In this document: positions 1 through 41,763 of the stretch, piece by piece | How the letters are laid out: every line of letters begins with the position of its first letter | How positions within the stretch are numbered: the first letter of the stretch is position 1 | Assembly: GCA_027031485.1 (NCBI GenBank) | Contig: JALVQI010000072.1 | Coordinates: 1-41,763 of the forward strand | Direction: 5' to 3' | Origin: Candidatus Aminicenantota bacterium | GTDB lineage: Bacteria > Acidobacteriota > Aminicenantia > JAMOAD01 | DNA: 41,763 nucleotides | Notes under the pieces: model-generated | Told to the model about the DNA's origin: nothing | Seen by the model: only the letters and a program-made list of their open reading frames with translations | Database searches by the model: none | Program-made: the position numbers and the translations under genes

Positions 1-1073
1 ACATGTGTTTTATATTTTTTTGTTTCCAGCCATTGGAAAAAACCTTTAACCCCATAGTACCCCTTTCCGCCCTCTATAATCAACTTTTTTTCATTATCTT
101 TTAATTTCTTGAAAGGTTTATTCAACGTTATTTTTTCTTTTTTACAAAACTCAATCAATTCCTCTTTTAATTCATAGGCAGCAGGTTTTTCAAAGGGCTC
201 TATCGCTCCCTCTTTGATTGAAAGTTCAGAATTCGGAATAACTTTCTCCATATCAATCTCAATAATATCCCCATACCCTTTACAAACAGGACAGGCTCCC
301 TTAGAGGAGTTAAATGAAAAGAGTGCCGAATCAGGGGCTGGTATTTTTATATTGCAGTAGGGACAAAACAAATCTCCTGAGAATAGATGGATCACATTTC
401 CTTCTTCCACAAAGAAACTGTTACTCCAGTGAAAAGCTGTCAGGATTCCTTCAAAAACTCTTTCTGCTTCCGAAGGCTTAACAACAAGTGTATCAATCAC
501 AACATAAATGGGATTGGACTTTACCTTAAAAATGGATTCCCTCTTTCCATCTACCATTGCATAGAGGAAGCCTCCTCCATAGATTTCCCTGAGATTCTTA
601 TTTGTAATAAAGCCAAAATTTATTTTCACTCCTGAAAATCTTTCCAAAATTTCTTTTTTCAAAGACTCAGGATTATACTTTATAATTTCCCTTCCACAGG
701 AAGGACAGTATGGTTTTCCCTTTTTTGCAAATAGTATTCTTAAAAAATCATAAATCTCTGTTATAGTGGCAACAGTAGACCGGGGGTTTTTTATAAAACT
801 TTTTCTTATGACTGCTATGGAAGGTTGAAGCTCATTTATGAATTTCACATCAGGAGATGGAATTTTTTCAAAGAACTGTCTTGCAAAAGTTGAAAGAGAG
901 AGAAAAAATCTTCTTTGACTTTCCGCATATATGGTATCCATTACAAGGGAGGATTTTCCGGCTCCCGACACTCCTGTAATTACAATATTTTTATAAAGAG
1001 GAATTTTTAATCTGTCTATTTTCAGATTATTCTGTCTTGCTTCTTCTATTTCAATATAATCTTTTGAGCTCAT
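1..1073 (-). CDS. uvrA: UvrA-family excinuclease ABC subunit A, N-terminal part (runs off the window)
   Basis: UvrA is the damage-recognition ATPase of nucleotide excision repair. About 357 codons of the N-terminus are present; the rest lies beyond base 1. Translating the minus strand gives a start near IEIEEARQNNLK, a Walker A loop GVSGAGKSS (Lys40), then YAESQRRF, the stretch NPRSTVATITEIYDFLR, and zinc-binding CPSCG and later CPYC...CPVCKGYG, which matches the UvrA insertion domain order. The start ATG follows the exchanger stop directly (TAAATG) with no clear ribosome site, so translational coupling is likely. The segment after the signature region (INELQPSIAVIRKSF) differs from the usual GLSPAI.I..K form, so a UvrA paralogue is possible. 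Family assignment is firm; canonical versus paralogue is open. Confidence 0.87.
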   Translation of the reverse strand, partial: MSSKDYIEIEEARQNNLKIDRLKIPLYKNIVITGVSGAGKSSLVMDTIYAESQRRFFLSLSTFARQFFEKIPSPDVKFINELQPSIAVIRKSFIKNPRSTVATITEIYDFLRILFAKKGKPYCPSCGREIIKYNPESLKKEILERFSGVKINFGFITNKNLREIYGGGFLYAMVDGKRESIFKVKSNPIYVVIDTLVVKPSEAERVFEGILTAFHWSNSFFVEEGNVIHLFSGDLFCPYCNIKIPAPDSALFSFNSSKGACPVCKGYGDIIEIDMEKVIPNSELSIKEGAIEPFEKPAAYELKEELIEFCKKEKITLNKPFKKLKDNEKKLIIEGGKGYYGVKGFFQWLETKKYKTH

Positions 1074-2042
1074 TTAAGATACAAAAGATAGGGAGAGAAC
1101 AAGAACATACAAAAGTATGATAAACAGGGATACAATAATTTGAGATATTCTACTCTTAATTATTTTACCTGAAAAAGCCGCAAATATTGATATTCCTCCA
1201 ACAACAACGGCTGTCCAGAAATTAGACCAGCTTTCGATTTTCCAAATGGTTCCTTTTATGTAGAAAAAGTCAACAATGGAGAAAATCAAAATATTAAAAA
1301 TTATGCTACCGAATATATTTCCAATGGCAATTCCAAAAAATCCTCTCTTTGCAGCCGAATAGGATACAACCAATTCAGGTAAAGATGTAACCATTGCGAT
1401 AAATAAAAGTCCCATAAAGGTAGATGTCCAGTCCATTTTTATAGCTATCTTTTTTGCAAGAACCGGTAAATATAAACCGGTAACAATTATTACAACAGAA
1501 GCTATTGAAAATTTAAAAACTATGTTCGACAAACTTTCCGAACTTTTTTCCTCTTTATCAACAGGTTTAAATTCCTTATTGTATATGATTTTGAGAATCC
1601 CGAAATAAAAAAAAGTTATTATTATTGATTGAAGACCTATGAATCCTATAGAAGGAAATCTGACCTTCAGGAAAAAAGCAACAGAGAGGAGTAATCCTCC
1701 TGTAAGCAGAGATGTTTTTTTAAATCTTTTTGAAATTATTGTGAAAAGATTTGATTTTTTCAAAGTAAAGCTCATAATAGATACAATAGTCAGATTAAAA
1801 ATACAACTTCCAAGTATTTCACCGAAAAGCATATTATTGTCTTTCACAATGTTAACAGCGCTTATACCTGTAAAAAGTTCAGGAAGTGAAGTAACAGCGG
1901 ATATAAGCGTAACCCCTATCAACCCTTCAGAAATCCCCGCTCTTGAAGAAAGCCTGTCTCCGTAAAATGATAATCTTTCTCCTGAAATGTAGATAAGAAA
2001 TAAGATAAAAATAAATTCTATCCATAAAACCATTAAGGACAT
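1074..2042 (-). CDS. Calcium/sodium antiporter, CaCA family (YrbG-like)
   Basis: This 322-residue inner-membrane protein has about ten hydrophobic helices and the two inverted alpha-repeats that form the ion site in cation/Ca2+ exchangers. Repeat 1 reads VTSLPELFTGISAV followed by GEILGSCIFNL (about residues 50-90). Repeat 2 reads VTSLPELVVSYSAAKRG followed by AIGNIFGSIIFNI (about 215-255). The Glu of each TSLPEL motif is an ion ligand in the family. It probably exchanges Ca2+ for Na+ or H+; the counter-ion cannot be read from sequence. It lies between the C69 peptidase and uvrA on one strand, probably in one transcript. Length is normal for bacterial YrbG-type exchangers. Confidence 0.9.
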   Translation of the reverse strand: MSLMVLWIEFIFILFLIYISGERLSFYGDRLSSRAGISEGLIGVTLISAVTSLPELFTGISAVNIVKDNNMLFGEILGSCIFNLTIVSIMSFTLKKSNLFTIISKRFKKTSLLTGGLLLSVAFFLKVRFPSIGFIGLQSIIITFFYFGILKIIYNKEFKPVDKEEKSSESLSNIVFKFSIASVVIIVTGLYLPVLAKKIAIKMDWTSTFMGLLFIAMVTSLPELVVSYSAAKRGFFGIAIGNIFGSIIFNILIFSIVDFFYIKGTIWKIESWSNFWTAVVVGGISIFAAFSGKIIKSRISQIIVSLFIILLYVLVLSLSFVS

Positions 2043-2085
2043 CGGAAATTATATCAGATTTAAAAATATCAGTAAAAAATATAAT

Positions 2086-3567
2086 TTAGTTTTTTATGAA
2101 TGTTTTTTCTATTTTTTTTAAGCTTTTTTCAAAGCTTGAATAGATTCCGTGAAAATAAAAATCAAGGAAATTTTTTGCAAGTTTTTGATCTTTTCCATAG
2201 AGCAAAACAAAAGTAGACTCAAAGCTTTTCTGCGTTTTAAGGATTGAGTCCTCAAGGGGAGAAAAATATTTTTTCAAAACCTTAATTCTATTGTAATAAT
2301 CCTTTTCAACAAAATTCTCTAACAAATGAATTCTTGAATAAATAAGTTTGTTTCTTAATATAAAAGATTTAGTGGGGAAATAGTGTTTTTCAATAATTTC
2401 TTCATAGGTTAGCGGAGGTTTTTTTCTTGAAAAATCTTCAGGAAAGCTCTTTAAACCATAGTAAAGGGGCAAGAAGACCGATGTATCAGGTTTGCCGATT
2501 GATACCCAGATTAGAGTTGAAATCGGAGCAGGTAAATTAGCTCTTAATTGAGCGACTATGGAGTATCTTGTTGTTTTAACACAAATAGGCCTTTTATTTC
2601 CATAGGTTGAAGGATTGTTAGGACTCGTCTCTTTTTTTGAAAGATCATATTTTGTGCCCTCAAAATGGTCTCTGAGAACTCTCATAAGAAGAGCGGGAGT
2701 AACTTTTCTTGCAGGTTTTATCTCAAATGGATAAATGTCTTCCACCTGAAATTTATTTCCACCAATTAATCTTAAAGCACTCCATTGCCTGTAAGTATTG
2801 TATGTGTTTTTTAAATTATGCGCATATACCTTTGCAAAATCAAAGGCTCCATCTTTCTCAGGATTATAAAGACCTTTTTCTATGGCAAACTTTATTATAT
2901 CCTTAGAACCTAAATATTTTCTTGTATTTTTAAGATTTATCTTATGTATATTATAGTGATTCGGAATTATAGCCACTTTATCATCATCAACCCTTTCGGC
3001 AACCCAGTGTTTTCCCTTAACAACTGCCACCATCCATCCCTCATTTTTATCAGCAATAGAATAAGTTCTTCCGGAAGAATTATAACCATATTCTTCCACA
3101 AATTTTCCAAGTAAAAGTACTGCTTCCCTTGCTGTATGAGCCCTTTCAACAACAAGCCTTCTTAACATATATCCTATAATTCCCTCCCCTTGAGCCTTTT
3201 CTTTGGACATACACCCATTTGAGACAATTACAACACCACTTTTATTAATAAAACTATCTGCAAAATTAAAACCTGGTAGCTCAAACCATATTAATTCCTG
3301 AGTTGAAGGAGAAACCTGAATCTTCTCTCCACTTTTTAAATATGAATAAAGAGGAGCATTGAATTTTTTTGCATTTACTCTCATTATATTTAAATATGCA
3401 TCCCCTCCGTCATCTTCATTATGAGCAAGGATTACAGAACCATCCGCTGTAGCATTCTTTCCCGCAATTATCGTAAAACAGTTGCACATACAGGTTTTGT
3501 TTGAGATTGAATAGAGCGGGAAAATAAAAATTAAAAGAAGAAAGACAAAAAATATTTTCCTTTTCAT
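2086..3567 (-). CDS. Secreted C69-family dipeptidase (PepD-like)
   Basis: This 493-residue protein starts with a signal peptide (MKRKIFFVFLLLIFIFPLYS) and then NKTCMCNCFTIIAGKNATADGS. Family C69 enzymes are Ntn hydrolases whose nucleophilic Cys becomes the N-terminus after processing. By alignment of the (T/F)TI..GK.AT.DGS stretch, Cys30 should be that residue. Other family segments include AHNEDD and the WF...G.NFADSF region. It should cleave dipeptides in the periplasm or at the surface, which fits a peptide-fermenting cell. An AAAGGAG ribosome site sits 4-5 bases before the ATG, and a promoter-like sequence lies at 3598-3626. Cys26 and Cys28 next to the nucleophile are unusual. No lipobox is present. 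Confidence 0.88.
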   Translation of the reverse strand: MKRKIFFVFLLLIFIFPLYSISNKTCMCNCFTIIAGKNATADGSVILAHNEDDGGDAYLNIMRVNAKKFNAPLYSYLKSGEKIQVSPSTQELIWFELPGFNFADSFINKSGVVIVSNGCMSKEKAQGEGIIGYMLRRLVVERAHTAREAVLLLGKFVEEYGYNSSGRTYSIADKNEGWMVAVVKGKHWVAERVDDDKVAIIPNHYNIHKINLKNTRKYLGSKDIIKFAIEKGLYNPEKDGAFDFAKVYAHNLKNTYNTYRQWSALRLIGGNKFQVEDIYPFEIKPARKVTPALLMRVLRDHFEGTKYDLSKKETSPNNPSTYGNKRPICVKTTRYSIVAQLRANLPAPISTLIWVSIGKPDTSVFLPLYYGLKSFPEDFSRKKPPLTYEEIIEKHYFPTKSFILRNKLIYSRIHLLENFVEKDYYNRIKVLKKYFSPLEDSILKTQKSFESTFVLLYGKDQKLAKNFLDFYFHGIYSSFEKSLKKIEKTFIKN

Positions 3568-3597
3568 AATACTCTCCTTTATTCTTTAATAGAATAT

Positions 3598-3626
3598 ATT
3601 TTAGTTTAATTTCTCTCTTTAAGCAA
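3598..3626 (-). promoter_or_regulatory. Candidate sigma70-type promoter for the C69 peptidase
   Basis: On the minus strand, TTGCTT (3626-3621) and TAAAAT (3603-3598) are separated by 17 bases. The peptidase ATG is about 30 bases downstream. It follows the 3647-3704 terminator, so the peptidase unit can be transcribed independently of the fab/hppA operon. Confidence 0.5.
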
Positions 3627-3640
3627 ACAACCCCCCATCT

Positions 3641-3704
3641 AAATAAAAAAGGGAGCCTTTTTATAGCTCCTTTGCTGCCTCTTTACGAGGCCAAGGCTCC
3701 CTTT
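3641..3704 (-). terminator. Structured intrinsic terminator after hppA
   Basis: A perfect 11-bp inverted repeat AAAAGGGAGCC / GGCTCCCTTTT (3694-3704 with 3647-3657) encloses a second hairpin GCCTC/GAGGC. On the minus strand the outer stem is followed by TTTTTTATTT. It sits about 40 bases beyond the hppA stop and about 80 bases before the next start. It is larger than a simple terminator because of the nested hairpin and the 36-base loop, so a regulatory leader is possible, but I recognise no riboswitch class. Confidence 0.75.
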
Positions 3705-3745
3705 TCAAATATATTAATATATTCTTTTTTCTTCTTTTGTCAAGA

Positions 3746-5938
3746 TTAAAAGATATGAAAGGCTACCGTAAGTCCTGCTACAACAACAGAAACCATACTC
3801 ATTAATTTAATAAGAATATTTAATGAAGGCCCCGCAGTATCCTTTAAAGGATCTCCCACAGTATCTCCGACAACGCCTGCTTTATGAGAAGAAGAACCTT
3901 TACCACCTAAATTGCCTTCTTCAATATACTTTTTGGCATTATCCCAGCTTCCACCTGCATTAGCCATAAAAATCGCAAGAATAAAACCTGAGCTCAAAGC
4001 TCCGATTAAAAGTCCCATAACTCCTGCAACACCAAAAACTATTCCCACCAAAATCGGAACAATTACAGCTGCAAGAGAAGGTGCAACCATTGATTTTTGA
4101 GCACCTTTGGTTGAAATTGCAACACATGCTTGATAATCAGGCTTTGCTTTACCTTCCATTATACCGGGAATCTCTCTAAACTGTCTTCTTACCTCATCAA
4201 CCATCTTTCCCGCTGCTTTACTTACAGCTTTTATGGTTAAGCCTGAAAAGAAAAATGCCATCATTGCCCCAATAAATACTCCTGAAATAACCATGGGATT
4301 CATCAAATTAACTTTAAAAAATTTCATAAAATCAGCAATGGTTAAATCATGGAGAAATTGAATGAGTTCAACCCCTTTTTGTTCGGCTACCCTGGCAAAA
4401 TCAGCAAAATTTCTTCCATGCTCAACCGCTCTGATAAGACCTGCTCTTACCTCTTCAACATAGGCGGCAAGGAGAGCCAGAGCTGTTAAAGCAGCTGAAC
4501 CAATAGCAAAACCTTTCCCGGTGGCTGCCGTTGTATTACCAAGTGCATCAAGTGCATCTGTGATTTTTCTCACTTCCGGAGGAAGTTCAGACATTTCAGC
4601 ATTCCCTCCCGCATTATCAGCAACAGGGCCATATGCATCTGTTGCAAGGGTTATACCGAGAGTGGAAAGCATTCCGACAGCTGCAACACCAATTCCATAC
4701 AAACCTTTGATCGGAGTTGTAAAACCACCTGCAAATGCAAAGGCACCGACAATCCCTGTAACAACGGCAAGAATAGGAATTGCAGTTGAAATCATTGCCT
4801 GTGACATTCCCGCAAGAATAGTTGTCGCTTCCCCTGTTTTAGTCTGGTTTGCAACAAAAATAGTGGGTTTGTATCCGGAAGATGTATAATATTCTGTTGA
4901 TTTACCTATTACAAGACCAACGATTAAACCTATAACAACAGAGCCTGCTATACCTAAATTTCCGGGAAGGAGAGTTTTAACGAGAAAATAAACTCCGACT
5001 ATTATTATAGCTGAGCTTAAGTAAATTCCTCTATTTAAAGCGGATAAAAGATTTTTTTGAGAAGCATCTTCTTTGGCTTTTACGGCATAAACTCCGATAA
5101 TTGAAGCAAGTATTCCTAATCCGGCAACAATCATAGGAAGAATAACCGCATTGAACGCCAAACTTTTATTTGCAATAAAGGCTGCTGCGCCAAGAGCTGC
5201 GGATGAGAGTATTGACCCTGTATATGATTCATAAAGGTCAGCGCCCATTCCTGCAACATCACCAACATTATCACCAACATTATCGGCAATTGTGGCAGGA
5301 TTTCTCGGGTCATCTTCAGGTATTCCCGCTTCAACCTTTCCGACAAGGTCAGCTCCGACATCGGCGGCTTTCGTAAATATTCCTCCTCCCACTCTCGCAA
5401 AAAGAGCCTGCAGTGAAGCTCCCATACCGAAAGAGAGAAGAATAACAGTTGTCTCTCTTAAACTGTAGTGGGCTCCAAAGTAAAGAGCGCTAAACCAGAT
5501 AGAAATATCTACAAGACCGAGACCCACAACAGTTAATCCCATAACAGCCCCTGCTCTAAAAGCAATTCTCAAAGCATCATTTAAAGATTTTCTTGCTCCG
5601 TTTGCCGTTCTCGCGGAAGAATTTGTGGCAGTCATCATTCCAATATAACCTGAAAGAGCTGAAAAGAAACCTCCTGTTAAAAATGCAAAAGGTGTCCACC
5701 CTGATTGAACATGGAGACCATAAGCTAAGAAGGCAAGAAATCCTGATGTTATTATAAAAAATATTGCCACAACTTTATACTGTTGAGATAGATAAGCTTT
5801 TGCGCCTGTTTTCACAGCATCAGCTATTTCTCTCATTTTTTCAGTTCCTTCATCAGCCTTCATCACATTTTTATAGAATATAAATGCAAAGATAAGAGCT
5901 ATGCCAGCGCTAATAGGTGCTATTAAAAAAATTCCCAT
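3746..5938 (-). CDS. hppA: Membrane-bound ion-pumping pyrophosphatase, K+-dependent type, probably Na+-transporting
   Basis: This membrane pyrophosphatase of 730 residues has about 16 helices. It splits PPi and pumps Na+ or H+. Active-site loops are visible: [32 protein letters not shown], and the late [26 protein letters not shown] carries Ala and Gly at the two positions that mark the K+-dependent subfamily (Lys and Thr in K+-independent ones). Glu237 in DLYESY is at the place used by Na+-pumping members (position 6.53), not four residues later as in plant H+ pumps. The ATG at 5938 is chosen because GAGGAGG lies six bases upstream, inside the fabF tail; a GTG 15 bases earlier would bury that site. 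It ends the fatty-acid operon. Confidence 0.95.
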
Positions 5939-5939
5939 A

Positions 5940-7211
5940 TCAATCCTCCTCACTTATTTTCTTAAATATCAGAGTTGCATTGGTCCCACCAAAACCAAAG
6001 GAATTACTCATTACATATGTTAAATCCTTCTTTATACTTTCATTTGGAGTATAATTTAAATCACATTCCGGGTCAGAATTTTCATAATTAATCGTAGGGG
6101 GAACTATGCTATCTCTTATAGCTAACAAGGAAAATGCAGCTTCTATGGCACCCGCTGAACCTAATAGATGTCCTGTCATAGATTTTGTGGAAGATATGTT
6201 AACCTTATAAGCATAATCCCCAAAAACAGTCTTTATTGCAAGTGTTTCTGTCTTATCGTTTAGAACTGTTGATGTTCCGTGAGCATTAATATAATCAATC
6301 TTTTCAGGTTCTATTTCTGCATCCTTTAAAGCCTCTTTCATACATCTGGCTGCTCCTGAACCATCGGGCGAAGGAGATGTTTGATGATAGGCATCTGAGC
6401 TCATACCAAAACCTACAATTTCTCCGTAGATTTTAGCCCCTCTTTTTTTTGCTTTCTCATACTCTTCTAAAATTAAAATAGTTGAGCCTTCTGCTATTAC
6501 AAATCCATCCCTTGTAGCATCAAAAGGTCTGGAAGCTTTGGATGGTTCCTCATTGTGTCTTGAGAGAGCTCTCATTATATCAAAACCTCCCACTCCCAGA
6601 GGAGTAATCGGAGCCTCAGTCCCTCCTGTAATCATCATATCAGCATAACCTGTTTGGATTAACCTGAAAGCTTCTCCTATAGAGTGGGTAGAAGTAGCGC
6701 AAGCAGTTACTGTGGAAAGATTGGGTCCTTTCGCTTTATATATCATTGAGAGTATTCCTGAAGCCATGTTTATGATAGCTCCGGGAATGAAGAATGGCTG
6801 AATCTTTCTAAATCCTTTTTCATTTAAGATATTCTGATTCCTGGAAATTGAACCAATACCACCTATTCCCGAACCAACGGCAACACCTGTTCTATCCTGC
6901 TCATCCTCGCTTAATTCGCTAAGACCTGCATCCTCCCATGCAATCTTTGCAGCGGCTACAGCATAGTGAATAAATTCATCGTTTCTTCTAATTGTTCTGT
7001 TGTCCATGTAGTTAGAGGGATCAAAATTCTTGACTTCTCCCCCAACCTGTGACCCCAGATCGCTTACATCTATCTTTGTAATCCTTGAGATCCCGCTTTT
7101 CCCTTTCTTTACATTTTCCCATGGTTCTTCTATTCCTATTCCCACTGGAGAAACTATTCCCATACCTGTAACAACAACTCTTCTTAATTTAATAAATCTG
7201 TCTTTTGACAT
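5940..7211 (-). CDS. fabF: 3-oxoacyl-[ACP] synthase II (KAS II)
   Basis: FabF condenses malonyl-ACP with acyl-ACP in fatty-acid elongation in the cytoplasm. The 423-residue protein has the complete Cys-His-His triad: Cys171 in TACATSTHS, His311 in NAHGTST and His348 in [10 protein letters not shown]. The C-terminal [11 protein letters not shown] is also present. Length is typical for the family. It follows acpP by 24 bases in the same operon, the usual acpP-fabF order. No convincing ribosome site precedes the ATG at 7211; the upstream bases are AT-only apart from a few. The stop is one base from the hppA ATG, and its last codons supply that gene's ribosome site. Confidence 0.97.
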
Positions 7212-7235
7212 TATAAATTTTTGTTTAATAAGAGA

Positions 7236-7478
7236 TTAAGATTTTTTTTCTGCGATATAGTTAACCAATTCTCCTACGGTCATTATCTTATCAAGATCTT
7301 CATCAGGAATTCTAATATCAAACATATCCTCAACATCCTGAAGAAGTGTGGAAACATCAAGGGAATCAAACCCTAAATCTTCAAGAAAAGTAGCATCATC
7401 CGTAATCTGACTCTCTTCAATTTTAAACTCATCCATAATAAAATCTTTGATTTTTTTCAAAATTTCTTCTTTTGTCAT
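7236..7478 (-). CDS. acpP: Acyl carrier protein
   Basis: This 80-residue acidic protein carries the growing acyl chain on phosphopantetheine bound to Ser39 of the motif LGFDSLDV. The helix II/III region continues STLLQDVEDMFDIRIPDEDL, giving the normal ACP size and charge. The usual ADSLD is here FDSLD, and DVSTLL replaces the common TVELVM, so the recognition helix is somewhat divergent. It lies between fabG and fabF, the classic position. A ribosome site (AGGAGGAAAAG) is visible before the ATG. Confidence 0.96.
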   Translation of the reverse strand: MTKEEILKKIKDFIMDEFKIEESQITDDATFLEDLGFDSLDVSTLLQDVEDMFDIRIPDEDLDKIMTVGELVNYIAEKKS

Positions 7479-7499
7479 TCTTTTCCTCCTTATTTTTTT

Positions 7500-8234
7500 T
7501 TAGATATAAAGACCACCTGAAACATTTATAGTTTCACCTGTTATATAATCAGCATCATCGGAAAGCAGAAACTTTACCACTTTAGCTATGTCTTCCGGCT
7601 TCCCAAATCTTTTTAAAGGTATGGATTTTATATATTCTTCCTTCACCCGATCCGGTAATTTTGCCGTCATATCAGTCTCAATGAAACCGGGAGCAATGGC
7701 ATTTACGGTTATCCCTTTGCTTCCATACTCTTTTGCTATGGATTTTGTAAAACCTATTATTCCACTTTTTGAAGCAGCATAATTACTCTGTCCTGCATTT
7801 CCCATAAGTCCTACAATCGAACTAATATTTACTATTTTACCAGACCTCTGTCTTGCCATATAAGGTATCACATGCTTTGTAAAATTAAAAACACCCTTTA
7901 AATTTATTGAAATAACATTATCCCAATCTTCCTCTCTCATTCTTAAAAGAAGACTATCTCTGGTTATCCCGGCATTATTTACAAGATAATCGATTTTTCC
8001 GTTTTTTTCAAAAACAGACTTTACAACTTTTTCCACTTCATTGAAATTTGAAACATCGCAGGAATAAACAGAGTGTATTTCAGAATCATGAAGCTCATTC
8101 TTCAGCTCCACCAGTTTCTCCTCATTTCTTGCAACCAGAGCTAAAATCATCCCCTCTTCCGCAAGGGTTGATGCTATCCTCTTGCCAATGCCTCTTGAAG
8201 CTCCCGTAACAATAGCTATCTTTCTATCCTCCAA
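7500..8234 (-). CDS. fabG: 3-oxoacyl-[ACP] reductase
   Basis: FabG is a short-chain dehydrogenase that reduces 3-oxoacyl-ACP with NADPH. The 244-residue protein has the Rossmann motif TGASRGIGKRIA at the N-terminus, NNAG near residue 87, and the catalytic set Ser139, Tyr152 and Lys156 in NISSIVG...NYAASKSG. The C-terminus ITGETINVSGGLYI is typical. Its start overlaps the plsX end by 11 bases, and acpP follows. Context makes the fatty-acid role secure rather than another SDR activity. Confidence 0.96.
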   Translation of the reverse strand: MEDRKIAIVTGASRGIGKRIASTLAEEGMILALVARNEEKLVELKNELHDSEIHSVYSCDVSNFNEVEKVVKSVFEKNGKIDYLVNNAGITRDSLLLRMREEDWDNVISINLKGVFNFTKHVIPYMARQRSGKIVNISSIVGLMGNAGQSNYAASKSGIIGFTKSIAKEYGSKGITVNAIAPGFIETDMTAKLPDRVKEEYIKSIPLKRFGKPEDIAKVVKFLLSDDADYITGETINVSGGLYI

Positions 8235-9231
8235 TGTTTACCTCCTTTATTCTCTGAGAAATCTTTTGATAAACCTCTTTTTCTATCATCTTCTTTGTTG
8301 TCAAAAGTCCATTTTTAATAGCCTTAACTCTTGACCTTCCGTGTCCTATTACGACAACCCCTTTTACTCCCAAAAGGATTGCTCCTCCGTATTCAGAATA
8401 ATCCAGCTTTTTCTTTAGCTTCCTTAAACCACTCCACAGAAGAAGTAAGCCAAGTTTATGTAAAATATTTCTTGTTAAGGTATTCTTAAAATGCCCGTAA
8501 AGATTTTCTGCCATTCCTTCGGCAACTTTCAGAGCCACATTTCCGGTAAAACCATCGGTTACTATAATATCAACTTTACCCTGATGGATAACATGCCCCT
8601 CAATATTCCCCTTAAAATTCAAATTTGAATTTGACAAAAGTTTATAAGCTTTCTTTGTTAATTTATTTCCTTTTAAAGTCTCTTCTCCTATAGACATCAA
8701 ACCTATGGAGGGATTTTTCTTTCCAAGAATCTCCTCTGTAAATATTGTTGCCATCACAGCAAATTGAAAAAGGTGTTCAGGTTTGCAATCCGCATTTGCC
8801 CCAACATCCAGAATCACGGATTCCCCTTTTTGAGTGGGAAAAATCACAGCCAGCGCCGGTCTTTTTATTCCCTCAAGAGGTTCAAGGATAAACTTTGCAT
8901 TGACCATTACCGCTCCCGTGTTCCCTGCAGAGAACATCCCTTCAGCATCCCCGTTCTTGACAAGCTCCAAAGCCACTTTAATACTTGATTTTTTCTTACC
9001 TCTTAAATAACTTATAATAGTATCTTTCATAGTAACAACTTCCGGAGCATCCACTATTTCAATTTTATCATAATGCCTAAAGCCCACCTTATCAAGACAG
9101 TCTTTTACCTCTTTTTCCTGTCCTACGAGATAAAGCTTAATCTCTTCATCATCAAGGGTACTTTTAGCTCCTTTTAACACCTCACAAGGAGCATAGTCCC
9201 CACCCATCACATCAAGAGCGATAGATTTCAT
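8224..9231 (-). CDS. plsX: Phosphate acyltransferase PlsX
   Basis: PlsX converts acyl-ACP and phosphate to acyl-phosphate, the acyl donor for PlsY in phospholipid synthesis. It is a peripheral membrane enzyme. The 335-residue protein begins IALDVMGGDYAP, has GMFSAGNTGAVM (about residues 97-108), LDVGANADCKPEHL and DGFTGNVALKVAEG, all typical of the family. It follows rpmF by three bases, the conserved rpmF-plsX pairing. The C-terminus after GHGRS is normal. Nothing unusual is seen. Confidence 0.97.
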   Translation of the reverse strand: MKSIALDVMGGDYAPCEVLKGAKSTLDDEEIKLYLVGQEKEVKDCLDKVGFRHYDKIEIVDAPEVVTMKDTIISYLRGKKKSSIKVALELVKNGDAEGMFSAGNTGAVMVNAKFILEPLEGIKRPALAVIFPTQKGESVILDVGANADCKPEHLFQFAVMATIFTEEILGKKNPSIGLMSIGEETLKGNKLTKKAYKLLSNSNLNFKGNIEGHVIHQGKVDIIVTDGFTGNVALKVAEGMAENLYGHFKNTLTRNILHKLGLLLLWSGLRKLKKKLDYSEYGGAILLGVKGVVVIGHGRSRVKAIKNGLLTTKKMIEKEVYQKISQRIKEVNIGG

Positions 9232-9234
9232 ATT

Positions 9235-9417
9235 TTATTCTTGGTTACCCTGTATAACCTGTCTTCCTTTATAATATCCGCATTCAGGGCAAGCTCTGTG
9301 TGGCATCATAGGACTACCACATTTAGGACAGAGAGTAAGACTCTTAACTTCCAAACCATGATGAGATCTTCTTTTTCTTTTCCTTGATTTTGATGTTTTT
9401 CTCTTTGGTACAGCCAT
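9235..9417 (-). CDS. rpmF: Ribosomal protein bL32
   Basis: This 60-residue basic protein of the large ribosomal subunit starts MAVPKRKTSKSRKRKRRSHH. It carries a complete zinc ribbon, Cys30-x2-Cys33 and Cys43-x2-Cys46, so it is the zinc-binding (C+) form. It lies between yceD and plsX, the standard conserved arrangement, with only two bases between the yceD stop and its ATG side. Confidence 0.97.
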   Translation of the reverse strand: MAVPKRKTSKSRKRKRRSHHGLEVKSLTLCPKCGSPMMPHRACPECGYYKGRQVIQGNQE

Positions 9418-9419
9418 TT

Positions 9420-9938
9420 TTATTTACCTCTCATATTTTCTATTATTAGATTTATTCTCGGATCACTTTTTTTTAGTTCGCAACCGCAGGGACCTTCATT
9501 CAGGTCTTTGCCACAAACAGGGCATAATCCTTTGCAATCCTCTGAACAGAGAGGTTTGAAAGGGATGGATAAATTTATCTGATCTATTATAATCCTATCG
9601 ATATCAATGATCCCTTCTTTGTAATAAAGTGTATTTAAATCCTCTTCCTTAAGCTCAATTTCCTCTTCAAAAATTACCTCCTCTTCAGGATAAAACACAA
9701 GATCAAAAGAAGAATCCACTTTTTCGCCATAGAGTGACAAACACCTTGTACACTCAAGCTCTATTGTTGTTTTCACATTGCCTTTGACCACAATTTTATC
9801 TCCACTTCTTATAATTCTTACCTCGGCTGACACAGGATCCAAAAAACTGCTCTTTTCCACAAGATCTTTAGGGTCAACATCAAAAATTTCATTGATGTCT
9901 AAACCATCCCGTGGAATATCCTCAACAAATATTACCAT
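9420..9938 (-). CDS. yceD: DUF177/YceD-family protein
   Basis: YceD (DUF177) proteins precede rpmF in most bacteria and have been linked to 23S rRNA maturation or ribosome assembly. The 172-residue product has the family core ELECTRCL (about residue 78) and, near the C-terminus, a Cys-rich CSEDCKGLCPVCGKDLNEGPCGC that probably binds zinc. I start it at 9938 because AAGGAG lies five bases upstream. An earlier in-frame ATG at 9983 falls upstream of the -10 element of the promoter at 9963-9990 and would not be in the transcript. It is the first gene of the fab operon. Confidence 0.9.
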   Translation of the reverse strand: MVIFVEDIPRDGLDINEIFDVDPKDLVEKSSFLDPVSAEVRIIRSGDKIVVKGNVKTTIELECTRCLSLYGEKVDSSFDLVFYPEEEVIFEEEIELKEEDLNTLYYKEGIIDIDRIIIDQINLSIPFKPLCSEDCKGLCPVCGKDLNEGPCGCELKKSDPRINLIIENMRGK

Positions 9939-9962
9939 ATTTTCTCCTTTTTTTAAGGTTGA

Positions 9963-9990
9963 ATTATACACCAATGAGCCCAATTGTCAA
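9963..9990 (-). promoter_or_regulatory. Near-consensus sigma70 promoter of the yceD-rpmF-plsX-fabG-acpP-fabF-hppA operon
   Basis: On the minus strand, TTGACA (9990-9985) and TATAAT (9968-9963) match consensus in all 12 positions with a 16-base spacer. Predicted transcription starts near 9956, about 18 bases before the yceD ATG at 9938, with the ribosome site between them. Confidence 0.9.
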
Positions 9991-9999
9991 GTATTTTGA

Positions 10000-10344
10000 A
10001 CTTCCTCAAAAGCCACAAACAGGATCTTTTCCTATGTAATTTTTTAAATTAAAAGAAATTTGCCAATGATTTAATACAATTAATTTTCATGCTTAGATAA
10101 AGGCTTGAATCTCAATGTTCAAGGTTACTAAGTTGTTAACCTTGTCCGTCCAAAAACAAAATACAAATATTCCCCGGGGCAACCCTCTGCCCGGCACCAA
10201 TTTTTTGATTTAATTTTTCATGGATAATTTTTCTTACTACATTCCTTTCGATTGAAAATTATAGTATTCATTAAGGGGAGTTGGTAATGCCCTTCATCCA
10301 TTGCACTGTTTCCGGGGTTTACCCCTACGGTTACTTGTATTTGA
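10000..10344. repeat. Gene-free stretch holding a decayed copy of the period-7 element family and a GC-rich hairpin
   Basis: Bases about 10035-10130 resemble the middle of the elements at 11936 and 15200: AAAAGAAATTT, then a TTTAATACAATTAA-like segment, then a short run GCTTGAATCTCAATGTTCAA of the period-7 type. Terminal repeats are not recognisable. A GC-rich hairpin, CCGGGGCA/TGCCCGG, lies at 10174-10194 with a T-run after it on the plus strand. No coding signal was seen. Confidence 0.5.
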
Positions 10345-10373
10345 TTGTCATCTTCCTTGAAAAAACTTTATAT
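10345..10373 (+). promoter_or_regulatory. Candidate promoter of the radical SAM gene
   Basis: TTGTCA (10345-10350) and TTATAT (10368-10373) are 17 bases apart. The ATG is 27 bases further on, preceded by TTGGAG. Confidence 0.5.
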
Positions 10374-10399
10374 GATAGAATTAGAAAATTGGAGATAAC

Positions 10400-11893
10400 A
10401 TGAAACCAAAATTTCAAATATTTGTTCCTCCTCAGGGATATGTTGCCCAAAGATGGGAAGAGGGAAGTTCCATGCCACCTTTAGGAATACTCTTCCTGGC
10501 AGCGGTTTTAGAAAGAGAGGGATATGATGTTGAAGTTGTTCCGGCAGATATTTTAAGACTTAGCTGGAATGAAATAGCTGAAAAAATTGATGATTTTAAG
10601 CCTGATATTGTCGGAATTACAACAACCACGGAAAACAGATTTGAAAGCTTTAAGTTAGCAAGAATAGCAAAAGAGACAAACCCAAAAATAATAACCCTAT
10701 TGGGTGGTCCCCATATTTCCATGGCAAGAGAGGATACGATAAAACATAGAAAAGAGGTTGATATTGTATCAATAGGGGAGGGAGAAAACACTATCATAGA
10801 GCTTGCAAAAGCTCTTGAAACAGGAGATTCCATTGAAAAAGTAAAAGGGTTAATTTTCAGAGACAAAGAAGATGAAATTATCTTCACAGGGGAAAGGCCT
10901 AAAATAGATGACCTTGACACACTCCCACTTCCCGCAAGACACTTAATCCCCATGAAAAAATACAATTTTTATATGGAAACAAGGGATGGAAGAAAGAGAA
11001 AAGCCCAGAACATTATGACCTCAAGAGGATGTCCTTTCAACTGCTATTTTTGTGCCACCCCGATTAATTGGGGGAGAAGGGTAAGAGGTCACTCTGTCGA
11101 AAGAGTGATCGAAGAGATTGAATTTTTAATTGAAAATTATGGGGCGGAGTTCATCTGGTTCTATGATGATACTTTAAACTATAATCCGAAAAGGCTTAAT
11201 AAATTAATGGATATAATCATAGAAAGGCAATATGATATAAAATTCGCCAATGAATTCAGAATAGATGCTATTGACAAACCTCTTCTTGAAAAGATGAAAA
11301 GAGCAGGGCTTGAAATCGGATACTTCGGGATAGAAGCCGGTGCATCACGGGTCAGAAGGAATGTTGTTAAAAAAAATTTCGAGATAGAGAAAGCCTACCA
11401 ATTCTTGGAATGGTCAAAAGAGCTTGATTTTATTCCCGGACCATTTTTTATTTTTTCCCATCATACGGAAACATGGGAGGAAGCAAAGGAAACTATAGAT
11501 ATAATCGGTAAGGTAAAGGATATAAATCCGAACGCTGATATTTCCGTTGCCATTTTGCATATATATCCGGGAACACCTCTTGAATTTATAGCAAAAGAGG
11601 AAGGAATATTGCCGAAGGATTTTTCATGGTCTAAAGAGGAAGATATGAAAAGGGTTGAAACATTGCCGGCAGCTCAGGGAGATGTTCCCCTATTTAAAGA
11701 TAAATTATCATGGTGGCAGATTGCAGATCTTGTTTTCAGATGGTCTTCGGTAAGTAAAAAAAGTGTTTCAAAATCAAAGATAATCAAAGCCTTAAAGAGC
11801 ATACGGGGGCTAAAGGATATATGGGTTTATACAATATTCTTTTTAACCTTAATGAAGTATAAGATAATAAATCTTTTTAAAAAGAAAGATTAG
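10400..11893 (+). CDS. B12-binding-domain radical SAM protein
   Basis: This 497-residue protein has an N-terminal cobalamin-binding-type Rossmann domain (about 1-140; ending LLGGPHISMAREDT) and a radical SAM core with Cys211-x3-Cys215-x2-Cys218 in SRGCPFNCYFCATP, which holds the [4Fe-4S] cluster. The family includes methyltransferases and cyclases acting on lipids, hopanoids, tetrapyrroles or peptides; the substrate cannot be read here. No DxHxxG motif is visible in the B12 domain, as in many class B enzymes. The C-terminus is hydrophobic (about 465-485, VYTIFFLTLM), suggesting membrane contact and perhaps a lipid substrate. It stands alone between two repeat regions. Confidence 0.9.
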   Translation: MKPKFQIFVPPQGYVAQRWEEGSSMPPLGILFLAAVLEREGYDVEVVPADILRLSWNEIAEKIDDFKPDIVGITTTTENRFESFKLARIAKETNPKIITLLGGPHISMAREDTIKHRKEVDIVSIGEGENTIIELAKALETGDSIEKVKGLIFRDKEDEIIFTGERPKIDDLDTLPLPARHLIPMKKYNFYMETRDGRKRKAQNIMTSRGCPFNCYFCATPINWGRRVRGHSVERVIEEIEFLIENYGAEFIWFYDDTLNYNPKRLNKLMDIIIERQYDIKFANEFRIDAIDKPLLEKMKRAGLEIGYFGIEAGASRVRRNVVKKNFEIEKAYQFLEWSKELDFIPGPFFIFSHHTETWEEAKETIDIIGKVKDINPNADISVAILHIYPGTPLEFIAKEEGILPKDFSWSKEEDMKRVETLPAAQGDVPLFKDKLSWWQIADLVFRWSSVSKKSVSKSKIIKALKSIRGLKDIWVYTIFFLTLMKYKIINLFKKKD

Positions 11894-11935
11894 GTTTCAG
11901 AAAAAATTATTATAAAAGGGTATTTTCTTAAATCT

Positions 11936-12304
11936 CAGTACTGTCCGGGAAATTTCAGGTAGCGAAGAGTTAGTGAGAGCTTTGAGCGTTGAGCATTGAG
12001 CCATGACCTGTTCACTAAGAAAATTGTTAGTTTCTTGTAATTAACAATTTTCTTTATTTAATTTCTTTTAATAAAAGAAATTTACTGATAGCTTAATACA
12101 ATAAACATTCAAAATTGGCTCAACGCTTGATGCTCAATGCTCAAGGCTATTAAGACCTTCAGAATTTAGCTCAGAGCTCAATGCTCATGGCTATCTTGAT
12201 ATCCCATAGGACACCTTCTGTGTTGATTTTTTTGAAAATACTTATATATCATACATCTTCACGCGGAAGTGTCCCAATCCTCTGTTTTTTTCCGGACACT
12301 ACTG
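11936..12304. mobile_element. MITE-like non-coding element, copy 1 (369 bp)
   Basis: Ends are CAGTACTGTCCGG and CCGGACACTACTG, which are inverted repeats of each other with one mismatch. Inside are a period-7 array (11981-12001), a 13-bp perfect hairpin (12017-12029 with 12042-12054), a 10-bp hairpin with a 3-base loop (12060-12069 with 12073-12082), reverse-complement period-7 runs (12117-12151 and about 12169-12195), and a GGACAC...GTGTCC pair (12209-12274). The heptamer CTTAAAT occurs close to both ends but offset by a few bases, so the target duplication is imperfect. No coding capacity. Confidence 0.85.
11981..12001 (+). repeat. Period-7 tandem array in element copy 1
   Basis: Three contiguous heptamers, TTTGAGC, GTTGAGC and ATTGAGC, vary only at the first base. 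They are matched by opposite-strand units at 12117-12151 (GGCTCAA, CGCTTGA, TGCTCAA, TGCTCAA). Confidence 0.85.
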
Positions 12305-12648
12305 ACTTAAATTAATATTTTCTTCGGAAATATTTTTTTTTAAAACTTAAAATCCCCCAGAGATAATTTAAGATCAAAAAGATTTCCTTTGGAACCAATC
12401 CTTATAAGTTTTTTTAAAGGTTTTTTTGATAAAAACAGGATTTGAAAACTTTCTCCTCTGTTATAAACCATAAAAAACCCTTTCCATTGTGCAAAATTCT
12501 GAGATCTCTGCTCATATTATTCTGCTCAGATTATAAAAATAATTACTTTTATCCCGTTAAAGGCAAAGGAGAAGTGGATTGAGGATAGGGGAAATAACGA
12601 AGAAATTAGAAAAAAGGATAGAACAGAAAAGAAAAAGTGATTTAATTT
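12305..12648. other. Gene-free stretch between element copy 1 and the glycosyltransferase
   Basis: Apart from the possible gene remnant at 12340-12516 I see only AT-rich sequence. No promoter or stable terminator was recognised near the 3' end of the glycosyltransferase gene. Confidence 0.5.
12340..12516 (-). pseudogene. Possible remnant of a protein C-terminus or tiny gene
   Basis: On the minus strand a frame stays open for 58 codons and ends in TAA. It reads protein-like: WKGFFMVYNRGESFQ, then LIRIGSKGNLFDLKLSLGDF. An internal ATG at 12471 with GGAAAGGG six bases upstream would give 43 residues. The mixed polar/hydrophobic composition looks like a beta-rich C-terminus cut off by decay upstream, where stops appear. 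It may be what is left of a second gene beside the glycosyltransferase. I recognise no family. Confidence 0.3.
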
Positions 12649-15033
12649 TTAATCCTTCCATTCCTCTTCATCAAAATTTATAAAACTTGATTTCAAGATA
12701 GCAAACTTAATATTGTTTAAAAATTTTTTAAAATTAAGCCTTCCGGTAATTCTTCCTCTTATCAAGAAATATTTCCCCTTATTATTTTTAATCCATTGAA
12801 AATCACCGGAATATTTTTCTATTATTTTCTTATCATATATTTTTGAAAATTTCTCTTTATCTTTAATTTTAGCATAGGGAAACCAGAATTTTCTTAGAAA
12901 GAAGAAAAAGTTAGCCTTTTCTTTTTGGCAGGAGCCATCACAGGTGTCAATAAAATTAATAATCTCAGTATCCAATTTATATTTAAAATCTTCGGGAAGA
13001 AAAAAGGAAAATTTTCTTAAAGTTTTAGGAGATAGATCCCATAAAATTCCATAATCTGTTTTTGCCACTCTATTCCACAATCTAAATGGAGTCATTCCAA
13101 AGGTTAATTTTTTTAGTTCAAGATAAGCAAAAGGTGCATACTTTTCATGTCCCGGTCTTCTTCTTGCTTTAATTTTTAATCTCGAAATAATCGGATCCGT
13201 AAGACCCAATTTATCTATCACATAAACCTGAGGTCCGGCGTAGAACCCGAGAAATCCGATGTTTTTATAAGCAATCTTAATCTTTATTTTGGATTGGTCA
13301 TACAAATAATGATATTTTTCACCTAAACTTTTCCACATAAAAATCAGATCCTCTTTGTAAAGCTGGTCGAGATCCGTTAAAACTCTGTTTTTATAATAAG
13401 CAAATCTTTCGTCGGATATTCCGCCATCATTATAGTATTTTCCTCTTTTTTGAACGGGAACAATGCTTAAAGATACAAAAAACAGTAAAATTGAAACCAC
13501 CAACCCGAGAGCTTCTATTTTTTTGTTTTTCTCAAACAAAAAATCAAATATTCCTATTCCTGAGATTGAGATTAAAATATAGGCCGGTAGAAGAAACCTT
13601 CCATGCATAAAATCTCCTCCACCTCGTACTACAAAAAAACCATGCAGAAAACCTGAGAAAAAAATAAAAAATCTACTGTTAAAAGAATCTTTTTTATAAT
13701 TTAGAATCAGCCCTGAAATTACAATAAGTACGACAAATAGAAAGAGGCTACCTTCGGAAAAATCTTTTAAATATAGCAAACCCTGAGAAAAATATGAACC
13801 AGCTCCGGTTTTAGTATAAAAAGGATTCGGGAAAATACTTGCATAATATCCCATTCTAAATATTTCATACCCACCCAGTAAAAAAATTTGAGGAAATAAA
13901 AAAAAGAAAAAATCTTTTATCATTATCTTTTTATTGAATACTTTATAAAAAAATATCAGAAAGCTAAGGATTAAAAAAATTCCGAAATCAGGCCTGTTTA
14001 AGACAAGAGCTGTAATAATAAGGCCAAATAAAAAAGGTTTTTCAAAAAGTTTTTCTTCGGAAATAAAATATGCGTACAAGGTTAAAAGCAAATAGGATAA
14101 AGATGTTTCAAGACCACTTGTTCCGAAATCCATGAAAGCACTCGTTCCGATTAAAATTGCTACAGTAAAGTAATGAGGCTGTTTTTCACTCTTAAATCTT
14201 ATCCTGTAGAAAATCATATAAAGTGCCAACAAAGAAAAGATTAAGCCGGGGAAAATCACAGCTGCTTTATAAGTTAATCCCAATGATTTAAAAAAAGAAA
14301 TGAAAAAAAACCATAGAGCATGGGTAAACCCCTCCACTCTTTCTCCGATGTTAAAAACAGGCCCATTTCCCGACAAAAAATTCTTAACAATTCTTAAAGT
14401 GATAAAGGCATCCTCCGAAATCCAGCTTCTTTTCACAATGAAATAAAAACCGTATAAAAGGAAAAATATAGAGAAAAATTTTCCCCATTCTTTTTCTTCA
14501 AACAAATTCTTAAAGGAGTAAAAGATAAGCATTAAAAGCACAAAGATAAAAAGAGACTGAAACAGAATCAAAACCATCGGAAAATAAAAACCAATCTTTT
14601 TAATCACGACTTTTTCAATCCTTATGTCCTCTCCACATGAAATACATGAAACCCTCGGCTCGATTTCTCTTTTTCTTTTCAGTTTGAAAATTATTTTAAT
14701 AATTTTAGAGTCTTTGTCAGTTAACTCCTTTTTCACAAGAATTCTTTTCCCTCTTTGACAAGCAATATCAAAAATATATACTCCTTTAAATAAATCCTTA
14801 GTCATGTAGAAAGTAGCCTCATACTTACCAGCTGGTATTACTTTATAAACCCCATATGCAATATATCTTATTGTTTTCTTTTGAAAATTGTTCTTTTCTT
14901 TGCTTACACTCGAAGCAAAATTTGAAAAACTCCATTCTTTTTTCCCCGATGATATTTTTACAAAAAACAAACTTTTTATAAAAAAAATAAGGAGAAAAAC
15001 TCCCAATACAATCAGAATATTCTTATTTTTCAT
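12649..15033 (-). CDS. GT-C fold membrane glycosyltransferase (AftB/ArnT-like)
   Basis: This 794-residue protein has an N-terminal membrane anchor, an extracytoplasmic region (about 25-150), roughly ten transmembrane helices (about 150-520) and a C-terminal soluble domain. WISEDAFITLRIVKNFLSG (Asp208) followed by GPVFNIGERVEGFTH matches the first-loop signature of GT-C enzymes such as the arabinosyltransferase AftB. Later IDKLGLTDPII and RRRPGHEKY are also typical of that group. It should transfer a sugar from a polyprenyl phosphate donor outside the membrane; donor and acceptor are unknown. TTGAAA-17-TATAAT lies at 15045-15073, so transcription may start only about five bases before the ATG, with no ribosome site. 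Element copies flank the gene. Confidence 0.82.
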   Translation of the reverse strand: MKNKNILIVLGVFLLIFFIKSLFFVKISSGKKEWSFSNFASSVSKEKNNFQKKTIRYIAYGVYKVIPAGKYEATFYMTKDLFKGVYIFDIACQRGKRILVKKELTDKDSKIIKIIFKLKRKREIEPRVSCISCGEDIRIEKVVIKKIGFYFPMVLILFQSLFIFVLLMLIFYSFKNLFEEKEWGKFFSIFFLLYGFYFIVKRSWISEDAFITLRIVKNFLSGNGPVFNIGERVEGFTHALWFFFISFFKSLGLTYKAAVIFPGLIFSLLALYMIFYRIRFKSEKQPHYFTVAILIGTSAFMDFGTSGLETSLSYLLLTLYAYFISEEKLFEKPFLFGLIITALVLNRPDFGIFLILSFLIFFYKVFNKKIMIKDFFFFLFPQIFLLGGYEIFRMGYYASIFPNPFYTKTGAGSYFSQGLLYLKDFSEGSLFLFVVLIVISGLILNYKKDSFNSRFFIFFSGFLHGFFVVRGGGDFMHGRFLLPAYILISISGIGIFDFLFEKNKKIEALGLVVSILLFFVSLSIVPVQKRGKYYNDGGISDERFAYYKNRVLTDLDQLYKEDLIFMWKSLGEKYHYLYDQSKIKIKIAYKNIGFLGFYAGPQVYVIDKLGLTDPIISRLKIKARRRPGHEKYAPFAYLELKKLTFGMTPFRLWNRVAKTDYGILWDLSPKTLRKFSFFLPEDFKYKLDTEIINFIDTCDGSCQKEKANFFFFLRKFWFPYAKIKDKEKFSKIYDKKIIEKYSGDFQWIKNNKGKYFLIRGRITGRLNFKKFLNNIKFAILKSSFINFDEEEWKD

Positions 15034-15044
15034 TTTAGAATACT

Positions 15045-15073
15045 ATTATATTTAAATAATAATATGTTTTCAA
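15045..15073 (-). promoter_or_regulatory. Promoter of the glycosyltransferase gene, giving a near-leaderless message
   Basis: On the minus strand, TTGAAA (15073-15068) and TATAAT (15050-15045) are 17 bases apart. The predicted start near 15038 is about five bases from the ATG at 15033, and no Shine-Dalgarno sequence is present. Confidence 0.75.
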
Positions 15074-15280
15074 CAAATCAAATATATAATGTAAAAGGTA
15101 ATTGTTAGTTGTGAATCAATGATGAACAACAGAAAGTTTCGGAACCAGATAATTTTAAGCTATTTTTATCTGATAGTTTTTCATTATTTCAGAGAAAATC
15201 AGTACTGTCCGGGAAATTTCAGGTAGTGAAGAGTTAATAATATCAAAAGTATTAGGAGAAAAAATCCCGCTCCATGATAG

Positions 15281-15322
15281 CTTTGAGCCTTGAGCCATGA
15301 GCGTTGAGCTTTGAGCATTGAG
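15281..15322 (+). repeat. Six-unit period-7 tandem array (consensus CNWTGAG)
   Basis: Six contiguous heptamers are CTTTGAG, CCTTGAG, CCATGAG, CGTTGAG, CTTTGAG and CATTGAG. Only the second and third bases vary. Opposite-strand units occur at 15433-15453 and 15663-15697. Confidence 0.9.
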
Positions 15323-15510
15323 CAGACTACAAAGGAAAGTTGTTAGTTTCTTGTAATTAACAATTTTCTTTATTTAATTTCTTTTAATAAAAGAAATTTA
15401 CTGATAGCTTAATACAATTAACCTTCAAAATTGGCTCAACGCTTGATGCTCAATGCTATTAAGACCTTCAGAATTTAGCTCAATGCTCATGGCTATCAAG
15501 TGCTTTGAGC

Positions 15511-15545
15511 TCAATCGTGAATGGTGAATCGTAAATCGTTAATCG
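15511..15545 (+). repeat. Second, unrelated period-7 array (consensus TNAATSG)
   Basis: Five contiguous heptamers are TCAATCG, TGAATGG, TGAATCG, TAAATCG and TTAATCG. The second base is the main variable position. A short TTGCTGT-TTGCTGT-TGTTTGT run follows at 15566-15586, again with period 7. Both lie in the segment absent from copy 1. Confidence 0.85.
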
Positions 15546-15824
15546 GAGCGGTCGGTGTTCAGTTTATTGCTGTTTGCTGTTGTTTGTAAATTCTTTTTTT
15601 ATAAAATTTGTTTTAAAAGAAAATAACAGATTACAACTTATCAGAGACTTTCCTTAATGTTTTGCTCAATGCTCAATGCTTGATGCTCATGGCTATCTTG
15701 ATATCCCATGGGACACCTCCTGTGTTGATTTCTTTGAAAATACTTATATATCATACTTCTTCACGCGGAGGTGTCCCAATCCTCTGTTTTTTTTCCGGAC
15801 ACTACTGAGAGAAAATCAAGAATA

Positions 15825-15853
15825 TTGACAAGGTACAAAAAAAAAAATATTAT
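15825..15853 (+). promoter_or_regulatory. Promoter of the hybrid histidine kinase gene
   Basis: TTGACA (15825-15830) and TATTAT (15848-15853) are 17 bases apart. The -35 begins eight bases beyond the right target duplication of element copy 2. The ATG at 15878 has no ribosome site. Confidence 0.65.
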
Positions 15854-15877
15854 TATATAATTAAGTGATAAAAAACA

Positions 15878-18800
15878 ATGAAAAATGAGTTAGAGATATT
15901 AGGGAAATTGTTGGATTTTTCATCCGAATGGTTATACTGGATTAACAATAAAGGAGAAGTAGAGTATATTTCAAAAGGTGTGGAAGCAATAACAGGTTAT
16001 TCCCCTGAAGAATTTTTAAAAGATAAGGAGCTTTTTTACAGAATCATCCATGAAAAAGATAAAAAAAAGGTTGAGGGGGAAAATTACCTTAAAAGCAAAA
16101 AAGAAAATACTTTTAATTTTAGAATTATAAGAAAAGACGGAGGAATCGCACACATACGACATCATTGCTCTCCTATCATAGACGAAAAAGGAGAAGTAAC
16201 AGGAAGATTGGGTAAAAACATTGATATCACTGATATATATCAATCGGAAAAAAAAAGAAAAGAGGTAAAAAAAATATTTGAATCATTCTTTGACGAATTT
16301 CCTGAACCAGCTTGTATTATAGACAGAAATTATAAAATTGTTTCAGTAAATAAAAAGATTTTACTGATGACAAAAAAGAAAAGAGAAGATTTAACAGGGA
16401 AAAAATGTTATGAAATATATCAAAACAGAAATAGGCCATGTAAAGTTTGTATTCCCAGAGAAGCATTTAAAAAGAAAACTCCTGTAATAAAGGAAAAAAA
16501 GGTATCTTTTAAAAACGGTGAAACGAAATTCTTTGAGATATGGGGACTGCCTGTGGTGGAAGAGAAAAACGAAATTCCTTTTATAATCGGGGTTTTAAGG
16601 GATAAAACAGAAAAAAGGATTCTTGAGAAACAAAAAAGAGAAAAGGAAGAAAAATTGGAAAGAATTATAAAAACCATTCCGGATACTCTCTTTTACTTTG
16701 ACAAAAAAGGATTTATCATAGATTACCAGGGAGCGGGAAGACCCTTTAGTTCTCTTTCAAGGGAAAGGTTTTTAAATAAAAATGTCAAAGAAATTCTCCC
16801 TCAACCCTTCGGACAAAAAGCTTACAAATTGGGAAGAAAAGCTATAAGGGAACAAAAACTTCAAACAGTTGAATTCCCCTTAATCATAGGGAAAAGAGAA
16901 AGGTTTTTTGAGGCAAGAATAATACCGGATAAAAAAACCAATGCACTGGCAATTGTAAGGGATATAACAAGAGAAAAAGAATTAGAAAAAGTTCTTCAAG
17001 AAACAAATATAATGTATGAAGAGATTTTAAAAAATTCACCAATAGGTATTATTAAAGCGGATAAAAAGGGAAATATTCTTTTTGCAAACAAAAGAAGTGC
17101 TGAAATATTTGGTTCTCCTTCGGTAGAACATACTATGAAAATCAATATTCTAAAATTTCATAGATTAAAGGAAGTCGGTCTTTCAGCAAAGTTTAAGGAA
17201 GCTATAGAAAAAGGAAAACAACAGCAATTTGAAAGCCTTTATACATCAAAATGGGGGAAAGAGGCATTCCTTAGAATTAAAATTTCTCCGCTTTTTGACA
17301 AAAAAAATAAAACAAACGGAGCTTTATTAGTAGTGGAAGATTTTACAATTGAATATATCCTTACAAAAAATCTTGAGTTCAGTGAAGAGAAATTAAAAGC
17401 AATTTTCCTAAACATAAAAGATGGTATCATGCTTGTAAATGAGTATTCAATTGTGGAAGAAGTAAACCCCGCAATAGAACAAATAACAGGATATAAAAGG
17501 AAAGAATTAATTGGAAAAGAATTGTATAAAATCTCATACAATCTTCTGCCAGGTAACAAAAGAAAAAAGATAACCCTAAAAAAGTATAAAACAGAGTTTG
17601 AAAGAAAAATGATAAAATTAAAAAAATATATGGACAAAAACAAATTTGCCAGATCAGAAGTTGAAATAGAAAAAAAAGATGGTTCAAAACGATATCTTGA
17701 GGAATCTTATTTTCCAATAGAGGTGGAAAATAAAAAGTTAATCGTAAGTATAAAAAGGGACATTACCTCTGAAAAAGAGATGATGATACAGCTTTTAAAA
17801 AGTAAAGAAAAATACAAAAAAGATTTTAAACTTTTCAGATTAATTGCAGATAATTCATCCGATTTTATCTGGGCAAAAGATAAAAATGGTAGATACATTT
17901 TTGTAAACAAAGCATATGCAAAAATTCTCTTTAACACTGGAGATGTGTTAGCTCCTCTGGGAAAAAGAGATAAGACAATCTGTAATAAAATAAAAAGGGA
18001 AAACAGAAAGAGTAATAATTGGAATACCCTATGTGATAAGACGGAAAAGTATGATAAAAAAGTTTTAGAAGAAAAAAGAGCTATTCAGTATGAGATAGAG
18101 GGTTTTTTAAGGGGTCAGTATTATGCTTTCAGTGTTTCAACAGCTCCTCTCTTCAATGAAAAGGGAGAAGTAATTGGACTCGTTGGTAGTGGAAGAGACA
18201 TTACAAAGGAAAAAGAGCTTGAAAAGCAAAAAAAGGTGATAGAGGAAGAACATAAAAGGCTTGCTATGGTTATAGAACAGTCAACAGAAGCTGTTATGAT
18301 TACTGATATAAATGGAAATCTCCTTTATGTCAACCCTGCTTTTGAAAAAAACACTGGATACAGTGCCAAAGAGGTAATAGGAAAAAATCCGAGGTTTTTA
18401 AAAAGCGGGGAACACTCTAAAAAGTTTTATGAAAAACTCTGGAATACAATACTTTCCGGGAAAACATGGAATGGTATCTTTAAAAATAGAAGAAAAGATG
18501 GTTCCATCTTTTATGAAAGTGCCATAATATTGCCTATTCACAATGAAAAGAGAGAAATCGAATTTTTTGCAGGTTTAAAGAAAGATATAACCCAGGAGAA
18601 AGTTTTAAGGGAACAATTATCTCAAGCACAAAAAATGGAAGCCATAGGTACCCTGACGGGAGGAATAGCCCATGATTTCAACAATATATTAACTGTTATA
18701 AATGGTTATGCTGATCTATTACTTAGAAAAAGTAAAGATGATAGTCCAAATTACAAAATTTACAAGGAAATTAGAGCTGCGGGGGAAAGATCTACAAAAC

Positions 18801-19765
18801 TTATAAAGCAACTTCTCGCGTTCAGTAGAAAACAGATATACTCACCCGAAATAGTAAATATCAACACTCTTATCACAAACTTAAAGAAAATGTTATCAAG
18901 ACTTATCAGTGAAGATATTTCAATAAAATTAAATTTGTCTCCAGAAATATCTCTTATTAAAGCAGACCCTGGTCAAATTGAGCAAATATTAATAAATCTT
19001 GTCGTAAATGCAAGAGATGCTATTCAGGAAAGTGGGAAAACAGAAAAAAAGATTATCATAAGTACAAAGGATGTACACATTGACAGAGATTTTGCACTAC
19101 TTCACGGGGGGAAGAGAGAGGGGAAATTTGTAAAAATTTCAGTGAGTGATAATGGAATCGGAATGGACAAGGAAACAATAAAAAAAATATTTGACCCATT
19201 CTTTACAACAAAGGAGAAAGGAAAGGGTACCGGTCTCGGATTATCAACTGTTTATGGAATTATAAAACAAAACGATGGGTTTATCTATGTTTATAGTGAA
19301 AAAGGAAAGGGAACTGTTTTTAATATATACTGGCCTGTAGTGAAAGAGGAAAGCAAAAAAGATACAGAAAAAAATAAGGTTGAGGAAATTAAGGGTGGAA
19401 ATGAGACAATTTTATTGATTGAAGATAACAGAGAGGTTTTAGAATTTTCAAAGACAGGACTTTCCGATTATGGTTATAATATCATCGGAATGGATGATCC
19501 ACTCAAAGTTATTCCTTTTTTAAAAGAAGAAAAACCGGATATAAATCTTGTTATCTCGGATGTTGTTATGCCCGGAATTAACGGGAAAGAATTAATAAAA
19601 AAGATAAAAGAGCTTTATCCTGATATAAAGATAATTTTCACATCAGGATATACAGATGACGAAGTATTAAATATCAAGATAAAAGATAAAAGTGTAAACT
19701 TTATCAATAAACCTTATACAATAAGGGAATTGGCTTTCTTTGTAAGAAAGGTATTGGACAGTTAA
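15878..19765 (+). CDS. Soluble multi-PAS hybrid histidine kinase with C-terminal receiver
   Basis: This 1295-residue sensor has no membrane segment or signal peptide and should act in the cytoplasm. About seven PAS domains can be counted (roughly 8-120, 128-245, 258-372, 380-500, 505-640, 655-785, 800-915). A HisKA domain follows with His932 in GGIAHDFNNIL, then an ATPase domain with LVVNARDAI, VSDNGIGMD and GTGLGLSTVYG. A receiver ends the protein, with Asp1228 in SDVVMPG. PAS2 holds a Cys pattern, GKKCYEIYQ...CKVC, of the kind seen in PAS domains that may bind metal or sense redox; ligands are unknown. No ribosome site precedes the ATG. A partner regulator is not adjacent; the chemoreceptor downstream has its own promoter. 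Confidence 0.93.
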   Translation: MKNELEILGKLLDFSSEWLYWINNKGEVEYISKGVEAITGYSPEEFLKDKELFYRIIHEKDKKKVEGENYLKSKKENTFNFRIIRKDGGIAHIRHHCSPIIDEKGEVTGRLGKNIDITDIYQSEKKRKEVKKIFESFFDEFPEPACIIDRNYKIVSVNKKILLMTKKKREDLTGKKCYEIYQNRNRPCKVCIPREAFKKKTPVIKEKKVSFKNGETKFFEIWGLPVVEEKNEIPFIIGVLRDKTEKRILEKQKREKEEKLERIIKTIPDTLFYFDKKGFIIDYQGAGRPFSSLSRERFLNKNVKEILPQPFGQKAYKLGRKAIREQKLQTVEFPLIIGKRERFFEARIIPDKKTNALAIVRDITREKELEKVLQETNIMYEEILKNSPIGIIKADKKGNILFANKRSAEIFGSPSVEHTMKINILKFHRLKEVGLSAKFKEAIEKGKQQQFESLYTSKWGKEAFLRIKISPLFDKKNKTNGALLVVEDFTIEYILTKNLEFSEEKLKAIFLNIKDGIMLVNEYSIVEEVNPAIEQITGYKRKELIGKELYKISYNLLPGNKRKKITLKKYKTEFERKMIKLKKYMDKNKFARSEVEIEKKDGSKRYLEESYFPIEVENKKLIVSIKRDITSEKEMMIQLLKSKEKYKKDFKLFRLIADNSSDFIWAKDKNGRYIFVNKAYAKILFNTGDVLAPLGKRDKTICNKIKRENRKSNNWNTLCDKTEKYDKKVLEEKRAIQYEIEGFLRGQYYAFSVSTAPLFNEKGEVIGLVGSGRDITKEKELEKQKKVIEEEHKRLAMVIEQSTEAVMITDINGNLLYVNPAFEKNTGYSAKEVIGKNPRFLKSGEHSKKFYEKLWNTILSGKTWNGIFKNRRKDGSIFYESAIILPIHNEKREIEFFAGLKKDITQEKVLREQLSQAQKMEAIGTLTGGIAHDFNNILTVINGYADLLLRKSKDDSPNYKIYKEIRAAGERSTKLIKQLLAFSRKQIYSPEIVNINTLITNLKKMLSRLISEDISIKLNLSPEISLIKADPGQIEQILINLVVNARDAIQESGKTEKKIIISTKDVHIDRDFALLHGGKREGKFVKISVSDNGIGMDKETIKKIFDPFFTTKEKGKGTGLGLSTVYGIIKQNDGFIYVYSEKGKGTVFNIYWPVVKEESKKDTEKNKVEEIKGGNETILLIEDNREVLEFSKTGLSDYGYNIIGMDDPLKVIPFLKEEKPDINLVISDVVMPGINGKELIKKIKELYPDIKIIFTSGYTDDEVLNIKIKDKSVNFINKPYTIRELAFFVRKVLDS

Positions 19766-20160
19766 TAGTACTACCAGGGAAAATTTAATTTTCAAGAAAA
19801 CAGATAATGGAAAATACCACCAGCATAATAAATAGAACATCAAGTCTTGAGAATTGAGTTGTTTTTGAAGATAAAAATTGTTGTTTTGCTATTTTTTAAA
19901 TTAAAAATATTAAACTTATTAATAATATGTCATCAGTAATATTCCTTAACCTGAAGCTATATGCCTAATTTAAGGTTTAAAAGTCTATGATTGTTTGTAT
20001 TTTTTTCATTAAAAAATAAAAAAGATATATAAAAGAACAAAATAATTGCTTTCAATTCATTAACAGTTCCAACTCACCTTTACAATTCACTATTCATCCA
20101 TTTGTCTCCTTAGTATTTACTTGTTTGTTGGTTCCCTTATCCAATTTTTAAGGGGGAAAC
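19766..20160. repeat. Gene-free stretch with a probable decayed element copy
   Basis: AGTACTACCAGGGAAAATTT at 19767 resembles the left end of the intact elements (AGTACTGTCCGGGAAATTT). A short TTGAGAATTGAGTTG run (about 19848-19862) has the period-7 character. The segment about 20055-20100 (CAATTCACTATTCATCC) looks like degenerate units of the TNAATSG array on the opposite strand. No right end is recognisable. No coding signal was seen. Confidence 0.45.
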
Positions 20161-20189
20161 TTGACATTTTGATATAAAATTGCTAAATT
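20161..20189 (+). promoter_or_regulatory. Promoter of the chemoreceptor gene
   Basis: TTGACA (20161-20166) and TAAATT (20184-20189) are 17 bases apart. GAGGAGGG then precedes the ATG at 20208. Confidence 0.65.
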
Positions 20190-20207
20190 GATTATGAGGA
20201 GGGAATT

Positions 20208-21872
20208 ATGAAGAGTAAGAAAAGGGCTATCTTTACATTTATAGGGGGGTTCATAATGCCTCCCATTGTGTGGTTGTTTAGTTTATGGTTCCTTAGAATC
20301 GTAAATAGTAAAGAACTCATAAAAATTATCAAAAATCCGATTATATGGATTTATATATCAGTTTTTATAATGATTGCTATATCCCTTTTAGCGGTCTATT
20401 CAAAAAAATATGAAAAAACCCTGGATGAAAAGTTAAAAAACAGAATTCTTAAAAGATTTCCTATTGTTTTTTTGGTTGGAGAGTTAATTTACTGTGTACT
20501 TGGCCCTGTTGTTGTCTTATACGGCCATATATTTCTTGATAAAACAGAATTTATCCTTGGGTGGCTTCTTGGAATTCCCCTTATTCTCTTGTATTCAATT
20601 CCATTTTTTACTCTATTTTTGCACTATATAGAAAACTATTCCCTTGAAGAAAATAAAGAATTCAATGAAATTTCAATGAAATTGATCACAAAATTCCGTA
20701 TTATTGTCATTATTAGTATGTTAGGTCTTGTTGTAATGTTCACCATAGCAGCCATAGCTTTGGTGTATAAAGTTTCAAATTTTCATACAATAATAAAAAG
20801 ATTGATAATACTGGGAGTTCTAGATTTTATTTCTGCTTTGATTGCTGTCTATCCATTTATTAATAAAACAGTCAAAGGTATCAATAATACTATATCAACC
20901 ATAGTTGAGATTGTTGAATCTTTTGAAAGAAAAGAGGGGAATTTAGAAAAGAGAGTTAAAATAACAACAAAGGACGAGGTGGGTCTCCTCGGGAGATGGT
21001 TTAATTATTTAATGGGAATTTTAAAAGATATAGTGGAAAATGTTAAAATGAATACAGAAAGCCTTGCCTCCGCTTCCATGGAATTATCATCTACCTCGGA
21101 AGAACTTGCCTCCACTTCTCAAGAGCAGGAAGCTCAGGCTTCAGCCGTTGCAACAGCAATGGAAGAGTTTACGGCAACAATAGAAGACAGTCAGAAGATG
21201 GTAGAAAAAGCAAAGGAGAATGTAGATGAAATGGATAAGGTAACAGAAGAAACTGTTGAAACCATTTCTGAAATAGCAGAGAGTGTAGGAGACATAGCCA
21301 ATACCTTTGATGAACTTTCTTCAAAGATCAATGAGTTTGGAGCCTCAGCTCAGGGAATAGGAGAAATTTTAAGTGTAATCGTTGATATCGCAGATCAAAC
21401 AAATCTTCTTGCCTTTAATGCGGCAATAGAGTCCGCAAGGGCGGGAGAGGCAGGGAAAGGTTTTGCTGTTGTTGCGGATGAAATAAGAAAACTATCTGAA
21501 AAAACATCAAAATCGATAAAAGAAATAGAAATGATAACAAGTAAGATTAAAGAAGGAGCTGAGGATGCTGTTGAAGCAGTTTCTCACTCCTCTCAAAAAG
21601 TTATAAATGGTAGGGAGATGGCATTACAGGGAAAGGAGATTTTAGAGAAAATAAAAGACAGAACAAAAAAAATCAGAGAGGTTACTCTCGTAATTTCAAC
21701 TGCCACCAATGAACAAGCCGCAACTGTCAGGGAAGTAAATCTGAACATTCAATATATAGCTCAGGCGACAGCTCAGAATAGAATAGCTGTTTCTCAAATA
21801 GCCGAAACATCATCGGATCTGTCCAAACAAGCTGAAGCTTTAAAAGAATTAATAGAGATATTCAACTTTTAA
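20208..21872 (+). CDS. Methyl-accepting chemotaxis protein with six-helix membrane sensor
   Basis: This 554-residue receptor has about six transmembrane helices (within 8-225) and no sizeable periplasmic domain. It then has a HAMP-like linker (about 225-285) and a cytoplasmic signalling coiled coil. The hairpin tip [38 protein letters not shown] is the conserved CheA/CheW contact. It should pass a membrane-sensed signal to a chemotaxis kinase. With no ligand domain it may sense membrane state, energy or a signal inside the bilayer; that is inference. No che genes are in the window. The ribosome site GAGGAGGG is strong. It lies downstream of the PAS kinase but has its own promoter. Confidence 0.92.
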
Positions 21873-21938
21873 TCTAATTTTCCATAAAATTAAAAGAACG
21901 GAGAATAAGAAGGATAAGAAAATTGCAACATCCCTTAA

Positions 21939-21967
21939 TTGACAAAATAGAATCTCTAACATAAAAT
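21939..21967 (+). promoter_or_regulatory. Promoter of the M16 protease operon
   Basis: TTGACA (21939-21944) and TAAAAT (21962-21967) are separated by 17 bases. The TTG start is 20 bases further, preceded by AGGAGG. Confidence 0.8.
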
Positions 21968-21987
21968 AGAATGCTTTAGGAGGTAAA

Positions 21988-23235
21988 TTGAAAATAGAAA
22001 AGTTCACTCTGTACAATGGTCTCGAAGTATTTTTCCTAAATAAAAAATACAGCCCCGGTGTAAGTATTCAAATCTGGGTCAAGGCTGGTTCAAGAAATGA
22101 AAGGCCGGGGATAACGGGCATATCTCATATGCTTGAACATATGATGTTTAAGGGTTCAAAAAAATATGGTCCTCAGCGGCATGCACAGATTATTCAGGCA
22201 AACGGAGGGGAATTAAATGCTTATACTTCAAATGATAAAACAGTTTATTATGATAATTTACCTCCTTCAAAACTCTTGCTCGGACTTGACCTTGAATCAG
22301 ACCGCTTTTTAAGGTTAACTCTTGATGAGAAAGAGTTTCAAACGGAAAGACAGGTTGTTTATGAAGAGAGAAGAATGAGGACTGATAATTCACCATACGG
22401 TAAAGCAACTGAGATGCTTTTTGCCCTGACCTTTATTGCACATCCCTATCACTGGCCTGTAATTGGTTGGGAAAGTGATATAATCTCCTGGACAATTGAG
22501 GATTTAAAAAATTATTACAAAACATTTTATAGCCCGTCTAATACATTCATTCTTATATCGGGAAAGTTTGACACTGAAAAGGCAAAAATCTGGGTGGAAA
22601 AAAAGTTTGGCAAGTGGAAAAGAGTAATTTTGCCAGAAATAAGAATTCCCGAAGAGCCTGAACAGATTGGAGAAAGAATAACGGAGATAAAAATGGAAGT
22701 TGAACTTCCCTTTGTTTTTTCAGCTTATAGAGTACCTCCCTATAATTCAAAGGAAAGTATTGTTTTTGAAATTATTGAAAAGATCTTATCCGGAGGCGAG
22801 AGCTCAAGAATTTACAGAAAACTTGTCTATGAAAAACAGCTTGCTTTAAGTGCGGGAGGCGGACTTTACTCTTTCCTGGATTATGGTATGTTTTTCATCT
22901 ATGGACTTTTAAATAAAAGAAAAGATTTTAATTCAATGAAAAAACTACTTTTTGAGGAAATAGAAGGTTTTTATCAAGATAAAATAACAGATGAAGAGTT
23001 TGAAAAAGCAAAGAATCAGCTCAAATCGGATTTGGTAAAAGCCACGGAGAAAAATTTCTCCCATGCTATGCTTGTGGGAGAAAGCTATTTTTATACAGGA
23101 GATCCGGAATATTATAAAAGAAAGAAGAAAATTTACGAAAAATTGGACATTAAGGAAATCAAAGAAACGGCTGAAAAATATTTAAGGGAAATAAAAAGAA
23201 ATAGTGTGATAATTTTGCCAGAGGGTGCCAAATGA
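21988..23235 (+). CDS. M16-family zinc metalloprotease, catalytic subunit
   Basis: This 415-residue protein has the inverted zinc motif His47-x2-Glu50-His51 (ISHMLEHMMFKGS), with the distal Glu ligand in VVYEERRM (126/127). It resembles the mitochondrial processing peptidase beta subunit and bacterial M16B proteases, which degrade or process small proteins and peptides. It starts with TTG; AGGAGG lies four bases upstream, and no ATG fits better. No signal peptide is evident. The Arg/Tyr pair usually needed near the C-terminal half is not obvious here (LVYEKQLALSAGG) but is present in the next gene product, so the two should form the working heterodimer. Confidence 0.93.
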   Translation: MKIEKFTLYNGLEVFFLNKKYSPGVSIQIWVKAGSRNERPGITGISHMLEHMMFKGSKKYGPQRHAQIIQANGGELNAYTSNDKTVYYDNLPPSKLLLGLDLESDRFLRLTLDEKEFQTERQVVYEERRMRTDNSPYGKATEMLFALTFIAHPYHWPVIGWESDIISWTIEDLKNYYKTFYSPSNTFILISGKFDTEKAKIWVEKKFGKWKRVILPEIRIPEEPEQIGERITEIKMEVELPFVFSAYRVPPYNSKESIVFEIIEKILSGGESSRIYRKLVYEKQLALSAGGGLYSFLDYGMFFIYGLLNKRKDFNSMKKLLFEEIEGFYQDKITDEEFEKAKNQLKSDLVKATEKNFSHAMLVGESYFYTGDPEYYKRKKKIYEKLDIKEIKETAEKYLREIKRNSVIILPEGAK

Positions 23236-24551
23236 AGGAAACCAGGTTTGGGGAAATAGAATTTTTTAATGAGAATGGAGTAAAGGGTGCCATAGTAAAA
23301 AGGGATGATACGGATAGTGTAAACATAAGCCTTATGATTAAAAGAGGTTTTGATCTGAGCCCTGAAAATAAGGGCGGAGCTGTTGATATTTTTGCTTCTT
23401 TGCTCTCAAAGGGGACAAAAAGTTTTTCGGCAATGGATATTGCGGAAAGATTGGATTATTTGGGAGCTGATTTTACATATAAAATTGACAAAGATTCTGT
23501 GATTTTTAACTTCTGGATTCTAAAAGAATTTTTTCAAAAGATTTTCCCCCTTGTTGAGGAAATTTTTCTATATCCTGAATTCCCGGAAGATGAGCTTGAA
23601 AGAGAAAAGCTCAAAACACTCTCATCCCTTTATCAGATTGTGGATTCTCCCTCGGCTTTAGCCTCCTATGTTTTTACAAAAAATATTTATACCAATCATC
23701 CCTATGGCAATCTTGCAACACCTTTTTCAATAAATTCAATTACAGTTGAAGATATAAAGAGTATATATAGGAAATCATTTACAAAAGACATGATCTATCT
23801 TGTTATAGCCGGCAATATATCAGACAAAGCCATAAAACAAATTATCTCATTATTTAAGAATCTTCCCTCTTCATCTGAAACAAAAAAAATAGAAAAAGCT
23901 GAATACAGGGGGAATAAATTTATCTTTTTTGATAAAAAGGATTCCACACAATCCCAGATAAGATTGGGTTTCGAGGGGATAAGCAGAAGAATTAGAAATT
24001 ATGAAGCAATAAATTTAATGAATTTTATTTTGGGAGGAGGAGGCTTTTCCTCAAGACTTCTTCTTAAAGTGAGAACAGAGGCTGGGTATACATATTCCAT
24101 TTCCTCTTCGTTTGAATCTTTTAATGACGGGGGAAGTTTTGTAATCTCAAGCTTTTCAAAAAATGAAACAACAATTGAAACAGTTAAACTTTCCGAAAAA
24201 GTCTTAAAAGATTTCATAAAGAAAGGAGCAACCGAGAAAGAGTTAAAGGATGCGAAAGCCTATTTCATAGGTAATCTTATTTTGTCCATGGAAACACCTT
24301 CCGATATTGCCGGTAAACTTATGTATGCTGAAAGATACGGGCTTGGAGAGAACTTTCTTTTTAACAGCGAAGAAAGATATAAAAGGGTAAGTCTGGAGGA
24401 GGTAAACAGATTTTCAAAGAAACTTTTAAACAAAAAGGACAGATTGTTGGTTATAGTTGGGAATCTGAATTCAATGAAAATAAAGATAGATAAATTAGAG
24501 AATTACGGAGAACTCCTTGTTCTTGAAAATCCATTTGATTCAGAAAAATGA
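23232..24551 (+). CDS. M16-family peptidase, non-catalytic partner subunit
   Basis: This 439-residue M16 protein lacks the HxxEH zinc motif; the corresponding place reads GGAVDIFASLLSKGT. It keeps KVRTEAGYTYSISSSFES, the Arg/Tyr-containing stretch that binds substrate in M16B heterodimers. It starts inside the end of the catalytic gene with an ATGA overlap, so equal production is expected. No signal peptide is clear, so the pair is probably cytoplasmic, though export cannot be excluded. Confidence 0.9.
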   Translation: MKETRFGEIEFFNENGVKGAIVKRDDTDSVNISLMIKRGFDLSPENKGGAVDIFASLLSKGTKSFSAMDIAERLDYLGADFTYKIDKDSVIFNFWILKEFFQKIFPLVEEIFLYPEFPEDELEREKLKTLSSLYQIVDSPSALASYVFTKNIYTNHPYGNLATPFSINSITVEDIKSIYRKSFTKDMIYLVIAGNISDKAIKQIISLFKNLPSSSETKKIEKAEYRGNKFIFFDKKDSTQSQIRLGFEGISRRIRNYEAINLMNFILGGGGFSSRLLLKVRTEAGYTYSISSSFESFNDGGSFVISSFSKNETTIETVKLSEKVLKDFIKKGATEKELKDAKAYFIGNLILSMETPSDIAGKLMYAERYGLGENFLFNSEERYKRVSLEEVNRFSKKLLNKKDRLLVIVGNLNSMKIKIDKLENYGELLVLENPFDSEK

Positions 24552-25018
24552 TAGAGCTTGATATACCCGGCTTCGGCCATATAAAAATCAAATATTTTGT
24601 ACTGGACTATAACGGAACTCTGGCAACAGACGGGAATCTAAAAAAAGAGATAATTCCTCTTTTAAAAAAGCTATCGGATAAGGTTGAAATTCACATAATA
24701 ACCGCTGATACCTTCGGAAAAGCAAGAAAAGAATTAAAAGACATTGATTGTAAACTTAAGATTCTCCCTCAAGCCAATCAAATTGAAAAAAAAGCTGAAT
24801 ATATCCGGGAGTTAGGAAAAGAAAACTGTGTGGCTTTCGGAAACGGAAGAAACGATGGTCTGATGCTTAAAGAGGCAAAGATAGGGGTATCCTTAATCCA
24901 GGATGAGGGGGGAGCCACAGAAACAATTTTAAATTCTGATTTGATCTTCAAAGATATAAGGGATGCTTTAATGCTCTTTTCAGAGGAAAAGCGTTTGATA
25001 GCAAGTTTAAGATCTTAG
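24548..25018 (+). CDS. HAD-superfamily protein (soluble P-type ATPase-like)
   Basis: This 156-residue HAD protein has motif I LDYNGTLATDG (Asp20 nucleophile), ITADTFG as motif II, and GNGRNDGLMLKEAKIGV as motifs III/IV. Small proteins of this kind resemble the phosphorylation domain of P-type ATPases without the membrane part. The second Asp of the usual DxD is Asn22, so a standard phosphatase mechanism is doubtful; the DYNGT form appears to be usual in this subgroup. The substrate is unknown. It overlaps the M16 partner gene by four bases. Confidence 0.82.
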   Translation: MIELDIPGFGHIKIKYFVLDYNGTLATDGNLKKEIIPLLKKLSDKVEIHIITADTFGKARKELKDIDCKLKILPQANQIEKKAEYIRELGKENCVAFGNGRNDGLMLKEAKIGVSLIQDEGGATETILNSDLIFKDIRDALMLFSEEKRLIASLRS

Positions 25019-25023
25019 ATAAG
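24995..25023 (+). promoter_or_regulatory. Weak candidate promoter for the DUF5916 gene
   Basis: TTGATA (24995-25000) and GATAAG (25018-25023) are 17 bases apart, inside the end of the HAD gene. The match of the -10 is poor, so read-through from the M16 operon is an alternative. Confidence 0.3.
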
Positions 25024-25084
25024 GAACAAAAAAAGATTTTCCCCGTTATATTTTCACTGTTTAATTCATGAGGAGGTTTACATT

Positions 25085-27235
25085 ATGATGAAAAAGATTT
25101 TTGTATTGGTCATAACTGTTTTTATACTTTTTACAAATCTAAAATCAGCGGATAGTATAATAAAAATACAAAAGACTGATACTCCCCCAAAGCTTGACGG
25201 GATTTTAGATGATCCTGCATGGGAAAAAGCCGCTAAATTTGATGCTTTCAAAACATTTAAGCCTGATTATGGAAAAGAACCTCATAAAAAAACCATTCTT
25301 TATGTAACCTATGATTCCCATAATCTATACTTTGCAATAAAGGCTTTTGATGATCCTTCCGAAATTAAAACTTCAATTACAAAAAGAGATCATATGTTTA
25401 ATGATGATTGGGCAGCAATTATTGTTGATACCTTTAATAATGCCCAAGGTGCCTATGGTTTTATTCTCAATCCCTCAGGAATTCAGGGAGACGGAATGAC
25501 GACAATAAACGGAGAATTCAATGAAACTCAGGATTTTGTATGGTATGGAGCAGGAAAGATAAACAAAGAGGGATACAGTCTTGAATATAAAATACCTCTT
25601 AAAAGCTTAAGATTCCCATCAGGGAAAAAGGTCATCATGAGAATTATGGCTATAAGAAATATAACGAGATTCTCTGAAAATAACTCTTTTCCTCCCATTT
25701 ACCCTGATAAAGGAAGTATTCTTTCTCAAACTCTTCCCGTTGAGTTTGAAAATTTAAAATTCAAAAGAGTTTTCGAGCTTTTGCCGGATATTGTCCACAA
25801 CAATAGTAAAAAGATCGAAAGAGGGAAGCTTGTTTCCTACAAAAAAAGCACAGAATTCGGGCTAACAACAAAATTGGGAATAACTTCTGATCTCACTCTT
25901 GATGCCACCTATAATCCTGATTTCAGTCAGGTGGAAGCGGATGCGGGACAGGTGGATATAAATTTAAGGTATGACCTTTTTTACCCTGAAAAGAGGCCCT
26001 TTTTTCAGGAAGGAAGCGAACTATTCAAGTTTGCTGGAAATACGGAGGAGGCTCCGCTCTGGGCAGTTGTACATACCCGAAGAATTATAAGCCCTATTTA
26101 TGGAATTAAGCTCAGTGGTAAAGTAACACAAAAGGATACCCTTCTGGGACTATTTGCTAAGGATCAAATTTATGATGGGGACAAAGAGATAACTCCACTT
26201 TATTCCATTATAAGATATATGCACTCTTTAAATGAGGATTCATATATCGGAGGTTTTTTCACATCAAAGGATTATAATGGATATTTTAACAGAATCCTCG
26301 GAAGTGACGGGAGAATAAGAATAAACAAATCTTCCTTTGCGGAGTATCATTATTTTGGTTCTATCACCAGTGATGGGGAAGGAATTGTAAAAAACACAGG
26401 ACATGCTCTTGGAGTTCACTATCAATTTTTAAATAGAAAATACATCCTTGATACTGGTATTCAGGATATTTCCGATGCCTTTCAAATTGATACAGGTTTC
26501 ATTACAAGAACGGGAATAATTAGATTTGCACTTTTTGGTATGTATCAGCTCTATCCAAAATCAAAAACATTAAAAAAAATAGATACTCTTTACTGGAGTT
26601 TTCATATATATGATAAAGTGTATAAAACATTTGAAACTTTTAATCTCTTTGCACTAAGATTTCATCTTCCTTTAAACTCAGAGTTCAGAATAGACGGAAT
26701 GTTAGGAAATGAAGTGTTTAAAGGTGAAAAGTTCGATAAATCAGGTTTTGATGTGAGAATAAACTCCCAGATAACAAAAAGACTGTTTTTTTCCCTATCT
26801 TTGAGAAGAAGCGGAAAGATATTTTATAATCCGGAATCTCCGTATCAGGGATATGGAAACACAGCTTTTCTTTACATTCAATTTCAACCCCATGATAAAT
26901 TGGAATCAATTTTTACTATCATCTATTCGGATTTTCATAAAAAATCCACAAAAGAGAAGATATATGATTACAGTATTCTAAGGAATAAAACCACTTTACA
27001 GATAAATAAATATCTTTTTTTCAGAGGAATAGTGGAATACAATAATTATTGGAAGAAACTGACTGTTGATGCATTGGCCTCCTTTACCTATATCCCGGGC
27101 ACAGTTGTTTATATTGGATATGGCTCTGTTTTCAATAAAATCAAATGGGATTATGATGTATATGTGCCAAGCGATAATTTTTTGGAAACAAAGAGAGGAT
27201 TCTTTTTCAAGGTTTCTTATCTTTACAGATATTAG
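25085..27235 (+). CDS. Outer-membrane DUF5916 / CBM9-like protein
   Basis: This 716-residue protein begins with a signal peptide (MMKKIFVLVITVFILFTNLKSA). A carbohydrate-binding module 9-like domain follows (about 28-215), with the typical PPKLDGILDDPAWEKA and DDWAAIIVDTFN segments. The rest resembles a DUF5916 beta-barrel with many alternating aromatic strands, including DATYNPDFSQVEADAGQVDIN and PEKRPFFQEGSELF. It ends in SYLYRY, an aromatic C-terminus as in outer-membrane barrels. Its ligand is unknown; polysaccharide or peptide uptake has been suggested for such proteins only by context. AGGAGG lies eight bases before the first of two adjacent ATGs. The 3' end overlaps the converging dus gene by 29 bases. 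Confidence 0.85.
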   Translation: MMKKIFVLVITVFILFTNLKSADSIIKIQKTDTPPKLDGILDDPAWEKAAKFDAFKTFKPDYGKEPHKKTILYVTYDSHNLYFAIKAFDDPSEIKTSITKRDHMFNDDWAAIIVDTFNNAQGAYGFILNPSGIQGDGMTTINGEFNETQDFVWYGAGKINKEGYSLEYKIPLKSLRFPSGKKVIMRIMAIRNITRFSENNSFPPIYPDKGSILSQTLPVEFENLKFKRVFELLPDIVHNNSKKIERGKLVSYKKSTEFGLTTKLGITSDLTLDATYNPDFSQVEADAGQVDINLRYDLFYPEKRPFFQEGSELFKFAGNTEEAPLWAVVHTRRIISPIYGIKLSGKVTQKDTLLGLFAKDQIYDGDKEITPLYSIIRYMHSLNEDSYIGGFFTSKDYNGYFNRILGSDGRIRINKSSFAEYHYFGSITSDGEGIVKNTGHALGVHYQFLNRKYILDTGIQDISDAFQIDTGFITRTGIIRFALFGMYQLYPKSKTLKKIDTLYWSFHIYDKVYKTFETFNLFALRFHLPLNSEFRIDGMLGNEVFKGEKFDKSGFDVRINSQITKRLFFSLSLRRSGKIFYNPESPYQGYGNTAFLYIQFQPHDKLESIFTIIYSDFHKKSTKEKIYDYSILRNKTTLQINKYLFFRGIVEYNNYWKKLTVDALASFTYIPGTVVYIGYGSVFNKIKWDYDVYVPSDNFLETKRGFFFKVSYLYRY

Positions 27236-28163
27236 AAAAAAGCTCAATAGAGTTTTGCTTTACAAAAGAGTAGTCTTTTGAAATAAAAAGCTCATTCTTT
27301 CTCTGCTTTGGTATTCCTTTGCCTTTGCTAAAATACCTCAAAAAAGCTTTTAATCTCGGAAGCCACTTTTCCTCAGGATAAAAACCTTCCATATATTTAA
27401 TAAACCTATTGAGAATAATATCATCCCTTTCTCTTTTTCCTGTTTCAATTTCTTTGAAAAATGAGGGGTTTATTACTATCCCCCGTCCGACCATTATGCC
27501 ATCAACAAATTTAAGCCTCTCTTTTGTGGTTTTCGCATCAAGTAAATCCCCATTCCCTATCAATGGAATTTTTAGCTTTTCTTTCAAAGGTTTTGCAAAT
27601 TCCCATCTTGCAGGCTTTGAATATCCATCTTTTTTAGTTCTAAAGTGCACAATAACAGCATCCGCCCCTTCCCCTTCCACAATCTTTGCTATTTCAAAAA
27701 CATTCACACCATTAAACCCTAATCTTATCTTAACCGTAAAAGCTCTGTCAGTTGAATTTCTTATAGCTCTTACTATATCCCTAAATTTGCTTAAATCTTT
27801 CAGAAGGTATGCTCCTGCCCCTTTGTTCACAACTTTTTTTACGGGACACCCCGCATTTAAGTCAATTCCGTCAAAATCCGTTTCATTATTTATATAGCGA
27901 ACAGCCTCCTTAAATGTTTCGGGATGACTTCCGAAAAGCTGAACAAATTTCGGTGTATCTGATTTAAAGCTTTTTATCATTAACAGAGTCCGAGGGTTCT
28001 TTCTTACCAATCCTTCAACGGATATCATTTCGGTGAAAAGAGCTCCCGTACAACCCATACTATCAAGTAGCATCCTAAAAGGAAGATCTGTCAGTCCTGC
28101 AAGAGGAGACGGGAAATAGGGATGTTTTATATTGATCTCCCCTATCTTTAACTTTGATTTCAC
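27207..28163 (-). CDS. dusB: tRNA-dihydrouridine synthase (DusB-like)
   Basis: Dus enzymes are FMN-dependent and reduce uridine to dihydrouridine in tRNA. The 318-residue TIM-barrel protein has PLAGLTDLPFR at the N-terminus, Cys106 in DLNAGCPVKKVVNKGAGAYLL (the catalytic Cys), TVKIRLGF and IPLIGNGD, and DGIMVGRG. It starts with GTG at 28163, one base after the upstream stop. It is the last gene of the buk-glnA unit and converges on the DUF5916 gene with a 29-base overlap of the coding ends. DusB is the most likely subgroup, by the PSPLAGLTD and GAGAYLL forms. Confidence 0.92.
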   Translation of the reverse strand: MKSKLKIGEINIKHPYFPSPLAGLTDLPFRMLLDSMGCTGALFTEMISVEGLVRKNPRTLLMIKSFKSDTPKFVQLFGSHPETFKEAVRYINNETDFDGIDLNAGCPVKKVVNKGAGAYLLKDLSKFRDIVRAIRNSTDRAFTVKIRLGFNGVNVFEIAKIVEGEGADAVIVHFRTKKDGYSKPARWEFAKPLKEKLKIPLIGNGDLLDAKTTKERLKFVDGIMVGRGIVINPSFFKEIETGKRERDDIILNRFIKYMEGFYPEEKWLPRLKAFLRYFSKGKGIPKQRKNELFISKDYSFVKQNSIELFSNICKDKKP

Positions 28164-28164
28164 T

Positions 28165-28719
28165 TTAAAAAAATATTTTGTTTAACTTTCTGAAACCTTT
28201 TCCCAAAAAGAGAGAAACCAGAAAAACGATCAGAATGCCTGAAATTGTCACACTTCTGAAGAATAATAAAAATAAGAAAGAAAATATTACAAAAAATATT
28301 AATATATAGTTAACTCCAACTTTTTTCTCCTGAGAATAAAAAAAGAATGTATAAAGAGAAAAACATAATGGAAAAAAGTCTTTTAACCCATAATTAAAGT
28401 TTATGAAATTATTAACTTTAAAAATTAATAAATATAAAATAGCCGAAAATACAATAAAAAGTCCGAAAATAGATGGCCTTTTCTTTCCATATATAAAACC
28501 TAAAATAAAAAAGAAGACAGCAATTAATGTATATTTATTTATCAGTAATCCTGTAATTGCTTTAAGATACGGTATTTTGGAAAGAAAATCTCCGATAGCT
28601 TTCGTGGTTTTTATCTCATTATTTATATTTATGTAATTGTTCGGAAAGAAAAACAGAAAACCAAGATATACAATATATATGGCAAGCAACAATAGAAGAG
28701 CTGCTGTTTTTTTCTTCAT
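28165..28719 (-). CDS. Small multi-pass membrane protein, unknown
   Basis: I do not recognise this 184-residue protein. It is very hydrophobic with about five transmembrane helices, starting KKKTAALLLLLAIYIVYLGFLFF, and ends in a basic tail GKGFRKLNKIFF. The first helix followed by a short extracellular loop recalls VanZ-like proteins, but their conserved residues are not evident. Its ATG overlaps the glnA stop (ATGA), and dusB starts one base after its stop, so it is part of that operon. The extreme AT content gives many Phe, Ile and Lys codons. Confidence 0.7.
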   Translation of the reverse strand: MKKKTAALLLLLAIYIVYLGFLFFFPNNYININNEIKTTKAIGDFLSKIPYLKAITGLLINKYTLIAVFFFILGFIYGKKRPSIFGLFIVFSAILYLLIFKVNNFINFNYGLKDFFPLCFSLYTFFFYSQEKKVGVNYILIFFVIFSFLFLLFFRSVTISGILIVFLVSLFLGKGFRKLNKIFF

Positions 28720-30074
28720 AGGTCAAAATAGTATGAAAATTCTGCAGGATTCGGATAAAGGCTTAGCTGCCTGAACTCCATTTCTCTCTCCTTTACGAAC
28801 TTTTCTATGAGTGCTTCATCAAAAACATTCTCTTTTAACAAATAGGAAGAATCTTTTTTCAAATTTGACAGAACTTTAAATGGGTCTGTTTCAATCTCTT
28901 TAAACTTTCTTCTGTTTTTTTTATCCGCCGGACCATATCCCCTTTTCACAGGATCAATTTTATTCAAAATCCCGTCAACTCCAGCCATAAGCATTGCCGA
29001 AAGGGCAAGGTATGGATTTGCCGTTGCATCGGAAGTTCTGAATTCTATTCTTGTTTCCAGAGGATTGTTTACATAACCGGGTATTCTAATGGCAGAGTTT
29101 CTGTTTCCAACTCCGAAATTTATTCCCGTGGGAGCTTCAAAACCGGGCACAAGTCTTTTGTATGAGTTGGTGGAAGGATTTGTAATAGCTATTAAAGAAT
29201 TAATGTGAGATAAAATTCCGCCTATGTAAAAATGCGCTGTTTCATTAAGGTTTCCATATCCACCCTCTCCATAAAAAGCATTTTTATCATCTTTCATCAA
29301 AAACTGATGTACATGCCAGCCATTACCTGCCTGTCCCTTTAGAGGTTTTGGCATAAATGTCACACTGAGTTCATTTTTAGCCGCAAGGTTTTTTATTATA
29401 TATTTTACCAGAATAGCATCATCAGCTGTCTTTAAAAGAGTTTCAAACTTTGTTTCAATCTCCTGCTGCCCCCAAATTCCCACTTCATGATGATGATATT
29501 TTACGCTAATTCCCAGACTTTCCATTAAAGAAACAGCATCATCTCTGAACCAATAATATAAATCTTGAGGAGATGCTATGTGGTATGATTTGAACACAGA
29601 TTCTTCCGGTGAATCTATCTCTATATATGAATTTCCATCTTCTATGCTAAATTCCGCTCTTTCAAAGATAAAAAATTCATACTCAGGCCCCCAGAGAGAA
29701 TAATCAGCAATTTCATATTTTTTCAAAATCTTTTCCGCCTTTTCAGCCATGTATCTCGGGTCCCCTTCATACCTTGTTCTCTTTTTGTCAGCATAGTGGA
29801 CAGTGGTAAAAAAATTAAGAGTTTTAGTCTCCCTGAAAGGGTCAACAAAATATTTGTTTAGATCAGGTATAAGTACCATATCGCTATTTTCAGTCGGAGC
29901 AAACCCATATGACGATGCATCAAATCCGACCCCATTGTCCACAAGATCATTATTAAACATTTTTTGGGGAAGAGTTAAAATATGTATCCTTCCTCTTATA
30001 TCCACAGATAAAAGTGCTATGCTTTCTATTCCTTCTTTTTTAATAAATGATTTAATCTCCTCAACTTTACTCAT
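28716..30074 (-). CDS. glnA: Glutamine synthetase type I
   Basis: Glutamine synthetase joins ammonia to glutamate with ATP. The 452-residue protein is the length of the GSI class and has VGFDASSYGFAPTENSDM, WGPEYEFFIF, AGNGWHVHQFL, the ATP/glutamate signature NPSTNSYKRLVPGFEAP, and RIEFRTSDATANPYLA. The region that carries the adenylylated Tyr in many GSI enzymes reads KKNRRKFKEIETD with no Tyr, so this control is probably absent. A ribosome site GAGGAGG is eight to nine bases before the ATG, inside the end of buk, which it overlaps by eight bases. Linking to butyrate kinase is unusual. Confidence 0.93.
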   Translation of the reverse strand: MSKVEEIKSFIKKEGIESIALLSVDIRGRIHILTLPQKMFNNDLVDNGVGFDASSYGFAPTENSDMVLIPDLNKYFVDPFRETKTLNFFTTVHYADKKRTRYEGDPRYMAEKAEKILKKYEIADYSLWGPEYEFFIFERAEFSIEDGNSYIEIDSPEESVFKSYHIASPQDLYYWFRDDAVSLMESLGISVKYHHHEVGIWGQQEIETKFETLLKTADDAILVKYIIKNLAAKNELSVTFMPKPLKGQAGNGWHVHQFLMKDDKNAFYGEGGYGNLNETAHFYIGGILSHINSLIAITNPSTNSYKRLVPGFEAPTGINFGVGNRNSAIRIPGYVNNPLETRIEFRTSDATANPYLALSAMLMAGVDGILNKIDPVKRGYGPADKKNRRKFKEIETDPFKVLSNLKKDSSYLLKENVFDEALIEKFVKEREMEFRQLSLYPNPAEFSYYFDL

Positions 30075-31137
30075 ATTCCATTACCTCCTCTTCCGAATTT
30101 AAAACCCTCAGCGCTCCTTCATTCAAAGCTTGAAGTTCATCCTCTCCCGGATAAATTTTTATGTTTTTAGAAATAAAAGAGGTTCTCTCTTTTAATAAAT
30201 CCGTAAAGTATTTTTCATAAGCCATTCCCCCCGTGAAAATTATCGCATCCACGTCTCCTCTTAAAACAGTAGCCATAGCCCCTATCTCTTTTGCTATCTG
30301 ATATGCCATCGCATCAACAACCTCTTTTGCCTCACTGTTTCCTGAATTGACCATGTCCATAACCTTAGAAAAGTCCTTTGTCCCGAGATATGAATAAATT
30401 CCTCCTTTTTTAAATAGCATGGTAATAACATCCTTTAAATCATACTTTCCGCTGAAACAGAGTTTTGCAAGCTTTACACAGGGTACTGTTCCTGCTCTTT
30501 CGGGGGAAAAAGCCCCCTCTTCCATTGAATTTGTAACATCTATCATTTGGCCATCTATGTGAGCTGAAACCGAAATTCCGCTTCCGAGATGTGCAACTAT
30601 TAATTTTAGATCATTGTAGTTTTTCCCAATCTCTTTAGAATACCTTTTTGCAACTGCTTTGGTATTCAGTGCATGTGAAAGAGATTCCCTTTCCAATCCC
30701 TTTAATCCCGAATAATAAGCCAATTCACCGTATTCATCCACGGAAACAGGGTCAACAATAAAGGCGGGTATATTAAGCTCAGAAGCTATTTCATAGGCAA
30801 TCAAACCTCCTAAATTTGAAGCATGCTCTCCCCTTTTGGCTTCCGTAAGATCCCTTAACATCTTTTCATTAACCCTGTATGTGCCGCTTTTTAGAGGTTT
30901 TAACAGTCCTCCCCTTCCAACAACAGAGGAAAGTTTTTTTATATCAAATCCATTTTCCTTAACAAAGGATAAGATAACTTTTTTCCTGAAATCCTTTTGA
31001 GATGCTATTGAGTCAAAAACGGAAAGCTCCTCTTCACTATGTCTTAATGTTTCCTTAAATAAAAGTTTTTCATCTTCAAAGATAGCAGTTTTCGTGGATG
31101 TTGAACCCGGATTTATCACAAGATTGTAAAATGCCAT
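30067..31137 (-). CDS. buk: Butyrate kinase (acetokinase family)
   Basis: Butyrate kinase makes ATP from butyryl-phosphate or branched acyl-phosphates. The 356-residue protein has the ASKHA phosphate motif VINPGSTSTKTAIFEDE at the N-terminus, GRGGLLKPLKSGTYRVN, HASNLGG, HLGSGISVSAHIDGQMIDVTNS, and FTGGMAY. The GRGGLLKP form and the length separate it from acetate kinase (about 400 residues). No phosphotransbutyrylase gene is in the window. It opens a four-gene operon (buk, glnA, membrane protein, dusB) that runs away from the 2-oxoacid oxidoreductase operon. AGGAGG lies 7 bases before the ATG. Confidence 0.93.
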   Translation of the reverse strand: MAFYNLVINPGSTSTKTAIFEDEKLLFKETLRHSEEELSVFDSIASQKDFRKKVILSFVKENGFDIKKLSSVVGRGGLLKPLKSGTYRVNEKMLRDLTEAKRGEHASNLGGLIAYEIASELNIPAFIVDPVSVDEYGELAYYSGLKGLERESLSHALNTKAVAKRYSKEIGKNYNDLKLIVAHLGSGISVSAHIDGQMIDVTNSMEEGAFSPERAGTVPCVKLAKLCFSGKYDLKDVITMLFKKGGIYSYLGTKDFSKVMDMVNSGNSEAKEVVDAMAYQIAKEIGAMATVLRGDVDAIIFTGGMAYEKYFTDLLKERTSFISKNIKIYPGEDELQALNEGALRVLNSEEEVMEYE

Positions 31138-31160
31138 CTTCCTACCTCCTGAGAAATTCT

Positions 31161-31189
31161 ATTATATTATAGATAATAATATTTAACAA
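31161..31189 (-). promoter_or_regulatory. Promoter of the buk-glnA operon
   Basis: On the minus strand, TTGTTA (31189-31184) and TATAAT (31166-31161) are 17 bases apart. The transcript would start near 31154, about 17 bases before the buk ATG. Confidence 0.75.
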
Positions 31190-31428
31190 GCTTTAAGCCA
31201 ATCATCCTTGTGTTGAACACTGAGTTTTTTAAAAAAGCTGAGTGTTTCTGCTGTTGTAGGTTTTTTCATGAATTAACTGAGAAAAAGACTAAAAACATAT
31301 CGCTAATAACATCCCCGATAAAAAACTCGGTATTCAAATCTCAGGGCTATTAATAGTTAGACATCAAAACCAAAGATTAGGGGAATTTTTTCAGATTTAA
31401 TGATAATTTCAATTTTAGCACGGTTACC
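31190..31428. other. Divergent intergenic stretch with an inverted repeat
   Basis: Between the buk promoter and the oxidoreductase promoter no coding signal is visible. AACACTGAG-TTTTTT / AAAAAA-GCTGAGTGTT at 31216-31246 forms an imperfect 14-bp stem with no loop. It could be an operator for a dimeric regulator or part of a leader; nothing identifies the factor. Confidence 0.5.
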
Positions 31429-31457
31429 TTGAAATTTGTATCATTTTTTGATAGGAT
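31429..31457 (+). promoter_or_regulatory. Candidate promoter of the 2-oxoacid oxidoreductase operon
   Basis: TTGAAA (31429-31434) and TAGGAT (31452-31457) are 17 bases apart. This would give a leader of about 80 bases before the AGGAGG and ATG at 31546. Confidence 0.45.
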
Positions 31458-31545
31458 TTTAAATGAAAAGCGTTATGAATTTTTATTCTTTTCTTTATGC
31501 TAATTTTATAAAAATTAATAAACAAAATACTTTTTAGGAGGCATA

Positions 31546-32100
31546 ATGTTAGAGTTAAGATTACATGGAAGAGGAGGACAAGGTTCTGTCGTAGCTTCCA
31601 AAATTCTTGCTGATGCAGTCATGAAAGGTGGTAAATATGTCCAGGCTTTTCCCGAATTCGGAGTTGAAAGAAGAGGTGCTCCCGTTGTCGCCTTTGTTAG
31701 AATAGACGACAAACCAATTCTTCTTAAAAGTAAAATTTATACACCGGATCATCTTATTGTATTAGATCCCACCCTTATTGAAGCAATTAATATTACAGAA
31801 GGTTTGAAGGAAAATGGTATTATTCTTATCAATTCCGAACAACATCCGTCCGAATTCAAATTTGACGGAAAATTCAAAGTGATGACTGTTGATGCGAAAA
31901 GGATTGCAATCAAGTACAGACTTGGTTCCAAAGCTTCACCTATTGTTAACACAGCTATCCTTGGTGCTGTAATTAAAGCAATCCCTGTAACCACTATGGA
32001 TTATCTTGTAGAAGCTATAAAAGATGGTGTTCCTGTAAAGATAGAGGAAAATATAGCTGCTGCAAGAGAAGCTTATGATAGTTTAATAAAAGGAGAGTAA
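31546..32100 (+). CDS. porC: 2-oxoacid:ferredoxin oxidoreductase, gamma subunit
   Basis: The gamma subunit binds CoA in the four-subunit enzyme that oxidises pyruvate or another 2-oxoacid to acyl-CoA and reduced ferredoxin. The 184-residue protein begins MLELRLHGRGGQGSVVASKILADA and has FPEFGVERRGAPVVAFVRID and SPIVNTAILGAV, all family features. AGGAGG stands five bases before the ATG. It is the first of four genes in the order gamma, delta, alpha, beta, usual for POR/VOR enzymes. Pyruvate is the default substrate; branched-chain 2-oxoacids are possible given the butyrate kinase next door. Confidence 0.94.
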   Translation: MLELRLHGRGGQGSVVASKILADAVMKGGKYVQAFPEFGVERRGAPVVAFVRIDDKPILLKSKIYTPDHLIVLDPTLIEAINITEGLKENGIILINSEQHPSEFKFDGKFKVMTVDAKRIAIKYRLGSKASPIVNTAILGAVIKAIPVTTMDYLVEAIKDGVPVKIEENIAAAREAYDSLIKGE

Positions 32101-32102
32101 CA

Positions 32103-32396
32103 ATGTTTAAACCGGGAAAAAAGATTGAGTTTAAATCAGCAAAAGAAATTCCCTTGACACCTATGTCTCTGGGGGATATGACTCATAATTACACAGGATC
32201 ATGGAGAAATTTAAGGCCTGAGATAGATTATGACAGATGTATAGATTGTATGATTTGCTGGAAATTCTGTCCGGAGCCTGCAATTTTTATTGAGAATGAT
32301 AGGCCTAAAATCGATTATTATTTCTGTAAAGGATGCGGTATCTGTGTTCAAGAGTGTCCTGTAAAATGTATTGCTTTTGAGGAGGAAGGGAAATGA
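32103..32396 (+). CDS. porD: 2-oxoacid:ferredoxin oxidoreductase, delta (ferredoxin-like) subunit
   Basis: This 97-residue subunit has two [4Fe-4S] binding sets, CIDCMICWKFCPEP and CKGCGICVQECPVKC, each CxxCxxCxxxCP. It carries electrons from the thiamine centre to external ferredoxin. The N-terminal part (about 1-40, with LGDMTHNYTGSWRNLRPEID) is typical of PorD. It starts two bases after porC and overlaps porA by four bases. Confidence 0.95.
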   Translation: MFKPGKKIEFKSAKEIPLTPMSLGDMTHNYTGSWRNLRPEIDYDRCIDCMICWKFCPEPAIFIENDRPKIDYYFCKGCGICVQECPVKCIAFEEEGK

Positions 32397-33547
32397 AAAA
32401 AGTTTTAATGGGTAATCATGCGATATCGTACGGAGCAACATTATCAAGAGTCCAGGTAATAGCAGCCTACCCCATAACTCCACAAACACAGGTTGTTGAG
32501 CTTTTGTCCGAAATAGTGGCTAACGGAGAACTTGATGCGGAATTTATCAAAGTTGAATCCGAACATTCGGCTATGGCAGCATGTATAGGAGCTTCTGCAG
32601 CCGGAGCAAGAGCTTTTACCGCAACTTCATCTCAAGGTCTTCTTCTTATGCATGAGGTTCTTCACTGGGCATCAAGATCAAGACTTCCTATTGTCATGGC
32701 AAATATAAACAGAGCTATTTCACCCGGATGGACTATCTGGACCGACCAAAATGATTCCTTATCTCAAAGGGACACTGGCTGGATGCAAATATACACGGCA
32801 GATAACCAAGAGGTTCTCGATAGTATCATTATTGGTTATAAAATTGCGGAAAAAGTATCTCTTCCTCTTATGATCGTTTTGGATGCTTTTGTTTTGTCGC
32901 ATACTTATGAACCTGTTGATATCCCCGAGCAGGAAAGAATTGATAAATTTTTACCTCCTTACAAACCCAAAATAAAATTGGATCCTGAAGATCCACATGC
33001 TTTTGGCGGACTTACGGCTCCAAATATTTACATGGAATTTCAATACAATCATCAACAGGCGATGATGGAAGCAAAGAAAATTATAAATGAATTCGGTAAA
33101 GAATATGGAGATATCACAGGAAGATATTATCAAAATCTTTTACCTTATAAGGTTGATGATGCTGAGTATGTGCTAATAACAACAGGAACAATTTCAAAAA
33201 CCACAAATATTGTAGTTGACAAATTAAGAGAGAGGGGAATAAAAATAGGAAATTTAAGAATAAGAACATTAAGACCCTTTCCTTCAGAGGAAATTTATGA
33301 ACAGTTAAAAGGAAAGAAAAAAGTCTTTGTAATTGACAGAAATATTTCTTTCGGAAATACAGGTATTTTCTTTCAGGAAGTAAAGGCATCTCTTTATAAT
33401 ACGGATATAAGAATCCCGATATTCGGCTTTGTTACCGGCCTGGGAGGAAGAGATGTTACTCCTGAACTAATTGAAGAAATAGCGAATATTGGAATTAAAA
33501 ATGAAAAACCGGAGGAAGAAGTTATCTGGATGGGGGTGAAAAAATGA
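32393..33547 (+). CDS. porA: 2-oxoacid:ferredoxin oxidoreductase, alpha subunit
   Basis: The 384-residue alpha subunit has the N-terminal pyrimidine-binding fold region YPITPQTQVVELLSE and VESEHSAMAACIGASAAGARAF, SSQGLLLMHEVLHWASRSRLPIVM, and the later ITTGTISKTTNIVVDKLRERG. These match PorA. NINRAISPGWTIWTDQNDSLSQRDTGWMQ is the segment expected in pyruvate-type enzymes. It overlaps porD and porB by four bases each, so the subunits are translationally coupled. Confidence 0.95.
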   Translation: MKKVLMGNHAISYGATLSRVQVIAAYPITPQTQVVELLSEIVANGELDAEFIKVESEHSAMAACIGASAAGARAFTATSSQGLLLMHEVLHWASRSRLPIVMANINRAISPGWTIWTDQNDSLSQRDTGWMQIYTADNQEVLDSIIIGYKIAEKVSLPLMIVLDAFVLSHTYEPVDIPEQERIDKFLPPYKPKIKLDPEDPHAFGGLTAPNIYMEFQYNHQQAMMEAKKIINEFGKEYGDITGRYYQNLLPYKVDDAEYVLITTGTISKTTNIVVDKLRERGIKIGNLRIRTLRPFPSEEIYEQLKGKKKVFVIDRNISFGNTGIFFQEVKASLYNTDIRIPIFGFVTGLGGRDVTPELIEEIANIGIKNEKPEEEVIWMGVKK

Positions 33548-34464
33548 CAGAAAAAAAGAAAAGAAGAATAAATTTATCAATCCCGGCGGAAGAGATAATG
33601 AGGCCGGGGAATCTTGCATGTCAAGGATGCGGAGCCTCCCTTGCCATGAGATACGCACTAAAAGCTCTGGGAAGAAATGTTATCTTTGATATACCAGCTT
33701 GCTGCTGGAGCGTTATAGACGGACCCTTTCCTTACTCCTCCATAGGAGTACCTCTACTCCATATGGCTTTTGAAACTGCCGCCTCCACAGCTTCGGGAAT
33801 CAGAGCAGCAACAAAAGTTTTGGGAAAGGAAGATACAAAAGTAGTTGCATGGGCAGGAGACGGAGGAACCTTTGATATTGGTTTCCAGGCATTGTCCGGA
33901 GCTGCGGAAAGAAATGAAGATATAATCTATGTTTGTTATGATAATGAAGCTTACATGAACACCGGAATCCAGAGAAGCGGAGCAACTCCCTACGGAGCAT
34001 GGACAACAACAACTCCCGTTAAACACTATAAAAAACTTCCCAAAAAGGATATAATAGAAATCATGGCAGCGCACAGAATTCCCTATGTGGCAAATGTGAA
34101 TATTGCATACCCGGAAGATTTTATAAGAAAGTTTAAAAAGGCGGCTTCAATAAAGGGAACAAAATTCATTCATGTTTTCTCCCCCTGTCCCCCGGGCTGG
34201 AAGATGAAACCCGATGACACAATAAGGGTCGCAAAACTTGCTGTTCAAACGAGAGTTTTTCCATTGATTGAAATTGAGCATGGAATTAAATATACCTTAA
34301 ATGTAAAAGTGAACAAACCAAAACCTGTTTTTGAATACTTAAAATTACAGGGAAGATTTAAACATCTTACGGAGAATGAAGTTCAAAGAATTCAGGAGGA
34401 TGTTGATGCTTATTGGGATTATATTATGAAAAAAGTAGAGTTTTCAAAGGAGTATGCCGGATAA
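33544..34464 (+). CDS. porB: 2-oxoacid:ferredoxin oxidoreductase, beta subunit (thiamine diphosphate)
   Basis: The 306-residue beta subunit binds thiamine diphosphate and Mg2+ through GDGGTFDIGFQALSGAAERNEDIIYVCYDNEAYMNTG. Cysteines in ACQGCGAS, PACCWS and SPCPPGW match the proximal [4Fe-4S] cluster of PorB. SGATPYGAWTTTTP follows the expected pattern. Its last codons overlap the start of the TPR-kinase gene, so that gene is transcribed with the oxidoreductase. Confidence 0.95.
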   Translation: MTEKKKRRINLSIPAEEIMRPGNLACQGCGASLAMRYALKALGRNVIFDIPACCWSVIDGPFPYSSIGVPLLHMAFETAASTASGIRAATKVLGKEDTKVVAWAGDGGTFDIGFQALSGAAERNEDIIYVCYDNEAYMNTGIQRSGATPYGAWTTTTPVKHYKKLPKKDIIEIMAAHRIPYVANVNIAYPEDFIRKFKKAASIKGTKFIHVFSPCPPGWKMKPDDTIRVAKLAVQTRVFPLIEIEHGIKYTLNVKVNKPKPVFEYLKLQGRFKHLTENEVQRIQEDVDAYWDYIMKKVEFSKEYAG

Positions 34465-36817
34465 TTTGTATTACTATGCAAAACTAACTGGAATTTTAGT
34501 TGTTGTTCTTATTGTTGTTAAAGCTGTTTACTCTTTATTTCTTTCTATAAAGGTTTCAGAAACTTTAGAAAAATCATTTCTAAGTACTTTTTTTAATCAA
34601 TTTTTCAGGAAATCAATTCTTCAATCAAAAGCAAAAAAACTACTTAAAAACAACAATTTCATTGAAGCAGGAAAAATATTTGAAGAAATAGGAGAATTTA
34701 CACAGGCTATTACCTGTTACGAACAGGGCCAAAATTGGTATGATCTTGCAAAGCTTTATGAAGGTATGGGAATGAAAAGAAAGGCTGCTCTTTTCTACGA
34801 AAAAGGAGACTTTCTGAGAGACGCCGTAAGAGTTTACAAAGAAATCGGTGCTATGGCTGAAGCAGCAAAAATTTTGGAAAAAAATCAGGAGTTTGAGGAA
34901 GCCGCAGATTTATATTTTGAAGTTGGCGATTATGATTCAGCAATTAAAATTTTCCAGAATTTCGGATACTATAATTACATAGGAAAAGCATACGAAAAAT
35001 TAGGAAAATTCAAAGAGGCTGCAGAAGCATATCTTAAGTGGTACAAACATATGAATGAAACCCGTTTTACATCAGTTGAAATAAATGAAGAAGTGCTTAA
35101 ATATCTTCAAAAAGCAGCAGACCTTTTCATAAAGGCCGGAGATATTAATAGAGCCATAGAAATTTTAGAAGAGGAAGGAATATACGGGAAAGCTGCCAGA
35201 ATCTGCGAAGAAAATGGTATGCTTGAAAAAGCCGCCGAACTCTATGAACTAAACCATGATTTTAAGGCTGCTGCAGACATTTATATGAAAGCAAATAACG
35301 AATTAAAAGCTAATTTAATGTATGCGGATTATTATTATGAAAAAGGAGAAAACCTGTTAGCGGCTAATTACTATTACAAAGCAGGGGATTACGGAAGAGC
35401 CGCGGAATTATATGAGTGGGAGAGGGAATACAAGAAAGCAGCGGAAGCGTTTAAAAAGAATGAAAACTATACCTCGGCTGCTGAAAATTATTTGAGAATA
35501 GGAGAAAAGAAAGAAGCAGCAAGGCTTTTTTCCTTAGGCGGAGAACACAATAAAGCGGGAACTTTTTATAGAGAAATCGGAGAGCTTAGCAAAGCAGGGG
35601 AAGAATTTCTTCTGGCAAAAAATTTTTTTAGCGCAGGTCTTGCATTTTATGATGCTGGAGATGCAAAAAAAGCAATTGAAGCTTTTCAAAAGGTTAATCC
35701 CAGCGATCCTAATTACGGGACAGCTATTTTGTATATAACAAAAATATTTTTGGCAAGCGGGAAATATGATTTAGTAATAAGCACCCTTGAAAAATTTTTA
35801 GGAGAAAAGAACATTACCCCTGACACCATTGATCATTTTTACACACTCGCAAAAGCATATCAGAGCTCAGGTTTATATGAAAAGGCAATAGAAATTTACA
35901 AATTAATCCAGGTAGTAAATTTCGATTATAAAGACACTAAAACCCTGTTGGAAGAAGCTTATAAATCTCTTTCGGAAAAAAAAGAGCTTGAAATTATGTC
36001 CGCCAGTAAAAGAGGCGAAGGAAGGTATAGAATTATCGATAAAATAGGTGAAGGAGGTATGGGGATTGTCTATAAGGCAGAGGATAATCTTTTAAAAAGA
36101 ATTGTTGCCTTAAAAGTATTAAAAAAGAGTATATTCAGGAATGAAAAAAGTATAGATAGATTTTATTCTGAAGCGAGACTTTCAGCTAAAATGAACCATC
36201 CAAACATAATTACGGTTTATGATGTCGGAACAATAGATGGAGAACCTTTCATCTCCATGGAATTCGTAGAAGGGACAAATTTTATCAATTATTTAAAAAG
36301 GAAAAAAAGGTTAAGTTTTAAACAAACACTTTTTGTCGCCTTGAATTTATTTAGAGCTCTTGAGTATGCTCATAAAAAAGGAATTATTCATAGAGACATA
36401 AAACCACAAAACATAATGTTAACAAGGGATAAACAGATAAAAATAATGGATTTCGGATTAGCTGTTTTTATAAAAGAAAAAGGTAATGATGAAAATGTCA
36501 TAGCAGGGACACCAACATATATGTCTCCTGAACAGATTAAAGGAGAAAATGTTGATAATAAAACTGATATATATTCAGCGGGAATTACTCTTTTTCATCT
36601 AATAGTAGGTTTTCCTCCTTTCAGAGGAGATAATGTTGCCAATCAACATCTTTTTGCAACCCCGCCTAAGGTAATAGAAATAAGAGAAGATGTTCCTGTT
36701 GAATTCTCGGATTTTATAGCAAAGTGTATAGAAAAGAGCAAAGATAAAAGATATCTCTCAGCTTCAGAGGCTCTTTTAGTCTTAAAAAAAATTCAGAGTA
36801 AGTACAGAGGAAAATAA
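34454..36817 (+). CDS. Membrane-anchored TPR-repeat Ser/Thr protein kinase
   Basis: This 787-residue protein has one N-terminal membrane helix (about 11-33), a long run of TPR-like helical repeats (about 60-500; motifs such as AADLYFEVGDYDSAIKIF) and a C-terminal Hanks-type kinase domain (about 524-787). The kinase looks active: IGEGGMGIVYKAED, Lys554 in VALKVLKK, Asp648 in HRDIKPQN, Asp666 in MDFGLA, and GTPTYMSPEQ. The order repeat-then-kinase is the reverse of the commoner bacterial kinase-TM-TPR layout. It overlaps porB by 11 bases. AAAGGAG ends one base before the ATG, which is too close; TTG at 34466 with 13 bases is also poor. Its substrate is unknown, with oxidoreductase regulation as a guess from position. 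Confidence 0.9.
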   Translation: MPDNLYYYAKLTGILVVVLIVVKAVYSLFLSIKVSETLEKSFLSTFFNQFFRKSILQSKAKKLLKNNNFIEAGKIFEEIGEFTQAITCYEQGQNWYDLAKLYEGMGMKRKAALFYEKGDFLRDAVRVYKEIGAMAEAAKILEKNQEFEEAADLYFEVGDYDSAIKIFQNFGYYNYIGKAYEKLGKFKEAAEAYLKWYKHMNETRFTSVEINEEVLKYLQKAADLFIKAGDINRAIEILEEEGIYGKAARICEENGMLEKAAELYELNHDFKAAADIYMKANNELKANLMYADYYYEKGENLLAANYYYKAGDYGRAAELYEWEREYKKAAEAFKKNENYTSAAENYLRIGEKKEAARLFSLGGEHNKAGTFYREIGELSKAGEEFLLAKNFFSAGLAFYDAGDAKKAIEAFQKVNPSDPNYGTAILYITKIFLASGKYDLVISTLEKFLGEKNITPDTIDHFYTLAKAYQSSGLYEKAIEIYKLIQVVNFDYKDTKTLLEEAYKSLSEKKELEIMSASKRGEGRYRIIDKIGEGGMGIVYKAEDNLLKRIVALKVLKKSIFRNEKSIDRFYSEARLSAKMNHPNIITVYDVGTIDGEPFISMEFVEGTNFINYLKRKKRLSFKQTLFVALNLFRALEYAHKKGIIHRDIKPQNIMLTRDKQIKIMDFGLAVFIKEKGNDENVIAGTPTYMSPEQIKGENVDNKTDIYSAGITLFHLIVGFPPFRGDNVANQHLFATPPKVIEIREDVPVEFSDFIAKCIEKSKDKRYLSASEALLVLKKIQSKYRGK

Positions 36818-36821
36818 TTTT

Positions 36822-38177
36822 TTATTTTTTAAAAAATGGGAAAAGTTTTTTGGAAGGTTTTGTAAGCTTATTGTAAAAAGATTTTATTTTTTCATCATTT
36901 GGAAATTTCTGAATAGCTTTTTCAAGAAGAACTATTGCCCTACTTTTAAGCCCTTCCTCTTCATAAAGTTTTGCAAGGTAAAGGTAAGGTTCAGCATACC
37001 ACTTGTTTAAAGAAATAGCTTTTAAAAAATTTTCTTCCGCTGCTTTTTTATAATGATCAATCTTTGATTGGCCCAAAGCAAGAACAAAGTATGCCTCATA
37101 ATTATCTGTTTTAACATAGTTAATAACACTTTCTAAAAGAGAAACAGCTTGCTGATACGCCTTTTGTTTAAAAAGAAATTTTGCTCTCTGTATTGTCTGT
37201 TTGACTAATTTTTCATGATCTACTGCTTTATCCTCTTCTTCCTTAAGCTCAACTCTTAGTTGATTTGCATTGTTAATTGCATCAAAAACTGTTTCAACCT
37301 TTCTTTTTATTTCTTCCGAAATATTAGATGGAAGTTTATCGGGATGAAATTTTTTTACAAGTTCTAAATACTTTTTCTTTCTTTTTTCTGGAGCCTTGGG
37401 TAATATTTTTGAATATTCTTCACTTTCTGCTAAAAGATAAAGATCATTCAATTCTGATAAGAAATCCTCAGATACTAACTCTTCCTCTTTTTTTTCTTTT
37501 TTATCTCCTTGTTCTAATTTAACAAAACCAAAAATATAGAGTTTAAAAAGAATTCGTAAAGAATTTTCTCCATATTTTTTTATTATTTCTTCACTTTTTT
37601 TTGGGACATCTAAAAAGGATAGAAGTTCTCTTTCCTTTTTAGTTAAGAATAAATTAAATCTCTCATCTCCCTTCGTTTTAATAATCTCTCCCTGAAAAAG
37701 CTCATTTATTTCCTGATTAATTTCCCCAAACTCAATTGCTTCCAACAAGATTTCTATTAAAGGTACATTAATCAATGAATCAGGAGGAAGTTTTATTTTC
37801 TTTTTTATAAACTTATAATCCAAATTATCTTCATAAATTAATGCTAATGAGATCTTTTTTAATTGATACTTTAAAGCAGTAAGTAGCTGTGTTGGTGTTA
37901 TAATACCTTCTTGAACCAACTTCCTTCCTAATTTTTCCCCTTTAGAGAGAGCATTATTTATATATTGATGCAAGTTTTTATAGCTTTCTTCATTAATTAA
38001 ATTCAATGAGAATAAAATATTTCCCAGGTGTTCTTCTTCTGCGGTACTCTTTGAAAAAACTATTACCTCTTTTTCAATAAAAAGCTCTCTTTTAATTCCT
38101 TTCTTTTCTCCAATAAGAACTCCCGACAATTTTTTTTCCAAAATTTTTTTAATCAAATTTATTAACATTAAATTCAT
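36822..38177 (-). CDS. DUF4388-like / J-domain / TPR protein
   Basis: This 451-residue protein combines three parts. The N-terminus (about 1-180) resembles DUF4388/PATAN-type domains, with LSGVLIGEKKGIKRELFIEKEVIVFSKS, LGNILFSLNLI and LGRKLVQEGIITPTQL. A J-domain follows around Tyr-Leu-Glu-Leu-Val-Lys-Lys-Phe and His278-Pro279-Asp280, the HPD motif that stimulates Hsp70 ATPase. The C-terminus (about 325-440) has TPR-like repeats. It has no membrane segment. Such proteins are found with gliding or signalling systems in delta-proteobacteria-like lineages, but the role here is unknown. The gene converges on the TPR-kinase gene with four bases between stop codons. GGTGG lies nine bases before the ATG. 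Confidence 0.8.
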   Translation of the reverse strand: MNLMLINLIKKILEKKLSGVLIGEKKGIKRELFIEKEVIVFSKSTAEEEHLGNILFSLNLINEESYKNLHQYINNALSKGEKLGRKLVQEGIITPTQLLTALKYQLKKISLALIYEDNLDYKFIKKKIKLPPDSLINVPLIEILLEAIEFGEINQEINELFQGEIIKTKGDERFNLFLTKKERELLSFLDVPKKSEEIIKKYGENSLRILFKLYIFGFVKLEQGDKKEKKEEELVSEDFLSELNDLYLLAESEEYSKILPKAPEKRKKKYLELVKKFHPDKLPSNISEEIKRKVETVFDAINNANQLRVELKEEEDKAVDHEKLVKQTIQRAKFLFKQKAYQQAVSLLESVINYVKTDNYEAYFVLALGQSKIDHYKKAAEENFLKAISLNKWYAEPYLYLAKLYEEEGLKSRAIVLLEKAIQKFPNDEKIKSFYNKLTKPSKKLFPFFKK

Positions 38178-38196
38178 ATCACCCTACCACCTTTAT

Positions 38197-38225
38197 AGTA
38201 TAATATGAAAAAAAGGAAAAAACAA
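38197..38225 (-). promoter_or_regulatory. Promoter of the J-domain protein gene
   Basis: On the minus strand, TTGTTT (38225-38220) and TATACT (38202-38197) are separated by 17 bases. The ATG at 38177 is about 20 bases downstream of the -10. Confidence 0.65.
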
Positions 38226-38615
38226 CCTATTTTTTTTCAACCCCGGAAGCCGGATGAATAAACTAATAAAGGGAAAATAGATAATTATCTGGAAATCTTT
38301 GCTCGAAAATTTCATTATGAATTGCATAAAAGCGTAAATTTCTCCTTTTCCGTAAATTTTGAGGTCTTTACCCTTTTTTAAAGCAAATTCCCTCCCTTTA
38401 AACCTTTTTCTTTCATCAAACTAACATTCATAAAATATATGCCAATCTATTAATTAACCTTAATAACCTCTTCAATAAACCACAATATCCATACTCCCGA
38501 TTAAATTTTATTAAGAACATCTCTCGTGTTGTGTTACTGTATTTCTACCTTCTCAGCCTTGGGTATCTCAAAACTTCATTTTTCTCCGGACAGTACTGAA
38601 ACAAACTATTTTTTC
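38226..38615. repeat. Gene-free stretch ending in a solitary element end
   Basis: CCGGACAGTACTG at 38586-38598 is a perfect reverse complement of the left terminal repeat of the 11936 and 15200 elements. The sequence before it (CTTCATTTTTCT) resembles the T-rich right end of those copies. No second end and no period-7 array were found. The rest is AT-rich without coding signal. Confidence 0.5.
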
Positions 38616-38644
38616 TTGATTTTTTCCTGTTTTTCATATATAAA
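38616..38644 (+). promoter_or_regulatory. Promoter of tRNA-Ser and probably mutS
   Basis: TTGATT (38616-38621) and TATAAA (38639-38644) are 17 bases apart. Transcription should begin near 38651, six bases before the tRNA. Confidence 0.7.
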
Positions 38645-38656
38645 TATAGGGATTGC

Positions 38657-38749
<93 letters not shown>

Positions 38750-38759
38750 CCATAAAATA

Positions 38760-41402
38760 ATGATACAGAAAAAAGAAAACTTAACTCCTGTAATGAAACA
38801 ATATCTTGAAATCAAGGGGGAATACAAAGATTCTATCCTTCTTTACAGAATGGGAGACTTTTACGAGCTGTTTTTTGAAGATGCTGTGGAAGGAGCCAAG
38901 ATTTTAAACATTGCTTTAACTTCAAGAGATAAAAATAAAGAAAATCCGATTCCTATGTGTGGTTTCCCCTATCATGCAGCAGAAACATATATTAAAAAAT
39001 TGTTGGATGCTGGTAAGAGAGTTGCTGTCTGTGAACAGGTGGAAGATCCGAAGAAAGCAAAGAAAATAGTTAAAAGAGAAGTGGTTAAGGTTTTGACTCC
39101 GGGAACAGCTCTTGAATATGAGGATACAAAAGAAAATAACTTTATTGCGGGAATCTACATTGAAAATAAAGATTGGGGGCTTTTTTTTATTGATATCTCA
39201 ACCGGAGAATCTTTTACAACCGAAGAAAAAAATGATTTTAATCTCAGCAGGCTAAAGGAAGAACTTGGTAAATTTTCCCCTTCGGAAATTGTTTTTCAGG
39301 AATCCAAAGAATCAGTTATTCATGAGATACTAAGTTCCTTTGAAAATAAAAGTGTTTTACTCAATGAAATAGAGGATTGGTATTTTACTCCTGAGGAAGG
39401 AACAAGAGTGATAAAAGAAAGTTTCGGAGTTAAAACTTTGGAAGGTTACGGAATAGAAAAGAGCATGCTTTCCCTTTCGGCTGCAGGCGGACTTTTCAGA
39501 TATTTAAAAAAGGTAAGAAAAGGGAACTTACCGGAATTTAAGACAATAAGATCCTACAAAAAAAATGATTATATGGTGATAGATTCAATCTCTCTCAGAA
39601 CTCTTGAAATTTTTAAAGAGATAAGATCTCAAAAGAAAGAAGGCTCTCTATTTTGGGTTCTTGATATGACAGAGACTTCAATGGGAAGCCGTACTCTTAA
39701 AAAATGGCTTCTTCAACCCCTTTTAAACATAGATTTAATTAAGGAGAGACAGGATTCTGTGGAAGAGCTTGTTAATAACCCTGTATTAAGAGGAGAGCTT
39801 AGAAAAAGGGTAAAAAATATTTTTGATTTGGATAGACTTTCTTCTAAAATATCCTCGGAGAATGCAAACCCGAAAGATATGATCTCACTTTTATATTCTG
39901 TTGAAAAACTCCCGGAAATTAAGCTATATTTAAAAGATAGTAAGTCAACTCTATTAAAAAAAATTTTAAATCAGATAGACACACTTGATGATATAAAAAA
40001 GCTTATAGAAAAAGCTATTATTGATAATCCTCCATACAATATTACCGAAGGTGGAATAATAAAAGACGGGTTTTCAAATGAGCTTGATGAGTTAAGAAAA
40101 GTCTCTTTTTCCGGAAAAGAGTATATTGCTTCCCTTGAAGAAAAGGAGAGAAAGAGAACAGGGATAAACACATTAAGAGTCGGATACAATAAAGTTTTCG
40201 GTTTCTATATTGAAATATCAAAAGCAGCTTTGAGAGGAAAAGATTTACCTCCTGATTTTATAAGAAAACAGACACTTGTAAATACAGAAAGGTATATCTC
40301 GGAAGAATTAAAAAAATATGAAGATATGGTAATGGAAGCTGAAGAAAAAATTAAGAAATTGGAATACGAATTGTTTGTTGATATAAGAAAACAGGTAAAA
40401 AAAGAGGTTAAAAGAATACTCAAAACATCCGAAGCTCTCGCTACACTTGATTCGCTGCTTTCCCTTGCTGAAGTGGCAATCAGAAATAATTACAAAAAAC
40501 CTGTTGTTTATGAGGGAGAAACAATTGAGATTGTTCAGGGAAGGCATCCTGTTGTTGAAAAACTTAATCCAAATCCATTTGTTCCAAATGATACCTTCCT
40601 TAATACCACAACAGATCAGATTATAATTCTTACAGGACCGAACATGGGAGGAAAATCCACCTATCTGAGGCAGGTGGCTCTAATCACTCTTCTCGCCCAA
40701 ATCGGTTCCTTTGTACCCGCAAGTTCAGCAAAAATCGGACTGACAGACAGAATTTTCACAAGAATCGGAGCATCCGATTACCTTGGTGGGGGGCAATCCA
40801 CATTCATGGTTGAGATGGTGGAAACAGCCAATATTTTAAATAATTCCACGAACAAAAGTCTCATTCTTCTTGATGAAATAGGCAGAGGGACATCAACCTA
40901 TGATGGAATGGCAATAGCCTGGTCTGTTATTGAATATCTCCACAGCAACGGGAAAATCAGACCGCGAACTCTTTTTGCAACTCATTATCATCAATTAACA
41001 ACAATTGAAGAGTATCTAAAAAGGGTTAAAAATTATCATACTACCGTAAGAAAGAGCAAAAAAGGAATCATATTCCTTTACAAGGTTTACGAAGGACCCA
41101 GTGATGAAAGCTTCGGAATAGATGTCGCCAAACTTGCCGGCATACCCGATTCTGTCGTAAAGAGAGCAAAAGAGATTTTACTTTCAATAGAAAGAAGAGA
41201 TGGGATAATTGAAAGAAAAAGGCTAAAAGAAAAACTTCGGGGAAAGACAATCTTTGATTTCGGAAAGAGAGAGTCAGAAAATGAAGATGTGAAAAAGTTT
41301 GAAAAAATCAAGGAAAAAATAAAGAAAATCAATATTAATGAAATATCTCCCCTCCAGGCTTTACTGTTTTTAAATGAGTTGAAAGAAGATATAGAGGATT
41401 AA
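38760..41402 (+). CDS. mutS: DNA mismatch repair protein MutS
   Basis: MutS recognises mismatches and starts repair. The 880-residue protein has the mismatch-binding Phe34-x-Glu36 (RMGDFYELF) that marks MutS1, the connector and clamp regions, Walker A GPNMGGKSTYL (Lys632), LLDEIGRGTSTYDG (Walker B) and FATHYHQLT. The ATG at 38760 begins MIQKKENLTPVMKQYLEIKG, the usual MutS start context. Reading further upstream would run through tRNA-Ser, so it is rejected. No ribosome site precedes the start, and the tRNA 3' end is only ten bases away, so the mRNA 5' end probably comes from tRNA processing. The stop is two bases from the converging tRNA-Glu. No mutL is in the window. Confidence 0.97.
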   Translation: MIQKKENLTPVMKQYLEIKGEYKDSILLYRMGDFYELFFEDAVEGAKILNIALTSRDKNKENPIPMCGFPYHAAETYIKKLLDAGKRVAVCEQVEDPKKAKKIVKREVVKVLTPGTALEYEDTKENNFIAGIYIENKDWGLFFIDISTGESFTTEEKNDFNLSRLKEELGKFSPSEIVFQESKESVIHEILSSFENKSVLLNEIEDWYFTPEEGTRVIKESFGVKTLEGYGIEKSMLSLSAAGGLFRYLKKVRKGNLPEFKTIRSYKKNDYMVIDSISLRTLEIFKEIRSQKKEGSLFWVLDMTETSMGSRTLKKWLLQPLLNIDLIKERQDSVEELVNNPVLRGELRKRVKNIFDLDRLSSKISSENANPKDMISLLYSVEKLPEIKLYLKDSKSTLLKKILNQIDTLDDIKKLIEKAIIDNPPYNITEGGIIKDGFSNELDELRKVSFSGKEYIASLEEKERKRTGINTLRVGYNKVFGFYIEISKAALRGKDLPPDFIRKQTLVNTERYISEELKKYEDMVMEAEEKIKKLEYELFVDIRKQVKKEVKRILKTSEALATLDSLLSLAEVAIRNNYKKPVVYEGETIEIVQGRHPVVEKLNPNPFVPNDTFLNTTTDQIIILTGPNMGGKSTYLRQVALITLLAQIGSFVPASSAKIGLTDRIFTRIGASDYLGGGQSTFMVEMVETANILNNSTNKSLILLDEIGRGTSTYDGMAIAWSVIEYLHSNGKIRPRTLFATHYHQLTTIEEYLKRVKNYHTTVRKSKKGIIFLYKVYEGPSDESFGIDVAKLAGIPDSVVKRAKEILLSIERRDGIIERKRLKEKLRGKTIFDFGKRESENEDVKKFEKIKEKIKKININEISPLQALLFLNELKEDIED

Positions 41403-41404
41403 AA

Positions 41405-41482
41405 TGGCAGCGCTACGGGGATTCGAACCCCGGTTTGATGGCTGAGAACCACCCGTCCTAGGCCTGGCTAGACGATAGCGCC
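41405..41482 (-). tRNA. tRNA-Glu(CUC), CCA encoded
   Basis: Read on the minus strand, GGCGCTA pairs with TAGCGCT (one G-T at the end pair). The anticodon arm GGTGG-TTCTCAG-CCATC gives anticodon CTC for GAG. The T arm is CCGGGGTTCGAATCCCCG. Discriminator G and CCA are encoded. The 3' end lies two bases from the mutS stop, facing it. Confidence 0.93.
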
Positions 41483-41496
41483 GCTTAAAGAGTGAT

Positions 41497-41525
41497 ATTA
41501 TAAAATAAAAACAAAAAGTATTCAA
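41497..41525 (-). promoter_or_regulatory. Promoter of tRNA-Glu
   Basis: On the minus strand, TTGAAT (41525-41520) and TATAAT (41502-41497) are separated by 17 bases. The transcript would start about 8 bases before the tRNA. Confidence 0.8.
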
Positions 41526-41626
41526 GAACACCCCTTTCTCCCTAAAAATCAATAATTACTCATTATTTCGTAATGCTGGAGAACACCTTGTTCACAGTAT
41601 GTTTGTTGTTAACTTTCAATGAATAA

Positions 41627-41652
41627 TTGGCATTAATAATCTATGCTATAAT
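41627..41652 (+). promoter_or_regulatory. Possible extended -10 promoter for the last gene
   Basis: TGCTATAAT (41644-41652) is an extended -10. TTGGCA at 41627-41632 would be 14 bases away, too short for a normal spacer. A second TATAAT lies at 41683-41688 with no -35. Confidence 0.35.
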
Positions 41653-41716
41653 AAACAGTCAAACAAAGATAGAATATACTCGTATAATAGAACGGCATTT
41701 AATTTCAGGAGGAGAG

Positions 41717-41763
41717 ATGAGAAGAGTTATTAGAGTTGTATTGTTGATTTTAATGGTGAACAT
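41717..41763 (+). CDS. Start of a secreted or membrane protein (truncated by window end)
   Basis: AGGAGGAG lies close to an ATG and is followed by MRRVIRVVLLILMVN, a basic then hydrophobic start typical of a signal peptide or membrane anchor. Only 15 codons are in the window, so the product cannot be named. Confidence 0.6.
   Translation, partial: MRRVIRVVLLILMVN

Follow-up and report, generated by a model that had tools for sequence, protein, structure and literature searches.

The window analysed here is a stretch of 41,763 nucleotides that makes up contig C72 of an assembled Candidatus Aminicenantota genome (G000; 2.97 Mb in 245 contigs, estimated contamination 5.8%), and its AT content is 66%. 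An element designated W1 lies in this window (Table 1). The initial annotation described positions 15,191 to 15,816 as an element with 13-bp inverted ends and an exact 9-bp target duplication, and this description is confirmed: the left end CAGTACTGTCCGG pairs with the right end CCGGACACTACTG at 12 of 13 positions, with a C/G difference at position 6, and AGAGAAAAT is present on both sides, an exact 9-bp match with a chance probability of about 1e-5 at the local base composition. No ORF of at least 100 aa is found in W1. Folded as DNA, the element gives z = -11.8 against 20 shuffles and its interior is very structured; an Rfam search of the window returned two tRNAs only, with no match inside W1. 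The non-coding and highly structured interior proposed earlier is retained, except that the structure seems to belong to captured host repeat DNA and is not specific for the element.

Table 1. Features of the element W1 and of a second copy in the window (positions refer to the window)
Feature	Positions	Strand	Remarks
MITE copy W1	15200..15807	+	608 bp, transposase-less
Left target-site duplication AGAGAAAAT	15191..15199		one copy in the G002 empty site
Right target-site duplication AGAGAAAAT	15808..15816		exact, 9 bp
Left terminal inverted repeat CAGTACTGTCCGG	15200..15212	+	
Right terminal inverted repeat (minus-strand reading CAGTAGTGTCCGG)	15795..15807	-	
Left end akin to the resident IS left end	15200..15265	+	79% to the C169 type across this stretch
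Putatively captured heptamer-repeat interior	15278..15693		TTGAGCA-type arrays, inverted copies, AT-rich cores; also free-standing elsewhere
Right 114 bp, derived from the IS4-family IS	15694..15807	-	holds the ribosome-binding site of the transposase gene together with its start codon and initial five codons
Predicted hairpin over the vestigial transposase start	15709..15778	-	12-bp perfect arms 15709-15720 and 15767-15778
Second MITE copy W2	11936..12304	+	369 bp with a shorter interior; degenerate duplication, TCTTAAATCT / ACTTAAATTA, in the flanks; absent at the G002 orthologous locus

A DNA search with W1 against its own genome recovered many copies. The end pattern CAGTA(C/G)TGTCCGG (CAGTASTGTCCGG) occurs at 43 exact sites in the 2.97-Mb genome and at none for the reversed control pattern, hence the ends are not due to chance, and the uniqueness that the initial annotation had named as a possible refutation is not found. 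Nine MITE copies are assembled end to end (W1, W2 and those on contigs C2, C7, C142, C153, C172, C82 and C87), most copies being several percent apart in sequence. They range from 332 to 608 bp, compared with a usual MITE size of 50-500 bp (PMC10969869), and W1 lies above that range owing to its captured interior. When left-only and right-only ends are paired by their flanks, and copies cut by contig ends are counted in, the genome holds 17-21 distinct insertions. Exact 9-bp duplications surround seven of them (W1, C142, C153, C172, C82, C87 and the C27/C145 pair), while the duplication is 11 bp at C2, degenerate at W2 and lacking at C7.

Two further occurrences of such ends were noted. A lone CAGTACTGTCCGG end lies on the minus strand of the window at 38586-38598, near a tRNA gene (38657-38746), and the sequence inward of it resembles a decayed IS right end; it is probably a relic of this IS group. 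Moreover, the 8-bp flank GATGCCCC is common to an IS-type left end on contig C131 (L081) and a MITE-type right end on contig C35 (L022), representing either one hybrid element or a chance match.

The joined flanks of W1, together with those of eight further elements bearing such ends, were searched against two congeneric genomes (G001 and G002), and the empty site that the initial annotation had suggested looking for was found in G002. Bases 100 to 335 of the joined W1 flanks align to contig C318 of that genome at 94% identity, unbroken across the junction, and the uninterrupted site holds a single AGAGAAAAT; the site was therefore intact before the insertion, which duplicated nine bases. W1 is accordingly an insertion with a 9-bp duplication, and not all orthologous loci are occupied. 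The high AT content of the window, in which short repeats are common, might suggest that short inverted and direct repeats merely happen to surround ordinary structured intergenic DNA that never moved. This reading is refuted by the clean empty site and is further opposed by the 43 end sequences against none and by the 9-bp duplications at seven separate insertions, and we regard it as vanishingly improbable.

The other loci are less clear-cut. In G001 the DNA upstream of the gene neighbouring W1 differs, so that the orthologous site is not comparable. At the W2 locus (window 11935-12305) G002 provides no clean empty site: the element is absent from contig C350 (L121), where about 70 bp of unrelated sequence stands between two CTTAAAT copies, which may reflect a further insertion or an ancient rearrangement at this site. 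The element is also absent from the congeners at the C142, C87 and C7 sites, where the intergenic DNA is too diverged to place the exact junction. For the C172 site, the G001 ortholog aligns through the junction with gaps and the G002 match spans the duplication and the right side only. Searches of G002 with the element DNA found no full-length copy and those with the transposase gave zero matches, which is consistent with a spread after the species split.

The initial annotation attributed the movement to a DDE-type transposase encoded elsewhere, a claim that is supported by the empty site, by the multicopy family with 9-bp duplications and by a resident IS with the same ends, likewise a suggested target of search. 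This IS, of 1329 bp, is enclosed by MITE-type ends on contig C39 (G000:C39:1184-2512) and encodes a 392-aa transposase, which matches the IS4 family profile NF033592 with 238 bits (cut-off 115; 1.2e-70) and has the domains DDE_Tnp_1 and DUF4372. The Y(2)R(3)E(6)K motif is present (YKKRWDIEKFFKWIK at residue 291), and the acidic residues D124, D192 and E298, assigned by motif and not by structure, fit the spacing D(60-110)D(100-150)E. The ends CAGTACTGT and CAGTAGTGT follow the pattern CA------T, and the 9-bp duplication is inside the 8-10 bp criterion. The IS4Sa subgroup of the IS4 family is characterised by CA ends that carry a T at position 9, a size of 1150-1750 bp, 8-10 bp duplications and the YREK motif (PMC2266710); the partner IS agrees with all of these and fits the subgroup by ends, size, duplication length and motif. 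The MITE itself encodes nothing.

The C39 IS is the sole fully assembled IS copy. Many contigs break off inside further copies, the right ends of which are nearly identical, and we infer the intactness of the active IS from the one copy and these contig ends. Two other IS copies have exact 9-bp duplications, AGTTAATAA and TAAAAACAC, one paired across contigs and the other across a scaffold gap. The C39 copy is without target duplication. A flank, ACCTCGCTGCAT, adjoins the IS left end on C39 (L060) as well as the IS right end on C100 (L050), which points to a misassembly, to strain variation or to IS copies that have recombined, and any of these may be the reason for the missing duplication at C39.

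When genome contigs elsewhere were searched with the transposase, the sole hit was a relative at 35% from a Bacteroidales MAG; solved structures gave zero sequence matches, while transposases on sequenced plasmids reach up to 40% identity. One of the systems compared is ISPosp4, an IS4-family element of Polaromonas sp. JS666 plasmid 2, whose transposase is 39.8% identical to that of the partner IS. The terminal repeat of ISPosp4 starts with CAGTAGTGTCCGG, 13 bases identical to the MITE right end, and its duplication AGATTCGAT is also 9 bp long; it is however an autonomous IS, whereas the MITE lacks a transposase and its interior is foreign. A Magnetococcus relative likewise combines the terminal repeat CACTAGTGTCCGG with a 9-bp duplication. 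The statement that no family was recognisable can hence be revised, since IS4-family elements, ISPosp4 among them, have the same ends. The suggestion of an undescribed MITE family holds in part: a literature search, with ISfinder outside its scope, found no prior description of this MITE, yet its ends belong to the IS4 family.

Both extremities of W1 resemble the resident IS. The right 114 bp share 91% identity with the C39 IS end and 94-95% with the commoner IS type, and the remnant of the transposase in them comprises the first five codons only. On the left, the MITE follows the C39 IS end for about 17 bp and then diverges from it, and its identity to the commoner type is about 79%, several IS variants with differing left ends being present in the genome. 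The 12-bp-arm hairpin buries the ribosome-binding site, the start codon and the first five codons. The transposases of IS10 and IS50 are shielded from read-through transcription by such a hairpin, and the one in the MITE looks like a leftover of an IS protection against read-through translation.

The C39-type IS is the likely donor and mover of the MITE. One could argue instead that the copies were moved by a different transposase with the same end specificity, now lost or unassembled, given that IS variants with other left ends exist and that some insertions may be old, the copies differing by several percent. We find this quite improbable: the right 114 bp match the commonest IS type at 94-95% and C39 at 91%, and a search, which covered relatives of the C39 transposase, revealed no other transposase with these ends.

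The middle of the MITE, about 400 bp, is not derived from the IS and appears to represent captured intergenic heptamer-repeat DNA of the host genus. Its unit is seven bases, ATTGAGC and variants, in arrays with inverted copies and AT-rich cores. The same material is found without IS ends in the own genome (C209, C232, C78 and C138), and nearly all of the 37 matches of W1 to G002 fall in the heptamer interior. A three-unit heptamer pattern yields 60 + 60 hits for G000 and 11 + 24 for G002, the controls giving 0; elsewhere in the phylum its occurrence is only sporadic, there mostly with other spacer bases. One free-standing heptamer array is common to G000 and G002 at the same locus; such arrays therefore predate the MITE insertion at 15200.

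All nine end-to-end copies contain the interior, and its length varies widely. These observations bear on the possibility that the heptamer interior is a functional block under selection, for example a structured RNA, a terminator or a regulatory site, which the IS ends have spread. Its presence in every one of the nine copies, the abundance of the heptamers in both genomes relative to the controls, the locus common to the two species and the folding z-score of -11.8 could all be accommodated by such a function. However, a single founding capture predicts the retention in all copies equally well, the interior differs widely in length among them and Rfam gives no match, and we therefore hold a function of this kind to be unlikely. 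Similarly doubtful, in our opinion, is a scenario in which the MITE with its IS4 ends serves as a vehicle for an already existing, independently dispersed heptamer element; two repeat systems without common origin would then be amplified jointly, with a function residing in the heptamer block.

Some heptamer loci show further features. In G002 a free-standing heptamer element (about 1430-1650 of L090, contig C213) lies between 13-bp direct repeats ATAGATGTCAACC, and heptamer elements might themselves insert; no such flanking direct repeats were seen at the other free-standing copies looked at. A second intergenic palindrome, GTAGGGGCAATTC...GAATTGCCCCTAC, recurs beside or around heptamer arrays in both G002 (L086 and L091) and G000 (L074 and L075). 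An association of heptamer arrays with four-helix-bundle genes, considered from the literature only, received zero support.

Intergenic direct repeats of seven bases have been described before, namely TAACTGA in Beggiatoaceae (PMC4679880) and heptanucleotide elements in Geobacter metallireducens (PMC2700814). These are short intergenic arrays with many occurrences per genome, of the same kind as the MITE interior, which differs from them in its TTGAGCA-type unit, in having inverted arms that surround AT-rich cores, and in being carried between IS ends. The whole element is reminiscent of the BrickBuilt MITE of Porphyromonas gingivalis, which is intergenic and present in about 19 copies, and has IS-like terminal repeats and a strongly folding tandem-repeat interior (PMC4596501). 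BrickBuilt nevertheless has IS5-type ends, 23-nt repeats and irregular 2-5 bp duplications without a transposase remnant (PMC4596501), in contrast to the present MITE, which combines IS4-type ends with 7-nt repeats and 9-bp duplications and in which 114 bp are still recognisable as IS.

Taken together, W1 is very probably a non-autonomous IS4-family transposon (MITE), with two ends of the resident IS, a host heptamer block of about 400 bp in place of the transposase gene, and movement in trans. In the simplest history, a copy of the IS would have been stripped of its transposase gene and have acquired a heptamer-repeat block, and the composite of IS ends and heptamer element would then have multiplied. 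Transposase from intact IS copies would recognise the CAGTASTGTCCGG ends in trans, mobilise the MITE and insert it through a 9-bp staggered cut, while the interior would be passive cargo whose inverted heptamer arms cause the strong folding. The MITE is seemingly unnamed yet ordinary in kind, the captured-repeat interior being its sole unusual feature.

With a partner IS, target duplications and an empty site, this is a well-documented bacterial MITE in a lineage that is represented here by assembled genomes only. It suggests that a MITE can originate by the swap of a transposase gene for unrelated host repeat DNA, as opposed to a simple internal deletion, and it advises caution, in that the structured interior of such elements need not be the transposon's own.

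Follow-up and report, generated by a model that had tools for sequence, protein, structure and literature searches.

Heptamer repeats of the STRR type are found in Calothrix and Nostoc. That heptamers are over-represented in bacteria has been on record since 2007; one paper states that the literature contains no detailed treatment devoted to them (PMC4692102). The GGGAATC heptamers of Xanthomonas lie on average 28 nt behind the upstream ORF (PMC4692102), and the TAACTGA arrays of Beggiatoaceae comprise two to six units, the forward repeats stopping all three reading frames (PMC4679880). Many REP/BIME palindromes (GTAG- and CGTC-tagged) are located no more than 20 bp from the 3′ end of a gene, and the terminal TAG of a REP often supplies the stop codon of the ORF (PMC3733652). 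A tandem array residing inside a multi-copy intergenic MITE is known from BrickBuilt, a minisatellite-bearing element of Porphyromonas gingivalis (PMC4596501).

The locus described here combines these known kinds, i.e. heptamer repeats, REP-like palindromes and MITEs, and what is unusual is its pattern of variation. Like heptamer STRR/SSR, it displays short intergenic arrays at many loci, which vary in length and sequence among relatives. However, the published examples are mostly uniform single arrays, whereas the arrays described here form inverted arms around a conserved core of their own, with two positions varying within every array. Abundance, intergenic location and palindromic structure near gene 3′ ends are shared with REP/BIME, but those measure 20–40 bp, as compared to 165–220 bp here, where heptamer arms are present and a GTAG/CGTC-tagged stem is absent. 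The RAYT (Y1) gene associated with REP/BIME also has no counterpart: a Y1/RAYT transposase (PF01797) was detected neither in the genome under study (G000) nor in G001, a congener at ~90–95% identity, and RAYT was rejected as mobiliser of the repeat for this reason. One RAYT-like PF01797 match belongs to G002, a congener without arrays (C171:1031–1327, L332). The carrier resembles IS4-family MITEs in its terminal inverted repeats, which it shares with an IS4 element of the same genome, in its 9-bp target-site duplication and in the lack of its own transposase, but its interior consists of two captured resident repeats instead of a mere IS deletion. BrickBuilt, finally, differs by its 23-nt units, its single central array, its constant distance of at least 49 nt from genes, and the absence of paired heptamer arms.

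A degenerate heptamer array

In the window, i.e. the whole stretch of 41,763 nucleotides that was analysed, six contiguous units (CTTTGAG, CCTTGAG, CCATGAG, CGTTGAG, CTTTGAG and CATTGAG) occupy positions 15281–15322 of the forward strand (15282–15323 in the phase NWTGAGC; array 1). Bases 2 and 3 vary among these six units and the core is constant; an A at the third base is confined to the position after C (CCATGAG). TRF calls the repeat at 15279–15323 with period 7 and 6.4 copies. The top period-7 run of the window reaches a score of 27 and ends at array 1. By comparison, 100 dinucleotide-shuffled versions of the whole window reached at most 15, and 1000 shuffled versions of the element at most 13; among periods 3–6 and 8–13 the top score in the window is 16. 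If at most 2 mismatches are allowed, the three-unit pattern TTGAGCNWTGAGCNWTGAGC matches the genome 119 + 120 times, and the same pattern read backwards matches it 0 times. The six-unit period-7 array with variation at two positions, as described in the initial annotation, is thereby confirmed, and the two objections anticipated there, namely equal scores in shuffled sequence and lack of other phased copies, are both ruled out.

Units on the opposite strand to the right of array 1 are present as well, in a degraded array 2 (15434–15459) and in array 4 (15663–15697). A third, short group on the same strand (array 3, 15475–15494) had been overlooked.

The carrier is an IS4-type MITE

Array 1 and its opposite-strand counterparts are carried by a 608-bp non-autonomous IS4-type element (MITE) without transposase ORF at 15200–15807, identified from its terminal inverted repeats, its 9-bp target-site duplication, an empty site in the congener and other copies in its own genome. 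The terminal inverted repeats are CAGTACTGTCCGGGAAA on the left (15200–15216, forward strand) and CAGTAGTGTCCGGAAAA on the right (15791–15807, read on the reverse strand); the element begins with CAGTACTGTCCGG and ends with CCGGACACTACTG. The duplication AGAGAAAAT is located at 15191–15199 and again at 15808–15816. Contig C318 of G001 provides a precise empty site, in which TTTCAGAGAAAATCAAGAATATTG is uninterrupted and AGAGAAAAT is single; therefore, the insertion postdates the split of the two species. The mobile-element setting proposed for the array thus proved correct.

There is no ORF of at least 80 aa inside the element. An autonomous relative of 1.33 kb (C39:1184–2512) has ends of the same kind (CAGTACTG/CAGTAGTG) and encodes a 392-aa DDE transposase (PF01609, 3e-29; NF033592 IS4 family, 1.2e-70), which identifies the window element as a MITE of an IS4-family element. 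Copies near full length are found on contigs C142, C153, C7, C145 and C2, and shortened copies elsewhere. One of the latter lies in the window itself (11936–12304, forward strand); it is internally deleted, bears arrays of its own, and is absent from contig C350 of G001, where the site differs. Many contigs (e.g. C125, C126, C200, C214, C242) start or end no farther than ~130 bp from where the IS4-type element has its right end, and the true copy number therefore exceeds that of the assembly.

The MITE is inserted between divergent genes, 71 bp before a gene for a PAS histidine kinase (15878–19765). The promoter of this 1295-aa PAS-rich hybrid kinase may be affected by the presence of the MITE in the divergent intergenic region (15200–15877).

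The cargo is a resident palindromic repeat

The initial annotation had treated the heptamers as a feature of the mobile element itself. This has to be revised: rather than belonging to the transposon, the arrays form the arms of an abundant palindromic repeat, separate from it and resident in the genome, that the MITE captured. In this repeat, two converging NWTGAGC arrays enclose a conserved directional core of ~110 bp; over its full length of 165–220 bp, 3–6 heptamers are followed by the core and by 3–6 heptamers on the other strand. There are 102 distinct intergenic arrays of 3–6 units each, spread over many loci. Outside the MITE, converging pairs 108–125 bp apart occur in nine loci, and matches to a core HMM adjoin nearly every array. 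The core model R1 yields 146 matches in the own genome and 53 in G001, where one site may contribute a match on each strand; reduced to places, this corresponds by our own count to ~90–100 and ~28, respectively.

The interior of the MITE contains two such cores. Module 1 (15324–15433, canonical direction on the reverse strand) is covered by a core HMM match and by an R1 match at 15296–15457 on the reverse strand; module 2 (15545–15662, forward strand) likewise by the core HMM and by an R1 match at 15568–15691 on the forward strand. The two cores stand head to head, which accounts for the long inverted repeat of heptamers that had been reported for this element. A degraded copy of the resident repeat is present at 10020–10121 on the reverse strand (R1 match, E 2e-7).

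The left and right halves of the core each occur in several types, which recombine into mosaics of interchangeable halves. One left type bears a second heptamer array (GTGAATN). In module 2 it is represented by GTGAATG, GTGAATC, GTAAATC and GTTAATC (15517–15544, forward strand), situated in a type-B left half and arranged in the same way at three other loci (L221, L229, L077). Heptamer families besides TGAGC (GTGAATN, ACTTCTC, AACGAAG) share intergenic regions with the TGAGC arrays, as in the window at 15517–15544 and at L089:382–870.

Judged from its copy number, the resident repeat is probably mobile. A clean empty site or target-site duplication of a solo repeat was not found in the comparison of locus L305 with G001 and G002. 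At this locus (600–1010, C81) and its counterparts (G001 C149, G002 C197), one orthologous gene end carries three different palindromes in three species. The own copy at L305 is a heptamer repeat in which a GTAGGGGCAATTCATGAATTGCCCCTAC palindrome is nested, and the latter recurs in many loci.

Among 60 relatives searched, the own genome included, the strict pattern is restricted to the own genome and one of two congeners. In other phyla the same heptamer forms mostly uniform arrays and a few mixed ones. Inverted heptamer pairs also occur there (L114, L136, L145, L171), so that the layout is not unique.

Variation of the arrays

Across 65 distinct array sequences the letters TGAGC are fixed, N can be any of the four bases, and T predominates at W. 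The units within an array, which in STRR are largely identical, are not so here. Ten orthologous alignments between the own genome and G001 display differences at 16/76 N/W sites (21%) and at 3/194 sites of the TGAGC core, as compared to 126/1620 (~8%) in flanks within 120 bp and 5.4% in farther flanks (Fisher 3e-4 and 5e-4). If the array is called in one species only, N/W sites differ at 21%, versus 2.7% in the core and a comparison value of 5.8%. If it is callable in either species, the core differs at 4.3% versus 5.7%, and its conservation is then not significant. The excess at N/W is robust, with the reservation that alignment choices affect these 76 sites from two genomes; conservation of the core is less robust.

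For the array, the initial annotation had proposed microsatellite slippage together with a core kept by selection, which might be a protein-binding site recurring every 7 bp. One part of this proposal stands: a 7-bp gap is present in 4/10 orthologous alignments, so that unit number does vary between relatives, and whole-unit indels between species are what slippage would produce. The core positions changing least when arrays are called in both species is also in agreement with it. However, adjacent units are identical in 27/212 cases, versus 33 ± 5 expected for units dealt at random. Slippage predicts that neighbours are alike, as they are in other genomes, where this heptamer mostly forms uniform arrays, and pure slippage was rejected on this ground. 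Purifying selection on the core alone would leave unexplained why the free positions outpace the neighbouring DNA, and a candidate binding protein was not found. Taken together, we consider this explanation unlikely.

A different process may be suggested by the window copy of the MITE. In the stretch 15238–15291 (forward strand), unique to this copy according to the copy alignment and the comparison with locus L082, a foreign outer flank and outer array units (CCATGATAGC followed by TTTGAGC) stand beside units common to the sister copies. This arrangement may result from an exchange within the array, and the mosaic structure of the cores points in the same direction; exchange between arrays could be anchored on the common TGAGC core. 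A more far-reaching version, which we regard as quite unlikely, would be concerted evolution of the ~100 arrays: units would be exchanged via the 5-bp cores, yielding two hypervariable bases per unit (above the local neutral rate) with period and core fixed, possibly by a dedicated activity and not by ordinary slippage or recombination.

Position relative to genes

The position of the arrays was assessed in 29 intergenic regions for which both neighbouring genes had been called (ORFs called mechanically, loci collected by their arrays). Of 34 gene 3′ ends, 11 have an array no farther than 24 bp away, as compared to 4.2 expected under uniform placement (P 0.0005, or P 0.002 if starts are avoided), and 0/24 gene starts have one within 36 bp.

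Several genes end inside the repeat. A multi-copy gene with AAA-ATPase and PD-(D/E)XK domains (PF09820 + PF08011) exists in ~16 copies or fragments in the own genome (e.g. C161:27718–29295, C50, C1, C111, C236, C40) and in G001 (C190, L223:1259–2845). The C161 copy stops in the third heptamer and has lost its last codons (...YKVEKALSIEL*, versus YKVEVL* in other copies). At L077, too, the gene terminates in the third unit, and the genes at L096 and L098 use the TAG of the leading ATAGC.

These cases fit the idea that a TGA every 7 bp closes each reading frame after no more than three units, at either end of the repeat, which would make insertion of the repeat at a gene end harmless. Read inward, 81/102 distinct arrays stop all three frames and the rest two, and read outward 54/102 are without any stop. 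Nevertheless, we consider it improbable that this property shaped the arrays. Substitutions in the core keep the stop in 25/44 cases, near the chance expectation of 47%, and GC is conserved to the same degree as TGA; with such a substitution spectrum, stop codons were rejected as the selected feature. Moreover, AT-rich DNA soon gives stops anyway, and neither the AACGAAG family at L089 nor known heptamers such as GGGAATC of Xanthomonas contain stops (PMC4692102).

Folding and remaining alternatives

As single-stranded DNA, a single module folds with −30.7 kcal/mol (z −5.2) and the whole interior with z −6.5. This strong fold would agree with a hairpin or structured RNA in which selection maintains the complementarity of the arms, in line with the RNA interpretation offered earlier. 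However, the pairs of the predicted consensus fold are all situated in the invariant cores, with no compensatory pairs among them. Cross-arm pairing including N/W amounts to 76.9% of cells versus 77.3% in shuffled data, and the covariation score is not above that of shuffles. Rfam returned chance-level matches only, far below gathering scores. The palindrome is real, yet nothing indicates that it is maintained by selection as an RNA, and we consider the RNA interpretation very unlikely.

It is also highly improbable that the heptamer elements are the ends or a non-autonomous form of the AAA-ATPase/PD-(D/E)XK gene (PF09820/PF08011): although, by our reading, 6 of its ~16 copies in the own genome have a repeat no farther than ~120 bp away, mostly 6–70 bp behind the stop codon, and one copy in G001 is bracketed by repeats on both sides, the distances are not fixed, several copies are without array, the unit common to the copies reaches about as far as the ORF, and the repeats also adjoin many unrelated genes. 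As a neighbour at varying distances only, the gene was rejected as mobiliser.

Interpretation

We hypothesize, with a probability of roughly 0.78 for the explanation as a whole, that an arm-bearing resident repeat was captured by a MITE, that its arrays change by gain and loss of units and by exchange, and that its placement is REP-like. According to this model, two resident repeats in head-to-head orientation were captured by the IS4-family MITE, which, as the empty site indicates, transposed into 15191–15816 after the split from G001. The arrays change as entire units are gained or lost, and they may swap units with other arrays of the genome by means of the common TGAGC core; such exchange would keep the core uniform and let the two free positions change faster than the neighbouring DNA. 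By analogy with REP/BIME, the resident repeats behind stop codons may act, or be tolerated, as 3′-end hairpins.

With ~100 short non-uniform arrays, a fixed anatomy and a close congener, this genus constitutes a tractable case for the study of heptamer repeats, in which per-position rates separate the free from the fixed bases. The repeat links three kinds of sequence that are usually treated apart, namely heptamer repeats, REP-like palindromes at gene ends, and MITEs.
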